DNA from: Coriobacteriaceae bacterium | GTDB taxonomy: Bacteria > Actinomycetota > Coriobacteriia > Coriobacteriales > Coriobacteriaceae | Assembly (NCBI GenBank): GCA_902399975.1 | Contig: CABOHA010000002.1 | Coordinates: 1-64,000 of the forward strand | DNA length: 64,000 nucleotides | Direction of reading: 5' to 3' | In this document: positions 1-64,000 of the stretch, one piece after another | How positions within the stretch are numbered: position 1 is the stretch's first letter | How the letters are laid out: the number at the start of each line of letters is the position of its first letter | The notes under the pieces: model-generated | Told to the model about the DNA's origin: nothing | The model's input: only the letters and a program-made list of their open reading frames with translations | Database searches by the model: none | Made by a program: the position numbers and the translations under genes

Positions 1-300
1 AGATATATTGCCAGACCGGAGGGGCGCCGTGGGCGGGAATCGCGCACTCCATATTTTGTTCACAAATGAATAGAACCCTCAGTTGCTTCACTGAGGCCGC
101 ATTCGAAGCAGCAGCTTCTGATATTGGCGATGACCAGCTGGTTTATAGGTGTTAAGGCATCGGTCATCTCTGGAGCGCCACTTTACTCCAAAAGCATGAG
201 CTATTTGTTTCCCGTCGGTAAAAGGCGGGTTTTGTTCGCCAAGCGTTCTTATATATCTTATATATAGAGAAGTTCGGGTTCGAACCCGTGCACCGTCAAC
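1..300. other. Non-coding AT-rich stretch with a tRNA-like T-arm copy
   Basis: I see no convincing gene here. A hairpin near 213-232 (CCCGTC paired with GGCGGG, then a T-rich tail) could end plus-strand transcription. At 275-290 lies CGGGTTCGAACCCGTG, a tRNA T-arm-like palindrome that recurs exactly at 1559-1574 beside tRNA-Lys. The stretch is more AT-rich than the chromosome to the right, as is the TraX gene that follows. Confidence 0.4.
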
Positions 301-329
301 TAAAAAGCGACCAGCCGGAGCCGATCGCT
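301..329 (-). terminator. Terminator downstream of the TraX region
   Basis: Read on the minus strand, a 10-bp stem (AGCGATCGGC against GCTGGTCGCT, with two G-U pairs) with a four-base loop is followed by TTTTTAG. It would end transcripts coming from traX-like gene and the short reading frame at 332-523. A related hairpin follows tRNA-Lys at 1585-1614. Confidence 0.5.
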
Positions 330-331
330 TT

Positions 332-523
332 CTATTCTATGCTGGAGCATCCAGAGGGTGCTTCCGAACTCATTTTCTCGCTGCCATTCATGCTTTCGAA
401 GCATCGTTTGACCTCCGCAGCCTCATGTTTTGAGGATCTGCCGTGTTTATCACTGTTATCCATGAGTGTGTGGAAGTGATCCTCATACAGATACATGCAA
501 TCCGCCAGAAAACTGAGAAGCAT
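332..523 (-). CDS. Small hypothetical protein or gene remnant
   Basis: A 63-residue reading frame from the ATG at 523, downstream of the TraX-like gene and ending just before a terminator hairpin. It is polar and charged, without a membrane segment, and has a Ser-rich tail (ends SGCSSIE). The open frame continues upstream of the ATG for about 30 codons to a stop near 613 with no good start codon, which suggests either a 5'-truncated remnant or an unusual start. GAAAG just before the ATG is only a weak ribosome-binding site. I do not recognise the family. It may be a cargo fragment of the same AT-rich insertion as its neighbour. Confidence 0.3.
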   Translation of the reverse strand: MLLSFLADCMYLYEDHFHTLMDNSDKHGRSSKHEAAEVKRCFESMNGSEKMSSEAPSGCSSIE

Positions 524-632
524 CTTTCTGCAGCCCTCGTTGTCTATCCTCGCATCTCTCAGGTCTTCCTGAAATTCACAAGCAGTCTTAGGGTCAATTT
601 GTTTCTGCTTTCAGAGACTTGTTTGAGAGTTT

Positions 633-1430
633 TTAAAGACAGTTCAAAACAATAAGTGAGACACCATAAAGCAGAGCAAGATGTGCCGGATAGAAAATGT
701 AGAAGAAGTATTTCAGCCTCAGCCCTCGCTTGCCATTATAAAAATTGATAAGCAGCAACGAAACAACCGCGGCAGCAACATCAGGATTAAGTACATTAGC
801 TGCAGCAAGCTCAAATCCGCCGCCAACTATATGGCATGACGAAAGGAGCACTGCGCATACTGCAGCAAAGAACATCTTGCCCTTGCTGTCGTGGAATAAA
901 TAGAATGCAGCCACAAGCAGAATGCCATACACACCGCCATCTAGTTTAGTGTATTCAGCTGCCAGTGCTGTCAAAACAATCAGAGCAATTTCTGCGATGC
1001 ATCTCTTCCATTTTGAAAGGCTTCGTATCTTTTCCAGAATAATCAAAAAGACCAAGGAAAGCAGGAGCTCACACATAACATTTTGTTGCCGAAGGTCGAA
1101 TAGTTGCCCGGTTTGAACGAAATCGTATATGGGCTCCGCAATGATTGCGAAGACAAGCATATTTCGCAGGTACTTCTTTATGTCATGAGTATGCAAAAAT
1201 CCCTCAACTATCAAAAAGCAAAATAAGGGAAATGCAATTCTGCCAAGAACATGAAGCACATCCGAAGCCTCGCTTAGAATCGCCCACTGTTCGTCTGATA
1301 TCTGACTGTACGATGCGTGAGTCATGATTCCATTGGTCAGGACGATCCTGCTTACATGATCGAGAACCATCGAAATGGCTGCTATTATCTTTAATGTGCT
1401 GCCGCTAATTCCGTATCTATTTGTTTTCAT
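633..1430 (-). CDS. TraX-family integral membrane protein
   Basis: 265 residues, almost entirely hydrophobic helices. The N-terminus, SGSTLKIIAAISMVLDHVSR followed by a long loop and a GRIAFPLFCF segment, is characteristic of the TraX family, named after the F-plasmid pilin acetylase. Chromosomal homologues are common in Gram-positive gut bacteria and their substrate is unknown. About seven membrane segments can be drawn (for example near residues 12-30, 65-83, 90-105 and 240-260). Codons are clearly more AT-rich than in genes to the right. It sits between two tRNA-like repeats beside tRNA-Lys, which suggests acquired DNA. A GGAA precedes the ATG. The family call is fairly secure; the function is not. 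Confidence 0.75.
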   Translation of the reverse strand: MKTNRYGISGSTLKIIAAISMVLDHVSRIVLTNGIMTHASYSQISDEQWAILSEASDVLHVLGRIAFPLFCFLIVEGFLHTHDIKKYLRNMLVFAIIAEPIYDFVQTGQLFDLRQQNVMCELLLSLVFLIILEKIRSLSKWKRCIAEIALIVLTALAAEYTKLDGGVYGILLVAAFYLFHDSKGKMFFAAVCAVLLSSCHIVGGGFELAAANVLNPDVAAAVVSLLLINFYNGKRGLRLKYFFYIFYPAHLALLYGVSLIVLNCL

Positions 1431-1449
1431 TTCGTATTCCTTACTTTGG

Positions 1450-1574
1450 GTGGGCCGTCAGGGGTTCAGCCTGCTCCGCAGGCGGCCGCTGCGGCGCTTT
1501 CGCGCCTTGCGCGCTGCGCTGGCAAACGCTCACGCGTTTACTCAGCTCCGCGCCCCGACGGGTTCGAACCCGTG
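1450..1574. repeat. tRNA-Lys 3'-end copy plus hairpin array
   Basis: Positions 1450-1467 (GTGGGCCGTCAGGGGTTC) repeat exactly the 3' end of the tRNA-Lys gene at 1627-1644, in the same orientation. Then come short palindromes (CCTGCTCCGCAGG, AAACGCTCACGCGTTTA and a GC-rich one) and, at 1559-1574, a T-arm-like palindrome. The same layout is found downstream of tRNA-Gly. It could be a scar of elements that use tRNA 3' ends as attachment sites, or a small repeat family with tRNA-derived ends. Confidence 0.55.
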
Positions 1575-1584
1575 GCGCGGCAAC

Positions 1585-1614
1585 AAAAAAGCGGCCGGCG
1601 TTCGCCAGTCGCTT
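1585..1614 (-). terminator. Terminator of tRNA-Lys
   Basis: On the minus strand, an 11-bp stem with some G-U pairs (AAGCGACTGGC against GCCGGCCGCTT) is followed by TTTTTTG, directly downstream of tRNA-Lys. Confidence 0.65.
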
Positions 1615-1624
1615 TTCTATTCTA

Positions 1625-1700
1625 TGGTGGGCCGTCAGGGGTTCGAACCCTGGACCTTGGGATTAAAAGTCCCCTGCTCTGCCAGCTGAGCTAACGGCCC
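1625..1700 (-). tRNA. tRNA-Lys (anticodon TTT)
   Basis: A 76-nt cloverleaf on the minus strand: acceptor GGGCCGT paired with ACGGCCC, D-arm with AGCTCAGCTGGCAGAGC, anticodon loop CTTTTAA giving TTT, T-loop GTTCGAACC, discriminator A and an encoded CCA end. A partial copy of its 3' end lies downstream at 1450-1467. Confidence 0.95.
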
Positions 1701-1728
1701 GCGGGTGGCATTGTACCACGGTCTGGGA

Positions 1729-3009
1729 CTATTCCCAACTCCATTGGCCGTTCTGGAAAATCACAACTTCACGTCCATCAGGCGTAATGCCCGTAATATC
1801 GATGTCGTCCGTGCCGATCATAAAATCGACGTGCGTGCTCGAGACGTTAACGCCATGCTTCAGGAGCTCCTCCTTGGACATGTCGTACCCATCCTCGATA
1901 CATTCGGGGAAACCAACACCTAGCGCGAGATGACAACTAGCGTTCTCGTCATAGAGCGTATCGTAGAACAGAACGCCACTTTCGCGAATCGGCGTGTTCT
2001 TGGAGATGAGCGCGACCTCGCCCAGACGAGCGGCACCTTCATCGGTGTCAATAATGCTCGCAAGCGTCGCCTTGCCCACGCGGGCATCGTAGTCCACTAC
2101 GCGGCCCGCCTCGAACTTAATCCAAAAATCGTCAACCTTGTTACCGTGATGAATGAGCGGCGTAGCCGAATACACGATACCGTCGGCACGCATACGATCA
2201 GGCGAGGTGAAGACTTCCTCGGTGGGAATGTTGGGGAAGAATGGGTGCCCATCGGGCGTCTCGCCCTTGCCGCCGGCCCACTCGTGACCTTTCGTCATGC
2301 CAATCGTCAGATCGGTTCCATTTGCCGAGGTGTAATGCAGATAGTCGAAACGATTGTCGTTCAGGAAACGCAGATTCTTTTCGAATGCGGCGTCATGGAG
2401 TTCCCAGTCGCTCTCCGGGTCCTGGCCATCGGCACGAGCGGTGTGCAGAATCGCATTCCATAGTTTATAGATCGCAACCTCATCCGCATCGCCCGAGAAC
2501 ACCTCGCGAGCCCAGGCAACGACCGGCGCGCCGGCGATGCACCACGGGTTGATGTTGTAGTCCAGCCCACGGCGGAAGACCTTGCACTGCGTATTCCTTG
2601 CCTTGGAAGCCGCGGCGGGCTTGGCGGGGTCAATGCCCTTCAGAGCCGCTGGGTCCGCACCCTCGATAAAGATAAAGCAGGCGCCGTCCTGGGCCAACGA
2701 ATCCAGCTGCATGCGCTTCCACTCGGGCGTCTGCTCAAAATAGCTTTTATCGACATGCTCGTACGTAAGCCTTGTCGCGGCATCGTCAGCCCAAATAACC
2801 GTCACGTGACCGGCACCGGCGGCATAAGCCTCCGCGACCACCACGCGCGCAAACGGCGCGCACTCAACCGGAGACTGAACGACAACCTCCTGGCCGGGCT
2901 TGACGTTTACGCCCTTGCGAACAATCAGGCGCGCGTAGTTTTTAATCTTGGGCTCCAGGGCCTTCATACCCTCCAGAGCTTCTTCGACCGTCAGGGCAGC
3001 TCGAATCAT
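1729..3009 (-). CDS. M29-family aminopeptidase
   Basis: About 426 residues, matching the thermophilic-type (AmpS/PepS, M29) metallo-aminopeptidases, cytosolic enzymes that remove N-terminal residues from peptides. Visible family features are the N-terminal YARLIVRKGVNVKPGQ region, NIPTEEVFTSP with a metal-ligand glutamate, a GEVALI segment, the HLALG histidine and the C-terminal STHVDFMIGTDD, which supplies further ligands. The ATG at 3009 is chosen because GGAG precedes it by six bases; a longer form from 3021 lacks such a site. A strong terminator at 3036-3068 separates it from the upstream purC operon, so it is probably transcribed alone. Confidence 0.9.
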   Translation of the reverse strand: MIRAALTVEEALEGMKALEPKIKNYARLIVRKGVNVKPGQEVVVQSPVECAPFARVVVAEAYAAGAGHVTVIWADDAATRLTYEHVDKSYFEQTPEWKRMQLDSLAQDGACFIFIEGADPAALKGIDPAKPAAASKARNTQCKVFRRGLDYNINPWCIAGAPVVAWAREVFSGDADEVAIYKLWNAILHTARADGQDPESDWELHDAAFEKNLRFLNDNRFDYLHYTSANGTDLTIGMTKGHEWAGGKGETPDGHPFFPNIPTEEVFTSPDRMRADGIVYSATPLIHHGNKVDDFWIKFEAGRVVDYDARVGKATLASIIDTDEGAARLGEVALISKNTPIRESGVLFYDTLYDENASCHLALGVGFPECIEDGYDMSKEELLKHGVNVSSTHVDFMIGTDDIDITGITPDGREVVIFQNGQWSWE

Positions 3010-3035
3010 GTGCCACTCCATCTATCTATAGAACA

Positions 3036-3068
3036 GTAAAAAGGCGCGCCGCAAAAACGACGCGCCTT
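3036..3068 (-). terminator. Terminator of the purC operon
   Basis: Minus-strand stem AAGGCGCG paired with CGCGCCTT, loop rich in T, followed by TTTTA. It lies just after the stop of the gene at 3099-3674. Confidence 0.75.
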
Positions 3069-3098
3069 ATATCTTAGCGATAAGTATGGATACAAGCG

Positions 3099-3674
3099 CT
3101 ACTTCTTCTTGGAGGCCTTCGTGTCCTCCTCGGCAGCCGCGCGCTCAATAAGAGCGTTGAGCTTGTTCTCGGACATGCCCTCGGCCTGCGTGCGGTACAT
3201 GTTGCGCAGGGGACGAATACGAACGAAGTCGTAGATAAAGTCACCCAGAATGATGACATAGGACAAAACGATGCCGACCATCTGGACGGGACTGGACACC
3301 GTGCCGCCGGGAACGAAGTAGAACGAAACCCAAATTGCCACGATGAACACCATGCCGATAGCGAGCACGGCCCACCAAATACGGCGGCGCTTGGTGTAGT
3401 CCTCATCCTGCTTGAGAAGGATATTCGACACCGTGTAGATACGATCCTCCTTGGCGCGCTGCTTGGCCTTGCGGGCGCGCTTTTCCTCCTTGGAAAGGCC
3501 TTCCAGGTTTTCGCCCTTCTCGAGCTCTTTACGGCGTGCCTTGGATGATGCCGGCACGACGTGAACAGAGCTCGCTGCCTGACGGGCGGGCTTAGCGGAT
3601 GCGGCGGACTTGCGCGCAACCCCGGTAACCTCGCGGGATTGCGTGCGCTTGTTCGTGGCGCTGCGGGTACTCAC
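3099..3674 (-). CDS. Two-helix membrane protein, DUF3043-like
   Basis: 191 residues. A basic, Ala/Ser-rich N-terminal third and a KRARKAKQRAKEDR stretch (about residues 65-80) precede two membrane helices (about residues 100-120 and 130-150). The tail is charged and ends in lysines. The layout (basic cytosolic N-terminus, two helices, RIRPLRNMYR after the second) resembles actinobacterial DUF3043 proteins, whose role is unknown. The GTG start immediately follows the purC stop (TAAGTG), with AAGGAG nine bases upstream inside purC, so the two genes are translationally coupled. Family assignment is tentative. Confidence 0.6.
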   Translation of the reverse strand: MSTRSATNKRTQSREVTGVARKSAASAKPARQAASSVHVVPASSKARRKELEKGENLEGLSKEEKRARKAKQRAKEDRIYTVSNILLKQDEDYTKRRRIWWAVLAIGMVFIVAIWVSFYFVPGGTVSSPVQMVGIVLSYVIILGDFIYDFVRIRPLRNMYRTQAEGMSENKLNALIERAAAEEDTKASKKK

Positions 3675-4562
3675 TTATGCGTTCTCCTTCATGCTTGTGA
3701 ACTGGGAGCCCGTGATGATTTGGAAGGCCTCGCGATAGCGCTCGGACGTGCCATCGATGACCTCGGCGGGCAGGTGCGGGGTCTCCCCCGTCATATCCCA
3801 GTTGGCCTTGAGCCAATTGCGGACGAATTGTTTGTCGTAGCTGGGCTGAATCTTGCCCTCCTCGTAGCTGGCGGCAGGCCAGAAACGGCTGGAGTCGGGC
3901 GTGAGGCACTCGTCGATCAGCGTAACCTTACCATCGATGACACCAAACTCGAACTTGGTGTCGGCGATGATGATGCCTCGAGTCGCGGCATACTCGGCAG
4001 CGGCCTTGTAGATCTTGAGAGATAGGTCGCGAATCTGCGTGGCGATGTCCTCGCCCACGATCTCGCAGCAACGCTCGAACGAAATGTTCTCGTCGTGGTC
4101 GCCGATCTCGGCCTTCGTGGACGGCGTGAACAGCGGCTCGGGAAGCTTGGAGGCCTCGGTCAGACCCTCGGGCAGCTGAATGCCGCAGACGGTACCGTTC
4201 TCGTCATAGGTCTTCTTGCCCGAACCGGTCAGATAGCCGCGGACGATGCACTCGATAGGAATCGTCTGGGCCTTCTTGACCAGCATGGCGCGGCCTGCGA
4301 GATAGTCACGGTACTCAGCAAACTCCTCGGGGAAATCCGCCGGGTCGATGGAAACGAGATGGTTGGGGACGATGTCGGCAAACTTATCGAACCAGAATGC
4401 CGAGATGCGATTGAGCACCTCTCCCTTAAACGGAATCTCGTCGGGAAGAATGAAGTCGAACGCAGAAATGCGGTCGGTGGCGACCATCAGCAGGTTTTCA
4501 CCGGCATCGTAAATATCACGAACCTTGCCACGGGAATCCGGACGACGCTCCATCGTTGTCAC
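3675..4562 (-). CDS. purC: Phosphoribosylaminoimidazole-succinocarboxamide synthase
   Basis: SAICAR synthetase, the ATP-dependent step joining CAIR and aspartate in purine synthesis. About 295 residues, the longer form of the family. Visible motifs: RGKVRDIYDAGENLLMVATD near the N-terminus, SAFDFILPDEIPFKGEVLN, ECIVRGYLTGSGKKTY, and IIIADTKFEFGVIDGKVTLIDE followed by TPDSSRFW. I prefer the GTG at 4562, eight bases after AGGAG; a GTG at 4571 abuts the same site and an ATG at 4553 is too far away. The stop touches the start of the next gene. Other purine genes in the window (purB, purA, purD) are at separate loci. Confidence 0.95.
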   Translation of the reverse strand: MTTMERRPDSRGKVRDIYDAGENLLMVATDRISAFDFILPDEIPFKGEVLNRISAFWFDKFADIVPNHLVSIDPADFPEEFAEYRDYLAGRAMLVKKAQTIPIECIVRGYLTGSGKKTYDENGTVCGIQLPEGLTEASKLPEPLFTPSTKAEIGDHDENISFERCCEIVGEDIATQIRDLSLKIYKAAAEYAATRGIIIADTKFEFGVIDGKVTLIDECLTPDSSRFWPAASYEEGKIQPSYDKQFVRNWLKANWDMTGETPHLPAEVIDGTSERYREAFQIITGSQFTSMKENA

Positions 4563-4591
4563 GTGAGTCACTCCTTACCTAAATACGACAG

Positions 4592-4614
4592 AAATGCGGG
4601 CTCTTTCCCGCATG
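4592..4614 (-). terminator. Hairpin after the sensor kinase gene
   Basis: ATGCGGG pairs with CCCGCAT around a six-base loop, followed on the minus strand by TTCTGTC. The T-tract is weak, so this may be a leaky terminator between the two-component operon and purC. Confidence 0.4.
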
Positions 4615-4671
4615 TTTTCGCAAACTCGGAGCGGCAGGGACGCGGCCCCTCCTTCACCGAATAGCGAAAAG

Positions 4672-6237
4672 CTAGTGCTCCATTGTAGTAGATGCCGCGT
4701 CTGCCGTGTGCTCGCGGGGCAGATGAATTGTAAAAGTCGTACCCTTTCCAAGCTCCGACTCCACGGATATGTAGCCATGGTGACGCTCGACGATCTGCTT
4801 GGTCACGGCGAGGCCAACGCCCAGGCCGCCAGCTTCGCGGGCGCGGCTGGCATCGGCGCGCCAAAAACGACCGAAGATGCGCGACAGATCGTCCTTGGCG
4901 ATACCGATGCCCGTATCCGAAACCGCGATATCGACGTGCTTGCGGTCGCTGAGCACCGACACCACGACCCAACCCCCCTCGGGGGTGTAACGCATGGCGT
5001 TGCTCATGAGGTTAATAACGCATTGCGTGATCATGTCGGGATCTGCCTCGACAACGTCATCGTGGCCCTGCGTCTCATCCGCAAAGCGCAAACGCAGGTC
5101 ACGGTCGGCAAACAGGCGCTCCTGGCCATTCACAATCGAACGCACAAACGGCACCATATCCACCGGCTCCAGGTTGAGCGGCGCGGTACTGTTTTCCATG
5201 CGCGACAGGTCGAGCATCTGCTGCACCAGACGGGCCAGACGACGCGTCTCGGATGCGACTGTCTCCAGGTGTTCGTCGTCGGTGGGATACACACCGTCTT
5301 GCATGGCCTCGACCGTTGCAAGCATGGCCATGAGCGGCGTGCGCAGCTCGTGAGCAACATCAGAGGTCAGGCGCTTCTCGTGCTTCATATCCTTTTCGAG
5401 TGAGGTGGCCATCTCGTCGAAGGTCTCTCCCAGCTGATCGATCTCATCATCGCCGCGCAAGCCCGTACGAGCGGACAGGTCTCCATCGCGAATCTGCTTG
5501 GCGGTGCTGGTAATACGATGAATCGGCTTGGTGAGCATGCGCGACATGAGCGCTCCGATAACGACCGAGATGCAGACGGCCACAACCGCGGCAAGGGCCA
5601 TGGCGTTAAAGGTCTTCTCTCTGAATGCTGAGTCTGCCTTGGTGAGCAGGGCATCGGAGCCAATCGCCCACAATTTGACCTGACCCACGTGCTCGCCGGA
5701 GGACGTCACGATCTCAACGTTGGCAACACTATTGGAATCGGTGGGAGCAGACGAGACTGGGCTGTGCGATGCCTTCTTTCCGCTCGTACCGTCGGTCGTC
5801 GCCTGATTTTCGCGCACATCGGCAGTAGCGCTTGCCGAGGGCCACGAGTCGTCGTAGACGATGACGCCCTTTTTATTGACAACCTGCATGCCAAGATCGT
5901 CGGACACCAAGCTCGATGTCGCGACCGCACGCAACTCCCCCGCGGTCCAAGAACCGTTTTCCTTATATGACGTTGCCAACTTTTCGGCTGCGGAATTGGC
6001 GATTTCGACAATATTGGAGCGCGTGTAATCCGTAAAAACCGTGCCCCATACAACGGAGACAACGCCCACCAGCACCAGTACCGTCATGAGCGATGTCAGG
6101 GCAAAAGCCAGGGCCATGCGCGAGGGATAGCTCATCGTTGGCCGTGAATCGGAACGAGGCGTGTTCCAACTAGCCTTGGAACCCGCCTCGTTCTCCTGCT
6201 TATGCTTTTGCCCGATTTCAAAGCGCGCAGGTGTCAT
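4672..6237 (-). CDS. Membrane sensor histidine kinase
   Basis: 521 residues. Order: cytosolic N-terminus, helix at about 40-66, an extracellular sensor region of roughly 140 residues with a Ser/Thr-rich low-complexity part, a second helix at about 211-232, HAMP (about 233-285), HisKA with SDVAHELRTPL (phosphorylated His296), then the ATPase domain with the N-box NLMSNAMRYTPEGG, DTGIGI and GLGVGLAVTKQIV. It would autophosphorylate and pass phosphate to the response regulator encoded 12 bases upstream. AAAGGA precedes the ATG at 6237. The signal sensed cannot be read from the sequence. The EnvZ/BaeS-type architecture suggests envelope sensing, which is inference. Confidence 0.92.
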   Translation of the reverse strand: MTPARFEIGQKHKQENEAGSKASWNTPRSDSRPTMSYPSRMALAFALTSLMTVLVLVGVVSVVWGTVFTDYTRSNIVEIANSAAEKLATSYKENGSWTAGELRAVATSSLVSDDLGMQVVNKKGVIVYDDSWPSASATADVRENQATTDGTSGKKASHSPVSSAPTDSNSVANVEIVTSSGEHVGQVKLWAIGSDALLTKADSAFREKTFNAMALAAVVAVCISVVIGALMSRMLTKPIHRITSTAKQIRDGDLSARTGLRGDDEIDQLGETFDEMATSLEKDMKHEKRLTSDVAHELRTPLMAMLATVEAMQDGVYPTDDEHLETVASETRRLARLVQQMLDLSRMENSTAPLNLEPVDMVPFVRSIVNGQERLFADRDLRLRFADETQGHDDVVEADPDMITQCVINLMSNAMRYTPEGGWVVVSVLSDRKHVDIAVSDTGIGIAKDDLSRIFGRFWRADASRAREAGGLGVGLAVTKQIVERHHGYISVESELGKGTTFTIHLPREHTADAASTTMEH

Positions 6238-6249
6238 ATGTGATTTCCT

Positions 6250-6972
6250 TTATTTCTCGTCCGACTTATCGGTCTTGGTCGGAGCCTCGAAGCGGTAGCC
6301 GACACCGTGGACGGTGTAGAGCCACTTGGGCTTCTTGGGGTCGTCGCCCAGCTTGGCGCGAAGGTTCTTCACATGGCTGTCGATGGTGCGCTCGTAACCC
6401 TCAAAGTCGTAGCCGAGCACTTTCTCGACCAACTCCATGCGGTTGTAGACGCGGCCGGGGTGACGGGCAAGCGTGGTGAGCAGCTTGAACTCGGAAGCCG
6501 TCAGGTCGACTTCCTTGCCCTCGACCAAAATCTTGTGGCCCGAGATGTCAATGACCAGATCGCCAAAGTCGAGCACCTCGACGGCCGGCTCATCGGCCTG
6601 GTGGGCACGGCGGAACAAGGCGCGTACGCGCGCGACAAGCTCGCGCGGCGAGAACGGCTTGATCAGGTAGTCGTCGGCTCCGAGCTCGAGGCCGATAATA
6701 CGGTCCTCGATCTCGCCCTTGGCCGTCAGCATAATGATGGGGACATCCGAGGTGTCGCGAATGGTGCGGCAAACGCGCTCGCCGGGAATCTTGGGGAGCA
6801 TGAGGTCGAGCACAACCAGGTCGAACTGGTGCTTCTCGAACTCCTCGATTGCAGACTGGCCGTCGCCGACGCCAACAACCCAGTAGCCCTCGCGCTCGAG
6901 ATAGGCAGCGACGGCGTCACGGATTGCCTTCTCGTCCTCGACCAGCAGAATCTTTTTTGCATCTGAAGCCAT
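6250..6972 (-). CDS. OmpR/PhoB-family response regulator
   Basis: 240 residues from the ATG at 6972, chosen because AGGGGGG lies seven bases upstream; an in-frame ATG at 6993 is possible. Receiver domain (about 1-120): acidic pocket VEDE, phosphoacceptor Asp56 in LVVLDLMLP, switch Thr in MLTAKG, and Lys in YLIKPFSPREL. C-terminal winged helix (about 145-232): LTASEFKLLTTLARHPGRVYNR, YERTIDSHVKNLRAKLGDD and YTVHGVGYRF, the DNA-binding signature. It precedes the sensor kinase in the same transcript, so the pair forms one two-component system. Confidence 0.95.
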   Translation of the reverse strand: MASDAKKILLVEDEKAIRDAVAAYLEREGYWVVGVGDGQSAIEEFEKHQFDLVVLDLMLPKIPGERVCRTIRDTSDVPIIMLTAKGEIEDRIIGLELGADDYLIKPFSPRELVARVRALFRRAHQADEPAVEVLDFGDLVIDISGHKILVEGKEVDLTASEFKLLTTLARHPGRVYNRMELVEKVLGYDFEGYERTIDSHVKNLRAKLGDDPKKPKWLYTVHGVGYRFEAPTKTDKSDEK

Positions 6973-7125
6973 AACACGGCCCCCCTGTCTCAATTAGCTA
7001 AGAACAAGCTCATTTTAACGCACCTGAGCCCACCGGGTATCGCATGGACGCGACAGCTCGGCGGGCGGTACTCATAGTCACAACGCGTTTATTCCCCTGT
7101 CGACGCCTTTTTAACCCCTCGGAGA

Positions 7126-8337
7126 CTAAAGAGAGAACAGGCGAGCGGTAACCGTCTCGGGAATTCCCTGGCTGTTACGCACCGTTGCGTACGTTAAGAA
7201 CGAGTTCGATTTACCCGCCGTAGCAGGATAATCGCCATACTCCAAGGCTCGGTCGGGCGACAGAAGCGAGCCGTAGGTCTTGGCCGAAGTGTCAATCAAA
7301 AAATGCGACGCCTGAACTTTAACCAGGTATTTATTTTTCCTTCCCGCAGCGCACGCGAGCGGCTCACGCGAAAGGAAGAGGTACGGCCCACCCTCGTTAC
7401 CGATATAGGTGCCCATATTGCCCAGGCTACCCACACCGCTATACGTCGCCTCAATGGAGAACACGAAGGTGTCGCCCATATACACGGCCTCGAAAGGCGA
7501 AACCGACGAAGGAAGCACCAGCTGAGCTCGCTTCGTGTTGTTGCCGTCAGTCAGGTCGATCGCCGTCATACCGTAATAGACGCCCTCATCATTGTGCACG
7601 CGGGGCGAGATGGTCAGGATGCCGTCGCTCACACGCGGGGCGGATGCGAAGCGCCCCGTTGACTTCCAAATAGTCTCAGGCTTGGACTCGCTGGGCGACT
7701 GACGGTAGCAGTACGAATCGTTACTCGTCTTGCTGCCGCCGGACGAGGGCATCTTATACCAGATGACCGACGACCCATACGCTGTGAAGAGCGGCGGATC
7801 GTAGTTTTCGCCACCGCGGTCGAGCTCGACAGCGTTGCCGGTAAGGGAGGAGCCTGCAAGGTTTTGCGCATAGAGTTTCCAAGACGCATTGGCAAAGTTC
7901 ATCTCGACCCACGCGAACACGCCATCACCCGCGCGAACGTCGTAAAACGCATAACCGGTTCCCTCAACGGGATCCTCGATAAGTGTGGTAAGCGAGCCAT
8001 CGCCCAGGTTGAGCACACCAAGCGTATTGGCATGCAGGGCAGAAGCAGGCGCCATCATCGCGGCAGCATAGTCGCCATCGCAGTAGTACAGCAGCGTGCC
8101 CAGCGGCAGCGTCCACGAGGCCGCGGGCTCAAGATCGATATCGACAGCTTCGTACTCATCAGTGATCGAGACAATCTTCGAATCGTCCTTGATAACCTGT
8201 GGCTCGCCAGCGGCGTCGTCGCTGGTACCCGTTTTCTTTGAGCATCCGGCAAGCACCGTGGCAGCGCCCGCGGCAGCCCCTCCGAGCACAAAGCCGCGGC
8301 GCGATATTCCGTTCTTGATCTGGTCGGCGATACTCAT
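7126..8337 (-). CDS. Tat-exported lipoprotein of unknown function
   Basis: 403 residues from the ATG at 8337. The N-terminus carries a twin-arginine signal (SRRGFVLGG) followed by a lipobox (LAGC, Cys about 33), so the mature protein should fold in the cytosol, pass through Tat and be lipid-anchored outside the membrane. The rest has repeated short beta-like segments (VSITDEYEAVDIDL, GYAFYDVRAGDGVFAWVE, APRVSDGILTISPRV), suggestive of a beta-propeller-type fold. Its ATG overlaps the stop of the TSCPD gene by one base (TAATG), so the two are coupled. I do not recognise a named family. Confidence 0.75.
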   Translation of the reverse strand: MSIADQIKNGISRRGFVLGGAAAGAATVLAGCSKKTGTSDDAAGEPQVIKDDSKIVSITDEYEAVDIDLEPAASWTLPLGTLLYYCDGDYAAAMMAPASALHANTLGVLNLGDGSLTTLIEDPVEGTGYAFYDVRAGDGVFAWVEMNFANASWKLYAQNLAGSSLTGNAVELDRGGENYDPPLFTAYGSSVIWYKMPSSGGSKTSNDSYCYRQSPSESKPETIWKSTGRFASAPRVSDGILTISPRVHNDEGVYYGMTAIDLTDGNNTKRAQLVLPSSVSPFEAVYMGDTFVFSIEATYSGVGSLGNMGTYIGNEGGPYLFLSREPLACAAGRKNKYLVKVQASHFLIDTSAKTYGSLLSPDRALEYGDYPATAGKSNSFLTYATVRNSQGIPETVTARLFSL

Positions 8338-8600
8338 TAGGCGATCTCGGCGCGAGCGGCCTCGATAGCGCGCGTGAGCTGATCGGCGCAAGAAGTATTC
8401 TTCATACCGCAGGTGTTACCAGCGAGAACCTCGATGACGCGATCGGCAGGAGCGCCCTCGACCAGCTTAGAGATAGCCTTGAGATTGCCGTTGCAGCCAC
8501 CGGTAAACTCGACGCCCACCACCTTGTTGCCGTCATCAGAAAGATCAAGGTGGATATTGCGAGTGCATACGCCCTGAGGCTTGTAATCAAAACTAATCAT
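8337..8600 (-). CDS. TSCPD domain protein (TIGR03905-like)
   Basis: 87 residues. The small single-domain form of the TSCPD family (named for the motif also found at the C-terminus of some vitamin-B12-dependent ribonucleotide reductases): GVCTRNIHLDL, VVGVEFTGGCNGNLKAISKLVEG, and GNTCGMKNTSCADQLTRAI. Conserved cysteines (near residues 12, 36, 64 and 70) suggest metal or nucleotide-related binding. AGAGGGG precedes the ATG. It is the first gene of a two-gene unit with the downstream Tat lipoprotein. The molecular role of free-standing TSCPD proteins is not established. Confidence 0.85.
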   Translation of the reverse strand: MISFDYKPQGVCTRNIHLDLSDDGNKVVGVEFTGGCNGNLKAISKLVEGAPADRVIEVLAGNTCGMKNTSCADQLTRAIEAARAEIA

Positions 8601-8713
8601 TGCATTCCCCTCTCGTAAAGCAATTTCAGACGTCTATTATCCCCGTCCGAACCGATAAAGTATCGCGGGCACCGATTCAACATTCCCCAATGCGCAAACC
8701 AGCGGCAGCAATA

Positions 8714-10513
8714 TTAGCAATCTGCTTCCCGAGCGTGGACTTTTCGTTTCTCTTGATACATGTTGTGGTCAGCGATGTGGTAAATCTCGGTCAGCGTATA
8801 ACCGGGTGCCTCTGCCGTCGCGACGCCAAACGACGCACTGACTGTCAGCACCTCATCGCTCGCAGCAGCAAGGCTGAGGCGAAGATCTTGCACTATTTCA
8901 CATGCGGATTCGCGATCGGTGTGAGGGCAAATCAGCAAGAACTCGTCGCCACCAATGCGCATAGGCACAAACTTCTCTCCTGCCGTTTGCCTCAATACAG
9001 ACGCCGTACGCCGTAGCAGCTCATCGCCCATTTCGTGACCGTAGAGATCGTTGGTACGCTTGAGGAAATTGCAGTCCATCATGATCACACTCACGGGCAG
9101 GGACTCGTTCACCAGGTCGTCGCCAAGGGACTCAAGGTAATTTCTATTGCGAAGTCTCGTCAGCTTATCCTGGAAAGAAAGCTCCTCGGCGCGCTTTGTC
9201 ATCGAGATGTTATGCGTCGCCACGACGACCGACTCCAGTCGACCCTGCTCATCGCGGCGCTGTGGAACAACCTGCAGCGAATACCACGTACCTCGGCAGT
9301 CTCGTACCTCGGCATCCAAGTACGGCACGCCCTCCATACGATCCCGAAGCGTCTTTATATCTAAGAGCTCCATGACCGCCTCGCGACTTTCGGGACTCAC
9401 AATGTCTCGGCAAACCGTTGCAAAAAAGTCATATGCCTCGGCGTGCTCGGCAAATATCTTCGCCACCGATGGCGACATGTTAATCCCCTCGATCTCAAGC
9501 GTGTCGAGATGCAACAGGAGGGTCGACTCATACGTGGTACTGATGGCATTGATGATGCCGAGCTGCTTGTCCTTTTCGGCCAAATTGCGACGATCGGCGA
9601 CGATACGCACCAACAGCACTACAACCAAAAACACCAGGAACGCCAGCACGCCGACAGCGATAAATGAAATCCTGCCCGACATGACCTCAGATTTGGGATA
9701 GAGCGCAAACAGGCGATAGTCCTCATACGCCGCACGCACGGCATACCAGGTACTTCCCCGATATTCGACACGTGTTAGACCTTCGTCTTTCCAATCAATT
9801 CCGCTATCGGCAAGAAGCCGGGCGAGAGCTATATCGACGGTCGAATCGTTTGAAGAAACGATTTGCGCATCGCGCATCACGAACACCGTTGGGCTCTGAT
9901 GGAATGTGTTGTTCACGAGCACGTCGGCGATCGTATACGAATAATCATCGGCGGGCTCGGGCGCAAGCGATCGATACCCCAGCGCTACGCCATCACCGTA
10001 CGGAACAACACTCACGGCAAAGTCGACATCTCGACGCTCAACGACCGTCGAGTAGGACACCTTGGAACCTCGATACATCGATGCGACCGACGAACAGGCA
10101 AGCTCCTCTCGCCACAGCATCAGCGGATCGCGACCGTCGATATCGTAATGAGCGGTCATATGGCCGTCGGCGTCCATGACCAACATTCCCGAAAGGTGCT
10201 CGGAATGGACGTACTCCTCGACACGATCATCGTTGACTTCAACGCGATCAGGCGGCAAGAACGTCGAAAACGACTCGAGCGCGGCATCCAAATTGTGCGT
10301 CGCCTCGGTTTTTCTTCCCTGTTCATATCGGTCATATTTTTCGCAGGCGTTTTTTAAAAACACCATGGTTTCCTGACCAAATCCAAGCGTTTTATCGAGG
10401 CAGCGGTGCGTGCCGACCACGTATAGCAGACCCAACAAGACAACGCTGGCCACAACGCAGATAGCCGCGGTGACTAATGCCTTTCGGCGCAAGCGGCGCT
10501 CATCATTTGTCAT
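8714..10513 (-). CDS. Membrane diguanylate cyclase (PAS-GGDEF)
   Basis: 599 residues. Helix 1 at about 12-34, an extracellular sensor region (35-280), helix 2 at about 281-304, a PAS-like domain (about 320-440) and a C-terminal GGDEF domain (about 445-595) with GGDEF at 521-525 and NDLYGHEMGDELL upstream. It should make cyclic di-GMP from two GTP. No RxxD inhibitory site is visible five residues before GGDEF, and there is no EAL or HD-GYP partner domain in it. Its ATG overlaps the stop of the upstream substrate-binding-protein gene by four bases (ATGA), strongly suggesting a joint function. Confidence 0.92.
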   Translation of the reverse strand: MTNDERRLRRKALVTAAICVVASVVLLGLLYVVGTHRCLDKTLGFGQETMVFLKNACEKYDRYEQGRKTEATHNLDAALESFSTFLPPDRVEVNDDRVEEYVHSEHLSGMLVMDADGHMTAHYDIDGRDPLMLWREELACSSVASMYRGSKVSYSTVVERRDVDFAVSVVPYGDGVALGYRSLAPEPADDYSYTIADVLVNNTFHQSPTVFVMRDAQIVSSNDSTVDIALARLLADSGIDWKDEGLTRVEYRGSTWYAVRAAYEDYRLFALYPKSEVMSGRISFIAVGVLAFLVFLVVVLLVRIVADRRNLAEKDKQLGIINAISTTYESTLLLHLDTLEIEGINMSPSVAKIFAEHAEAYDFFATVCRDIVSPESREAVMELLDIKTLRDRMEGVPYLDAEVRDCRGTWYSLQVVPQRRDEQGRLESVVVATHNISMTKRAEELSFQDKLTRLRNRNYLESLGDDLVNESLPVSVIMMDCNFLKRTNDLYGHEMGDELLRRTASVLRQTAGEKFVPMRIGGDEFLLICPHTDRESACEIVQDLRLSLAAASDEVLTVSASFGVATAEAPGYTLTEIYHIADHNMYQEKRKVHAREADC

Positions 10514-11382
10514 GATTCCGCTCCTTGCCCGTCCGTCGTCGCCCCTGCCTTGTACTTGCCCACAATGCGCTCAATCGTGCCATCTCGATCCATCTCGAAC
10601 AGCACGGTATTGAGGTTTTTGACGTACTCCCCCTCATAGCCGTCCTTAAACGCGACGCCAAGGTCAACCGTCATAACGTTGTCGGCAAACACGCGATAAA
10701 CACCGGGATACTGCGCGACGAGCCGGTCGAGCGATTGGACGTCCGCCATCCAACAGTCAACATGCCCCTTGACGAGGGCGGCTTTGCAGAGCTCGGCAGA
10801 GCCATATGATTTGATATGCACGTCCGACGAGATTTCCAGATCGCCTGCAAGCAATCGGCGTTCACTCACCGAACCGGCAATCACCGCAACAGTCTTGCTG
10901 CCATCGAGATACGCCAAGGACTTGATACCACTCGTTTTCTTGGTGGCAACCGAAACCGTCAAGGTTAGATACGGCTCAGTCCAGCAATACTCGTCTTCGC
11001 GATAACAGGGTGAATAGTCGCACCACAGGCAATCGATCTCGCCGTTTTTGAGCAGGCGGTCACGATCATTCCAAGATATGTCAATGAATTGCGGCTTGAT
11101 TCCCGCACGCTTGCAAGCCTCGCGGGCGATATCGATATCGATACCGGCGTAATCGCCCGTGGTATCGATATACACATAGGGATCGTTATCCGTAACGCCG
11201 ATTTTAAGTACCGGGAGATCTTTATCGGCTTCGCTCGATGAGGTAGAGCTGCTCCGAACGGTATACGTCAGGGCGACCGCACAAACGGCAACAAGGAGTA
11301 TGAGCACGGACGAGACGATGGCGCCTCGTTTGACACGTCTGGGCACACGGCTCTTTTCATCGAAACAGCAGATAAGGTTCAT
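10510..11382 (-). CDS. Membrane-anchored periplasmic-type substrate-binding protein
   Basis: 290 residues from the ATG at 11382. One N-terminal helix (about 20-42) followed by a bacterial family-3 solute-binding fold: LPVLKIGVTDNDPYVYIDTTGDYAGIDIDIAREACKRAGI is typical of amino-acid binding proteins, as is the late NLNTVLFEMDRDGTIERIVGKY. There is no lipobox and no permease or ATPase gene beside it. It is coupled by a 4-bp overlap to the diguanylate cyclase gene, so I infer a ligand sensor rather than a transporter part. A longer reading frame starting at 11439 runs through the purB terminator and is unlikely. Confidence 0.82.
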   Translation of the reverse strand: MNLICCFDEKSRVPRRVKRGAIVSSVLILLVAVCAVALTYTVRSSSTSSSEADKDLPVLKIGVTDNDPYVYIDTTGDYAGIDIDIAREACKRAGIKPQFIDISWNDRDRLLKNGEIDCLWCDYSPCYREDEYCWTEPYLTLTVSVATKKTSGIKSLAYLDGSKTVAVIAGSVSERRLLAGDLEISSDVHIKSYGSAELCKAALVKGHVDCWMADVQSLDRLVAQYPGVYRVFADNVMTVDLGVAFKDGYEGEYVKNLNTVLFEMDRDGTIERIVGKYKAGATTDGQGAES

Positions 11383-11410
11383 TTTATTACCAGGGGGCCA
11401 GTGCAACAGC

Positions 11411-11444
11411 GAAAAAAGCGCCTTGCCCAAGACGGGCAAGGCGC
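11411..11444 (-). terminator. Terminator of purB
   Basis: A perfect 11-bp stem (GCGCCTTGCCC with GGGCAAGGCGC) and TTTTTT on the minus strand, between purB and the substrate-binding-protein gene. Confidence 0.88.
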
Positions 11445-11487
11445 CAATGGTTGAAATGTATCCGTAAGCGGTCGAATTAGGTCAACC

Positions 11488-12834
11488 CTACTCGAAGCTC
11501 AGCTGCTCCAGGCGATCGAAGACCGTGTCGATACGGGTGAGGAAGTCCCACGGATCGAAGATCTCGTCGAGCTTCTCCTGGCTGACGGTGCAGCGCGGAT
11601 CGGCCTCGAGGCGCTCCTTAAAGGTGGGGCCAGAGACACAATCCTGCACCTCGTGCCAGGTGGCCATGGCATTTTCCTGCACGATAGCGTAAGCGTCCTC
11701 GCGGGTGATGCCCGTATCGACGAGGGCAAGCAGGACCTTGGAGGAGAAGATGAGGCCGCGAGTCTTGTTGAGGTTGGCCATCATGCGAGCCGGATACAGC
11801 TGCAGGCCGTCGATAACACGAATGAGGCACTGGAACATATGGTCAAGCGCGATGAAGCTATCTGCCTGGGCGACGCGCTCGGCAGAGGAGTGCGAAATGT
11901 CGCGCTCGTGCCACAGGGCGACGTTGTCAAAGGCGACCTGGGCGTTGGACTTCACGACGCGCGACAGGCCGCAGACCTTCTCCATGGTGATGGGGTTGCG
12001 CTTGTGCGGCATGGCGGAGCTGCCCTTTTGGCCCTTGCGGAAGGGCTCCTCGGCCTCGAGCGTATCGGTCTTCTGCAGGTTGCGGACCTCGGTCGCGATG
12101 CGCTCGCAGGTGGCCGCCGTAGTGGCAAGCACGCCGGCAAGGTAGGCATGGTGATCGCGGCTGATGACCTGCGTGGACAGCGGATCGTGGACCAGGCCCA
12201 GGTGCTCGCAGACGTACTCCTCGACGAACGGCTCGATGGAGCTGTAGGTGCCGACGGCACCGGAGATGGCACCGAAGGCAACATTCTTGCGAGCGTCCTC
12301 AAGACGATCGAGATCGCGCTTGAGCTCCCACGCCCAAGAGCCAAACTTCATACCGAAGGTCATCGGCTCGGCATGAATGCCGTGGGTGCGGCCGGCGCAG
12401 AGCGTATTGCGCTCCTCGAAGGCGCGGCGCTTGCAGATCACGCCGAGCTTCTTGACGTCCTCGATAATCAGGTCACACGCTTGAGTAAGCTGATAGCACA
12501 GAGCCGTATCACCCAGGTCGGAGCTGGTCATACCGTAGTGAACCCAGCGGCTAGGCTTGGGCTCGCCCTCGGGAACATCGGCGTCGATATATTCCTTCAT
12601 GTTGGTCAGGAAGGCGATGACATCGTGGCGCGTGACTTCCTCGATCTCGTCGACCTTTGCCTTCTCAAAGTTGGCATGGTCGCGGATCCACTGGGCTTCT
12701 TCTTTAGAAATGCCGATCTTGCCGAGCTCCGCCTGGGCCTCGCAGGCCAGGACCTCAATCTCCTGCCAAATGGCGTACTTGTTCTCGAGGGAGAAGATGT
12801 GTCCCATCTCCGGGCGGGTATAGCGATCGATCAT
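11488..12834 (-). CDS. purB: Adenylosuccinate lyase
   Basis: 448 residues. It cleaves SAICAR and adenylosuccinate, two steps of purine synthesis, releasing fumarate. Fumarase/aspartase superfamily features: MIDRYTRPEMGHIFSLENKY at the N-terminus, HYGMTSSDLGDTA, GRTHGIHAEPMTFG, and the family signature GSSAMPHKRNP near residue 280. The ATG at 12834 has AGGAG five bases upstream. The gene is monocistronic: repeats and tRNA-Gly lie upstream and a strong terminator follows. Confidence 0.96.
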   Translation of the reverse strand: MIDRYTRPEMGHIFSLENKYAIWQEIEVLACEAQAELGKIGISKEEAQWIRDHANFEKAKVDEIEEVTRHDVIAFLTNMKEYIDADVPEGEPKPSRWVHYGMTSSDLGDTALCYQLTQACDLIIEDVKKLGVICKRRAFEERNTLCAGRTHGIHAEPMTFGMKFGSWAWELKRDLDRLEDARKNVAFGAISGAVGTYSSIEPFVEEYVCEHLGLVHDPLSTQVISRDHHAYLAGVLATTAATCERIATEVRNLQKTDTLEAEEPFRKGQKGSSAMPHKRNPITMEKVCGLSRVVKSNAQVAFDNVALWHERDISHSSAERVAQADSFIALDHMFQCLIRVIDGLQLYPARMMANLNKTRGLIFSSKVLLALVDTGITREDAYAIVQENAMATWHEVQDCVSGPTFKERLEADPRCTVSQEKLDEIFDPWDFLTRIDTVFDRLEQLSFE

Positions 12835-12945
12835 AGCGGCTCCTTTTTGGTTATTGGCACGTTGGTCGTAACCCAACCATTGTACCGTGCGCGGGTGCGA
12901 GTATGGGCTGCAGGCATTAACCTAACATTTTGCCGCAAGAGCGGC

Positions 12946-13334
12946 CATGAGGACGTCCGCGTATTTGCTTCGCAAATCCGCACCGGCTGCGGCGACACAC
13001 CCGGACCTACGCCCATGCGCGGGCAAAATGGGTTGAATCCGACGCTCCCGAGGTCTCCCGTGCTCGGTGGAGCGGGCAACGGGACATCCGCGTATTTGCT
13101 TCGCAAATCCGCACCGGCTTCAGGCGGCATGTCCCGGTCCGGGGAAGCGGCGTTAACGTCGGTTGAATCCGCTTTTCCCAAAATCCGCCCTGGTCGATGG
13201 AGCGGGCAACGGGACATCCGCGTATTTGCTTCGCAAATCCGCACCGGCTGCGGTCGCCTATCGGCGACCTTGCCTGCTCGCTATAAACGCTTCGCGTTTA
13301 TTTAACGCTCGCACCCTGGCGGGTTCGAGTCCCG
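12946..13334. repeat. Array of tRNA-Gly 3'-end copies and hairpins
   Basis: No gene lies between purB and tRNA-Gly. A 33-bp core occurs identically three times, at 12956-12988, 13087-13119 and 13217-13249, each containing the hairpin ATTTGCTTCGCAAAT. Copies two and three are preceded by TGGAGCGGGCAACGGGAC (13068-13085 and 13198-13215), exactly the last 18 nt of tRNA-Gly including CCA. The array closes with a hairpin ATAAACGCTTCGCGTTTAT (about 13282-13300) and a T-arm copy in opposite orientation at 13319-13334. The same pieces, in simpler form, stand next to tRNA-Lys and tRNA-Ser. Confidence 0.8.
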
Positions 13335-13344
13335 GCACTTTATT

Positions 13345-13380
13345 GAAAAAAGCACGGCACCGTGATGGCGCCGTGCTTGT
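13345..13380 (-). terminator. Terminator of tRNA-Gly
   Basis: Stem AGCACGGCGCC paired with GGTGCCGTGCT, then TTTTTTC on the minus strand, ten bases downstream of tRNA-Gly. Confidence 0.8.
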
Positions 13381-13389
13381 GCTTTTTAC

Positions 13390-13464
13390 TGGAGCGGGCA
13401 ACGGGACTCGAACCCGCGAGTGTCAGCTTGGGAAGCTGATGCCTTACCACTTGGCGATGCCCGC
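13390..13464 (-). tRNA. tRNA-Gly (anticodon CCC)
   Basis: A 75-nt cloverleaf: acceptor GCGGGCA with TGCCCGC, anticodon stem TCAGC/GCTGA with loop TTCCCAA giving CCC, T-loop GTTCGAGTC, discriminator T and encoded CCA. Its last 18 nt recur twice downstream in the repeat array. Confidence 0.94.
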
Positions 13465-13761
13465 TTGTGTGTTGGCTAGTATAACGCGGTTGTCTTGTTC
13501 GATACAAGGGTGTCGATGCTTGTTTTAGCTGTGGAGAATCGTTTGAAAACTACGCCAATTGTGGAGATGAGGACCTTTGTCTTTCTTTCCTTACTATCTT
13601 TTACCTGCGCCTTTATCTGATTGTTGTATTTGAGCCCGGTTTGTCAGAAATCGGGCAAGCTTTTGGTCAGCTTCTGGTACTTACCCGCATGAACCATGGC
13701 GGTAGCCTCACCCCAAGCGCCGCGGCCTCCCCGTGCGGCGCACGAGGGATAAGGAGCAGCC

Positions 13762-16700
13762 ATGTCCAACGCACCCACGCACTCTGTCCACAGCGCAATC
13801 GCAACAGGTCCGCTGCTCCTGCTCCTCTTTTTTCTGATCGGCTGCTTGGCCCCAGAGGCCGCACTCGCCGTCGACGGGAGTGACGCCCTTAATTTCCGCA
13901 CCATAAGCGACGGTTGCGGCCCCTTCGGTGTCGGTAAATACGAGGCACAGGACACTTCGATTTCGTACTGCATGAATCAAGACTGCCCCGGTCCCAGCAA
14001 GCCGGGAGGACCATGGCGCACATATGACCAGGGCTGGACATGGCTCGATGACGAATTCGCCGCCATCGTCTGTCACGGATACCCCTCCAGTACATCCTTT
14101 GGCGGCCACAATCTGTCGCCCGATCTCGCCCGTGCCGCCACCCAGATTGCCGTGTGGATGCTCAACGGAACCACGCACCCCGACGGCACCTATTCGTATA
14201 CAAATAGCAAGGGAGTTGCCAGGAGCGGTAGGTTTTACGAAAACGCCGAAGCCGTAGCGGCTGCACGTTGGCTCTACGACAGCGCTAAGTCCGGATCCAT
14301 TAAGGCGGCCCCACATCGAGCCAGGCGTTATCACGGCCCGGTCTCGGGCGAGGGTCGACACCAGGACATGCTCTATGTTCTGCCCGCCGTCTCCGTATCT
14401 TTCCAAAAACAATCGTCCCAGGCTGACATCACCGCCGGTAACGACACCTACAGACTCGGTGGTGCAACCTTCGATATCTTTGAAAGTGCGGGCGATGCGC
14501 GGGTCGGCACTATCCAGATGGACGAAAACGGGCGTGCACAAGCAACACTTTTGCCCAATACGGTATATTACCTGGTCGAAACCAAAGCCCCGGCAGGCTA
14601 TATCCCTCGAGGCGACCGAATAGCCTTCACCACACAAAACAGCGGCGAACATGTCACTATCAACGAGCAGCCCGGCACCATCACCTTGCGTATTGCAAAA
14701 ATCGATGCCGCCACGAATGCCGGCGCCCAGGTTGGGGCGTCGCTTGCGAGCGCTGAATTCACCTGCGTCTCGCAATCCACTCCCGGCTGGACTCGCACCC
14801 TTACGACCGACGAAAACGGACGGGCGATCCTCAATGACGTTCCTCTGGGCACCTTTACCATCTATGAATCGAAAGCACCCGAGGGCTACCTGATTTCAAA
14901 CGACTGTTGGAGCTACACCGTCGGTGCCGAACAGCTCGGAGATACGGGCATCGTTGAGCTCGAAAGCCGTATTCCCAACACCCCCATCGCTTTTGACCTT
15001 GAAATCTCGAAGTTTAAGGACCATGGCGATAACGATGAGTCCGGCCTTGAGCAGCCGGCGGGAGGCGTCGTTTTTGAGGTTGTCAGCAATAGCTCCCAAC
15101 AAGTCGTCGGCACGTTGACCACAAACGTTTACGGCTTTGCCTCCACCAAAGACCAGCCCGAAGCGTGGTTTGGAGCAGGCAAGCGACCCGCCGGCGCTCA
15201 CGGTGCCATTCCCTACGACCGCGCGGGCTACACCATTCGCGAGGTCGCAGGAACGGTCCCTGAAGGATTTAAGCAAGCAGGGGAATGGGCCATCACAGCA
15301 GAGCAGACCGCAGACGGCGCCGAGCTTCAGTACATCATTGACAACCACGCCCTATCGACACACCTTCAAATCGTAAAGCGCGATGCTCAGACCGGCGGCA
15401 CCGTACCACTTGCCGGCTTTACGTTCCAGCTGCTCGATAGCCACCACGAGCCCGTCTCGCAAACATGTTGGTATCCGGCCCACAATGTAATGAATACCTT
15501 CACAACCGATACGGCCGGCGCCGTCACGCTGCCCGAATCACTTAATCCCGGAACATACTACGTGCACGAGGCATCGGCCAAGGAACCGTATCTGCGCGGA
15601 GAAGACCTAGAGATAACGATTCCCGCCGACAGGAATCTGACACCGGTCGCCGTCGCCTCGTTCTATGATGACGCCGCAACCGGAAGCATCGAAATCATTA
15701 AGACGGGTGCCGTAGATGGGCACGCCCTCGCTGGAGCCACGTTTGACATCCGCGCTGGCGGCGACATCGTACGAGCCGACGACAGCATCGTCGCCCTGGA
15801 TGGCGAAACCGTCGCCACCGTTACAACCGACGAACAGGGGCATGCACGAGTCAACCACCTTTCGCTGGGATGCGGTACCGCCACCTACGAGGTCGTCGAG
15901 ACACAAGCGCCCAAAGGTTATCTGCTCGACCCGACCCCACATACCGTGAAGTTGTCGTACGCTGATCAGCAAACACCCGTGATTGAAGTGCACCTTGACA
16001 TTTCCAACGACTACACCAAGCTCGATGTCTCCAAAGTCGACGCGTGCGGAGATCAGGAAGTGACAGGCGCCGAGCTTGTCCTCTGCGACTCCAATGGCAA
16101 CGAAATCGATTCTTGGACTTCATTCGGCAAACCGCACCGCATTGAGCACCTTTCACCCGGCACCTACACCTTGCGCGAAACGATGTCTCCGCGTACCTAC
16201 GACCTCGCCAAAGAGATAACGTTTGAAGTGAAGGCCACGGGAGAAGTTCAAACCATGGCAATGAAGGATACCCCCATCGAGATCAGGGGAAGCGTCGATA
16301 AGCGCCAAGAGATCGCACAGCCAGTCGTAAGCAAACTCGTTGCAAACGGCGACGGTAAAAACCGAGCCAAAGCACGGGCCAATACGCAAGGCACCTTCTG
16401 CTATACCATCGACGCCAAAAATGAGTCGAGCACCTGGGTCGACGAGTTGACCATCACCGACGACCTCGAGTGCGCCAAAGATGGCGCAGCGAAACTTGTT
16501 GCCGTTGAAACCCCTATTGCGGTCGGCGATCTAAACGGGCTGTGCAACGTGTGGTATCGAACGTCTCCGGCAGGAACAAGCGATACGGGCAAGCAGGTCA
16601 ATGCAACGCTTGACGACGGGCACAGCAATCCTTGGCTCGAAACGGAAGAGGTTACAAAGCTGCTGGGCAACGATGTGCGTCTCGTCGATTACGACGGGTG

Positions 16701-17193
16701 GCACCTATGGAAAGCAGATATCCCGACGGACAAGTCCGTCACGCTCGATACGAAAGAGATTGATCTTGCAGACAACGCCGTCATCACGGGCATCCGTTTT
16801 GAATACGGTGCGGCAGCCGCCGACTTTACAACCAGAAGCGAGGCGGGCTCTTGGACCCGGGATGACCTTAAAGACGAACACGACGATCTTGACGATGCCA
16901 AGGCGGCCCTTAACTCGGATGCCCGAGGCGCAGTCGTGCATATGCAGGCAAGGTCGTCCTATACGCCCCAAACCGCACTTGCCAACAGTGCGCGCGTCGA
17001 TCTTTGCCGCAACGGCGGTGGCGATAAACTCGAGGCGCATGACGAGGACCGCGTCATCCAACGATGCGCCCTGCCTCAGAACCTGCCGGCAACGGGATCT
17101 GCTACCATCGCCGCATGCATCACCGCACTCCTGACCTCGGGCACTGCAGCCATATGGTTCGCTCGCCTTAGGTCAGTCACAAGGAAGCGCTAG
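13762..17193 (+). CDS. LPXTG-anchored thioester/Cna-B surface adhesin
   Basis: 1143 residues. A hydrophobic export signal (about 14-36, ending ALA; it also contains LIGC) is followed by a region with SYC (Cys70) and TQIAVW (Gln128), the pair that forms the internal Cys-Gln thioester of class I thioester adhesins. Then come about six SpaA/Cna-B-like domains marked by ETKAPAGY, ESKAPEGY and ETQAPKGY, a longer unassigned domain (about 850-1090), and the sortase signal LPATG at 1108-1112 with a hydrophobic helix and a basic tail (RLRSVTRKR). It should be covalently fixed to the cell wall and could bind host surfaces covalently. ATAAGGAGCAGCC precedes the ATG. No sortase gene is in the window. Confidence 0.9.
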   Translation: MSNAPTHSVHSAIATGPLLLLLFFLIGCLAPEAALAVDGSDALNFRTISDGCGPFGVGKYEAQDTSISYCMNQDCPGPSKPGGPWRTYDQGWTWLDDEFAAIVCHGYPSSTSFGGHNLSPDLARAATQIAVWMLNGTTHPDGTYSYTNSKGVARSGRFYENAEAVAAARWLYDSAKSGSIKAAPHRARRYHGPVSGEGRHQDMLYVLPAVSVSFQKQSSQADITAGNDTYRLGGATFDIFESAGDARVGTIQMDENGRAQATLLPNTVYYLVETKAPAGYIPRGDRIAFTTQNSGEHVTINEQPGTITLRIAKIDAATNAGAQVGASLASAEFTCVSQSTPGWTRTLTTDENGRAILNDVPLGTFTIYESKAPEGYLISNDCWSYTVGAEQLGDTGIVELESRIPNTPIAFDLEISKFKDHGDNDESGLEQPAGGVVFEVVSNSSQQVVGTLTTNVYGFASTKDQPEAWFGAGKRPAGAHGAIPYDRAGYTIREVAGTVPEGFKQAGEWAITAEQTADGAELQYIIDNHALSTHLQIVKRDAQTGGTVPLAGFTFQLLDSHHEPVSQTCWYPAHNVMNTFTTDTAGAVTLPESLNPGTYYVHEASAKEPYLRGEDLEITIPADRNLTPVAVASFYDDAATGSIEIIKTGAVDGHALAGATFDIRAGGDIVRADDSIVALDGETVATVTTDEQGHARVNHLSLGCGTATYEVVETQAPKGYLLDPTPHTVKLSYADQQTPVIEVHLDISNDYTKLDVSKVDACGDQEVTGAELVLCDSNGNEIDSWTSFGKPHRIEHLSPGTYTLRETMSPRTYDLAKEITFEVKATGEVQTMAMKDTPIEIRGSVDKRQEIAQPVVSKLVANGDGKNRAKARANTQGTFCYTIDAKNESSTWVDELTITDDLECAKDGAAKLVAVETPIAVGDLNGLCNVWYRTSPAGTSDTGKQVNATLDDGHSNPWLETEEVTKLLGNDVRLVDYDGWHLWKADIPTDKSVTLDTKEIDLADNAVITGIRFEYGAAAADFTTRSEAGSWTRDDLKDEHDDLDDAKAALNSDARGAVVHMQARSSYTPQTALANSARVDLCRNGGGDKLEAHDEDRVIQRCALPQNLPATGSATIAACITALLTSGTAAIWFARLRSVTRKR

Positions 17194-17198
17194 CACGA

Positions 17199-17238
17199 TA
17201 AAAAGGCGGGCGAGCCAGTCTCCCGGCTCGCCCGCCTT
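17199..17238 (-). terminator. Terminator between the adhesin and the M28-like operon
   Basis: A perfect 14-bp stem (AAGGCGGGCGAGCC with GGCTCGCCCGCCTT). A T-run follows on the minus strand, so it mainly ends the leftward operon; the hairpin may also stop adhesin transcripts, though no T-run follows on that side. Confidence 0.8.
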
Positions 17239-17258
17239 GGGCATAAACGATGAATCGG

Positions 17259-17477
17259 CTATTCAGCAGATGACGAACCGCCATCGATGGCTGCCTGATC
17301 GGACTCGGAAATACCGTCGGCACCCAAACTTTGCTCTTGCTCCACCTCTTCGTTCATTGTTGTCTCGGGCGTCGAGCCCTTAACGCCAACGACATACGCG
17401 GCCCCAAAGCCCAATGCGATTGCGATCAGGGTCAAGATCAGATAGATGGGCCAATGGCGCTTGATGTACGAAAACAC
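17259..17477 (-). CDS. Small single-helix membrane protein
   Basis: 72 residues. The first 10 are basic, a membrane helix spans about 11-31 (YLILTLIAIALGFGAAYVVG) and the tail is acidic and Ser-rich, probably outside the cell. It follows the M28-like gene by 22 bases on the same strand and ends before a strong terminator, so it is the last gene of that transcript. No family recognised. It could be an accessory subunit of the upstream membrane protein, which is a guess from position only. Confidence 0.6.
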   Translation of the reverse strand: MFSYIKRHWPIYLILTLIAIALGFGAAYVVGVKGSTPETTMNEEVEQEQSLGADGISESDQAAIDGGSSSAE

Positions 17478-17499
17478 GCTGACTCCTTAGCGGATCTGT

Positions 17500-20400
17500 C
17501 TACGAACGACGAATGACCTCGGTCACGACCTCGGACACCGTAGCGATATTGGTCGGATTGACGTTGTACGGCAGGTCATCCTCGGTGCGAGCGCAGGCAA
17601 GGCGCGGGCCGTCCACACCGGCGATCGTAAGGGCGCGACGGCTCGCCTCGAGCGCTGCGGATGCATCGGTTTTTGCATAGGGCATCTCGAACGTACCGCA
17701 ATCGACGTGGAACGACTTGCACACCTTGCTGACAAGATTCATGATGCGGCGATCGCCCTTAAAGAGCTGCTGCTCGCCCTCGACCGTTACCACCGAAAGC
17801 CTGCCGGCACCGATAGACTCGAGGTTGATGAAGAACACACCGCGGAGCTTGTCACGATGCGAGGCCAAAAAGGCCCTCATGCCGGCGCCGTCGCAATCTG
17901 ACGCGCCCGTTGCGACGAACCAGATATCGTGGCCGAGTAGCTCATCGTCACCCATGGAGGCAACGGCCGAGAGCATATCCTCGGCAGAAGCACCATCGGA
18001 GGAGGTGGCGCCACCCTTCCAACCGTCGTCGTCATCCTCGAAGTTATCCCACGAGCCAATGCCGCGGCCAGACTTCTTGGCATCGTAATCGTCCTCGACG
18101 CCCAGCCAGTCGCTCATGCTGTCCTGCTCGTTCTTCTTTTTGCGACCGAACAAGCCACCCAGGCCACGCTTCTGCGGCTTGGCGCCCGTCGAAACAGGAG
18201 CCGAGATGGTCTCGAGCGGTTGTGCGCCCGAGGAAATGGGCATGGGGGTCGCGACCGGTGCCGATGTGGGCTCGGGGCCCTGCGCCGTCGCAAAGGGATC
18301 ATTTGTCTGTGCCGAAGGATCGGGAAAATCGAACAGCGACGTGCGGGACGCGACGTTGGCCTGTTGCATCGAAGGCAGCGACGGATCGGGGACCGAGGCC
18401 AGCGGCGACGAAGAGGGTGCAGGCGCGGAGGCCGGATCGGGAATATTCATCTGCTGGCGCGGAGGCACCTGAGACGAAATCTGCGCCATGAGGGAGTCAA
18501 CCGTCTCGTCCTGCGTGGGGGCGACATTGGCCACCGTGGCGCCGGGGTCGCTCGGCGCGGGCATGGTAAAGATCTGCGTAGAATAAGGCCTGGACACATC
18601 CGTCTTGGGAGCCTCGTCAACCGCAGGGGACTCCTGCTCCATCGCAGGAGCCTCGACCTGCTCGGGCGCGCTAGCCTCAACGGAGTCGGCCTCGTCGATA
18701 ACCGAATCATCGGCGGCGCCCTGGGCATCATCGGAGATGGGAAGGGGCTCGGCAATTGCGGTGCCCTGCTTCTCAAATGTCATCGTGGCATCAAATGACA
18801 TGGTGTTATCGACCGGCTGCTGCGCATCAAAGGACGTCGTGGCGTCGGCGACATCGACAGGCTCCGGCTGTTCGGCCTCGCTCTGCTCGAACTCCTGTGC
18901 CGCACGCTCACGTTCGGCCTCGGCGGCCTGCTGCTGGACGATGGCCTCCCGCTCGGCGGCCTCGCGGGCAGCGGCGCGCTTTTCCTCAAAGTCATCGACG
19001 AACTTCTTGCCCTTCGCAAAGGCACCCTTAAAGAAGCTAGAAGCGCTGGCACCAATCGAGGAGAACGCGGAAGCGATATCGGCATGGGGCGTTGTCGAGG
19101 GAAGCTCGGCCGAGAAATCGGTGTCACTCTCATAGGACACGCGCTGCGGATACTCGTCATAGTCTTCGTCGGCAGTCTCGTCTTCAACCTGTGCCGGAGC
19201 GGCAGGCGCCAGAATATCCAGACCGGCTGCAGAATCGAGCGCGGGCTTTGCGTCAGACTCCGCGGCAGCAACAGGGGCAGCGACCGGCTCGGCGGGAGCA
19301 ACAGCCGTATTGGCCGCGGGCGCAGGCTCCTGTGCAACGGGAGCAGGCTCCGGCTCAAACGTCGGCTCCTCGCCCTCTTCGTAATCAAGCGTGCAGGACT
19401 CGGGAAGCATGCCGAGCGCACGGATGGCATCCGAACCAAAGCGGACATTGCCGGCGGCATTGCGATAGAGCTTGGGCTCGGGCTCGGCCGCGACAGGCTC
19501 CTCCGCCGGCTCGGCAGTGGGAACCTCGTCATTGAACTCTTCGGCCTGGACAGCCTGATTCTGATCCTCGGGCACGATGGCGCCAATCAGCGTCTCGTCG
19601 GCAGACGCACCCTCAAAGCCCTCGATCTGCTCGTCGAAAGCCTCGCCCTGTTCGGGCTCGGTCTGAGCGTCGGGAGCAATCGGCTGACCGAACTCGTCCT
19701 CGGCGTAGGTAGGCTCTTCATACTCGATGGTGTTGCCGTAGTCGTTTTGCTGTTGGGCCGCGGCATACTCCGCTGCTGCGCGCGCCATCTCCTCGGCACG
19801 ACGCTTCTGCTCCCCAAAATAGGTATCGAACGGAACATCGTCGGGAAACTCGTTTTCGCCCTGGAAGGGAGCAACGTTGTCCATAACGCCGAGCATAGCG
19901 GCGACAGAAGACTTGTTGCACACTGCGCCGGACGTATAGGGAAGCACAAAACGGTTAGAAATGATGTTTGCCGCGTTGGCGAGCGCAACGAGGGAAGCGA
20001 GGATCGCGACAATCCACAGCAGAACCTTGAGCGCGCCGGGGAGCGGCAGGATACGCAAGATGGCAACGGCAGCAGGGGCAACCGTGGCAACGGGCAACAG
20101 CTTGGCGATGAGCGCACGATACGAAGCATAGGGCTCGCGGGCGAGCAGCTCGGCACGGGGAGAGTCGTAGTGTGCGACAACGACCACCGGGCGGTTGCGC
20201 GGAGACGCGAGCGGGCCCGAGGCCTTGTGGTAGGCGATGACATTTTGGCTCACGCCCGTCTTGCCCAGGCGCGAAACCACGGGGTGGCCCGTGCGCTCGA
20301 GCACGTAAAGAACGGCGCCGACAATGGCCAGCAAGGTGCCGACCAAGCCGATGCCGCCGCCGATGCCCATCAGCAGGGCGCCGGCAAACGCAAGAATACC

Positions 20401-20583
20401 GGTAACGGCAAATGCCAACCTGCTGGGCGCCGGGGCATTGAACTCCTGAACCTCGGGATCAAAGCCGTGGTTGCGGAAGATCTGAGCGATATCCTCGGCA
20501 GCCAAGCGCTCTTCTTCGCTGCATGCCGGCGTAATGCCGGTGTTCTGCAGCAGGTGGTTAATATAGTTCTGGGTGTTCGCCAT
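17500..20583 (-). CDS. M28-type membrane peptidase homologue with a giant disordered insert
   Basis: 1027 residues from the ATG at 20583; a longer frame to 20733 has no support. Residues 1-240 hold the start of an M28-like zinc-peptidase fold (VVVVAHYDSPRAE, His138/Asp140) with hydrophobic segments at about 57-95 and 165-205. Residues about 240-880 are low-complexity, rich in Glu, Ala, Pro and Gln with a lysine-rich patch. The fold resumes at about 885 (HDIWFVATGASDCDGAGM, FINLESIGAG). Expected metal and catalytic residues look replaced: VCNKSS where a conserved Asp normally sits, SDCDG where Glu-Glu is usual, and ARTEDD where HTxxD is usual. So it is probably not an active peptidase. It is translated with the small membrane protein downstream. 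Confidence 0.75.
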   Translation of the reverse strand: MANTQNYINHLLQNTGITPACSEEERLAAEDIAQIFRNHGFDPEVQEFNAPAPSRLAFAVTGILAFAGALLMGIGGGIGLVGTLLAIVGAVLYVLERTGHPVVSRLGKTGVSQNVIAYHKASGPLASPRNRPVVVVAHYDSPRAELLAREPYASYRALIAKLLPVATVAPAAVAILRILPLPGALKVLLWIVAILASLVALANAANIISNRFVLPYTSGAVCNKSSVAAMLGVMDNVAPFQGENEFPDDVPFDTYFGEQKRRAEEMARAAAEYAAAQQQNDYGNTIEYEEPTYAEDEFGQPIAPDAQTEPEQGEAFDEQIEGFEGASADETLIGAIVPEDQNQAVQAEEFNDEVPTAEPAEEPVAAEPEPKLYRNAAGNVRFGSDAIRALGMLPESCTLDYEEGEEPTFEPEPAPVAQEPAPAANTAVAPAEPVAAPVAAAESDAKPALDSAAGLDILAPAAPAQVEDETADEDYDEYPQRVSYESDTDFSAELPSTTPHADIASAFSSIGASASSFFKGAFAKGKKFVDDFEEKRAAAREAAEREAIVQQQAAEAERERAAQEFEQSEAEQPEPVDVADATTSFDAQQPVDNTMSFDATMTFEKQGTAIAEPLPISDDAQGAADDSVIDEADSVEASAPEQVEAPAMEQESPAVDEAPKTDVSRPYSTQIFTMPAPSDPGATVANVAPTQDETVDSLMAQISSQVPPRQQMNIPDPASAPAPSSSPLASVPDPSLPSMQQANVASRTSLFDFPDPSAQTNDPFATAQGPEPTSAPVATPMPISSGAQPLETISAPVSTGAKPQKRGLGGLFGRKKKNEQDSMSDWLGVEDDYDAKKSGRGIGSWDNFEDDDDGWKGGATSSDGASAEDMLSAVASMGDDELLGHDIWFVATGASDCDGAGMRAFLASHRDKLRGVFFINLESIGAGRLSVVTVEGEQQLFKGDRRIMNLVSKVCKSFHVDCGTFEMPYAKTDASAALEASRRALTIAGVDGPRLACARTEDDLPYNVNPTNIATVSEVVTEVIRRS

Positions 20584-20781
20584 GTGCGCTCCACATCCAT
20601 AATCCGACAAATAGGCCCAATGCTTGCACATTAGAACCGTATATAGTCGAAAGTATACCCCGAGCGAGCGCAAACGACCGAATTCGGGCCATCTTAACGC
20701 CCCGAGCGGACAAGGATATAGCCTAATCTCCATATCGGACTAAAATCATGGCAGCAAACCACCTTCTCATGCGAGGACTCT

Positions 20782-21804
20782 ATGACGGCAAGCGACGCGA
20801 CCGCGACAATTAAAAAGGGGAATTCGGAGCCAAGTTTCGATAAAACGGCTCAGCGCATCCTCAATCTTTTCTTTGTGCTCAACAGCTCCCCCGAACCGCT
20901 GACGACCGAGCAGATCGTCTTGGATTCTGACCTGGGATATGGCTCGGGCAATATCGACTCGGATAAGCGCAAGTTTCGGCGCGATCGTGACAAACTGCTC
21001 GAGCGTGGCATCTTAATCAAGGAGGTTCGCCCCGCCAGTGCGCAGGAGACCGAGGAAAGCTCGTGGACAATCGACCGCGAGCACACGTTTGCTGCAGGCG
21101 GCCTCATCACCGCAGACGACGCCGATATCCTGCTCAACGCCATCGACCAGACGTTAGCGGCCGGCTCATCCACCTTTGCCGCGCCGCTTGCCGATATTCG
21201 CTCCAAGATTGCCTACCTCACCGGCATGTCGGCGGTGGACGATGCACCGATCCGCCGCTCTCCCACCGTCGATGCGGTATGGAGCGCCTTTGCCGAGCGG
21301 TGCGCGCTGCGATTTTTATATCAGAACGGACGCGGCGAGCAGAAAGAACGTACCGTCTGCGTCTACGGCATGTTCGAGCGCGAGGGCGTGGCGTACTTCT
21401 GCGGCCTCGACAATGTCACCGACGACATCAGGACATTCCGCTGCGACCGTATCGTTCGCGCCTGGCGTCCTTCGAAGGCCTACGCCATCCCCGCGGACTT
21501 CAATCTCAACGACTATCTGTTCTTTGAATTCGATTTTGCCGACCGACCGCCCGTTGCAGCCACGTTCTCGTTCGCCCCTCAGACGCAGATCGATATGATC
21601 AACGGCCTCACGCGCGGGCGAGGTGAGCTCGCACACACCGATGCGGGATGGACCTGGACCGTTGACGTGCGTGACCTTGAAGCCGCCGCCTCATTTTGCA
21701 TGGCCCACGCCACGGACGGCATGAGGCCCATGGCCCCCAAATCGCTCAAGCAGGCGTGGAACCACCTCATTGAAAGGACGGTGCATGAGCATGCCCGTGC
21801 GTAA
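20782..21804 (+). CDS. WYL-domain transcriptional regulator (first of pair)
   Basis: 340 residues. An N-terminal winged helix (about 20-95; AQRILNLFFVLNSSPEPLTTEQIV) is followed by a WYL domain (about 165-260; LRFLYQNGRGEQKERTVCVYGMF and a DRIVRAWRP end). WYL regulators bind nucleic-acid or nucleotide ligands. Two adjacent WYL genes are the arrangement of actinobacterial PafB/PafC, which act together in the DNA-damage response. Orthology here is inferred from layout only; the Pup-proteasome genes that accompany pafBC in mycobacteria are not in this window. It is divergent from the M28-like gene with about 200 bases between starts. Confidence 0.82.
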   Translation: MTASDATATIKKGNSEPSFDKTAQRILNLFFVLNSSPEPLTTEQIVLDSDLGYGSGNIDSDKRKFRRDRDKLLERGILIKEVRPASAQETEESSWTIDREHTFAAGGLITADDADILLNAIDQTLAAGSSTFAAPLADIRSKIAYLTGMSAVDDAPIRRSPTVDAVWSAFAERCALRFLYQNGRGEQKERTVCVYGMFEREGVAYFCGLDNVTDDIRTFRCDRIVRAWRPSKAYAIPADFNLNDYLFFEFDFADRPPVAATFSFAPQTQIDMINGLTRGRGELAHTDAGWTWTVDVRDLEAAASFCMAHATDGMRPMAPKSLKQAWNHLIERTVHEHARA

Positions 21805-22708
21805 ACTCACCAGCGAGCAGAGACTCTCGCGCGCCATCGACATCATGGAGGCCCTCTACGCCGCCGGCGAGAACGGCATGACACGAACCGAGATTTGCAG
21901 CCGCTTTGACATCACGGGGGTGTCGCTCGACGAGATTCTCGAGATCGTCTCGACGCTCGCGGACCGAGAATCGGGCGCGCGCATCATCTGCGAATGCCGC
22001 GGCGAGCGTGTGGTCCTCACCGGTGACGCCGGGCGTGTGCTACCGCTGCGCCTGAGTGCCGCCGAAGGCGCTGTGCTCAACCATGAACTTGAATCGTTGG
22101 GGATCGAGCCCCAGGCGGCGGCTCGGATTCGACATGCTCTTCTGCCCGAAGAGCTCGGCTATAACCAGCGCGTCTTTGACACCGTCAACCACGGGTCGCA
22201 CTGGCAGCAGCTGAGCTGCGCCATTCAGGACGGCGTTCGCTGCCGCATCTCGTATCGCTCGATGGACGATGCGCGGCCACGCGAGCGTCTGGTCGACCCC
22301 TTGCGCATTACGGTAAACGGCGACCAAACATACCTAATTGCCTGGGACATCGCGGTCGATGAGCAGCGCACCTATCGCATGGATAAAATCGAGGGACTCA
22401 CCTTGACGGAAGACTCCGTCGTGCCTCACGCACCGGACGTCGCATCCCTCCACGATTCCCTTGCCCGGACGCAGCGTAGCGCAAAGCTCCTGATGCCATT
22501 CGATATGGCGGAGCATCTGGACTGGGCCGGCATCACCCTCATCGAGCGCGGCGGGGCAGACACGGCAACGGTAACCGTGCATTACGGCTCCGAGCGTTGG
22601 CTACTGAGCCAGATAATCGCAGCGGGCGGAGCCATCCGCATCTTGGATGACCCCGCCCTGTCAAAGCGTCTGTGCGATATGGCAAAAACCCTCGTCTGTC
22701 CGCTTTAG
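21785..22708 (+). CDS. WYL-domain transcriptional regulator (second of pair)
   Basis: 307 residues from the ATG at 21785, which has AAAGGA six bases upstream and overlaps the end of the first WYL gene by 20 bases, so the two are translationally coupled. An N-terminal helix-turn-helix (about 15-70) is followed by a WYL domain (about 140-220; CRISYRSMDDARPRERLVDPLRI, YLIAWDIAVDEQRTYRMDKIEG) and a C-terminal WCX-like domain. It is the PafC-like member of the pair. Its stop overlaps the stop of the opposite-strand DinG-like gene by a few bases. Confidence 0.82.
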   Translation: MSMPVRKLTSEQRLSRAIDIMEALYAAGENGMTRTEICSRFDITGVSLDEILEIVSTLADRESGARIICECRGERVVLTGDAGRVLPLRLSAAEGAVLNHELESLGIEPQAAARIRHALLPEELGYNQRVFDTVNHGSHWQQLSCAIQDGVRCRISYRSMDDARPRERLVDPLRITVNGDQTYLIAWDIAVDEQRTYRMDKIEGLTLTEDSVVPHAPDVASLHDSLARTQRSAKLLMPFDMAEHLDWAGITLIERGGADTATVTVHYGSERWLLSQIIAAGGAIRILDDPALSKRLCDMAKTLVCPL

Positions 22709-25599
22709 CGCCGCCGCTCGTGACGTGCGCGCCACAGTTGCAGATAGTGCCCGATCTGCGCCGATTCGATGCGCTGGTAGGAGCTCGTGGGCAGCGACGT
22801 TAAGAACTTCTTCCCGTAGCCCTTCGTCACCAGGCGCGGGTCGGCCAGAATCAGCACGCCGCAATCGGTCGACGAGCGGATAAGGCGGCCGGCCGCCTGC
22901 TTAACCTCGAGCACCGCCTCGGGCAGCGAATAGCGCGCCCAAGCGCGGTCTTCGCGCAGGTTGCGCTCGCACGAGAGCGGGTCCGTGGGGCTCGAGAACG
23001 GCAGCTTGGGAATGATGACGCAACGCAGCGTCTCGCCGCTGGCGTCAAACCCCTCCCAGAAGGCCTTAAGCGCAAAAAGCGACGAGGTCGGCTCGTTGAT
23101 AAACCGGTCGCGCAGGCGACGAGGAGATGAGTTGCGCTGCTGGCAGTTGAGCTCCAGACCCGCACGGGCCATCTTGGGCTCAACGCGGGCGTACAGGTCT
23201 TCCATGTCGCGCCGATTGGTGAACAACGTGAGCACCGATCCGCCCATGGCAAGATGAGCGTCGACCAGCACGCGCTCGAGCGCCGTAAGATAGCCTTCGC
23301 GGTCGCGCGGATCAGGAATATCCCCAGCCACGACCACGGCCATATTCGAATCGAAGTCGTAGCTCGAATCCAAGTGCAGCGACGATGATGTCGAGGCACC
23401 GATACGATCGAGGCCGACAGCATGGTTGAAGTGCTCAAAGCTTTTGGACACCGTCATGGTTGCCGAGGCAAAGATAGCCGTGTGAACCTCGGGCAGCCAC
23501 TCGGTTGCCAAGGCCTCGCCAATGTCGATGCGCTCTGCGGTCACTGACTCTCCGCCGGCACGCAACCTGCGATTGACCTGCAGCGAATATACGTAGTGTT
23601 CATCGGTGCCATCAATGATGAGTTTGAGGTTCTCGACCAGCTCGTGCAGGCGGCGCGAGATATCACCCAGGTCGACAACAACCTCGGGCTTGTCGGCGGC
23701 GACGGCTTGCACCAGCGCCTCGACGCTTTTGTCAGCTTGTTCCAATGCGTCGATGGCTGTGTAGGCCGACTGTAAGAAATCATGCCAGTCGTCAGATTCG
23801 CGCAACTCGGGGCCAATCCATAGATTGGCATTGTCATAACCCCCACGGGCACGGCGGCCGAGCTCGCGAACGCCATCGAACACGTCGGCGATTGCCATGC
23901 TCGCACGCACAACTGTCGACGTCGCCTTGGCGGTAAGACCCAGGTAGAGCGTAGAGCCCTCCGAGGTTGCCAAATCGTGGGAAACCTGGCTCAGCGCACC
24001 GGTGCTCGAGCCACCCAGGCGCTCAAACAGAACGCGCGATTCATCCGCCGACACCACGCGCGCCCATTGACGGCGTGCCTCGCGCTCGATGGAGTGGGCC
24101 TCATCGATCACCCAGTGACGGATCGGAGGCAAGATTCTGCCCTCGGCCGCAACATTGCGAAACAGCAGGGAATGGTTGGTGACCACCACATCGGCATGCG
24201 CCGCGCGACGGCGGGCGCCGTGGACCAGGCATTTATCGGGGAAAAACGGGCAGAGGCGACGGGCGCACTCGCGCGAGGCCGTCGTAAAGTCGGGACGGTT
24301 GACGCTGCGCCAGCGAATGCCGAGCGAATCGAGGTCGCCATCGGCCGACTGACACACGTACGCCATGATGACCGCGACTGCCGTAAGCGTGTCGGAAGGA
24401 TCACGCTTAGTCGTAATTTCGACTTGGCCACGGCTCATGCGCTCAAGCTTACGCAAGCATGGATAGTGGTCATAGCCCTTAAGGGCGCAAAACGATAGGC
24501 CGCCGTCCAGCTGCTCGGCAAGTTTGGGCAGCTCATGATACATGAGCTGGTCGGCAAGATTATTCGATTTAGTCGCGATACCAACCGTGATATTGTTGCG
24601 GCGCGCGGCCTCGGCAAAAGGCACCAGGTAAGCCATCGACTTGCCGACGCCCGTCCCCGCCTCAATCACGCGATGCGTTCCCGTAACGAGCGCGTCACGG
24701 ACCTCGAGCGCCATCGCGATTTGCTCATCGCGCGGCTCGTACGTGGGATACATGCGATTAACCAGGCCGCCCGGCGCATAGTCCGCCTCGATTTCCTCGC
24801 GGCTCGGCATCTTAAGGACCGGTAGCTCGTCCGCATCAACGCGATCATCGGCCCGATCGGCCTTGAGAACGTCAGCACGAGCGGCGCTGAGAGAGAAGAT
24901 AGAACCGGGGTTCTGTCCCGCCAAGAAGGAGAAGATGGGACGATAGGACCAGGGTACGTCGGGGTGCATGTCGGCCAGGCGCGCCATTAAGCCCTGAGGC
25001 AAGTCGGTGAGCGCCACGAGTAACACGCGCCACACACCACACAGGGCGTCGACATCGGCGTTGGCGCGGTGCGATACCGAGTCGCAGCCAAACAGGTCGG
25101 CCATGAAAGACAGCTTATGCGAAGCCAGGCGCGGAAGCGCGATGCGCGACAGCGCCAGCGAATCGATCCAGATGTCGCTGACGTTGACACCGCCCTTGAC
25201 CGACTCGATAAACGAACGGTCGAAGGTGGCGTTATGCGCAATCACCGGGCAGCCGCCGACAAAATCGGCGAGAGCGGCCACGGCCTCGACGGCCGATGGG
25301 GCATCCACCACATCGGCGTTTGTAATGCTCGTGAGTTCGGTAATCTCGGCGGGAATCAGCTGCTTGGGATGCACGAAGGTATCGAACCGATCGACAACCT
25401 CGCGGCCCGAAAGGCGGGCCGCTGATATCTCGATAAGCTCGTTGTCCTGCACCGAAAGACCCGTGGTCTCGGTATCAAGGACGATAACATCTTCCTCGAT
25501 GAGACCAAACGATTGGGTTTTGGCGCGCTCGGCAAGCGTGGCATAGGAGTCGATGACAAACTGCGGCGTTCCCGACGAAACAGCGTCCTCGATTAGCAT
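22705..25599 (-). CDS. dinG: DinG-family helicase with N-terminal DEDDh exonuclease
   Basis: 964 residues. The N-terminal third is a DnaQ-type 3'-5' exonuclease (VLDTETTGL with Asp42/Glu44, IAHNATFDRSF, later SHRANADVDA). The rest is a superfamily-2 XPD/DinG-like helicase: Walker A EAGTGVGKS, DEAH box VIDEAH, a cysteine set (YPCLRKL, CARRLCPFFPDKC) that probably holds a 4Fe-4S cluster, and a late QAAGRLIRS motif VI. It is likely to act in DNA repair or R-loop/D-loop removal. The ATG overlaps the stop of ddl (ATGCTAA). The exonuclease-DinG fusion is known in Firmicutes and some Actinobacteria. Confidence 0.93.
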   Translation of the reverse strand: MLIEDAVSSGTPQFVIDSYATLAERAKTQSFGLIEEDVIVLDTETTGLSVQDNELIEISAARLSGREVVDRFDTFVHPKQLIPAEITELTSITNADVVDAPSAVEAVAALADFVGGCPVIAHNATFDRSFIESVKGGVNVSDIWIDSLALSRIALPRLASHKLSFMADLFGCDSVSHRANADVDALCGVWRVLLVALTDLPQGLMARLADMHPDVPWSYRPIFSFLAGQNPGSIFSLSAARADVLKADRADDRVDADELPVLKMPSREEIEADYAPGGLVNRMYPTYEPRDEQIAMALEVRDALVTGTHRVIEAGTGVGKSMAYLVPFAEAARRNNITVGIATKSNNLADQLMYHELPKLAEQLDGGLSFCALKGYDHYPCLRKLERMSRGQVEITTKRDPSDTLTAVAVIMAYVCQSADGDLDSLGIRWRSVNRPDFTTASRECARRLCPFFPDKCLVHGARRRAAHADVVVTNHSLLFRNVAAEGRILPPIRHWVIDEAHSIEREARRQWARVVSADESRVLFERLGGSSTGALSQVSHDLATSEGSTLYLGLTAKATSTVVRASMAIADVFDGVRELGRRARGGYDNANLWIGPELRESDDWHDFLQSAYTAIDALEQADKSVEALVQAVAADKPEVVVDLGDISRRLHELVENLKLIIDGTDEHYVYSLQVNRRLRAGGESVTAERIDIGEALATEWLPEVHTAIFASATMTVSKSFEHFNHAVGLDRIGASTSSSLHLDSSYDFDSNMAVVVAGDIPDPRDREGYLTALERVLVDAHLAMGGSVLTLFTNRRDMEDLYARVEPKMARAGLELNCQQRNSSPRRLRDRFINEPTSSLFALKAFWEGFDASGETLRCVIIPKLPFSSPTDPLSCERNLREDRAWARYSLPEAVLEVKQAAGRLIRSSTDCGVLILADPRLVTKGYGKKFLTSLPTSSYQRIESAQIGHYLQLWRARHERRR

Positions 25600-26558
25600 G
25601 CAACGCCCGCTCGACGAAGTCCCATACGAATCAGACTGTCACACACCTGCGGGAACGTCATGTCATCGGTGTGGCGAATCTCATCCGGATACAGCGATGT
25701 ATCGGTCATGCCGGGAATCGTGTTGGTCTCGAGGATGACGGGGCCATCCTCGCTCACGATAAAGTCGCTGCGCGAGATACCCAGGCAGCCGAGTGCCTTA
25801 TGGGCAGCACAGGCGAGCTCCTGAGCACGAGCGTAGTTCTCGGGTGAAATCTGCGCCGGAATGCGATGGATGTCCGTAGGGTCGACATACTTCACGTCCA
25901 GATCGTAGAACTCGCAGTCCTCGGGCTTACGGATTTCAACAATCGGCAGGGCGCGCACGTCATCCTCGCCGTATACGCCGACGGTGATCTCGGTACCCTC
26001 GATGCACTTCTCGACCAGCACTTTGTCGCCGTACTCAAACGCCTTGGCGATTGCCGCGGGCAGCTCGGAGGGCTCATGGACCAGGGAAATACCGTAGCTG
26101 GAACCGTTGACGGCCGGCTTCACAAAGCAGCGCTCGCCACAAACCTCGACGATATGATCGATATCGACTTCATCGCCCGCCTCGAGCGCGAGGCCGGGGG
26201 CAATGGGAATGCCCGCCTTGGCGTACAGGAGCTTCGAGACCTCCTTGTCGGCACCGCAAGCGCTGGCAAGCACGCCCGAGGCCGTGTAGGGGATACCCAG
26301 GGTCTCCATGGCACCCTGCATGGCACCATCCTCACCGCCGGCACCGTGCATGGCAATAAACGCCACGTCGAAACCACCGGTCGCCATGGTTACCATAAAG
26401 TCATCGGCAGCCGTGTCGAGCAGCTCCACCGAAGTGTAGCCGGCCTCCTTCAAGGCCGCCACGACGTTCTTTCCCGAATTGAGCGAAATCTCGCGCTCAG
26501 CGGAATGACCGCCCGCCAAGACCGCTACGTGCATGTTCTCTAGGCTTTTACCCGGCAT
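25593..26558 (-). CDS. ddl: D-alanine--D-alanine ligase
   Basis: 321 residues. It forms the D-Ala-D-Ala dipeptide for peptidoglycan. ATP-grasp features: VLAGGHSAEREISLNSG, MHGAGGEDGAMQG, CFVKPAVNGSSYGIS, VEKCIEGTEITVG, and the metal/active-site segment ILETNTIPGMTDTSLYPDE. Tyr in GSSYGIS is the usual phosphate-side residue; nothing in the ligand region suggests the D-Ala-D-Lac type, which I judge from the motif only. GAGGAG precedes the ATG. It is co-transcribed with dinG through a seven-base overlap. Confidence 0.95.
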   Translation of the reverse strand: MPGKSLENMHVAVLAGGHSAEREISLNSGKNVVAALKEAGYTSVELLDTAADDFMVTMATGGFDVAFIAMHGAGGEDGAMQGAMETLGIPYTASGVLASACGADKEVSKLLYAKAGIPIAPGLALEAGDEVDIDHIVEVCGERCFVKPAVNGSSYGISLVHEPSELPAAIAKAFEYGDKVLVEKCIEGTEITVGVYGEDDVRALPIVEIRKPEDCEFYDLDVKYVDPTDIHRIPAQISPENYARAQELACAAHKALGCLGISRSDFIVSEDGPVILETNTIPGMTDTSLYPDEIRHTDDMTFPQVCDSLIRMGLRRAGVAC

Positions 26559-26643
26559 GGGCAGACTCCTCCTCTATAATTTCTGCAGCTGATACCATAT
26601 TGTAGCGATACCCTCTACGTTTCCCCAAAATCGAAAGGCTTCC

Positions 26644-27696
26644 ATGAATCCCAGGACTAAATCTCAGGACATTCGCGACTTGAGCCAAAACGATATTCGC
26701 GAGCTTGTGGCCGAACTTGGCCAGCCCGCCTTCCGCGCAAAGCAGCTCATCGAATGGGTCTTTGAGAAGAACGTTTGTTCGTTTGACGATATGACCAACC
26801 TTCCCAAGGCTTTCCGCGAGCAGCTTAAAGAGGCTTTTGCCTTTGACACGCCGACTGAACTCACCAAGCAGATTTCTAAAGATGGTTCTCGCAAGTATCT
26901 GCTCGAGTACCACGACGACATTTCCGTCGAGACCGTCGGTATGCCCCGTCGTAACAAGCTTTCCGTCTGCGTTTCCACCCAGGCAGGCTGTGGCATGGGC
27001 TGCGCCTTTTGCGCTACCGGTCTCAACGGCCTCAAGCGCTCTCTGACCGCTCAAGAGATCGTCGACCAGGTACTTCATGTATCCAACGATTTTGGCGAGC
27101 GTGCCACGAGCGTTGTCTTCATGGGCCAGGGCGAGCCGTTTGCCAACTACGACGAGGTTCTCAAGGCACTGCGTATCCTCAACGACCCCGATGGCATCGG
27201 TATCGGCGCCCGTCACCTCACCGTCTCTACCAGCGGCGTTATTCCCGGTATTCGCAAATTTGCCGACATCCCCGAGCAGTTCACGCTTGCCGTTTCCCTG
27301 CACTCCGCCATCCAGTCGACGCGCAACAAGCTCATGCCCGGTATTAAGAAGTACACGCTGCTCCGCCTTCACGAGGCGCTTCAGCTCTACACCGAAAAGA
27401 CTGGCCGCCGCCCGACCTATGAATATGCCATGATCGAAGGCGTCAACGATACGAATCCCGAGATGCAGGCACTCTGCGACTTCTGCGAGGGAACGCTGTG
27501 CCACGTTAACCTGATTCAGCTTAACGACATCGAGGGCAGCCCGCTCAAGCCGTCGCCGATTCATAAGGTCGAGGATCTTCAGCGCCGCCTTGAGTCTCGT
27601 GGTATCGAGACCACGATCCGTAATTCTCGCGGCAATGATATTGATGCCGCCTGCGGTCAGCTGAAGCAACGTTTCAAGGTCCAGAAGAACGCATAG
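26644..27696 (+). CDS. rlmN: Dual-specificity rRNA/tRNA adenine-C2 methyltransferase
   Basis: 350 residues. A radical-SAM enzyme that methylates A2503 of 23S rRNA and A37 of some tRNAs. The cluster-binding motif CGMGCAFCATG is at about residues 118-128. Other hallmarks: AFRAKQLIEWVF, MGQGEPFANYDEVLKAL, LHSA, and the C-terminal IRNSRGNDIDAACGQL holding the catalytic cysteine. It is the only plus-strand gene in this part of the left arm and is divergent from ddl. A perfect 15-bp terminator and a parS-like site follow it. Confidence 0.96.
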   Translation: MNPRTKSQDIRDLSQNDIRELVAELGQPAFRAKQLIEWVFEKNVCSFDDMTNLPKAFREQLKEAFAFDTPTELTKQISKDGSRKYLLEYHDDISVETVGMPRRNKLSVCVSTQAGCGMGCAFCATGLNGLKRSLTAQEIVDQVLHVSNDFGERATSVVFMGQGEPFANYDEVLKALRILNDPDGIGIGARHLTVSTSGVIPGIRKFADIPEQFTLAVSLHSAIQSTRNKLMPGIKKYTLLRLHEALQLYTEKTGRRPTYEYAMIEGVNDTNPEMQALCDFCEGTLCHVNLIQLNDIEGSPLKPSPIHKVEDLQRRLESRGIETTIRNSRGNDIDAACGQLKQRFKVQKNA

Positions 27697-27715
27697 GGGA
27701 GTCTGTACCCCATAA

Positions 27716-27731
27716 CGTTTCATGTGAAACA
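27716..27731. promoter_or_regulatory. Degenerate parS site
   Basis: CGTTTCATGTGAAACA matches the parS consensus TGTTTCACGTGAAACA at 14 of 16 positions. It lies 20 bases after the rlmN stop and may be a weak ParB site outside the main cluster. Confidence 0.55.
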
Positions 27732-27735
27732 TCCG

Positions 27736-27777
27736 ACAGTCCTGGTTGCAAATAATGCAACCAGGACTGTTTCATTT
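27736..27777 (+). terminator. Terminator of rlmN
   Basis: A perfect 15-bp stem (ACAGTCCTGGTTGCA and its complement) with loop AATAA, followed by TTCATTT. Confidence 0.82.
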
Positions 27778-27825
27778 ATATCTATACTATTGAATTTGAT
27801 TTACATAAGGTTAGTTTTATGGCCA

Positions 27826-27870
27826 AAATAAGGGGTCCTTGTCTCCCAAATCAGACAAGGACCCCTTTAA
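27826..27870 (-). terminator. Terminator of the rsmG-parA-parB transcript
   Basis: A perfect 15-bp stem (AAGGGGTCCTTGTCT with AGACAAGGACCCCTT), followed on the minus strand by TATTTTGG. Confidence 0.78.
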
Positions 27871-27886
27871 AACAGGCAAATAATTG

Positions 27887-27898
27887 TTAGGTACCTAA
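27887..27898. repeat. Palindrome TTAGGTACCTAA, copy 1
   Basis: A perfect 12-bp palindrome at the very end of the parAB transcript, next to the stop codon of the 84-residue gene. An identical copy with one further shared base (GTTAGGTACCTAA) stands at 31390-31402, so the two bracket the parAB-rsmG-jag block. Confidence 0.6.
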
Positions 27899-28149
27899 TA
27901 ACCAACATTTTCCCACTGATGGTTAACCCAGTCTTGGTTAATCTTGGGATTCTTAGTCACCTGAGCAGTGCGCATAGCGACATCTTCGGTCATCACATCC
28001 ATTTTCTTCTTAGATGTATCGACGATATCCTGAGCTCCGCGCAGCAGTCGACCGCGCAGTTCATCATCTGTCGCAATCTTATAACCAGCAAAAGCACCGG
28101 CGGCGACGGTGGTTGCAAACGCAATGACCGCGAGAACCTTACTCTTCAT
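27895..28149 (-). CDS. Small membrane-anchored protein, YtxH-like
   Basis: 84 residues from the ATG at 28149, placed by AGGAGG six bases upstream; this overlaps the end of parB by 11 bases. A single N-terminal helix (about 5-23) is followed by DELRGRLLRGAQDIVDTSKKKMDVMTEDVAMRTAQ, a charged amphipathic stretch typical of short YtxH/gas-vesicle-like accessory proteins. Coupled to parB and ends at the TTAGGTACCTAA palindrome. Function unknown. Confidence 0.65.
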   Translation of the reverse strand: MKSKVLAVIAFATTVAAGAFAGYKIATDDELRGRLLRGAQDIVDTSKKKMDVMTEDVAMRTAQVTKNPKINQDWVNHQWENVGY

Positions 28150-29044
28150 CCTGATCCTCCTGCCCAAATTGAATCATCTCGCCAAGGATACGGGAGAGCT
28201 CTTCTTCGTCTTTGAACTCGATTTCAATTTTGTTCTTGCCACGCGAGCTCTTCACACGAACATTCGTGTTGAAAACTTGACGAAGGACTCGAGCGGCCTT
28301 TTTGAATGACTGAGGTGTTGCTGGCCTCGGAGTCCTTGGCGTCTCTCCGGCAGAAAACAACGGAGCAAGATTTTCTGTCGCTCTAACGGAAAGACCTTCT
28401 GCAACAACCTTCTCAGCAAGTCGAATCCTGGCATCTTCATATGGAACTGCAAGAATCGCTCTCGCATGGCCCGCAGTAAGCTTGCCCTCGAAAATCATCT
28501 GTTGTACGACTTCGGGAAGATCTAGCAAACGAAGTGAATTTGTAATTGCAGAACGAGACTTACTGACAGCCTTTGATAACGCCTCTTGTGTCATACCGCT
28601 GGCATCAATGAGCTGACGATAACCCTTCGCCTCTTCGACGGGATTCAAATCAGAACGCTGAAGATTCTCGATAAGAGCAAGAGCGAGCATCTCCTCATCA
28701 TTAACTTCCTTAATGATGACAGGCAGTTCCTCAAGACCAGCAAGCTTTGACGCCTGGTAACGGCGCTCACCAGCAATGATCTCATAGCCGTTTCCATGCT
28801 TGCGAACCAACAGAGGCTGCAAAACCCCATGTTCCCGAATCGACTCGCTCAACTCTCGAAGTTCAGTTTCGTTAAAATGAATTCGCGGCTGATTAGGGTT
28901 GGGAACGATATCCTCAATAGGCAGTTTAGTTTCAGATGCGGCATTTGAAGCCGATGCAGCCGAACTACCGGTCTCATACTCTGCCTCTGAGACCAAAGCA
29001 TTGAGTCCACGTCCCAATCCTCCACGTTTCTTTGCATTAGGCAC
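28139..29044 (-). CDS. parB: Chromosome-partitioning protein ParB
   Basis: 301 residues. A CTP-dependent clamp that loads at parS and spreads on DNA. The N-terminal domain has the CTPase/arm motifs IVPNPNQPR, ELRELSESIREHGVLQPLLVRK and GERRYQASKL; a helix-turn-helix follows (MTQEALSKAVSKSRSAITNSLRLLDLP) and the C-terminus dimerises. The start is GTG at 29044 with AGAGGTGAT upstream, overlapping the parA stop by eight bases. Base composition is noticeably more AT-rich than the flanking genes. Its targets are the parS sites 29877-29970. Confidence 0.95.
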   Translation of the reverse strand: MPNAKKRGGLGRGLNALVSEAEYETGSSAASASNAASETKLPIEDIVPNPNQPRIHFNETELRELSESIREHGVLQPLLVRKHGNGYEIIAGERRYQASKLAGLEELPVIIKEVNDEEMLALALIENLQRSDLNPVEEAKGYRQLIDASGMTQEALSKAVSKSRSAITNSLRLLDLPEVVQQMIFEGKLTAGHARAILAVPYEDARIRLAEKVVAEGLSVRATENLAPLFSAGETPRTPRPATPQSFKKAARVLRQVFNTNVRVKSSRGKNKIEIEFKDEEELSRILGEMIQFGQEDQDEE

Positions 29045-29837
29045 GCTTGATCACCTCTTTTGCAAGGTTCATATACGCTTTTGCACCCTTATTTTGAGGT
29101 GCATAGGTAATTACCGGTTCTCCAAAAGACGGAGCTTCGGAGATTTTAACCGTACGAGGAATCAGCGTCTTAAATGCCTTATCACCAAAGTACGATTGAA
29201 CCTCCTCAACAACCTGATTAGACAGAGAAGTACGCGAGTCAAACATCGTCATAAGCACGCCGTAAGTGTCTAAGCCCTTGTTCAGGCGCGATTTGACCAT
29301 CTTCATTGACTCAAGCAGCTTTGTAACTCCCTCGAGTGCGTAATACTCGCACTGAATCGGAATCAAAACGCTGTCTGCTGCGGTCAGAGCATTGATAGTA
29401 AGCAAGCCGAGCGAAGGAGGGCAATCAATGAATATAAAATCGAACTCGTCCTGAATCGGCTCAAGCAAATCTTTGAGGCGGGTTTCACGAGCAATTGCGC
29501 TTACGAGCTCAATTTCGGCGCCTGCAAGTTGAATTGTCGCCGGAATAACGAATACCTTTTTGCAATTTGTATCAAGAACAAGCGATTCTGCCGGCACGTC
29601 ATTCAGCAATGCATCATAGATGCACTGATCGAGGTCTTCTTTTTCAATTCCAAATCCACTGGTGCTGTTACCCTGCGGATCAAAATCGACAATCAGTGTC
29701 TTGCGACCCTGCTCACCCAGCGCTGCTGCAAGGTTTACAGCCGTCGTTGACTTACCGACGCCGCCTTTTTGATTGATGATTGCAATAACACGCGTGTCTT
29801 TTGCGCTCTTCGAACGCTTAACGTCGCGAAATCCCAC
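29037..29837 (-). CDS. parA: Chromosome-partitioning ATPase ParA (Soj)
   Basis: 266 residues. A deviant Walker A ATPase, INQKGGVGKSTTAVNLAAAL near residue 20, then FDPQGNSTSG, IDCPPSLGLLTINAL and TMFDSRTSLSNQVVEEV. It binds DNA as an ATP dimer and positions the origin with ParB. The GTG start at 29837 has GGAGG four bases upstream. The three perfect parS sites lie immediately upstream, between it and rsmG. Confidence 0.95.
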   Translation of the reverse strand: MGFRDVKRSKSAKDTRVIAIINQKGGVGKSTTAVNLAAALGEQGRKTLIVDFDPQGNSTSGFGIEKEDLDQCIYDALLNDVPAESLVLDTNCKKVFVIPATIQLAGAEIELVSAIARETRLKDLLEPIQDEFDFIFIDCPPSLGLLTINALTAADSVLIPIQCEYYALEGVTKLLESMKMVKSRLNKGLDTYGVLMTMFDSRTSLSNQVVEEVQSYFGDKAFKTLIPRTVKISEAPSFGEPVITYAPQNKGAKAYMNLAKEVIKRA

Positions 29838-29876
29838 GGTCCCTCCTGGTGTGTATTAAAGCTGTCAAACGGAGGA

Positions 29877-29892
29877 TGTTTCACGTGAAACA
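29877..29892. promoter_or_regulatory. parS site 1
   Basis: TGTTTCACGTGAAACA, a perfect 16-bp parS palindrome, 40 bases upstream of the parA start. Confidence 0.95.
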
Positions 29893-29915
29893 TTCCGATT
29901 CGATATCAACCGCCA

Positions 29916-29931
29916 TGTTTCACGTGAAACA
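29916..29931. promoter_or_regulatory. parS site 2
   Basis: A second perfect 16-bp parS palindrome, 39 bases from the first; the spacing repeats, so the ParB sites are about four helical turns apart. Confidence 0.95.
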
Positions 29932-29954
29932 CCACAAGCTGTTAATATCCATTA

Positions 29955-29970
29955 TGTTTCACGTGAAACA
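29955..29970. promoter_or_regulatory. parS site 3
   Basis: A third perfect parS palindrome, again 39 bases from the previous one, ending one base from the rsmG stop codon. Confidence 0.95.
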
Positions 29971-29971
29971 T

Positions 29972-30709
29972 CTAGGCAAGCGGATTCTTCTTTGCCATGC
30001 CATTTGCACGAGGCAATGAAACGGATGCCGGATGACTCTTCTTAAGAACAATGAACTCCCTGTGGCCCAAGCCCTCAGGCAAATCGATTGCGTCATTCAG
30101 AAGCAAAGTGAAGCCGCAGATCTTAGCTGCTGACATGCCGGAAGCAAGCTCCTCATCCGATGGATTGCCCTTCGTGATAACAAATAGCCCTCCATCCTTG
30201 AGGTACGGAGCCGCATACTCAACAAGAATCGGTAGAGGAGCCAGTGCGCGGGCGGCTACGACAGAGAACTGCTTCTTATGGCTTCGAGCATATTCTTCAA
30301 GGCGATCATGGACTGCATGACCATATTTCAATCCGAGAGCATGAGCAAAAGAATTGACAGCATCAACCTTTTTGCCAACAGAGTCAATATAAGTAGCTTT
30401 ACGATGCGTGGTTAGCGTTAATGGAATACCAGGGAAGCCTGCGCCTGTTCCCATATCGAGCAAAGCTCCATCAGGAGCCTTATTGACATAAGGAAGCAAA
30501 ACAAGTGAGTCGAGGATATGAAGTACCGCAGCATCTTCAACGTTAAGAATACGAGTGAGATTGGTTGTCTTATTTGTTTCCAGAACCAAATCCAAATGCT
30601 GAATACATTTCCTTAGCTCAATATCAGTTACGCTCAAGGAATACTCTTTGCAATAGGAAGTTAGACGGCTGAGCATCTCGTCAGCCTGCTGATCAGTAAG
30701 TACAAACAA
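29972..30709 (-). CDS. rsmG: 16S rRNA (guanine-527-N7) methyltransferase
   Basis: 245 residues from a TTG at 30709, chosen because AAAGGAG lies six bases upstream. A longer TTG start at 30757 would fall in the jag terminator. The SAM-binding motif LLDMGTGAGFPGIPL and YIDSVGKKVDAVNSFA, followed by VVAARALAPLPILVEYA, identify RsmG (GidB). It methylates G527 in the small-subunit decoding site. Its place between jag and parA is the usual origin-side order of many bacteria. Codons are more AT-rich than in yidC or jag. Confidence 0.94.
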   Translation of the reverse strand: MFVLTDQQADEMLSRLTSYCKEYSLSVTDIELRKCIQHLDLVLETNKTTNLTRILNVEDAAVLHILDSLVLLPYVNKAPDGALLDMGTGAGFPGIPLTLTTHRKATYIDSVGKKVDAVNSFAHALGLKYGHAVHDRLEEYARSHKKQFSVVAARALAPLPILVEYAAPYLKDGGLFVITKGNPSDEELASGMSAAKICGFTLLLNDAIDLPEGLGHREFIVLKKSHPASVSLPRANGMAKKNPLA

Positions 30710-30754
30710 CAGAAGCTCCTTTCTGACAAAAATCAGTGTATCGAGAACTTTTGA

Positions 30755-30788
30755 CAAAAAAAGGGGACGTGGAAACCACGCCCCCTTA
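30755..30788 (-). terminator. Terminator after jag
   Basis: On the minus strand AAGGGGGCGTGG pairs with CCACGTCCCCTT around a three-base loop, followed by TTTTTG. Confidence 0.85.
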
Positions 30789-30805
30789 GCATAAGCTCGA
30801 GTAGA

Positions 30806-31375
30806 TTATCGAGCAACAATCACCACATGGCGATCAGGGTCAGAACCCTCAGAATGGGTATCGACGGCATCATTGCCACGAAGTGCAATATGAACCAGTC
30901 GGCGCTCATAGGCATTCATGGGCGGAAGCGAAACACTCTTATGGGTACGGATGGCACGCTCGGCGGCCGACTGAGCCATTGAGGCAACCTTGTCCTGACG
31001 ACGGCTCTTGTAGCCCTCAACGTCAACCACAACCGGATACCTAAAGCCGAGCTTGCGGCTCACCAGCAAAGAGAACATGACCTGAAGAGCATCAAGGGTA
31101 CGACCATGACGGCCAATGAGAACAGCAAGATCAGGAGCGGTAACATCCAAAATCAGCTCGCCCTCGTCGCCCTCGTACTCATCAATAGGAGAGTTGGCGG
31201 CATCGAAGTGCGAAAGGATGGAACGCAGAATGGAAATCGCAACATCGGCAATGGTGTCGAGCTCCTCATCGGTCAGCTCTTCACCGGCCTTGTAGCGCTG
31301 TGCAATCTCGGGATAATCGCCCGCAATCTGCGGGGCAACCTCCTCAAGCATATCCTCGATGATCTCTTCAGACAT
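30806..31375 (-). CDS. jag: KH-R3H RNA-binding protein Jag (KhpB/EloR)
   Basis: 189 residues from the ATG at 31375 (GGAG six bases upstream). A helical N-terminus, then a type-II KH domain with the GRHGRTLDALQ loop (about 95-105) and a C-terminal R3H domain (ERRLVHIAL, RxxxH). The Jag_N domain of the Firmicutes form is absent, so this is the short version common in Actinobacteria. KhpB binds RNA and affects cell elongation and division in streptococci. Its role here is inferred. It lies between yidC and rsmG as usual. Confidence 0.92.
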   Translation of the reverse strand: MSEEIIEDMLEEVAPQIAGDYPEIAQRYKAGEELTDEELDTIADVAISILRSILSHFDAANSPIDEYEGDEGELILDVTAPDLAVLIGRHGRTLDALQVMFSLLVSRKLGFRYPVVVDVEGYKSRRQDKVASMAQSAAERAIRTHKSVSLPPMNAYERRLVHIALRGNDAVDTHSEGSDPDRHVVIVAR

Positions 31376-31390
31376 AACGTACTCCAAAAG

Positions 31391-31402
31391 TTAGGTACCT
31401 AA
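31391..31402. repeat. Palindrome TTAGGTACCTAA, copy 2
   Basis: Identical to the palindrome at 27887-27898 and located in the short gap between yidC and jag, just upstream of the jag ribosome-binding site. Confidence 0.6.
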
Positions 31403-31420
31403 ATAAGATTGATATCCCGA

Positions 31421-32191
31421 CTACTTCTTCTTGTGCGGACGCGGCTTCTTCTCGCGACGGGTAACCTCGACCTGCAGCGGAGCGTTCTTGAGGCGCTCCT
31501 CCTCATCGGCCTTGGCCTTGTCGATAACCTTCTGCGTCACGAAGATCTGCTGGATAACCTGCCAGGCAGAAGACACATCGTAGTACAGCAGAACGCCGAC
31601 GGGCAGGCTCCAGCCCATCCAAAGCATCATGACGGTCATGACGACAGCCATCATGCGCATGCTCTGGGCCTGCTGACCAGTCTGATTGCGGGACATATAC
31701 AGCTGCGGAATCAGGGTCAAGACAGCAAACAGGATCAGGCAGATCAGCGCAGGCAGCGCAACCATAAAGCCATCGGCAAAAGAGGCGCTCGGCGTGGTGG
31801 TCAGATCGGGCAGGATGTTAAAGAACGAGAACGTGCCCTCGTTAAAGTACTGCGGCAGGTTGCGCAGAAGCGTGAACAGGGCGATAAGGATGGGCATCTG
31901 AATCAGAAGCGGCAGGCAGCCGGCCAGCGGATTGAACTTGTTCTCGCTGTAGAACTTCTGCATCTCCTCGGCCTGACGCTGGGGATCGTCGGCATAGCGC
32001 TCCTGGATCTCGAGCATCTTAGGCTGCAGCACCTGCATGCGAGCCGTCGACTTGGTCGACTTGAGCATAAGCGGCGTCAGCAGCAGACGGATGATGACCA
32101 CCAGGATGATGATGGACAGGCCCCAGTCGACCGCAAAGGTCTGGATGAGCTTGAGCAGCTCAAAAAGGATGTTAACGATCCAATCCCACAT
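31421..32191 (-). CDS. yidC: Membrane protein insertase YidC
   Basis: 256 residues, the short Gram-positive form without a large outside domain. Five or so helices: about 10-30 (the first includes LIQTFAVDWGLSIIILVVIIRLLLTPL with the pore arginine), 95-110 (CLPLLIQMPILIALFTLLR), 140-165, 180-205. The cytoplasmic hairpin carries MQVLQPKMLEIQERYADDPQRQAEEMQKFY. The lysine/arginine-rich tail (RREKKPRPHKKK) is typical for ribosome contact. It is followed by jag and preceded by yidD, rnpA and rpmH. Confidence 0.96.
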   Translation of the reverse strand: MWDWIVNILFELLKLIQTFAVDWGLSIIILVVIIRLLLTPLMLKSTKSTARMQVLQPKMLEIQERYADDPQRQAEEMQKFYSENKFNPLAGCLPLLIQMPILIALFTLLRNLPQYFNEGTFSFFNILPDLTTTPSASFADGFMVALPALICLILFAVLTLIPQLYMSRNQTGQQAQSMRMMAVVMTVMMLWMGWSLPVGVLLYYDVSSAWQVIQQIFVTQKVIDKAKADEEERLKNAPLQVEVTRREKKPRPHKKK

Positions 32192-32220
32192 GTAAGTTTT
32201 CCTCCGATAGCGAGTGCCCG

Positions 32221-32445
32221 CTAAGGCACAGGGTCATAACCGCCGACGTGCAGGGGATTGCAGCGAGCGATGCGCCTCACGGCAAGCCAGCAGCCTCTCA
32301 AAACACCGTACTTCTCAATCGCCTGGATAGCGTATTGCGAGCACGTTGGGTAATAAATGCAGGCGTCAGGCAATAAGGGCGAAATAACCTGTTGATATAT
32401 GCGAATAGGAGCGATGGCAACACGTCGCAAAACGTGATTGCTCAT
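32221..32445 (-). CDS. yidD: Membrane protein insertion efficiency factor YidD
   Basis: 74 residues. The YidD signature is complete: IRIYQQVISPLLPDACIYYPTCSQYAIQAIEKYGVLRG and CNPLHVGGYDPVP, with three conserved cysteines. It helps insertion of inner-membrane proteins. The ATG overlaps the rnpA stop by four bases, in the standard rpmH-rnpA-yidD-yidC order. Confidence 0.95.
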   Translation of the reverse strand: MSNHVLRRVAIAPIRIYQQVISPLLPDACIYYPTCSQYAIQAIEKYGVLRGCWLAVRRIARCNPLHVGGYDPVP

Positions 32446-32780
32446 CGCTCCTCCCCGGCAACGCCGGCGCGTTTCATAAGCGAACGCAACGCCTTGTCCA
32501 TCTCCTGCGGCGAGGAAACCCTCGTTTTGGGAGTCGCGAACAAGATGATGTCATAACCCGCAACGGGAAATCCACAGCTGCGAGCGGCCTCGCGCATCAC
32601 ACGCTTAGATCGGTTGCGCACCACAGCACAACCGAGTCGTTTAGCACCAACGAAGGCGACCCTTCCGGAGTCGCCTTCGCCAACCGATTCACATATGGTC
32701 ATTCGAATCAGAGGGTGATTGAAACGACGCCCCTGACTGAACACATGCTCGAAATCTTGCCGAGACTTAATAGTCTTCAT
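32442..32780 (-). CDS. rnpA: Ribonuclease P protein component
   Basis: 112 residues. Basic protein cofactor of the RNase P ribozyme, needed to mature tRNA 5' ends. Hallmarks: FEHVFSQGRRFNHPLIRM and the RNA-binding RNRSKRVMREAAR (RNR motif). Sits 20 bases after rpmH. The RNA subunit gene is not in the window. Confidence 0.95.
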   Translation of the reverse strand: MKTIKSRQDFEHVFSQGRRFNHPLIRMTICESVGEGDSGRVAFVGAKRLGCAVVRNRSKRVMREAARSCGFPVAGYDIILFATPKTRVSSPQEMDKALRSLMKRAGVAGEER

Positions 32781-32800
32781 GCGAGATGTGTGTATCGCTG

Positions 32801-32935
32801 CTAGACAGTGAGACGCTTGCGGCCCTTGGCGCGACGACGGGCGAGCACGGCACGACCACCCTTAGTGGCCATACGGGCACGGAAGCCATGGGTCTTGGCA
32901 CGCTTACGCTTATTAGGCTGATACGTACGCTTCAT
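32801..32935 (-). CDS. rpmH: Ribosomal protein L34
   Basis: 44 residues, [19 protein letters not shown] followed by [16 protein letters not shown], the universal bL34 sequence. The ATG at 32935 is set by the exact family start and by AGGAGG nine bases upstream. It is the first gene of the leftward origin operon and marks one side of oriC. Confidence 0.98.
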
Positions 32936-33280
32936 CTTAAGTTCCTCCTGCTGCATTTCGAGTGTCCGCGGGGACGCGGACGCAGATATAGACACGTGAG
33001 CTTGAAGATTGTAGGGAAATCAATGTTCAAATGTCAAGAAATCAAAGGTAAAAGGTTGCAAAGAGTACACGGTTCCCCCATAAGCAGAACCGGCATTTGA
33101 GGCTGCAGGCAACTTTTCACGAAATTTCATCGAGTTTTCAACAGGTCGTGTTGGAAATGTTGAGAACTTTTCGTCCGTTTTCCAAAGTTTTCAACAGGTT
33201 TTGAAAACTTGTCGAAAGATGAGAAACATTGCGCGGTGAGCTACTATTTGTTCAAAACCTTTTGAAAGATTGCGAGCGGC
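32936..33280. other. rpmH-GHKL intergenic region with DnaA-box-like repeats (oriC candidate, left part)
   Basis: 345 bases without a gene. Near-identical 9-mers TTTTCAACA occur at 33135-33143 and 33188-33196, and TTCTCAACA on the minus strand at 33158-33166. They differ from the TTTTCCACA-type DnaA box by one or two bases. TTTTGAAAACTTGTCGAAA (about 33200) recurs almost exactly after dnaA. The divergent rpmH and GHKL genes probably start from promoters here. Confidence 0.55.
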
Positions 33281-34609
33281 ATGTCTGACGACTTCTACAC
33301 CATGGTCGATTCCGGTGATCCGGCACCCGACAACGAGCACATCACCGGCGTGCGCGAAAAACGCAACGAGGGTGAGCAGGTCACCGCACAAGCACCAAAG
33401 GCCATGTATGCAGCGCGCATCGCGGTCTACGACGACATGTTGTCGACACCGCGCGTCATCGTCATCGAACCGCAAGACGTGCGCACCTACTTGGAAGAGA
33501 CAACCAACACCGTCTACCAGTGCATGAAAGAGCAGGGAGGACGCATCTCGCTGATGGTTATCCGCGAGATTGTCGAAAACTTTATCCACGCGCATTTTGC
33601 AGAGCCCATCATCTCGATTCTCGACGGTGGCGATACCATCCGCTTTGCCGATCAGGGTCCGGGCATCGACGACAAAGAGCGTGCCTTCGATTTTGGCGTA
33701 ACCAGCGCAAACAGCAAGATGAAACGGTATATCCGCGGTACCGGAGCCGGGTTTCCCATGGTACAGGAGTACTTGGAAAACGCCGGCGGCGCCGTCTCCA
33801 TCGAGGACAACATGGGCAACGGCACCGTCGTGACGGTAAGTCTGAACCCCAAGCGCGTGCAGGAAATCGAGCGTGCCGGCGGGCGCGGGGCAGCCGTGCG
33901 ACCCGAAGCAGAGCAGCAGGCATATCCCCTAACCAACACGTTTGCACAGCAGCCCGCGGCGCAGCAGATGCAGCAGCCTGGAAGTTTTCCCATGCAAGAC
34001 CCCCAGGCACCGCTGGGCAACGCAATGCAAAACATGCCGGAGGGCATAGGCTCGGCAGATCTGGACACAGGCACCGTGCAGCAGGCGGCGGCCATGTCAA
34101 ACGCCCCGCAAATGGGCTATCAACCGTACCCGCAAGGGTATCCTCCCCAATATATGCCGCAGCAGGGATACGCCCAGCCGTATCCCCAACAGTATCCTCA
34201 GGGATACCAGCAGCCATACCAACAAATGCCCCAGGCGCAGTACAACCCATGGGCCCAGCAGATGCCTCCGCAGCCTTATCAACAGTGGCCGCAAAGTTTT
34301 CAACAGCAGCTGCTGCCCATGCAGAGTTCTCAACAACCAGCAGCTCAAATGATGTATCCTAATGCGGCGAATCAATATGCACAGCCGCAGCAAGACGTAT
34401 TTGTGAGCGAGCGCGGCGAAGCGGCACTGGGCTATCTGGCTCAAAACCAAGAGTGTGGCGCAACCGACCTGGCACGAGCGTTTGGAAACTCAGCGCCCAC
34501 GTGGTCGCGAACGCTCAACGACTTGGCACAGGCCGGCTTGGTAATCAAACATGGCCAGAAATATCATCTGACCGAAATAGGCAGCGCTCGCGTGCGAGCC
34601 CAAAGCTAA
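33281..34609 (+). CDS. GHKL-type ATPase with a PQY-rich linker and C-terminal winged helix
   Basis: 442 residues. The N-terminal half (about 40-195) has GHKL Bergerat-fold boxes: REIVENFIHAHF (Glu99, Asn100), DQGPGID (Asp124-Gly128), and GTGAGFPMVQEYLENAGG. It lacks a histidine-kinase H-box and a membrane segment. Residues about 205-375 are a low-complexity linker of Gln, Pro, Tyr and Met (QGYPPQYMPQQGY-like repeats). The C-terminus (about 378-442) is a winged helix: ALGYLAQNQECGATDLARAF, PTWSRTLNDLAQAGLV. It lies between rpmH and dnaA, 15 bases before the dnaA start, so it is probably co-transcribed with dnaA. I do not know a characterised homologue. Confidence 0.8.
   Translation: MSDDFYTMVDSGDPAPDNEHITGVREKRNEGEQVTAQAPKAMYAARIAVYDDMLSTPRVIVIEPQDVRTYLEETTNTVYQCMKEQGGRISLMVIREIVENFIHAHFAEPIISILDGGDTIRFADQGPGIDDKERAFDFGVTSANSKMKRYIRGTGAGFPMVQEYLENAGGAVSIEDNMGNGTVVTVSLNPKRVQEIERAGGRGAAVRPEAEQQAYPLTNTFAQQPAAQQMQQPGSFPMQDPQAPLGNAMQNMPEGIGSADLDTGTVQQAAAMSNAPQMGYQPYPQGYPPQYMPQQGYAQPYPQQYPQGYQQPYQQMPQAQYNPWAQQMPPQPYQQWPQSFQQQLLPMQSSQQPAAQMMYPNAANQYAQPQQDVFVSERGEAALGYLAQNQECGATDLARAFGNSAPTWSRTLNDLAQAGLVIKHGQKYHLTEIGSARVRAQS
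34276..34335. promoter_or_regulatory. DnaA-box-like cluster inside the GHKL gene
   Basis: TTATCAACA at 34276-34284, TTTTCAACA at 34297-34305 and TTCTCAACA at 34327-34335 lie on the same strand within 60 bases. They are encoded by Gln-rich linker codons, which limits the evidence, but the same 9-mers occur on both intergenic sides of dnaA. Confidence 0.4.
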
Positions 34610-34624
34610 GGAACGGGAGAGACA

Positions 34625-36349
34625 GTGGACGAGGAAGCAAGCATCATCCTGGGAGATGCCATCGCCTTTTGTCAGCGCGACGGCCAAGATGCACGCCTCA
34701 TCAATATGCTGGGACAATCGCGCGCCGTGAGCCTGACCGAGGACACTCTGACGATTGAGGCCCCTTCACGCTTTGCCATCGCTCAGCTCAAAAAGCATCA
34801 GCCGACCATCGAGGCGTACCTAGAAGAAATCGCCTTTGCACCGATTGCGCTCAATATCGTGGCACCGCAAGGTGCCTCGGCAAATACGGCCCCGGACACT
34901 CACCCGGTAGCGACCGCCACCGCAGCGGCGACGCCGGTGCCCGAGGCTCGACGCGACGATGTTTCCCGTGAAACCATGGCGCCGCAGCCGACCGCTTCGT
35001 TCGCACCGGCGGTAGAGTCAGCCCCCTCGCCCATCCCGACCGCAACGCATATGCCCGTCGCACACGAGGCGACACCCGGCGAGGAATCGGGCATTGCAAT
35101 CAAAAACACGTTGTCCGCTGACGATTTCCGCCGCATGATGACCCAAATGAACGGCAGGCCACCGGCGAAAAGCGCGAGTTCGTCCGCAGCGCCGGCAGCA
35201 CCTTCGGCGGCGGCCCCGGCGGCAGTCGAGAAAAACGCGGACGGGGCGCCCCTCGCAGCGAATTCGAAATTCACGTTTGAAAACTTCGTCTTCGGACCGG
35301 AGAACAGCCTTGCCTACCGATCGGCACTCAAATTCGCCATGCTTGCAGACACGCCCGGTACCTGCACGTCGCTGTTCATCTACGGCAAATCGGGCCTGGG
35401 CAAGACGCACCTGCTGCTCGCCATCAAAAATGAGCTGGCAGAGAAATCGCCCGAGATCAAGGTGAAGTACGCCAACTCGCAGGCGTATCTGGACGACTTG
35501 ATGACGGAATTCGACCGCCAAAAGAAGAGCAACGCCCCCATTATGCAGGCGTACCACGGCGTCGACGTGCTTATCATCGATGACATCCAGAACATCATTG
35601 GCAAGCGCGCGAGTGTGGATTACTTCTTCCAGTTGATGGACGAATTTATCCGTAACAACAAGAAAGTCGTGATCGCCGCCGACCGCGCCCCCAAGGACCT
35701 TAATATGGATGAGCGCCTGACCAGTCGCTTTAATGCCGGTCTGCTGTGCCTGGTGGCGGAGCCCAGCTACGAAATGAAGTACAAGATTTTGCAGCGTTAT
35801 TACGAGAACACGATCGCCGCCGCACCCGAGGCGGGCAACGACTCGCTGCTGGCGGCCTACGGGGGCGACGGCGGACATCTGACCGACGCGCACTTCAAAC
35901 ACATGGCCGAGGTCTCGGGCACCAACATTCGCGAGCTCGAGAGCTTTTGCGAGCGTTGTGCCGGCGAAGCGGGCGATCGCGAGCGCGAGGGCGGGGAGCT
36001 CACCTTTGACGACATCGACGCCATCGCCAACCAGTACTTCGACACATCGGCCAAGAAGATCAACGTGCAGACGGTCCAGTCCGTCATCGAGGAGCAATAC
36101 GGTGTGACACACGAGGAACTCATCGGGCCTCGCCGCAACGCCAATATCGCCAAGGCGCGCCATATCGCTATCTACCTGGCGATCGAAATGTGCGAGATGA
36201 CGACGACGGCCGTGGGCGCCGAGTTTGGCAACCGCAACCACTCGACCGTCAGCACGAGCTATAAAAAGGTTCAGAAGATGATTCAGGAAGACCGGACTGT
36301 CACCGAAGATCTCAAGTCGTTGCGCGATAAAATTACACTGCGCTCGTAG
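34625..36349 (+). CDS. dnaA: Chromosomal replication initiator DnaA
   Basis: 574 residues from a GTG with GGGAGA upstream. Domain I about 1-80; a long Ala/Pro-rich domain II about 81-210; AAA+ domain III with Walker A GKSGLGKTHL (about 254-263) and Walker B VLIIDDIQ (Asp319/Asp320); domain IV with the signature EFGNRNHSTVSTSYKKV. Longer than most because of domain II. Positions 34960-34975 inside domain II hold a near-perfect parS sequence encoding DVSRET. It is followed by an AT-rich region and dnaN, the standard origin order. Confidence 0.97.
   Translation: MDEEASIILGDAIAFCQRDGQDARLINMLGQSRAVSLTEDTLTIEAPSRFAIAQLKKHQPTIEAYLEEIAFAPIALNIVAPQGASANTAPDTHPVATATAAATPVPEARRDDVSRETMAPQPTASFAPAVESAPSPIPTATHMPVAHEATPGEESGIAIKNTLSADDFRRMMTQMNGRPPAKSASSSAAPAAPSAAAPAAVEKNADGAPLAANSKFTFENFVFGPENSLAYRSALKFAMLADTPGTCTSLFIYGKSGLGKTHLLLAIKNELAEKSPEIKVKYANSQAYLDDLMTEFDRQKKSNAPIMQAYHGVDVLIIDDIQNIIGKRASVDYFFQLMDEFIRNNKKVVIAADRAPKDLNMDERLTSRFNAGLLCLVAEPSYEMKYKILQRYYENTIAAAPEAGNDSLLAAYGGDGGHLTDAHFKHMAEVSGTNIRELESFCERCAGEAGDREREGGELTFDDIDAIANQYFDTSAKKINVQTVQSVIEEQYGVTHEELIGPRRNANIAKARHIAIYLAIEMCEMTTTAVGAEFGNRNHSTVSTSYKKVQKMIQEDRTVTEDLKSLRDKITLRS
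34960..34975. promoter_or_regulatory. parS-like site inside dnaA
   Basis: TGTTTCCCGTGAAACC matches parS at 14 of 16 bases and is read as DVSRET in the non-conserved linker of DnaA (residues 112-117). Confidence 0.65.
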
Positions 36350-36587
36350 GTAAATGGACACAGCTGTTGAAAACTTGTCGAAACGGCGGTTATAAGATGT
36401 CGAAAACTCGAGCCGCGGTGATGAAAAGTTTTGCGCAGGTTTTGAACGTGGAAAACATGCCCGGTTGCACACAGGTTCCTGTCGATTCTCTTTTTAGGGC
36501 TGACCTGCACTTTTAGGAGTAATCAACAGTTTCGTCAGTACTATTACTATTATTAAGATATTTATATCTATAGAAAGGTATTAAAAG
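36350..36587. other. dnaA-dnaN intergenic region, probable oriC unwinding site
   Basis: Box-like sites: TGTTGAAAA at 36365-36373 and CGTGGAAAA at 36447-36455 (reverse of TTTTCCACG, close to the DnaA consensus), and AATCAACAG near 36521. They are followed by a run of TACTATTACTATTATTA (about 36539-36555) and an AT-rich stretch up to the dnaN ribosome-binding site. The triplet run resembles the DnaA-trio element of the Bacillus subtilis unwinding region. I infer the DNA unwinding element is here. Confidence 0.65.
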
Positions 36588-37691
36588 ATGAAGTTCACCG
36601 TCAGCCAGAGCTCGCTTACGCAAGCCATCGGCGTCGTTATGAAAGGCGTCGCTTCGGCATCCACCCTTCCCATTCTGTCGGGCGTGCTCGTTAAGGCACA
36701 AGACGGCATCTTGGAATTCCAGACCTCCAACTACACCATCTCGATTCGTCATCGCATTGCGGCCCATGTCGAAGAGGAGGGCGAGATGGTGATTCCCTGC
36801 AAGATGCTCTCCAACATCACCAAGACCCTTCCCGATGCCCCGGTCACCTTTGAGCTGTCCGAGCGTCAGGTTTTGATTGGCTGCGAGAAGAGCTCTTTCC
36901 GCCTCAACACGCTCGATGCCAACGACTTTCCCGAGTTCCCGGCATACGCCATCGAGAGCGCCGTCGAGCTGCCGACCGATATCCTGTCCGAAATGGTAAG
37001 TCGCGTATGGCGTGTCACCTCGACTGACAAGGCCCGCCCCATCCTGGGTGGCGTGCACATGAAGGTCGAGAACAACACTGTGCGCCTGGTGGCGACCGAC
37101 TCCTTCCGTCTGGCCGTGTGCGATACGCAGGTCGAGACCTCGACCCTCGAAGGTTCCTTTGAGCTCAACGTGCCTGCCGACGCCTTCAACGACGCGCTGA
37201 GCATCATGGCGAGTCAGGCTACCATCATGATCGGCGCCACCGACACCCAAGTTGTCTTTGAGGCCGGCAACACCACCTACGTGTCGCGCCGCATCGAGGG
37301 CGTATATCCCAACTACAAGCAGCTCATCCCCGATTCGTGCGTGACGAGCGTCAAGATCGACGTAGCCGCCTTTAACGCCGCCCTTAAGCGTGTGGCCGTT
37401 ATCGCGAGCGCCAACCCCGCTGTCAAGTTTGAGATTGACGTCGAGAACGGCCAGATGGGCCTGTCCTCCATTTCCAACGACCAGGATCTGGCACAGGAGA
37501 CGATCGATGTCGAGGCCGAGGGCGAGTCGGGCACCATCGCCTTCAACTACCACTACATCTTTGGCTGCCTCAATGCCCTGTCCAAGGAGAAGGAGATCAC
37601 GCTGGAGCTCAAGAGCTATTCGCAGGCTGGCATCTTCAAGTCCTACGACAAGATCAACTACCTGTACCTGGTCATGCCGGTACGCATCTAG
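36588..37691 (+). CDS. dnaN: DNA polymerase III beta sliding clamp
   Basis: 367 residues. The three-domain clamp: KGVASASTLPILSGVLVKAQDG near the start, SSFRLNTLDANDFPEFP in domain 1, RPILGGVHMKV and LVATDSFRLAVCD in domain 2, and the end MPVRI. It holds polymerase III on DNA and hosts other clamp-binding proteins. AGAAAGG precedes the ATG. It is followed eight bases later by recF. Confidence 0.97.
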   Translation: MKFTVSQSSLTQAIGVVMKGVASASTLPILSGVLVKAQDGILEFQTSNYTISIRHRIAAHVEEEGEMVIPCKMLSNITKTLPDAPVTFELSERQVLIGCEKSSFRLNTLDANDFPEFPAYAIESAVELPTDILSEMVSRVWRVTSTDKARPILGGVHMKVENNTVRLVATDSFRLAVCDTQVETSTLEGSFELNVPADAFNDALSIMASQATIMIGATDTQVVFEAGNTTYVSRRIEGVYPNYKQLIPDSCVTSVKIDVAAFNAALKRVAVIASANPAVKFEIDVENGQMGLSSISNDQDLAQETIDVEAEGESGTIAFNYHYIFGCLNALSKEKEITLELKSYSQAGIFKSYDKINYLYLVMPVRI

Positions 37692-37699
37692 CACTGCCC

Positions 37700-38806
37700 A
37701 TGACTATGTTCGCACGCGATCTTTCCGTTGCGCGCTACCGCAGCTTCGACAGCTATCGCCTTGCCCTGAGCGACGGTGTGACAGTGCTCGCGGGTCCCAA
37801 CGCGGCGGGAAAGACCAACCTCATAGAGGCGCTGCAGCTGCTGACGAGCGGCGCCTCGTTTAGGCATCCGACCGCAGCAGAGCTCGTGCACGACGGCACG
37901 GGCTCATGCAAGGTCGAGCTGAGGCTCGAAGGTGATGGGCGTGTGCTGGACATGGGACTGAGCGTGGAAGACGGCAAGCGTTCGTTTAGCCGCAACGGCA
38001 AGCGCTGCGCTGCGTCCGGCGTGCGCGGGGTGCTGCCGAGCGTGCTGTTTTGCCCGGACCACCTGGATATGGTCAAGCGGGGCGCCAGCGTGCGCCGCAC
38101 CGCACTTGATGACTTTGGCGTTCAGCTGAGTGCGCGCTATGCCGATCTGGCCAGTGCCTACGGGCGCTGCGTGACCCAGCGCAATGCCTTGCTCAAGGAG
38201 ACCTGGTGCTGCCGCGAGATGCTCGGCGCCTGGAACGAATCTATCGCCCGCGCCGGTTCGGCCCTGCTCGTGCATCGTCTGTCCCTGCTCGACCGGCTGT
38301 CGGGTCATGTGCGCGATGCCTATGGCCGCGTGGCATCCGGCGAGCCCGCCGGCGTGTCCTATGTGTCCACGCTTGGCGACCTGCCTGGCACCGAGGATCG
38401 CGACGAGCTCAGGGGCTGGGCGTATGAGCACATGCTCTCGGCGCTCGATGAGCGCGCCGACGAGGAGATCCGCCGCGGCGTGACGCTCGTCGGTCCGCAT
38501 CGCGACGAGATTGAGTTTTCCGTCGCGGGTCGATCGGCCCGTTCGTTTGCCAGCCAGGGCCAGCAGCGAACGTTGGTGCTTGCCTGGAAGGTGGCAGAAG
38601 TGGCCGTGGCGCGCGATATCCTGGGCACCGCACCGCTGCTGCTTTTGGACGACGTGATGAGCGAGCTTGACGCCGGGCGTCGAGGCGCTTTTCTGCAGCT
38701 GATCGGCGATGATATCCAGACGGTCATAACCACGACCAACCTGGGGTACTTTACCGATGACCTGCTTGATCGAGCCAAGGTGGTGAACATGGGTGAGACG
38801 TGCTAA
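37700..38806 (+). CDS. recF: DNA replication and repair protein RecF
   Basis: 368 residues. An SMC-like ATPase that loads RecA at gaps. Walker A LAGPNAAGKTNLIEALQLL near residue 35, signature FASQGQQRTLVLAWKVAE and Walker B LLLLDDVMSELDAGRR. The ATG follows the dnaN stop by eight bases with no clear ribosome-binding site, suggesting coupled translation. The DUF721 gene starts inside its last codons. Confidence 0.95.
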   Translation: MTMFARDLSVARYRSFDSYRLALSDGVTVLAGPNAAGKTNLIEALQLLTSGASFRHPTAAELVHDGTGSCKVELRLEGDGRVLDMGLSVEDGKRSFSRNGKRCAASGVRGVLPSVLFCPDHLDMVKRGASVRRTALDDFGVQLSARYADLASAYGRCVTQRNALLKETWCCREMLGAWNESIARAGSALLVHRLSLLDRLSGHVRDAYGRVASGEPAGVSYVSTLGDLPGTEDRDELRGWAYEHMLSALDERADEEIRRGVTLVGPHRDEIEFSVAGRSARSFASQGQQRTLVLAWKVAEVAVARDILGTAPLLLLDDVMSELDAGRRGAFLQLIGDDIQTVITTTNLGYFTDDLLDRAKVVNMGETC

Positions 38807-39356
38807 TTACGAGCGCGAGAACGGAACGGTTGCCTTTGGCGGCTTTTTGGATGCCGAGCGTCAGCGCATCCTGACGGCCGCGACACCCGAGCGCCGTGCG
38901 CAGATGGAGGCTGCAGAGGAGTCTCGTGCGGTCTATCGCGCCTGGAATGCGGTGTGCTCGGGCACGCGCGAGGGGCGGCATGTGACGGGGCTGCGTTACC
39001 TGCCCGAGTCCAATGAGCTGCTGGTGTATCTCGACTCGCCCTCGTGGACGCAGGAAATGACGTTGTTGCGCGAGATCATCCGCGCGCGCATGGAGCGCGC
39101 CGGTGCGCATGTAGACGGCCTGGTGTTCAAAACCACCGCACCCGGTCACACACCGCCCGCCGCCAAGGAGCGCCTGCGCCCGGCGACGACCGAGCGCCCG
39201 CCGGCCCCGCACGCCGACCTAAGTGAGGCCGAGCGCACCGAGATTGAGCGCCAAGTGGCGCCCATCGAAGACCAAAAACTGCGCGAGGCCCTCGAGAACG
39301 CCATGAGAGCCAGTGCCGAGTGGGCCAAGGGCGTGCAGGGCAAAAAAGAGCCTTAA
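38793..39356 (+). CDS. DUF721 protein, DciA-like helicase loader candidate
   Basis: 187 residues from a GTG at 38793 that overlaps the recF end by 14 bases. The N-terminal half fits the DUF721/DciA domain (GLRYLPESNELLVYLDSPSWTQEMTLLREIIRARMERAG), a KH-like fold. The C-terminal part is charged and probably disordered. DciA loads the replicative helicase DnaB in bacteria without DnaC or DnaI. No dnaC/dnaI gene is in this window, and dnaB is at 54.7 kb, so a loader role is plausible but inferred. The recF-DUF721-gyrB order is common in Actinobacteria. Confidence 0.85.
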   Translation: MRRANYERENGTVAFGGFLDAERQRILTAATPERRAQMEAAEESRAVYRAWNAVCSGTREGRHVTGLRYLPESNELLVYLDSPSWTQEMTLLREIIRARMERAGAHVDGLVFKTTAPGHTPPAAKERLRPATTERPPAPHADLSEAERTEIERQVAPIEDQKLREALENAMRASAEWAKGVQGKKEP

Positions 39357-39382
39357 ATCGCATCTGGTGGCCTTGTAGAGCC

Positions 39383-39412
39383 AAATACCATCGTCCCCGA
39401 GGGTATTTTTTT
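39383..39412 (+). terminator. Possible terminator between the DUF721 gene and gyrB
   Basis: AAATACC pairs with GGTATTT around a 12-base loop, followed by TTTTTTTACG; a short stem, so moderate confidence. Confidence 0.5.
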
Positions 39413-39419
39413 ACGATAA

Positions 39420-41492
<2,073 letters not shown>

Positions 41493-41497
41493 CTTTC

Positions 41498-41583
41498 CCA
41501 GGCACCCCATCTTGCCCTTCAGGATTTCGGGCGCCGCACGCAAGGCGTGCGCCCTCATCCTTCAGGGCAACCTGGGGCACCTG
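41498..41583 (+). other. Long imperfect hairpin in the gyrB-gyrA spacer
   Basis: Outer arms CAGGCACCCC and GGGGCACCTGG, a middle pair TTGCCCTTCAGGAT with ATCCTTCAGGGCAA, and an inner GC-rich stem with loop AAG together can form one 86-nt hairpin. There is no T-run after it, so it is more likely an RNA processing or stability element than a terminator. Confidence 0.45.
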
Positions 41584-41670
41584 GAAAACCTAGGAGGGTT
41601 ATCCGGCATTCCCGGTAATCCGTCTCCGTGGTAGGGAACTAATGGACCACGCAAACCATGAGGAGGTAAC

Positions 41671-44412
41671 GTGGCAGACGATATCAACAACAACGAGGGT
41701 ATGGACGAGGCCGGCGACGCTGGTATGCCCGATGATCTGAAGCGCCTGCTTGCCCGCGCTGAGCAGGGCGAGGACGGCGATCCGGATGCCTATAACCCCG
41801 ATGCCGATGATGATGAGGAAGAAGACGACGATGCCGAGCTCGAGGAGAGCTTTGGCGAAGTCGACCGTGGCGCCTCGGCCGGCGAGGATATCAACGGCGG
41901 TCAGCTCCAGATTTCGGAGTTCGGCCGCGAGATGAAGCAGTCGTTCATCGAGTACTCGATGTCGGTCATCACGGCGCGCGCCCTGCCGGACGTGCGCGAT
42001 GGCTTAAAGCCGGTGCACCGTCGCATCCTGTACGCCATGAACGAGAGCGGCATCTACCCCAACCGTCCGCACAAGAAGTCCGCTTGGACGGTCGGCGAAG
42101 TTATCGGTAAGTACCATCCGCACGGCGACTCCGCGGTCTACGAGGCCATGGTCCGCCTGGCGCAGTGGTTCTCCATGCGCACGCCGCTCATCGACGGTCA
42201 CGGCAACTTTGGCAACATCGACGGCGACGGCGCCGCCGCCATGCGTTACACCGAGAGCCGCCTGGCAAAGCCCGCCATGGAGCTCCTGCGCGACCTGCAG
42301 AAGGATACCGTCGACTGGCAGCCCAACTACGATGAGTCGCTCGCCGAGCCCCAGGCGCTGCCCGCGCGTTTCCCCAACCTGCTGGTCAACGGCAGCCAGG
42401 GCATCGCCGTCGGCATGGCCACCAACATCGCCCCGCACAACCTTACCGAGGCGATCGAAGCCACGTGCTACCTGATCGACAACCCCGACGCCACCGTCGA
42501 CGAGCTCATGCAGATCATGCCCGGTCCGGACTTCCCCACCGGTGCCATCATCATGGGCAGTGCCGGCATTAGGCAGAGCTACGAGACCGGCCGCGGCTCC
42601 ATCACCGTGCGCGCCAAGGCTCATGTGGAGTCCACCAAGACCGGCCGTAGCCGCCTGGTCTTTACCGAGATTCCCTACATGGTCAACAAAGGCACTCTGC
42701 AGGAGAAGATCGCCCAGCTCGTCAACGACAAGCGCATCGAGGGCATCTCGGATATGCGCGATGAGTCCAACCAGAAGGGTATCCGTCTGGTCATCGAACT
42801 CAAGAAGGGCGTCATTCCGCAGGTCGTGCTCAACAATCTGTATAAGTACACCTCGCTGCAGACGACCTTTGGCGCCAACAACCTGGCACTTGTCAACGGC
42901 GTTCCCAAATGCCTGAGCCTGCGCGAGATGCTGCAGCACTACATCGACCACCAGGTCGACGTAGTCACCCGCCGCACCCGCTTTGATCTCAAGAAGGCCC
43001 AGGCGCGTGCCCATATCCTCGAGGGCTACCTGATGGCTCTCGACCATATCGACGAGGTCATCAGCATCATCCGCTCCTCGCAGACCGATTCTGAGGCCAG
43101 CAGTCGCCTAATCGAGCGCTTCGGTTTTACGCCCGAGCAGACCACGGCCATCCTCGAGATGAAGCTGCGCCGCCTGACCGGCCTGGAGCGCGACAAGATT
43201 CAGGAAGAGCTGGACGGTTTGCGCCGCGCCATCGCCTACTATGAGGACCTGTTGGCGCACGAGGAGAAAATCTTGGGCGTCATCAAGGAAGAGATGCGCG
43301 AGATCTCCAAGAAGTTCGGCGACAAGCGCCGCACCGAGATCAGCCATGTGGAGAAGGACCTGGACGTCGAAGACCTGATTGCCGACGAGGACATGGTCGT
43401 GACCATCACCCACACCGGCTATGTCAAGCGCATCCCGGTGGCCGCCTACCGCGCCCAGAAGCGCGGCGGCAAGGGTGTGTCGGGCGTCAACCTCAAAGAG
43501 GACGATGTTATCGACGAGATGTTTATCGCGTCCACGCACGAGTACGTGCTGTTCTTCTCGAGCAAGGGCAAGGTCTATCGCCTGAAGGTGCACGAGCTGC
43601 CGGTGGGTACGCGCCAGGCGCGCGGCACCGCGATCGTCAACCTGTTGCCTTTCGAGGAGGGCGAGAAGATTGCGAGTGTCATCAGCTGCCGCGAGTTCCC
43701 CGCCGACGAGTATCTGATGTTTGCCACCAAGAGCGGCATGGTCAAGAAGACCGTGATGAGCGCCTACGACCGTAGCCGCCGTGATGGCCTGATCGCCATC
43801 AACCTGAGGGACGACGACGCGCTGCTCGCTGTACGCCGCGTGCGTGAGGGTGACAAGATCATCATGGCAACCACCGCGGGCAAGGCGATTATGTTCCCCG
43901 AGGACCAGGTGCGCGCCACCGGTCGCGATACCAGCGGCGTTCGCGGTATCGGTATGAAGGACGGCGTGAGCGTTCTGGGCATGGAAGTCACTAACGGCAA
44001 CGGCGATCTGTTCGTCATCACCGAGCGCGGCTACGGCAAGCGCACGCCGGTCGCGGACTACCCGGAGCAGAATCGCGGCGGCCAGGGCGTCTACACCATC
44101 CAAATGACCGAGCGTAAGGGCAACCTCGCGGCCATGAAGACGGTGGGCCCGCAGCACGAGCTGTTCATCGTGACGGAGGGCGCGACGGTCATTCGCGTCA
44201 AGACCGACGAGATCAGCCAGACTGGCCGCGCTACCCAGGGCGTCAAGATGATGACCGTCGACGACAACGACCGCATCTGCGCCGTAGCCCGCATGACGGC
44301 AGCCAAGGAAAAACCCGAAGGCGAAGGCGCCGAGGCCGCAGCCGACACCGAAGAGGCCCCAGTCGACCTAGGCGACGGCAACGACATGCCAGAGGATCTC
44401 CTAGACGAGTAA
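41671..44412 (+). CDS. gyrA: DNA gyrase subunit A
   Basis: 913 residues. The breakage-reunion half of gyrase. An acidic N-terminal extension of about 75 residues ([14 protein letters not shown]) precedes the usual start. The quinolone region reads [17 protein letters not shown], with Ser and Glu at the common resistance positions, so no obvious resistance allele. The catalytic Tyr is in [10 protein letters not shown]. The C-terminal beta-pinwheel has six GyrA repeats with the gyrase-specific QRGGKGV box (here KRGGKGVSG). It ends at a strong terminator. AGGAGGTAAC precedes the GTG. Confidence 0.97.
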
Positions 44413-44452
44413 GAGGCCCTAGCTGGTAGAAAATATCAGACCCCATATATCG

Positions 44453-44486
44453 GCGGTCGGCGCACCTGCGCGCCGACCGCTTTTTT
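44453..44486 (+). terminator. Terminator of gyrA
   Basis: GCGGTCGGCGC pairs with GCGCCGACCGC (loop of six), followed by TTTTTT. Confidence 0.92.
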
Positions 44487-44503
44487 GACAAGCTTGGAGC
44501 CCC

Positions 44504-44639
44504 GTGTCAGACGGCTGGGCGAGATGGGTTAGGTTTGTCGCGAGTTCCGCACGCAAAGAAGGCCACTTAATGTGGCCTTCGTCTTGCGCAGGACTGCCCG
44601 AGCAGCAAACCTAACCTATCTCGCCCAGCCGTCTGACAC
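44504..44639. repeat. 136-bp inverted-repeat element
   Basis: The outer arms, 44504-44536 and 44607-44639, are 33 bases with one mismatch. The interior itself folds: GAAGGCCAC pairs with GTGGCCTTC at 44558-44580, and the arms in between are roughly complementary. The whole is one long hairpin with no coding potential, between the gyrA terminator and the tRNA promoter. It resembles a miniature inverted-repeat element. Confidence 0.8.
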
Positions 44640-44666
44640 ACCCCTCAAAGATTTTCAAAAAAGTTG

Positions 44667-44696
44667 TTGACGCGCGCGTAACGACTCGTCTAATAT
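44667..44696 (+). promoter_or_regulatory. Promoter of the Ile-Ala-Ile tRNA cluster
   Basis: TTGACG, an 18-base spacer and TAATAT (44691-44696), ending 14 bases before the first tRNA-Ile. The GC-rich spacer end is typical of a stable-RNA promoter. Confidence 0.7.
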
Positions 44697-44710
44697 ATCC
44701 CTTGCGCGAT

Positions 44711-44787
44711 GGACCTGTAGCTCAGTTGGTTAGAGCGTCCGGCTGATAACCGGGAGGTCACAAGTTCGAATCTTGTCAGGTCCACCA
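44711..44787 (+). tRNA. tRNA-Ile (anticodon GAT), copy 1
   Basis: 77 nt: acceptor GGACCTG with CAGGTCC, anticodon loop CTGATAA, T-loop GTTCGAATC, discriminator A, encoded CCA. Sequence identical to the copy at 44935-45011. Confidence 0.96.
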
Positions 44788-44798
44788 CTTTCTTTCGC

Positions 44799-44843
44799 AA
44801 TAAACACCCCAGCGAGAGCCGAGTCGCCGCTGGGGTGTTTATT
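44799..44843 (+). terminator. Hairpin between tRNA-Ile and tRNA-Ala
   Basis: A perfect 16-bp stem AATAAACACCCCAGCG with CGCTGGGGTGTTTATT. The following ACTTTCT is only partly T-rich, so some read-through into tRNA-Ala is likely, or it is a processing signal. Confidence 0.6.
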
Positions 44844-44854
44844 ACTTTCTCCGT

Positions 44855-44930
44855 GGGGGTTTAGCTCAGCTGGGAGAGCGCGGGCTTTGCAAGCCTGAGG
44901 TCAGGGGTTCGATCCCCCTAACCTCCACCA
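44855..44930 (+). tRNA. tRNA-Ala (anticodon TGC)
   Basis: 76 nt: acceptor GGGGGTT with AACCTCC (G3-U70 identity pair visible), anticodon loop TTTGCAA giving TGC, T-loop GTTCGATCC, encoded CCA. Confidence 0.95.
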
Positions 44931-44934
44931 TGAT

Positions 44935-45011
44935 GGACCTGTAGCTCAGTTGGTTAGAGCGTCCGGCTGATAACCGGGAGGTCACAAGTTCGAATCTTGT
45001 CAGGTCCACCA
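44935..45011 (+). tRNA. tRNA-Ile (anticodon GAT), copy 2
   Basis: Identical to copy 1 and only four bases after tRNA-Ala, whereas copy 1 is 67 bases before tRNA-Ala. The duplication seems recent or kept by gene conversion. Confidence 0.96.
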
Positions 45012-45022
45012 TCAAAACGTTA

Positions 45023-45056
45023 AGAGCCCTGGGGCATTGCCTCGGGGCTTTTTTCT
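45023..45056 (+). terminator. Terminator of the tRNA cluster
   Basis: AGAGCCC and GGGGCTT stem with an inner GGGGC/GCCTC pairing, followed by TTTTTTCTT. Confidence 0.75.
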
Positions 45057-45195
45057 TATCCAACAAAAGTAGTCAAAATAGCCCCGTCCCAAATTAACTA
45101 CTTTGATTTTGTGTGCTGGGCGAAAGATTGGGTAGTATAGCTATTCAATGCGGCGACCCTGCCGCGTGTTAACCGCTACGTACCGGAGGTGTTCC

Positions 45196-45696
45196 ATGGT
45201 TCGCGTCGACATAGAGACCATCGTCATGGCCGCCGGTCCCGTGCCATCGCTTATCGTGCTTCGCGAGCGCTGCGGCAAGTCGGATTCGACGGCACCGCTG
45301 CGTTCGCTTTCCATTCAGACCGGCTCGTTTGAGGCCGCGGCAATTAGCCGTGGCATCGATAGCGGTCGCGCCGAGCGCCCGATAACGCATGACCTGCTGC
45401 TTGACACCGTCGATGCCCTGGGCGCCAAGCTCGAGCGCATCGAGATCGTTCGTGCCGAGCCGCCGGTGTTCTATGCGACGATTGTCGTGCTGGTCGATGG
45501 TGACGAGCGCAAGATTGACGCCCGCCCCAGCGACGCCATCGCCCTTGCCGTGCGCAGTAATGCCCCCATGTTTGTGGAGGACGACATCATGAATCGCCTG
45601 GGTACCGTTTCTGCCCATGCCGAGGAAGTTGACGACGAGCAGGAGTTCGAGAAGTTCGACGAGTTCGTCCATACGCTCTCCCCCGATGATTTCTAA
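45196..45696 (+). CDS. BFN-domain (DUF151) nuclease-like protein
   Basis: 166 residues from the ATG at 45196 (GGAGG six bases upstream). The DUF151/BFN fold is read from LRSLSIQTGSFEAAAISRGI, RPITHDLLLDTVDALGAKLERIEIVR, FYATIVVLV and the hallmark RKIDARPSDAIALAVRSNAPMFVEDDIM. Family members include a plant nuclease with RNase and DNase activity and mycobacterial proteins; the bacterial target is not established. An acidic tail follows. It is the first of three closely spaced genes. Confidence 0.9.
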   Translation: MVRVDIETIVMAAGPVPSLIVLRERCGKSDSTAPLRSLSIQTGSFEAAAISRGIDSGRAERPITHDLLLDTVDALGAKLERIEIVRAEPPVFYATIVVLVDGDERKIDARPSDAIALAVRSNAPMFVEDDIMNRLGTVSAHAEEVDDEQEFEKFDEFVHTLSPDDF

Positions 45697-45726
45697 ATGT
45701 CTGGCACGCGAGCGGAGAGGTTGCTG

Positions 45727-46083
45727 ATGGGTACCCGCGTATCGGCTGAAGCGGCCGCCATCGCGCGTGAAGCCCAGATGCGCTCGGAGGCATCCGAGGC
45801 GGCTCGCATCGCCTATGTGACGCAGGCCCGCACGCTTCGCGAGCGCCGCGGCTCCTATATCAAGATGGTTATCATCTCCGCCCTTGTCGCGGTAATCTGT
45901 TCTCGTCTTCGTGGTACAGTTGGTGCGCTTGGGTTTTCGATTTCAACAGGCTTGGTAATCTGGGGTGTGGTCGATGCGGTAATGCTGACCAACCAGATCA
46001 AGGTACTCGACAAGCGCGCAATGGATATGGTGCGCGCCCGCGACGCTGCCGCCAAGATCGCTGCCGAGGCACAAGAACTGTAA
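45727..46083 (+). CDS. Small two-helix membrane protein
   Basis: 118 residues from the ATG at 45727, chosen for GAGAGG six bases upstream; an ATG at 45697 directly after the previous stop is less likely. An Ala/Glu/Arg-rich cytosolic helix (about 5-40) is followed by two hydrophobic segments (about 46-62 and 66-90) and a charged amphipathic C-terminus. No family recognised. Confidence 0.65.
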   Translation: MGTRVSAEAAAIAREAQMRSEASEAARIAYVTQARTLRERRGSYIKMVIISALVAVICSRLRGTVGALGFSISTGLVIWGVVDAVMLTNQIKVLDKRAMDMVRARDAAAKIAAEAQEL

Positions 46084-46113
46084 CGACGCCGGATTCGATG
46101 GGAAGGTCTAGAG

Positions 46114-46563
46114 ATGGCACAGGATATGCAGGACGCCGGCAACGTCTCCGCCGAGCTCGACGCCATGGTGTGTGACCTGATTGGTGCGTTCTTGGACGAC
46201 CTTGCCGCCGGTGAGAATCCGGGCGTAGTTGTGGCGATCGAGGACGCTGCTTCCAACCGCTATCTGGCCGCGCTTGACGAGGATGGCGAGGAGGCATGCC
46301 TCGAGGCCGCCACCAACTTTATCTCCGAGCACAAGATGGGTCTTAAGGACGAGGGCCTGGGCCGTATCGCCCGCTATGCCATCGGCTATACCGGCTGTGT
46401 CGAGATTGACGGCGGCTACCACGACGCTCTGCTCGTGAGTTTCTTTGAGACGACGCTCGAGAGCGGTTTTTCGGCATATGTGCTGTATGAGGGCATGGGT
46501 GCCGGCGATGGTTTTATGTGGAGCGACCCTGAACCTGCAGGTGAGGAAACCCCTCTCATCTAA
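46114..46563 (+). CDS. Hypothetical acidic protein
   Basis: 149 residues, acidic, cytosolic, with no signal or membrane segment. Recurrent features: DLIGAFLDDLAAGENPGVVVAIED, ARYAIGYTGCVEIDGGYHDALLVSFFE and YVLYEGMGAGDGFMWSDPEP. It follows the membrane protein by 30 bases, so it probably shares a transcript with the BFN gene. No assignable family. Its coding character is supported by GC-rich third positions and by the tight spacing. Confidence 0.65.
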   Translation: MAQDMQDAGNVSAELDAMVCDLIGAFLDDLAAGENPGVVVAIEDAASNRYLAALDEDGEEACLEAATNFISEHKMGLKDEGLGRIARYAIGYTGCVEIDGGYHDALLVSFFETTLESGFSAYVLYEGMGAGDGFMWSDPEPAGEETPLI

Positions 46564-46680
46564 AATCGCTAAAATAAACGAGTTTTCGGTAAAAGGCTCA
46601 ATATTCCCGCTGAGCGTTGTATCGCTGGGCGGGCCGCATACGCGTGCCGTTTGTATATGGATAGAAGATAGGGGAACTAC

Positions 46681-48519
<1,839 letters not shown>

Positions 48520-48546
48520 GCGCTGGGGCTTATAACTGCCAATAAG

Positions 48547-48581
48547 AAAGGGCGTCGACCGCAATGGTCGGCGCCCTTTTT
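48547..48581 (+). terminator. Terminator of typA
   Basis: GGGCGTCGACC with GGTCGGCGCCC (loop GCAAT), followed by TTTTT. Confidence 0.9.
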
Positions 48582-48648
48582 GGTGCACGGGGATTGAGAA
48601 GGCCTTCACAACCACAAAGGTGCCTGTCCCCTTTGCGGTGATTGGTGG

Positions 48649-49794
48649 TTAGGCGGTGGGGAGTCCTGGCGTGTTAGCCGGCTGCTGCGGCTTGAGGTGG
48701 GCGTTGCGCCAGATGATCTGGATGACGTAGCCGAGCATAAAGACAAAGGCCACGCCGCTGATGAAGTCGCCGATGAGGGGGAGTCCTGTGAGGGCGCCTG
48801 CGGCCACACCGCCGACGGCTGCCATGGCATAGCGGTTCTGGTTGTGTCCGACCATGCGGGCGATCGCGCAGCCAGCAAAAGCGGTGGAGACCAGCGCGAT
48901 GCCGATCACGGCGCACATGAGGGTTCCGGCAAGCGACAGGCCGGCGATAGAGATAATCAGCAGTAGGACGGTGGGGACGATAGCAATCGTGCCCAAAAGA
49001 CCGCTCACCCACAGGGGCGTGGGACGTTGGTGGAGCATTCCGGCGGCGCTGGCGGTCGCACGCGGAAAGACGAGCTCGAGCAACAGGGCGATAAAGCAGG
49101 TCGAGAGCGCTGCGGCGACGATGCCGCCGATGGTGTCGTTAACCGTAGAGGTGTTCTCGTTCTCGGTGCGGTCGATCTTGAGGGCTCCGACCTGGGCACC
49201 CTCTGCCCGCTCGGGATCCTGTGAGACGTGGGCGCTCACCGTGCCGGTGATGCAGGCGTTTTTGCCCAGGATGAGCTTGTCGGCCCAGACCTCAACATCG
49301 CCATCGACGGTGCCATCGATGGTAACGGTGTCGCCGGCGAGCGCCGCCGATTTAGCGGAGCCGCGCAGGGCGACCGTCTCGCCTATCGCATAGAAACAGT
49401 TGGCGGTGCTGTCGGAATTGAGCACGACATGCTGGCCGGCAACGGTCACGCTGCCATCAACCGTAGTCTTGGCAATGTCGATGGTGCGCGCCGCCAAGCG
49501 GACGGCGCCGCCCACCGTGCAGTCGCGGATGGAGAGGCTCTCGCCTGCTGCAATTATGTCGCGGCCGATGGACGCATCGTCCAAGTTGAGGGCCTGACCT
49601 GCCCAGTACAGGTCACCTTCGACGCCGGACGAATTGGCGTCATTGTCGGTCGCAAGCACGTTGCCTGCGGTGTCTGTGCCGGCGAACGACGCCGTGGGAA
49701 GCGCGGTGAGCGCCAGAGCGATGAGCGCGAATAGGATGGTGATGCGGCCCCACGCTTTACGGCGCTGGGTCGACGGGAATTGATTGTGGGGCAT
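48649..49794 (-). CDS. Bactofilin-like polymer-forming membrane protein
   Basis: 381 residues from the ATG at 49794 (AAGGA six bases upstream). An N-terminal signal or anchor (about 12-35) is followed by a bactofilin-type beta-helix (about 45-195): short repeats such as GDLYWAGQAL, GRDIIAAGESLSIRDCTVGG, DGSVTVAGQHVVL, DGTVDGDVEVWADKLILG. Four hydrophobic segments fill the C-terminal half (about 225-365), ending with a cytosolic tail. Classical bactofilins are cytosolic and lack such helices; this extracytoplasmic form with a membrane module is a separate group. Function unknown. Confidence 0.75.
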   Translation of the reverse strand: MPHNQFPSTQRRKAWGRITILFALIALALTALPTASFAGTDTAGNVLATDNDANSSGVEGDLYWAGQALNLDDASIGRDIIAAGESLSIRDCTVGGAVRLAARTIDIAKTTVDGSVTVAGQHVVLNSDSTANCFYAIGETVALRGSAKSAALAGDTVTIDGTVDGDVEVWADKLILGKNACITGTVSAHVSQDPERAEGAQVGALKIDRTENENTSTVNDTIGGIVAAALSTCFIALLLELVFPRATASAAGMLHQRPTPLWVSGLLGTIAIVPTVLLLIISIAGLSLAGTLMCAVIGIALVSTAFAGCAIARMVGHNQNRYAMAAVGGVAAGALTGLPLIGDFISGVAFVFMLGYVIQIIWRNAHLKPQQPANTPGLPTA

Positions 49795-49900
49795 AGTGAA
49801 TCCTTCGTCAGATGCTCGATATGCACCTAACAGGGTACCCAACGCGTGGGCGCTCTAAAAGAACCTCTCGGTTGCATTTCGAAGGATGAGCCCGCGCAAT

Positions 49901-50590
49901 CTACTTTTTGTGGTGCAAAAAGCGCGCGATGTCCTCTTCGGTGGGGCTTTTGATGTCAAAACGCAGCGACAGCCAGCGCAGCCCCATGGTTACCGCAACG
50001 CATACGATCAACGCGGTGATGTTGCTGACGATGCCGCTCATGACAAGGCATACATAGCTCGCCGAGCCGGCGATGGCTGCGATGGCATAGAAGTTGGTGC
50101 GCTGGAAAATGCCCGGTACCACGCCCATAAAACTGTCGCGCAGCATGCCGCCGCCCACCGCGGTGAAAAAGCCCATCATGATGCACACCGCCGGCGCAAA
50201 GCCGTAGACCAGCGCCTTGTCTGCTCCAGTGGCGGCGTAGATGCCGACTGAGATGATGTCGAGCAGGGGAATGAGTTTTTCGGGTTTGTCGACGATTGCC
50301 GGGAAAATATAGATGATGGCCGCCGTGGCAATGGAAAGCGGGAGCGCCATCGGCTGGTTGAGGATGTAGACGTTGCCCACCTGCAGCGTCATATCGCGCA
50401 AAAGACCGCCGCCCAGTCCGCAGACCACAGCGAGCGCGACGGCGCCTACCAGGTCGAGTTTGTGCTCGCGCGCGACCAGCACGCCCGAGATCGATGCAGC
50501 GACAACAGCGAACATCTCGAGCCAAAACGGAATAGCGACCATGGCATCCGTGGCGTGTGAGGTAACGGTCATAGCGGCGACGACGGGCAA
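49901..50590 (-). CDS. Trimeric intracellular cation (TRIC) channel family protein
   Basis: 229 residues from a TTG at 50590 with AAAAGGA seven bases upstream; an internal ATG at 50572 lacks one. Two pseudo-repeats of three helices, each with the TRIC signature: GLGGGLLRD and AVGGGMLRDSF, and the DKALVYG segment between them. Bacterial TRIC proteins are K+-permeable channels. It is not obviously in an operon. Confidence 0.92.
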   Translation of the reverse strand: MPVVAAMTVTSHATDAMVAIPFWLEMFAVVAASISGVLVAREHKLDLVGAVALAVVCGLGGGLLRDMTLQVGNVYILNQPMALPLSIATAAIIYIFPAIVDKPEKLIPLLDIISVGIYAATGADKALVYGFAPAVCIMMGFFTAVGGGMLRDSFMGVVPGIFQRTNFYAIAAIAGSASYVCLVMSGIVSNITALIVCVAVTMGLRWLSLRFDIKSPTEEDIARFLHHKK

Positions 50591-50710
50591 GATGGGGTCC
50601 TTTTGGTTGCGGGTTTAGACAATGCCCGTACATAGTACATGGTTGGCGGGCGTGGCGACCCTATTGCTCGGTAAACGGTCGGGACTGGGAACGGTCATGG
50701 GTACCAAACA

Positions 50711-50771
50711 TGTACATCAGCCTCCAAAGATGTCGAAAAATGTCGTTTTTGGCGGATGATGTACATGTTTT
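50711..50771. repeat. Flanking repeat, left copy of nuclease cassette
   Basis: A 61-bp sequence nearly identical (about five differences) to 51913-51974. Each begins and ends with TGTACA and has imperfect inverted arms (TGTACATCA against TGATGTACA), so it can form a stem. It lies just after the nuclease stop codon. Confidence 0.8.
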
Positions 50772-50793
50772 GGCGCGCGCCGAGCGGGCGACG

Positions 50794-51801
50794 TTACTCG
50801 GAGGGCGTCTCTATGTCCTTCGTGCCCTTCCAGTTGCGGATAAGTGCCTTTCGCAGTTCGTTTTGCTTTCGCTGATACTCGGCATCCGTGCAGCGGGGCA
50901 TACCGAGTGCTTCGCGGATATTGTTCATGGCACGGTGAAAAGCGAGTTGACTGGCAAATTGCGCTGAGGTGAGTGTGACAATGCGATAACCCATTTGGGC
51001 GAGCACAGCTTCGCGTTCCGCATCTGCTCCCTTACGGCCAGTCTCGTCGTGAAAGCCACCCTTATATTCGATGCCGAGCTCTCTGCGCTTATAGGTAATG
51101 AGGGCATCGATTTTGAGTGTTTGGGCTTTGGTGCAATGCCAAAGACGTTGAGGGATCTCGAGCGGTCGGTTGAGCTCGATGCCTCGAATGCCAACGCCGC
51201 CTTCGCTTGTCGGAAGTGAAAGGGCGATTGCCGATGCAGTCTCCATAGGCGAGGCCGAGTGGTCGTAGACATGTCTGAGCGCGAGTCGCGCGCGTGTGGC
51301 ACCGGGTTTGCCGGGGTATTGATCGAGCAGCTCGACAATTTCATCCTTGGAGGTGGTTGCTGGTTGCTCGGTATAAGGGTCAGAGGGATTAAGGCCCATG
51401 CGATAGTCGCCGCAAACTTCGTAGCCATACTCGAGGTATTCGATTCTATCCATCCACTCGGCGGCGAGCACGAAGGTGAAGGCTTCGTCGGTGATAAAGA
51501 TGCCGGGCGTAAGCTCGTCAATATGGCCGTAGGGTAGGCTTTGGCCGAGAACATGGCAAGTGACACCGTTGGTGCGAATTCGCTCGAAAGCAAACACTAC
51601 GGAGATATCGATAGTCTTGAACATATCGGGCGGAATGCCGCAGTCGGTGAGGGCCTGTCGTATGCGCGCGATGCGTTGCTGGGTGGAGAGACCTCTTGCG
51701 CCTATCTGGTAGTCGTGTTGCGCGACCGCTTGAACCAGGCCTTGTGGCGCGTGATGGACGAGCCATGCAGTTTTATGCGAAATGAGAACAGGGGTATCCA
51801 T
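50794..51801 (-). CDS. PD-(D/E)xK (DUF559-like) nuclease protein
   Basis: 335 residues from the ATG at 51801 (GAGAGG upstream). The N-terminal half (about 1-175) resembles the AbiEi-like antitoxin module often fused to such nucleases: LISHKTAWLVHHAPQ, ALTDCGI, VVFAFERIRTNGVTCHVLGQ. The C-terminal half carries the DUF559/Vsr-like fold: SPMET (Glu187), KIDALITY (Asp232) and GIEYKGGFHD (Glu245, Lys247), i.e. a complete E-D-ExK active-site set. So it could cut DNA. It is bracketed by two direct copies of a hairpin-forming 62-bp repeat, which suggests a mobile or duplicated cassette. Role in defence or mobility is inferred only. Confidence 0.72.
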   Translation of the reverse strand: MDTPVLISHKTAWLVHHAPQGLVQAVAQHDYQIGARGLSTQQRIARIRQALTDCGIPPDMFKTIDISVVFAFERIRTNGVTCHVLGQSLPYGHIDELTPGIFITDEAFTFVLAAEWMDRIEYLEYGYEVCGDYRMGLNPSDPYTEQPATTSKDEIVELLDQYPGKPGATRARLALRHVYDHSASPMETASAIALSLPTSEGGVGIRGIELNRPLEIPQRLWHCTKAQTLKIDALITYKRRELGIEYKGGFHDETGRKGADAEREAVLAQMGYRIVTLTSAQFASQLAFHRAMNNIREALGMPRCTDAEYQRKQNELRKALIRNWKGTKDIETPSE

Positions 51802-51912
51802 TGGGGACCTCTCGCTCTGAGTCGATACCCAACTCTTATGTCCGTTGAGGTGGGGAAATATACCGGATGCAGGCAAAACGGTCGATCGTCCGCCGAGCAT
51901 AATATGCAAAGG

Positions 51913-51974
51913 TGTACACCAGCCTCCAAAGATGTCGAGAAATGTCGTTTTTGGAGGGTGATGTACATGTTTTT
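51913..51974. repeat. Flanking repeat, right copy of nuclease cassette
   Basis: The second copy of the repeat at 50711-50771, in the same orientation, about 110 bases upstream of the nuclease start codon and directly before the tRNA-Ser copy at 51984. Confidence 0.8.
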
Positions 51975-51983
51975 GAGGGAGGG

Positions 51984-52010
51984 GCGGGTTCGAATCCCTC
52001 CTCCTCCGCC
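51984..52010 (+). repeat. Inverted copy of the tRNA-Ser(CGA) 3' end
   Basis: 27 bases (GCGGGTTCGAATCCCTCC and on) match, on the opposite strand, the last part of tRNA-Ser at 52076-52102, with only a one- or two-base difference. The sequence that follows, CCGTATTTGCTT, also occurs in the tRNA-Gly array (CCGCGTATTTGCTT). So this is a third site of the same repeat type. Confidence 0.7.
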
Positions 52011-52034
52011 GTATTTGCTTGTAAGGGACTCTAA

Positions 52035-52063
52035 ACAAAAAAGCCCCCGTTTTCGGGAGCTTT
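52035..52063 (-). terminator. Terminator of tRNA-Ser(CGA)
   Basis: AAAGCTCCCG with CGGGGGCTTT around AAAA, followed by TTTG on the minus strand. Confidence 0.75.
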
Positions 52064-52074
52064 CTCAACCAAAA

Positions 52075-52165
52075 TGGCGGAGGAGGAGGGATTCGAACCC
52101 TCGTGACCTTATACAGGCCAAACGGTTTTCGAGACCGCCGCATTCAACCACTCTGCCACCCCTCC
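52075..52165 (-). tRNA. tRNA-Ser (anticodon CGA)
   Basis: 91 nt with a long variable arm: acceptor GGAGGGG with CTCCTCC, anticodon loop CTCGAAA giving CGA, T-loop GTTCGAATC, encoded CCA. It is one of two tandem serine tRNAs. Confidence 0.94.
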
Positions 52166-52173
52166 GCGTGGGG

Positions 52174-52205
52174 TAAAAACAAAGCAGGCTCAAAGGCCTG
52201 CTTTG
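52174..52205 (-). terminator. Hairpin between the two tRNA-Ser genes
   Basis: AAAGCAGGC with GCCTGCTTT, followed on the minus strand by GTTTTTA; it could end the tRNA-Ser(GGA) transcript. Confidence 0.65.
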
Positions 52206-52213
52206 GAATTAAC

Positions 52214-52304
52214 TGGCGGAGAGTCAGGGATTTGAACCCTGGAGACGCTTTTGACGCCTACACGATTTCCAATCGTGCTCCTTCGGCCACTCGGACAACT
52301 CTCC
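52214..52304 (-). tRNA. tRNA-Ser (anticodon GGA)
   Basis: 91 nt: acceptor GGAGAGT with ACTCTCC, anticodon loop TTGGAAA, long variable arm, T-loop GTTCAAATC, encoded CCA. Confidence 0.94.
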
Positions 52305-52754
52305 GTTAAATGCGAAAGTCAGTATACACGAGGAATCGCAAAGTGCAAACAGAAAAGTTGGCATTTTTTAAAACGCTTGGCCGTGCTTGGCGCTGCAGTG
52401 GGGCTTGAGGTCCCAAAAAACGGCTTCCGACCAGCGTGGTTGATCAACTCAATTGTTCAAAAAAGGGTATTCATAAGCGACTTGGCAATGAATTTAAAAA
52501 TCTTTGGGTGGTGCTGTGGGCCACTGGTATGCATTTTGCGACCACAGCCTTGTGCCCGCTGACCTGCGGCTTGGCTCAGCTTGTCCCCACGGCACCGTAT
52601 CTTGAACACAGATCCGTCAAGCATTTGGTCAGCATTTGGTTGGAATGCGCATGAAGTGCCGTGTGAGCATGGACATATGTGGAGGTCATGAGGTTGTAGC
52701 TGCATATTCTTGCGGCCTGGGAGGTTGAAAGATATTATTACCAAGTCTTTTCCT
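52305..52754. other. Intergenic region before rpsF, no gene seen
   Basis: 450 bases without a supported gene. Contains a palindrome GTTGATCAAC near 52439 and scattered direct short repeats, but I see no convincing promoter box set. A promoter for the rpsF operon is expected near the end. Confidence 0.4.
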
Positions 52755-52783
52755 GCTTCAGGCGCACCTTCACGACCTGAAGC
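52755..52783 (+). promoter_or_regulatory. Possible ribosomal protein leader hairpin before rpsF
   Basis: GCTTCAGG pairs with CCTGAAGC around a 13-base loop (CGCACCTTCACGA), ending 13 bases before the ribosome-binding site. Many S6 operons have an S6-S18-binding leader of this size, but I did not confirm the CCG bulge that defines that motif. Confidence 0.35.
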
Positions 52784-52809
52784 CACATTTGCCCAGAGGA
52801 GGTGACAAT

Positions 52810-53103
52810 ATGAAGGCTTATGAACTGCTGTTCTTTGTTGACCCGTCGCTCGACCCCGAGACTCGTCTCGCTGTTATGAAGCGTATCGATACCACGATCG
52901 CTGAGGGCGCTGGCAAGGTCGACTCCGTTGACGAGTGGGGCAAGCGCAAGCTCGCCTACGAGATCAACGACCTCACCGATGGTGACTACACCCTCATCAA
53001 CTTCCACGCAGATCCTACCCAGATCGCCGAGCTTGATCGCGTCCTGCGCATCACCGACGCTGTGGTCCGCCACATGATCGTCCGTCGTGACGACCAGGAG
53101 TAA
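52810..53103 (+). CDS. rpsF: Ribosomal protein S6
   Basis: 97 residues from the ATG at 52810, placed by AGGAGGTGACAAT directly upstream. bS6 is a 30S subunit protein that pairs with bS18. Signatures: MKAYELLFFVDPSLDPE, GKRKLAYEINDLTDGDYTLINFHADP. First gene of rpsF-ssb-rpsR-rplI. Confidence 0.96.
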   Translation: MKAYELLFFVDPSLDPETRLAVMKRIDTTIAEGAGKVDSVDEWGKRKLAYEINDLTDGDYTLINFHADPTQIAELDRVLRITDAVVRHMIVRRDDQE

Positions 53104-53151
53104 GACTGTCGTTTTGGACTGGGCTTGTGCCCCAAGAGGAAGTAGTGAGTT

Positions 53152-53604
53152 ATGAGCATCAATCGAGTGAACATCACCGGTAACCTCACCCGCGATCCCG
53201 AGCTGCGCGCCACCGCCGGCGGAACCCAGGTTCTGTCCTTTGGCGTCGCCGTGAACGATCGTCGCCGCAACGCGCAGACTGGCGAGTGGGAGGACTATCC
53301 CAACTTTGTCGACTGCACCATGTTCGGCACCCGCGCCGAGGCCGTGAGCCGTTTCCTGGCAAAGGGAAACAAGGTCGCGATCGAGGGCAAGCTGCGCTAC
53401 AGCTCTTGGGAGCGCGACGGTCAGCGCCGGAGCAAGCTTGAGGTCATCGTCGATGAGATCGAGTTTATGAGCTCCCGCGGTGGCCAGGGTGGCTACGATC
53501 AGGGCGGTTACGCCCCCGCAGCTCCCGCGCCCGCAGCACGTCCTGCCGCACCCGTGGCTACGCCGCCCGCGGTCGACGTCTACGATGAGGACATCCCGTT
53601 CTAA
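53152..53604 (+). CDS. ssb: Single-stranded DNA-binding protein
   Basis: 150 residues. An OB fold with MSINRVNITGNLTRDPELRAT, LSFGVAVNDRRRN, DYPNFVDCTMFGTRAEAVSRFLAKGNKVAIEGKLRY; a Gly/Ala/Pro-rich linker; the acidic C-terminal tail DEDIPF that recruits partner proteins. It protects single-stranded DNA and is essential at forks and in repair. Confidence 0.96.
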   Translation: MSINRVNITGNLTRDPELRATAGGTQVLSFGVAVNDRRRNAQTGEWEDYPNFVDCTMFGTRAEAVSRFLAKGNKVAIEGKLRYSSWERDGQRRSKLEVIVDEIEFMSSRGGQGGYDQGGYAPAAPAPAARPAAPVATPPAVDVYDEDIPF

Positions 53605-53676
53605 GGGTTGTTCACCTATTTTTGAGTGAGAGGCGGCTTCGGTTCGCCGAAGTTGCCAAATGAAAGGTATTTTGAC

Positions 53677-53943
53677 ATGGCTAATGATTTTTCTGCACGT
53701 CAGCCGCGTCGTAAGTACTGCCAGTTCTGCAAGGAGAACACTGAGTTCATCGACTATAAGGACACTCAGCTTCTCCGTAAGTACATGACCGACCGCGGCA
53801 AAATCAAGCCCCGTCGCGTCACTGGCGCTTGCACGCAGCATCAGCATGACATCGCCAACGCCATCAAGCGCGCCCGCGAGATGGCTCTCCTGCCGTACAC
53901 CGTCCCCGTGGTTTCCTCTCGTGGCAACCGCGACCGCGGCTAA
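53677..53943 (+). CDS. rpsR: Ribosomal protein S18
   Basis: 88 residues from the ATG at 53677 (GAAAGG nine bases upstream). bS18 features: [42 protein letters not shown]. Four Cys/His positions near the N-terminus resemble the zinc-binding (C+) form. A longer frame from 53626 has no ribosome-binding site. Confidence 0.96.
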
Positions 53944-53958
53944 GAAGGGAGACGCATC

Positions 53959-54498
53959 ATGAAGGTTATTCTTCTCGATGAGATCAAGGGCAAGGGCGGC
54001 GAGGGTGACGTCGTAGAGGTCGCTCAGGGTTACGCTGAGAACTTCCTGTTCCCCAAGAAGCTCGCTGTTGCCGCCACCAAGGGCAACCTCAAGCAGCTTG
54101 ACGAGCGTCGCAACAACATCGCCAAGCGCGAGGCCGTCCGTTTGGCTACCGCCAACGAGACCAAGGCTGCCCTCGAGGGCAAGCAGGTCACCGTTGACGT
54201 CAAGGTCGGCGACGAGGGCATCCTCTTTGGCTCTGTTACCGCCGCTATGATCGCTGACGCCATCAAGGCTCAGCTCGGTATGGACATCGACCGCAAGCGC
54301 GTCGAGCTCGGTAAGCCCATCAAGGTTGCCGGTGCCCACACCGTTGCCATCTCGCTGTACCGCGAGATCAAGGCCGAGGTTGTCGTTCTCGTCGGCGTTA
54401 CCGCCGAGGAGCTCGCTGCCGAGGCTGAGGTCGAGGAGGCCGCTGAGGTCGCCGAGGCCGAGACCGCCGAGGTCGAGACTGAGGCTGCTGCCGAGTAG
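53959..54498 (+). CDS. rplI: Ribosomal protein L9
   Basis: 179 residues. bL9: MKVILLDEIKGKGGEGDVVEVAQGYAENFLFPKKLAV, a long central helix and a globular C-terminal domain. The last 30 residues are an acidic Glu/Ala extension not found in most bL9 proteins. Closes the operon, followed by a terminator. Confidence 0.95.
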   Translation: MKVILLDEIKGKGGEGDVVEVAQGYAENFLFPKKLAVAATKGNLKQLDERRNNIAKREAVRLATANETKAALEGKQVTVDVKVGDEGILFGSVTAAMIADAIKAQLGMDIDRKRVELGKPIKVAGAHTVAISLYREIKAEVVVLVGVTAEELAAEAEVEEAAEVAEAETAEVETEAAAE

Positions 54499-54530
54499 CA
54501 TTTGCTGCAACGCAACAATCTTGTTCTAAG

Positions 54531-54572
54531 AAGGGCGCTCTGGGAAACCAGGGCGCCCTTTTGTTTTTTTGC
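54531..54572 (+). terminator. Terminator of the rpsF operon
   Basis: AAGGGCGCTCTGG with CCAGGGCGCCCTT (loop GAAA, one mismatch), followed by TTGTTTTTTT. Confidence 0.88.
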
Positions 54573-54723
54573 GCTGAGTGAGTGTCATGGTGAACATTGC
54601 GTCGAAGTCCTATATACAGGACCGTTCATCCGTTTGGTTCGGTAATGATTGGCGGCGCGCGGCGCGTTTTGGGACCGTGGCTGATACTATGGATGCTCGC
54701 AAGCGATATGAATGAGGATGCTC

Positions 54724-56115
54724 ATGGCATATGACGATAGGGAGACCGGGCTGACGGTCGAGGACCGCGGCTCAAAGTTGGGTCTTCCCCAAAACCAAGA
54801 TGCAGAGGCCAATGTACTGGCCGCTATGCTGCTATCGCCCGAGGTGGTCGAGGAGGCCCAGGTCGAGCTGCAGCCCGATGACTTCTACCGGCCCATTCAT
54901 AAGACCATCTATACCGCGATGGTCGATATGTACAACAGCCGCATTCCCATCGACTCCATCTCGCTGATCGATTACCTGCGCAGCATCAACAAGCTCGATG
55001 CCGTGGGCGGCGAGGCCTACATTTTGGAGCTGATGGGTCAGACCCTGTCGCTCGTGAACTGGCAGCACCATGCCGCCATCGTCCGTCGCGACTCGATGCT
55101 GCGCGAGCTGATCGGTGCCACCAACGAGATCAACGCGCTGGCCTATAACGCCCCTACCGACACCAAGGAGGTCGTGGAGCTGGCCGAGAGCAAGCTGCTC
55201 AAGGTCACGGCGCGCGAGGTCAAGTCGAGCTACAAGACGTTGACCGAGTTTATGGTCGAGGCCTATAACGAGGCCGAGGAAGTATGCCAGGCCGGCGGCC
55301 AGGCTGCGGGCGTGCCCACGGGTTTCCCGTCGCTCGACCGCATGCTCATGGGTTTTCGCGAGGGCCAGCTCATCATTATCGGCGCCCGTCCTGCTGTAGG
55401 TAAGACGTCGTTCGCCTTGAATCTGGCGCTCAACGCTGCCGCCGCTGGTTATACCGTCGGCTTCTTCTCGCTGGAGATGTCGGGCAAGGAAATTGCCCAG
55501 CGTCTGACCTGCGCCTACGCCATGATCTCGATCAGTGACTTTCGCATGGGCCGCATTAGCCCCGAGCAGTGGGCCAATATCAACGAGGCCACGCAGACGC
55601 TGTCCAAGCTCGATATTCTGATTGACGATACGCCCGGCACCACAGTGACCGAGATCCGCGCCAAGAGCCGCCGTATGCTCCACAACAAGGAGAAGGCCAT
55701 CATCATCCTGGACTACCTGCAGCTGGTGAGTCCTCCGCCGGGACGCCGCTCCGAGAGCCGTACCGTCGAGGTTTCGGAGATGTCGCGTGGTCTGAAGATC
55801 ATGGCCAAGGAGCTCAAGATCCCGCTCATCGCGCTGTCACAGCTCTCGCGTCAGGTCGAATCCCGTACCGGCAAGCGCCCGCAGCTTTCCGACCTTCGTG
55901 AATCGGGCTCCATCGAGCAGGACGCCGATATCGTCATGTTCTTGGACCGCTCCGCCGACGAGGCCGAGGCCTCGCGCGACGATCGACCCGACGAGGGCGT
56001 TACGCGTATCGTCGTGGCCAAGAACCGTTCGGGCCCGATCGGCGACGTCGACCTGATGTTCCTGCCGGCATCCACCAAGTTCTATGAGCTTGATGGGGCA
56101 CATGCCGAGGAGTAG
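54724..56115 (+). CDS. dnaB: Replicative DNA helicase DnaB
   Basis: 463 residues from the ATG at 54724 with GAGG six bases upstream; an ATG at 54712 lacks one. A helical N-terminal domain (LPQNQDAEANVLAAMLLSPEVVEEA) and a RecA-type C-terminal ring: Walker A GARPAVGKTSFALN, FSLEMSGKEIAQRL, Walker B IIILDYLQLV, QLSRQVESRTGKRPQLSDLRESGSIEQDAD and a late SGPIGDVDLMF. It unwinds DNA at the fork. No loader gene sits nearby; see the DUF721 protein at 38.8 kb. Confidence 0.96.
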   Translation: MAYDDRETGLTVEDRGSKLGLPQNQDAEANVLAAMLLSPEVVEEAQVELQPDDFYRPIHKTIYTAMVDMYNSRIPIDSISLIDYLRSINKLDAVGGEAYILELMGQTLSLVNWQHHAAIVRRDSMLRELIGATNEINALAYNAPTDTKEVVELAESKLLKVTAREVKSSYKTLTEFMVEAYNEAEEVCQAGGQAAGVPTGFPSLDRMLMGFREGQLIIIGARPAVGKTSFALNLALNAAAAGYTVGFFSLEMSGKEIAQRLTCAYAMISISDFRMGRISPEQWANINEATQTLSKLDILIDDTPGTTVTEIRAKSRRMLHNKEKAIIILDYLQLVSPPPGRRSESRTVEVSEMSRGLKIMAKELKIPLIALSQLSRQVESRTGKRPQLSDLRESGSIEQDADIVMFLDRSADEAEASRDDRPDEGVTRIVVAKNRSGPIGDVDLMFLPASTKFYELDGAHAEE

Positions 56116-56199
56116 GACAGGCGCCCGTTGCACGGGTATACTGGGAATGTTTTGTGCTTCTGCGTGCCGGCGTGGCGCGCAGACAGTCCATGAATGTAA

Positions 56200-57495
<1,296 letters not shown>

Positions 57496-57517
57496 TCGGT
57501 ACCATTCGGTTATTGCG

Positions 57518-57564
57518 ATATACCCCTTTGCAGCCCAAGTGGGCGGCTGAGGGGTATATTTGCT
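57518..57564 (+). terminator. Terminator of purA
   Basis: ATATACCCCT with AGGGGTATAT enclosing an inner CAGCC/GGCTG stem, followed by TTG. Moderate T-tract. Confidence 0.65.
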
Positions 57565-57613
57565 TGCAAAGGGCTCGCGCGGAGCGGGCCATTCATCCAT
57601 AGAGGAGGCACCC

Positions 57614-58918
57614 TTGAAGGCGGACACTCAAACCATCGACATCCTGTTGTTGGGCAGCGGCGGCCGTGAGCATGCTTTGGCAGCTAAGCTCGCAGCATCA
57701 CCGCGCGCCGGCAAGCTCTACATCGCGCCGGGCAACGGCGGCACCGCGAGCTGCGGCGAGAACGTTGTTCTCGACGACTGCGATCCTGCGGCCGTGGCGG
57801 CGTTTGCGCAGAGCCACGGATGCGGACTCGTGGTAATTGGCCCCGAGGCTCCGCTCGTGGCGGGCGTGGCCGACGCCGTGCGCGCGGCGGGTATTCCCTG
57901 CTTTGGCCCGGGTGCCGAGGGCGCCCAGATGGAGGGCTCCAAGCTGTTCTCCAAGCAGCTCATGGGGCGTGCGGGCATTCCGACGGCAGCCTACGGCTCG
58001 TTTACCGACGAGGCTTCGGCTCTCGCCTACGTGCGTGAGCAGGGCGCTCCGTTGGTCGTCAAGGCCGACGGCCTTGCCGCGGGCAAGGGCGTTATCGTGG
58101 CGACCGAACTTGAGCAGGCCGAGGAGGCCGTGCGCGAGTGCTTTGGCGGCACCTTTGGCGATGCCGGCAACACCGTGGTCATCGAGGAGATGCTTGTTGG
58201 TCCCGAGTGCTCGCTGCTGGCCTTTACCGACGGCAAGACCGTGCGCCCCATGGCCACCTCGCAGGACCACAAGCGCGCGCTCGAGGGCGACAAGGGCCCC
58301 AACACCGGCGGCATGGGCGTCTACAGCCCGGTGCCTATCGTGACCGACGAGGAACACGCCACCATGGTGGCGGTCATGGAGCAGACCGTGGCTGAGCTTG
58401 CCGCCGAGGGCATCGACTACCGCGGCTGCCTGTACGGCGGCTTTATGCTCACGCCTGCCGGTCCCAAGGTACTGGAGTTCAATGCCCGCTTTGGCGACCC
58501 CGAGACGCAGGTCGTGCTGCCGCGCCTTAAGAACGACCTGGTTGAGGTCATGCTGGCCTGCGCCAACTGCGAGCTCGATCAGATTGAGCTCGACTGGCGT
58601 GACGAGTGGGCTGTGGCCGTTGTCCTGACGAGCGCGGGCTATCCCGGCAGCTACGAGAAGGGCAAGGTCATCACCGGTATCGCCGACGCCGAGGCCATGG
58701 AGAACGTGACCGTGTACCACGCGGGCACTGCCATGGTGGACGGCCAGCTCGTGACCAATGGTGGCCGCGTGCTTGCCGTGACCGCTCTGGGCGACACGTT
58801 CGAGAACGCTCGCAACCTTGCCTACGAGGCCTGCGAGAAGATTGATTTTGAAGGCAAGACCCTGCGCCACGACATCGGCCTGCGCGCGCTGCGCGGCCGC
58901 GACGCCTGGGATGCCTAA
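57614..58918 (+). CDS. purD: Phosphoribosylamine--glycine ligase
   Basis: 434 residues. GAR synthetase, an ATP-grasp enzyme of purine synthesis. The TTG at 57614 is chosen for AGGAGG five bases upstream; a longer frame to 57560 runs into the purA terminator. Motifs: [68 protein letters not shown] and [13 protein letters not shown]. Followed by the NUDIX gene. Confidence 0.96.
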
Positions 58919-58939
58919 AATCCGAGAGGAATGAGACGG

Positions 58940-59635
58940 ATGGACGAGAAGAACGAAGAGCTCGTGGATGCGCAGATCGTTGAAGAGGGCAGCCGCATGT
59001 ATGGGCACGCCGAGGGCGAGCCTGGCGGCGAGGTCGCTGACGAGCCGGCGCTGGTGCTGGGCGACGACGACCCGCACGATGCCGAGCTGCACGAGAAGAT
59101 TCTTTCGGAGGAGTGCGCCTGGAAGGGCAAGATCCTCGACGTCCACCGTCTTGAGGTTGAGCTGCCCAACGGTCGCCGCAGCGCCCGCGATATCGTTCGC
59201 CATCCGGGTGCGGCGGCCGTTGTAGCGCTGACCGAGAGCGGCAAGATCGTACTGGTGCGTCAGTACCGCACCGCTATCGACCGCGTGACGGTCGAGATTC
59301 CCGCCGGCAAGCTCGATCCAGGCGAGGACCCGCTCGATTGCGCCAAACGCGAGCTGCATGAGGAGACGGGCTTTAGGGCTGATCGCATTCGCTTTTTGAC
59401 GTCGATTGTCACGTCCTGCGGTTTTTGCGACGAGATCATTCACATCTACTTGGCTACCAAGTTGGAGTTTGATGCGCCCAACCCCGACGATGACGAGTTT
59501 GTCAACGTTGACCTGGTGCCGCTGCACGAGCTGATCGACGCCGTGCTCGACGGCAAGATCGAAGATGCCAAGACCGTCGTGGGCGCCTTGGCCTGCGATA
59601 GCATCGCGCATCGACTTGGTGGAGCCGAACTGTAA
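58940..59635 (+). CDS. NUDIX hydrolase, ADP-ribose pyrophosphatase-like
   Basis: 231 residues from the ATG at 58940 with GAGAGGA nine bases upstream; an ATG at 58931 is too near the same site. An acidic N-terminal extension of about 55 residues is followed by an ADP-ribose pyrophosphatase-type domain (about 60-231) with the NUDIX box GKLDPGEDPLDCAKRELHEETGF (Gx5Ex7REUxEExGU). It hydrolyses a nucleoside diphosphate linked to another group, probably ADP-ribose. It lies 21 bases after purD and is likely co-transcribed. Confidence 0.9.
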   Translation: MDEKNEELVDAQIVEEGSRMYGHAEGEPGGEVADEPALVLGDDDPHDAELHEKILSEECAWKGKILDVHRLEVELPNGRRSARDIVRHPGAAAVVALTESGKIVLVRQYRTAIDRVTVEIPAGKLDPGEDPLDCAKRELHEETGFRADRIRFLTSIVTSCGFCDEIIHIYLATKLEFDAPNPDDDEFVNVDLVPLHELIDAVLDGKIEDAKTVVGALACDSIAHRLGGAEL

Positions 59636-59715
59636 CGAGCGGGATGGCCCCTGGGTCATTTAGCCAATTTTGTTGAAGCGGGGTTATGATCCCGCAGGTT
59701 TGTATGAGTCAGCGA

Positions 59716-59813
59716 AAGTGCTCCATTTGAGACAAGGTGGCCTAAAAGAGGAGGGAAGCGTATGGATATACGCGACCGACGATTGAAGGCCAGATTGTCC
59801 AAATGGAGCACTT
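59716..59813. repeat. Inverted repeat in the ABC-transporter leader
   Basis: AAGTGCTCCATTTG (59716-59729) and its perfect complement CAAATGGAGCACTT (59800-59813) extend inward to about 28 imperfect bases each. The enclosed loop contains GAGGAGG and an ATG at 59762. A second hairpin, ACGCGGTTT with AAACCGCGT (59830-59851), ends at the ribosome-binding site of the preferred start. Confidence 0.65.
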
Positions 59814-59860
59814 GCAGCGTCGAGACGAAACGCGGTTTGGTAAAACCGCGTAAGGTGATT

Positions 59861-61633
59861 ATGCTGAAGAGGTTTCTTTCTTACTACAAGCCCCAGATGG
59901 GGCTTTTTGTTGCTGATACTGTTTGCGCTCTGGTGCTTGCCGCCATTGACCTGGCGTTCCCCATTATCCTGCGCAATTTGACCGGTGGGCTATTTACTCA
60001 GGGTCAGGCTGCCATTATGCAGGCGCTCGGCATGATCGCGGTGGGCTTGGTGCTGATGTATGCCGTCCGCTGCGCCTGCCGCTATTTTGTGAGCTATTGG
60101 GGCCACGTGATGGGCGCGCGCATGGAGTCCAAGATGCGCGAGGACCTGTTCGACCAGTACGAGCGCTTTAGTTTTGCGTACTTCGATCGCAACAGCTCGG
60201 GCGACATGATGAGCCGCGTGGTCAACGACCTGTTCGATATCTGCGAGGCGGCGCACCACGTGCCCGAGTGGATCATCATCTGCGGCATCGAGATTATCGG
60301 CTCGTTTGTGATCCTCTTTACCATCGCCCCGGTGCTGGCGCTTGCCATGGCTGCGGTGACAGCAGCGTTTTCGGTCATCATGTTTTGGCAGAACATGCGC
60401 ATGCGCGAGGTCTTTAGCGACAATCGCAAAAAGATCAGCGGCATCAATGCACAGCTGCAGGATTCGCTGGCGGGCATGCGCGTGGTCAAGAGCTTTGCCA
60501 ATGAGGAGACCGAGCGCTCTAAGTTCCGCGCCTCCAACAATCGCTATCTTTCGTCCAAGGAGAACATGTATCACGCCATGGGCGTCTATACTGCGACGTA
60601 TGGCCTGCTCTCGGGTGTGCTCTATGTGATCGTGGTACTGCTGGGCGGCTGGCTGGTCGCCCAGGGACAGCTGCAGGCGGTCGATATGGCGACCTTTGCA
60701 CTCTATATTTCGCTGTTCTGCACGCCGCTCGAGACACTCGTCAATTCGGCCGAAACGTATCAGAAGGCCATCGCCGGCTTTAAGCGTATGGACGAGGTGC
60801 TCTCGACCGCGCCGGATATCCAGGACAAGCCGGGCGCTACGGATCTGCAGGTGACTGCCGGCGCCGTGGATTATCACGACGTGTGCTTTAACTACGAGGA
60901 TGTTGAGCTGGGCGAGGGTGATGCCGAAGAGCGTCCCGTTATCGACCATATGAATCTGTCCATCAAGCCCGGGCAGACCATCGCTTTGGTTGGCCCTTCG
61001 GGTGGTGGCAAGTCCACGACCTGTTCGCTGCTGCCGCGCTTTTATGACGTGGCTGCCGGATCCATTAGCATCGACGGTCAGGACGTGCGCGATGTGACGC
61101 AGCAGAGCCTGCGCCGCGCCATCGGCCTGGTGCAGCAGGATGTCTACCTGTTTGACGGAACAATCGGCGAGAACATCGCCTACGGCAAGCCGGGCGCTAC
61201 GGCGGAAGAAATTGCCGAGGCTGCCCGCCGCGCCAATATCGATACCTTTATCGAATCGCTTCCTCAGGGCTACGACACCGTGGTGGGCGAGCGCGGCAGC
61301 CGTCTTTCGGGTGGACAGAAGCAGCGCGTTGCCATTGCGCGCGTGTTTCTCAAGAACCCCAAGATCCTGATTTTGGACGAGGCGACGAGTGCTTTGGATA
61401 ACGAGAGCGAGGAGGCGGTGCAGGAGTCACTCGAAGAGCTGGCACGCGGCCGCACCACGATTATCATTGCCCATCGTCTTTCGACTATTAAGCATGCCGA
61501 TGAGATTGCGACCGTTGAGCATGGTCGCGTTGTGGAGCGTGGCACGCACGAGGAGCTTCTCGCCCGTGGCGGCACCTATGCCCGTTACTATCGAATGCAG
61601 TTCGAAGGTGCGCGTGCGCACGAGCTCGACTGA
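59861..61633 (+). CDS. ABC exporter, fused permease and ATPase
   Basis: 590 residues. Six membrane helices (about 16-280), then an ATPase domain with Walker A GPSGGGKSTT, LSGGQKQRVAIARVFL signature, Walker B ILILDEATSAL and switch His (IAHRLST). An exporter (ABCB-type), acting as a dimer or heterodimer. I prefer the ATG at 59861 (AAGGTG upstream; MLKRFLSYYKP is the usual family start). An in-frame ATG at 59762 with GAGGAGG would add 33 charged residues encoded partly by the inverted repeat; that version cannot be excluded. Substrate unknown. Confidence 0.9.
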   Translation: MLKRFLSYYKPQMGLFVADTVCALVLAAIDLAFPIILRNLTGGLFTQGQAAIMQALGMIAVGLVLMYAVRCACRYFVSYWGHVMGARMESKMREDLFDQYERFSFAYFDRNSSGDMMSRVVNDLFDICEAAHHVPEWIIICGIEIIGSFVILFTIAPVLALAMAAVTAAFSVIMFWQNMRMREVFSDNRKKISGINAQLQDSLAGMRVVKSFANEETERSKFRASNNRYLSSKENMYHAMGVYTATYGLLSGVLYVIVVLLGGWLVAQGQLQAVDMATFALYISLFCTPLETLVNSAETYQKAIAGFKRMDEVLSTAPDIQDKPGATDLQVTAGAVDYHDVCFNYEDVELGEGDAEERPVIDHMNLSIKPGQTIALVGPSGGGKSTTCSLLPRFYDVAAGSISIDGQDVRDVTQQSLRRAIGLVQQDVYLFDGTIGENIAYGKPGATAEEIAEAARRANIDTFIESLPQGYDTVVGERGSRLSGGQKQRVAIARVFLKNPKILILDEATSALDNESEEAVQESLEELARGRTTIIIAHRLSTIKHADEIATVEHGRVVERGTHEELLARGGTYARYYRMQFEGARAHELD

Positions 61634-61652
61634 TTGATATGACAGGAAGTTT

Positions 61653-62618
61653 ATGGCTGACAAGAACCCTTTGACTCCGGAAGAAGTGACGGAGTTATTC
61701 TCCGAAATCGATGCATCCGGTGTCTTGGATCCCACGCTTGCCAAAAAGCGAACCGAGCGCATGCGTGAGAAGGAGGCTGCGGCCAAGCGCGGTGACAAAG
61801 CGGCGCTAGCGCAGCTGCGCAGCGAGGACCGCGCGAGCCAGGCAAAACATATCGACCCGCTGTCCGAGGACGATCCTTCGGGCTCGCAGGTGAGCCATAC
61901 CATTACGAAGACCGCGATGGCCGTGGTCATCGGTATTCTGGTGCTGATCGTGGGCATGCAGATCGGCTACGGCGTGATGCGCCGTCTGAATACCGCCAAC
62001 CTGTCCGAGAGCGTTTCGTTGGATACCGTTTCGACGGCGCTGAAGGGCGGCCTTGAGTGGGGCAACGGCTTTACGCAGTTCCCGCTCGACTTTACCGTCG
62101 ATGAAGCTGATGAGCGTACGGGCACGGTCGAGGTGACGGTGTTGGACACATCGTCTGCCAACGAGCTCGAGCTGCTGTCCAACGGGCAGATTCAGGCCGC
62201 TGCGCTTGCGACCAACGCGCTGCTCAACGATAAGATCGACCGCGTGGTGTATAACGTTCACGCCTATATCGACGAGGATAGCAACATTCAGCACGATTCC
62301 TTCTTTGGCATGTTTCCCGCGCGGGGTCATCAGAGCGCCATTTTGACGTTTGTGTGGACCAAGAGCTCATCCAACGCCACGAGCATCGACTGGAAGATGC
62401 GCATCGTAAGCATGGACGACACCATTGCCGAGCGCATTCAAAAACAGGTGAACTCGGTTTCGTCGCTGATCGAGGACCCGGTGGTGAGCCAGACCAAGAT
62501 TGACGAGGAAAAGGCCGAACGTGACCTGGAGCATCGTCTGCATGGCCGCGAGATTTTCCGCGGCGGCAAGCCCGATCGCTCACCGTCCGATCTGCTGGAA
62601 CAGGACAAGAAAAAGTAA
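61653..62618 (+). CDS. Single-helix membrane protein of unknown function
   Basis: 321 residues. A charged cytosolic part (about 1-88) with an amphipathic KKRTERMREKEAAAKRGDK stretch, a membrane helix (about 89-110; MAVVIGILVLIVGMQIGYGVM) and an external part of about 210 residues with beta-rich segments. It starts 19 bases after the ABC transporter, so it probably shares its transcript. No family recognised. Confidence 0.65.
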   Translation: MADKNPLTPEEVTELFSEIDASGVLDPTLAKKRTERMREKEAAAKRGDKAALAQLRSEDRASQAKHIDPLSEDDPSGSQVSHTITKTAMAVVIGILVLIVGMQIGYGVMRRLNTANLSESVSLDTVSTALKGGLEWGNGFTQFPLDFTVDEADERTGTVEVTVLDTSSANELELLSNGQIQAAALATNALLNDKIDRVVYNVHAYIDEDSNIQHDSFFGMFPARGHQSAILTFVWTKSSSNATSIDWKMRIVSMDDTIAERIQKQVNSVSSLIEDPVVSQTKIDEEKAERDLEHRLHGREIFRGGKPDRSPSDLLEQDKKK

Positions 62619-62624
62619 GACGCC

Positions 62625-62665
62625 ATCATCCCGCGTGAGCCACAAGCCCCGCGGGATGATTTTTC
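62625..62665 (+). terminator. Terminator before carA
   Basis: ATCATCCCGCG with CGCGGGATGAT around a 14-base loop, followed by TTTTTC. Confidence 0.9.
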
Positions 62666-62789
62666 TGGGACGGGGATTAAATAATCATTATGCATAGAAA
62701 GTCATAATTATCATTTCGTAAACAATTTGATGAAATTAACGCCATGAGGCATGCTTGCGGTTACAATACCGCGAGGCCTAACTACACAC

Positions 62790-62820
62790 CTTTAAGCCGG
62801 TCCTGTGAGACCGGGAAGGA
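62790..62820 (+). promoter_or_regulatory. PyrR-type binding site overlapping the carA start region
   Basis: CTTTAA, then the hairpin CCGGTC-CTGTGA-GACCGG (62797-62814), then AAGGAG, the ribosome-binding site of carA. This matches the PyrR RNA-binding loop consensus (TTTAA, stem with GTCC..GAGa.., AAGG). Bound PyrR (with UMP or UTP) would block translation rather than cause attenuation. PyrR itself is not in the window. Confidence 0.75.
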
Positions 62821-62825
62821 GAATT

Positions 62826-64000
62826 ATGGCGAACAACCATACCGCGGGCGCTGCCGCCTGCACCTTCGCGCCCAGCGAGCTTTGCCAGCGTATGCTGGCC
62901 AAAACCAGCAAGGGCACCTGCGGTCCCTGTATCCTGTATCTTGAGGATGGGACCATTTTTTATGGACGTGCATGCGGCGCCGAGGGCACCGCGACCGGCG
63001 AAGTCTGCTTCAACACCTCGCTCGAGGGCTACTTTGAGGTCATGACCGACCCGAGTTATGCCGGCCAAATTGTAACCATGACCTATCCGCAGATCGGCAA
63101 TTACGGTATCGACGAGACCGATGTCCAGTCGGCCTTCCCCGGCGACGCCGTGCGCCCTGCGAGCGCTCCGGCTATGCGCGGCATGATCGTTCGCGATATG
63201 TGCGCCACGCCTTCTAACTGGCGCTCGGCCGTCAGCGTGCCGGAGTACCTGCGCGCTCACGGCATCGTCGCTATCGAGGGTATCGACACCCGCGCTCTGG
63301 TGCGCCATCTGCGCGACAATGGTTCCAAGATGGGCATTATCTCGACCGAGATCTTCGACGTCGACGAGCTTGCCGAGCGCTTGTCCGCTGCGCCCACGCT
63401 GGTAGGCGAGAACCTGGTCAAGACCGTAAGTTGCCCCGCGCCTCACGAGTTTGTGGCCGCCGACCTGCCTGCCACGCATGACTTTGCGCTTGCGGCTGCC
63501 GCTCCTGCCCGTCACAAAGTGGTCGCCTACGACTGCGGTGTGAAGCGCGGTATTCTGGAGGGCCTGGTCCGTGCCGGCTGCGATCTCACCGTCGTGCCGT
63601 GGGATACGCCCGCCCAGCAGGTGCTCGACATGAATCCCGATGGCGTCTTTTTGTCCAACGGCCCCGGCGACCCCGATGCCGTGGTGGAGACCTATGAGCA
63701 GGTACAGCAGCTGATCGGCAAGGTGCCGGTCTTTGGCATTTGCCTCGGTCACCAGATGATCAGCCTGGCCTGCGGCGCCCAAATGGAAAAGCTTAAATTC
63801 GGTCACCGTGGCGGTAACCAGCCGGTCATGAATCTGGTGAGCCGTCGCGTGGAGATCACCGCGCAAAACCACGGCTTTGGCCTGCTGTTCCCCAGTCTGG
63901 GCAAACTGATTCCGGAGCTTTCCGGCGGCGAAACCGAGTATGCGGCCGACGGTGACCTGCGCGCCTGGGTGCGTCGCGGCATCGCGCCGGTCGTGATGAA
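62826..64000 (+). CDS. carA: Carbamoyl-phosphate synthase small subunit (partial)
   Basis: 391 codons are present before the window ends; the last residues are missing. The glutaminase subunit that supplies ammonia for carbamoyl phosphate. N-terminal extension of about 33 residues, then GPCILYLEDGTIFYGRACGAEGTATGEVCFNTSLEGYFEVMTDPSYAGQIV; the glutaminase domain has VVAYDCGVKRGIL, FLSNGPGDPD and the nucleophile in FGICLGHQMI, followed by NHGF. Start ATG at 62826 is preceded by AAGGAG, inside the PyrR-type site. It probably heads a pyr or carAB operon beyond the window. Confidence 0.95.
   Translation, partial: MANNHTAGAAACTFAPSELCQRMLAKTSKGTCGPCILYLEDGTIFYGRACGAEGTATGEVCFNTSLEGYFEVMTDPSYAGQIVTMTYPQIGNYGIDETDVQSAFPGDAVRPASAPAMRGMIVRDMCATPSNWRSAVSVPEYLRAHGIVAIEGIDTRALVRHLRDNGSKMGIISTEIFDVDELAERLSAAPTLVGENLVKTVSCPAPHEFVAADLPATHDFALAAAAPARHKVVAYDCGVKRGILEGLVRAGCDLTVVPWDTPAQQVLDMNPDGVFLSNGPGDPDAVVETYEQVQQLIGKVPVFGICLGHQMISLACGAQMEKLKFGHRGGNQPVMNLVSRRVEITAQNHGFGLLFPSLGKLIPELSGGETEYAADGDLRAWVRRGIAPVVM

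Follow-up and report, generated by a model that had tools for sequence, protein, structure and literature searches.

A GHKL ATPase-winged helix gene beside dnaA is a candidate regulator of replication start in Coriobacteriia and other Actinomycetota

We describe a gene, placed directly in front of dnaA, whose product combines a GHKL-type ATPase domain and a winged helix in one chain. Judged from sequence, it is a good candidate for a so far overlooked role in regulating the start of replication. The reading that we prefer, with a probability of about 45%, is that of a soluble protein that binds DNA under the control of ATP, regulates dnaA or oriC, and whose gene opens the dnaA operon. ATP in the GHKL pocket would change the shape or the dimer state of the protein, the winged helix would place it on DNA of the origin or dnaA control region, and from there it would adjust dnaA transcription, the loading of DnaA, or both, according to the cell's energy or stress state. 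Predicted in this scheme are that the protein binds ATP, dimerises and binds DNA, as well as where it binds and how it affects initiation. Domain order, putative active-site residues, purifying selection, strict position and co-divergence with DnaA and DnaN are observed directly. The preliminary description of this DNA had proposed an origin or dnaA regulator, and the comparisons reported here partly support that proposal.

In the window, the whole stretch of 64,000 nucleotides that was analysed, the gene is an ORF with an ATG start at 33281..34609 (+), encoding 442 aa. The architecture claimed before, a GHKL domain, a QPYM-rich linker and a winged helix in a single ORF, is upheld by the ORF itself, its homologues, the Pfam matches and the linker composition. 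The ATPase domain with a conserved N-terminal strand (residues 40-192; 33398..33856, +) is delimited by a PF02518 match and a conserved alignment block, the low-complexity linker (residues 193-373; 33857..34399, +) by composition and omega, and the winged helix (residues 374-442; 34400..34606, +) by Pfam matches and omega. dnaA (34625..36349, +; PF00308 and PF08299 above cut-off) starts 15 bp after the stop of the GHKL gene, which is thus directly 5' of it, as first described. This short gap, together with the fact that no terminator-like site was seen when the + strand of 32700-36700 was scanned, supports the common transcript suggested earlier, and the two genes are probably co-transcribed. 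Upstream lie rpmH (32801..32935, -, identified by translation), rnpA and yidC, all divergent. The rpmH-ghkl intergenic region (32936..33280), enriched in DnaA boxes, is the probable origin and operon control region.

The N-terminal half of the protein belongs to the GHKL superfamily. PF02518 (HATPase_c) covers residues 93-189 of the window protein with 42.6 bits against a cut-off of 26.4 in a Pfam scan, and the same model matches all 31 members of alignment A2 at E <= 0.1. Three motifs stand out, at the residues that had been given for them (Glu99/Asn100, DQGPGI(D) at 124-129, GTGAGF at 153-158): the N-box E96-I-V-E-N100-F-I-H103 (33566..33589, +), the ATP-binding motif D-Q-G-P-G-I (residues 124-129; 33650..33667, +) and the glycine motif R-G-T-G-A-G-F of the ATP lid (residues 152-158; 33734..33754, +). 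E96, E99, N100, H103, D124, G126-P127-G128 and G153/155/157 are invariant in the 71-row alignment A3; in the more diverse 31-row A2 the same residues are invariant except E99, at 90% or more. ATP binding and hydrolysis are predicted on this basis. The glutamate four residues before the N-box asparagine is the general base in MutL, GyrB, Hsp90 and SpoIIAB, and classical histidine kinases carry asparagine there. In our protein this residue is E96, invariant in both alignments. The 13 Pfam matches of the window protein at E <= 1 include no HisKA/DHp phospho-acceptor, in agreement with the earlier claim that a recognisable phospho-acceptor domain is absent, and no sensor domain. They consist of GHKL and HTH-type models, with no transducer (ribosomal S5-like) or further MutL/GyrB/Hsp90 domain, and for A2 none of the 25 listed families, out of 51, is an extra domain of the MutL/GyrB/Hsp90 type. 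The lack of a DHp domain, combined with conservation of E96, N100, H103, D124 and the lid glycines, favours an ATP switch that would act through the winged helix.

The winged helix of the window protein is found at residues 383-436, where the best model is HVO_A0261_N with 30.3 bits, below its cut-off of 35; MarR, IclR and ArsR models also match, all below cut-off. The HVO_A0261_N model matches 29 of the 31 A2 members at E <= 0.1, and in one homologue (L073) the winged helix passes the TrmB and IclR cut-offs. A profile of this domain matches solved DNA-binding regulators, e.g. PhiH1 repressor-like protein, AdcR and IclR. The linker in between (~193-373) measures 181 aa in the window protein, of which 56% are Q, P, Y or M. 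The prion-like character first ascribed to it therefore stands for the window and fails as a general trait: linker length is 20-260 aa in 19 Coriobacteriales proteins, 11 of which exceed 90 aa, and 12-67 aa in 62 homologues of named records. Since the linker is long in only part of Coriobacteriales and short elsewhere, it looks like a later addition, an elaboration of this order, and probably does not belong to the core mechanism.

Lack of conservation beside dnaA in relatives had been named beforehand as one outcome that would refute a regulator of this kind, and the loci compared here show the opposite. The loci were selected by presence of the GHKL gene, not by its position, and 164 were kept after dropping 13 repeats (6 search repeats and 7 named twins), close relatives still being included. 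At least 150 nt follow the gene in 155 of these loci; in 154 of the 155 the following gene is dnaA, in the same orientation, and this holds well beyond Coriobacteriia. The single exception is a locus (L124) whose contig stops 214 nt past the GHKL gene. Seven apparent failures had been recorded earlier; five were a stop-to-stop artefact (L117, L122, L131, L139, L146), in two the sequence ends soon after the GHKL gene (L105, L133), and by profile search dnaA is next in all seven. Measured to the earliest start codon that dnaA could use, the gap has a median of 14.5 nt and is at most 20 nt in 109 of 154 loci. In the f41 family, six loci (L070, L071, L072, L091, L092, L093) share a similar TAATAGAAT...CTGTG stretch of ~50 nt between the two genes, which may be a separate dnaA promoter. 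On the other side, rpmH was found in 154 loci and is divergent upstream in 153 of them, the remaining one (L078) being a long stop-to-stop frame that overlaps the GHKL gene; three loci (L104, L110, L124) gave no rpmH match despite room upstream. Within the same cluster recF directly follows dnaN in 74 of the 102 loci with room, so that our gene is tied to dnaA more closely than recF is to dnaN. In the loci examined, no best match was seen away from dnaA. The whole rpmH-rnpA-yidC / dnaA-dnaN region is syntenic, and position alone is for this reason weaker evidence than it looks. To our knowledge rpmH, rnpA and yidC, also syntenic near dnaA, do not regulate initiation.

Judged by sequence matches, the GHKL gene spans Coriobacteriia, further deep-branching Actinomycetota and one additional lineage. 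Of 58 relatives searched, 53 gave a match at E <= 0.001 and 48 are clear carriers, because five best matches reach only E 1e-4 to 1e-6, an ordinary kinase-like level. A 19-sequence profile at E <= 1e-15 finds the gene in 179 of 196 class genomes and in 122 of 296 phylum genomes; many other Actinomycetota are without it in this phylum search. When named genomes were scanned with a single peptide pattern, 564 matches to the pattern were obtained, 322 of them relatives. The best 80 of these 322 come from Coriobacteriia, Candidatus Aquicultoria, Humimicrobiia, Hakubella and other Actinomycetota, and some of the records bear the labels Armatimonadota, Bacillota, UBP13 or Candidatus Sysuimicrobiota. 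A 16-row clade unites 6/6 Armatimonadota, 3/4 Bacillota and the Sysuimicrobiota row with a support of 100 (FastTree, with long-branch warnings), from which we infer a single lineage or phylum. Six records titled Aeromicrobium, Nitrosymbiomonas, Actinomycetes or Bacillota (L148, L130, L146, L149, L156, L158) fall inside clades of other labels, which suggests mislabelled metagenome bins. Among the best 120 matches, the names given by the sources include ATP-binding protein, histidine kinase, sensor histidine kinase DpiB, predicted HTH transcriptional regulator, anti-sigma regulatory factor and hypothetical protein.

Absence of the gene is also seen. Of the 17 class genomes without a match, 12 were examined: in seven dnaA too gave no match at 1e-20, in one dnaA is truncated where the contig ends, and four have dnaA and no GHKL gene. 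When 46 of the 174 non-matching phylum genomes were searched for dnaA, only one (G243) gave none. Among 50 non-carrier loci, 40 have rpmH and dnaA within about 1 kb and no profile match to the GHKL gene; three of these 40 genomes are Coriobacteriia. Such clean rpmH-dnaA junctions mean that the gene is dispensable in evolution, having been cleanly lost or never gained.

DnaA-box-like sites surround the gene in the window. TTTTCAACA occurs before it at 33135..33143 and 33188..33196 (both +), and two sites, TTTTCAACA at 36365..36373 (-) and TTTTCGACA at 36398..36406 (-), lie between dnaA and dnaN. The upstream sites, noted already in the preliminary description, belong to a strong enrichment: rpmH-ghkl regions hold 33 copies of TTTTCAACA in 17 Collinsella-set regions against 0.0 in mononucleotide shuffles, and 177 TTWTNCACA sites in 73 named-set regions against 3.0. 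Inside the gene, the box search found TTTTCGACA at 33571..33579 (-) on the V-E-N active-site codons, probably a by-product of protein conservation, and in the linker TTATCAACA at 34276..34284 (+) and TTTTCAACA at 34297..34305 (+). TTTTCAACA counts 17 sites inside 17 close Collinsella-set genes. Judged against synonymous-codon shuffles, the close Collinsella set has 35 intragenic boxes in 17 genes, all close relatives, with 5.0 expected; other Coriobacteriaceae have 20 in 21 genes (3.6 expected), other families of the order 6 in 14 genes, a slight excess over 1.4, and distant genes 22 in 80 (13.7 expected). The claim of boxes inside the gene thus holds for the window and is lineage-specific; as a general feature we dropped it, given the distant genes.

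Two further observations concern origin and initiator in the window. DnaA there scores 308.9 bits, under the NCBIfam DnaA cut-off of 343.9, and the boxes around its gene are TTTTCAACA, not TTATCCACA; genomes like this one, which we take to be Collinsella, seem from their sequences to have a divergent initiator and box. The cumulative GC skew of the window (1-64000) has a shallow minimum at ~44-48 kb, some 10 kb from dnaA; it is broad and only roughly consistent with an origin at dnaA.

The control region of carriers contains a palindrome, TTTCCACA-NN-TGTGGAAA, equivalent to two head-to-head DnaA boxes 2 bp apart. In distant carriers (rpmH-ghkl regions of L059-L178) 83 of 97 regions contain it at 13/16 or above; 291 shuffles gave none, and neither did the dnaA-dnaN regions of these carriers (0/84). 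CACA-2-TGTG occurs in 58 of the 97 regions against 0.6. The palindrome is weaker in Coriobacteriales, reaching at least 13 in 6 of 13 other-family regions and in 32 of 38 Coriobacteriaceae regions, and at least 14 in just 2 of these 38. We had considered it as a cognate operator of the GHKL protein and dropped the idea, as 27 of the 40 genomes that lack the gene also have it upstream of dnaA at 13/16 or above (rpmH-dnaA regions of L185-L226, a set without shuffles). At 15/16 or better it is found in 59 of 97 carriers vs 7 of 40 gene-less genomes, a comparison uncorrected for kinship. The palindrome is therefore a general dnaA-upstream element, not specific to carriers, and no operator of the GHKL protein is identified by it. 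Since it precedes dnaA in gene-less genomes and the GHKL gene in carriers, the GHKL gene is probably the first in the dnaA operon, and the arrangement looks like an ancestral dnaA control element that now precedes this gene. A promoter search between palindrome and GHKL gene gave hits in 8 of 83 regions, few cases, vs 0 in shuffles. Both searches left out 13 twins or near-copies among L099-L178.

The protein is under strong purifying selection. In six close comparisons (L001-L004, L015, L016), omega is 0.00-0.056 for the GHKL part and 0.00-0.054 for the winged helix, with 0.18-0.26 for the linker and 0.072-0.155 for dnaA. At dS above 1.2, the values are 0.11 (GHKL), 0.37 (linker), undefined (winged helix) and 0.25 (dnaA) against L017, and 0.11, 0.27, 0.33 and 0.30 against L019. 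At this distance the GHKL part stays the most constrained; the winged helix does not, being as relaxed as dnaA against L019. Over 112 loci, a set that includes 7 twin pairs having all three genes, Mantel r is 0.72 between the protein and DnaA, 0.78 between the protein and DnaN and 0.71 between DnaA and DnaN (each p 0.001). The GHKL protein co-diverges with DnaA and DnaN about as these two do with each other.

We favour a regulator of dnaA or oriC because dnaA is next almost without exception, the motifs are conserved, omega is low, the protein tracks DnaA, boxes cluster at the locus and the winged helix matches known regulators. Against this reading stand the general synteny, the 40 clean absences, the non-specific palindrome, the sub-cut-off winged helix of the window and the omega of 0.33 against L019. 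Some of these points would suit a protein that regulates another regulon, e.g. stress, ribosome or envelope genes, and shares the growth-linked dnaA operon through gene-order inertia; synteny of the region as a whole and the clean absence of the gene from some genomes both speak for it. We consider such a role rather unlikely, as the gene is linked to dnaA more tightly than dnaN to recF within one set of loci, lies in the operon itself, separated by very short gaps, and has no best match elsewhere in the loci examined.

The remaining alternatives concern what the ATPase does. It could be a protein kinase like SpoIIAB, RsbW or CapK, with DnaA or some other partner as its substrate and the winged helix as its targeting module. 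The invariant E96, at the general-base position of SpoIIAB, MutL and GyrB, would fit this, as would weak matches to the SpoIIAB structure 1th8 (23.2 bits) and to TIGR01925 (spIIAB; 10 of 31 A2 members at E <= 0.001). CapK, a GHKL kinase, controls a DNA-binding repressor according to the available part of its description (PMC13373217). This type of kinase is nevertheless doubtful here: HATPase_c_2 (PF13581) matches just 4 of 31 A2 members, with a best E of 0.014, which does not place the family with SpoIIAB/RsbW, and a STAS domain (PF01740) is undetected in 3 of 10 carrier genomes, the other seven having no STAS match at the coordinates of the GHKL gene. Nor does any Ser/Thr column of DnaA follow the presence of the gene. 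The idea of a DnaA phospho-site was dropped, no column being Ser/Thr in more than 80% of 121 carriers and less than 40% of 49 non-carriers (L031 upwards plus the window, leaving out 17 repeats or kin and L182, whose dnaA is cut). An ATP-operated structural clamp of the MutL/Hsp90 type, remodelling DNA or DnaA complexes at oriC, would fit the glutamate too, and the MutL profile match (26.8 bits) and HATPase_c_3 (9 of 31 A2 members) point the same way. We regard it as improbable, since no further domain of that family was matched and the protein has only about 240-310 aa in most of the distant carriers read.

Compared with known systems, the ATP-gated regulator that we prefer differs from each. 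SpoIIAB and RsbW are likewise soluble GHKL proteins with a Glu/Asn N-box, DxGxG and a glycine-rich lid; here there is no STAS match at the dnaA locus, a winged helix is added, and L073 scores 20.2 bits for TIGR01925, far under the equivalog cut-off of 135. Sensor histidine kinases share the Pfam family HATPase_c, and the best solved-structure profile match is one of them, KinB (3d36, 46 bits), whereas our protein has no HisKA/DHp, carries Glu at the N-box -4 position and has a DNA-binding domain in the same chain. Hda, YabA, SeqA, DiaA, Soj and SirA would likewise act on DnaA or oriC. They have other folds and operons, a distinction that we draw from general knowledge and not from sequence. 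Among the literature found, and as far as the available part of the source goes, the closest described system by domains is CapK/CapS, where CapK is HTH-STAS-GHKL, its substrate CapS is a separate STAS-wHTH protein and both lie next to immune operons (EMBO J 2026, PMC13373217). That system shares with ours the GHKL, HTH and wHTH domains and control of the adjacent operon (PMC13373217), which for the dnaA-linked protein is only proposed. It differs, in the text available, in that here GHKL and wHTH form one chain in the dnaA operon: the order is GHKL-linker-wHTH instead of HTH-STAS-GHKL, and the next gene is dnaA instead of capS. We found no description of a dnaA-linked GHKL-winged-helix gene in a search of the open-access literature, with few subscription papers and no bioRxiv preprints, and the available text of PMC13270200 and PMC4072686 does not mention it. 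Within the open-access literature searched, the earlier statement that no system with this architecture has been described is borne out.

A wider proposal, which we put forward tentatively, is that the family may be an ancient, undescribed class of initiation regulator. An ATP switch built from GHKL and winged-helix domains would be made together with DnaA from one operon in deep-branching Actinomycetota and a second lineage, while many other Actinomycetota lack it, and Coriobacteriales would have added a self-associating linker.

Initiation control is known mostly from a few model organisms. Here, a gene that stays next to dnaA throughout much of a major phylum, and outside it too, has only generic database names. 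If the proposed role is true, it would add an ATP-sensing partner to the dnaA operon and make replication control directly accessible in Coriobacteriia of the gut and in Actinomycetota of the environment.
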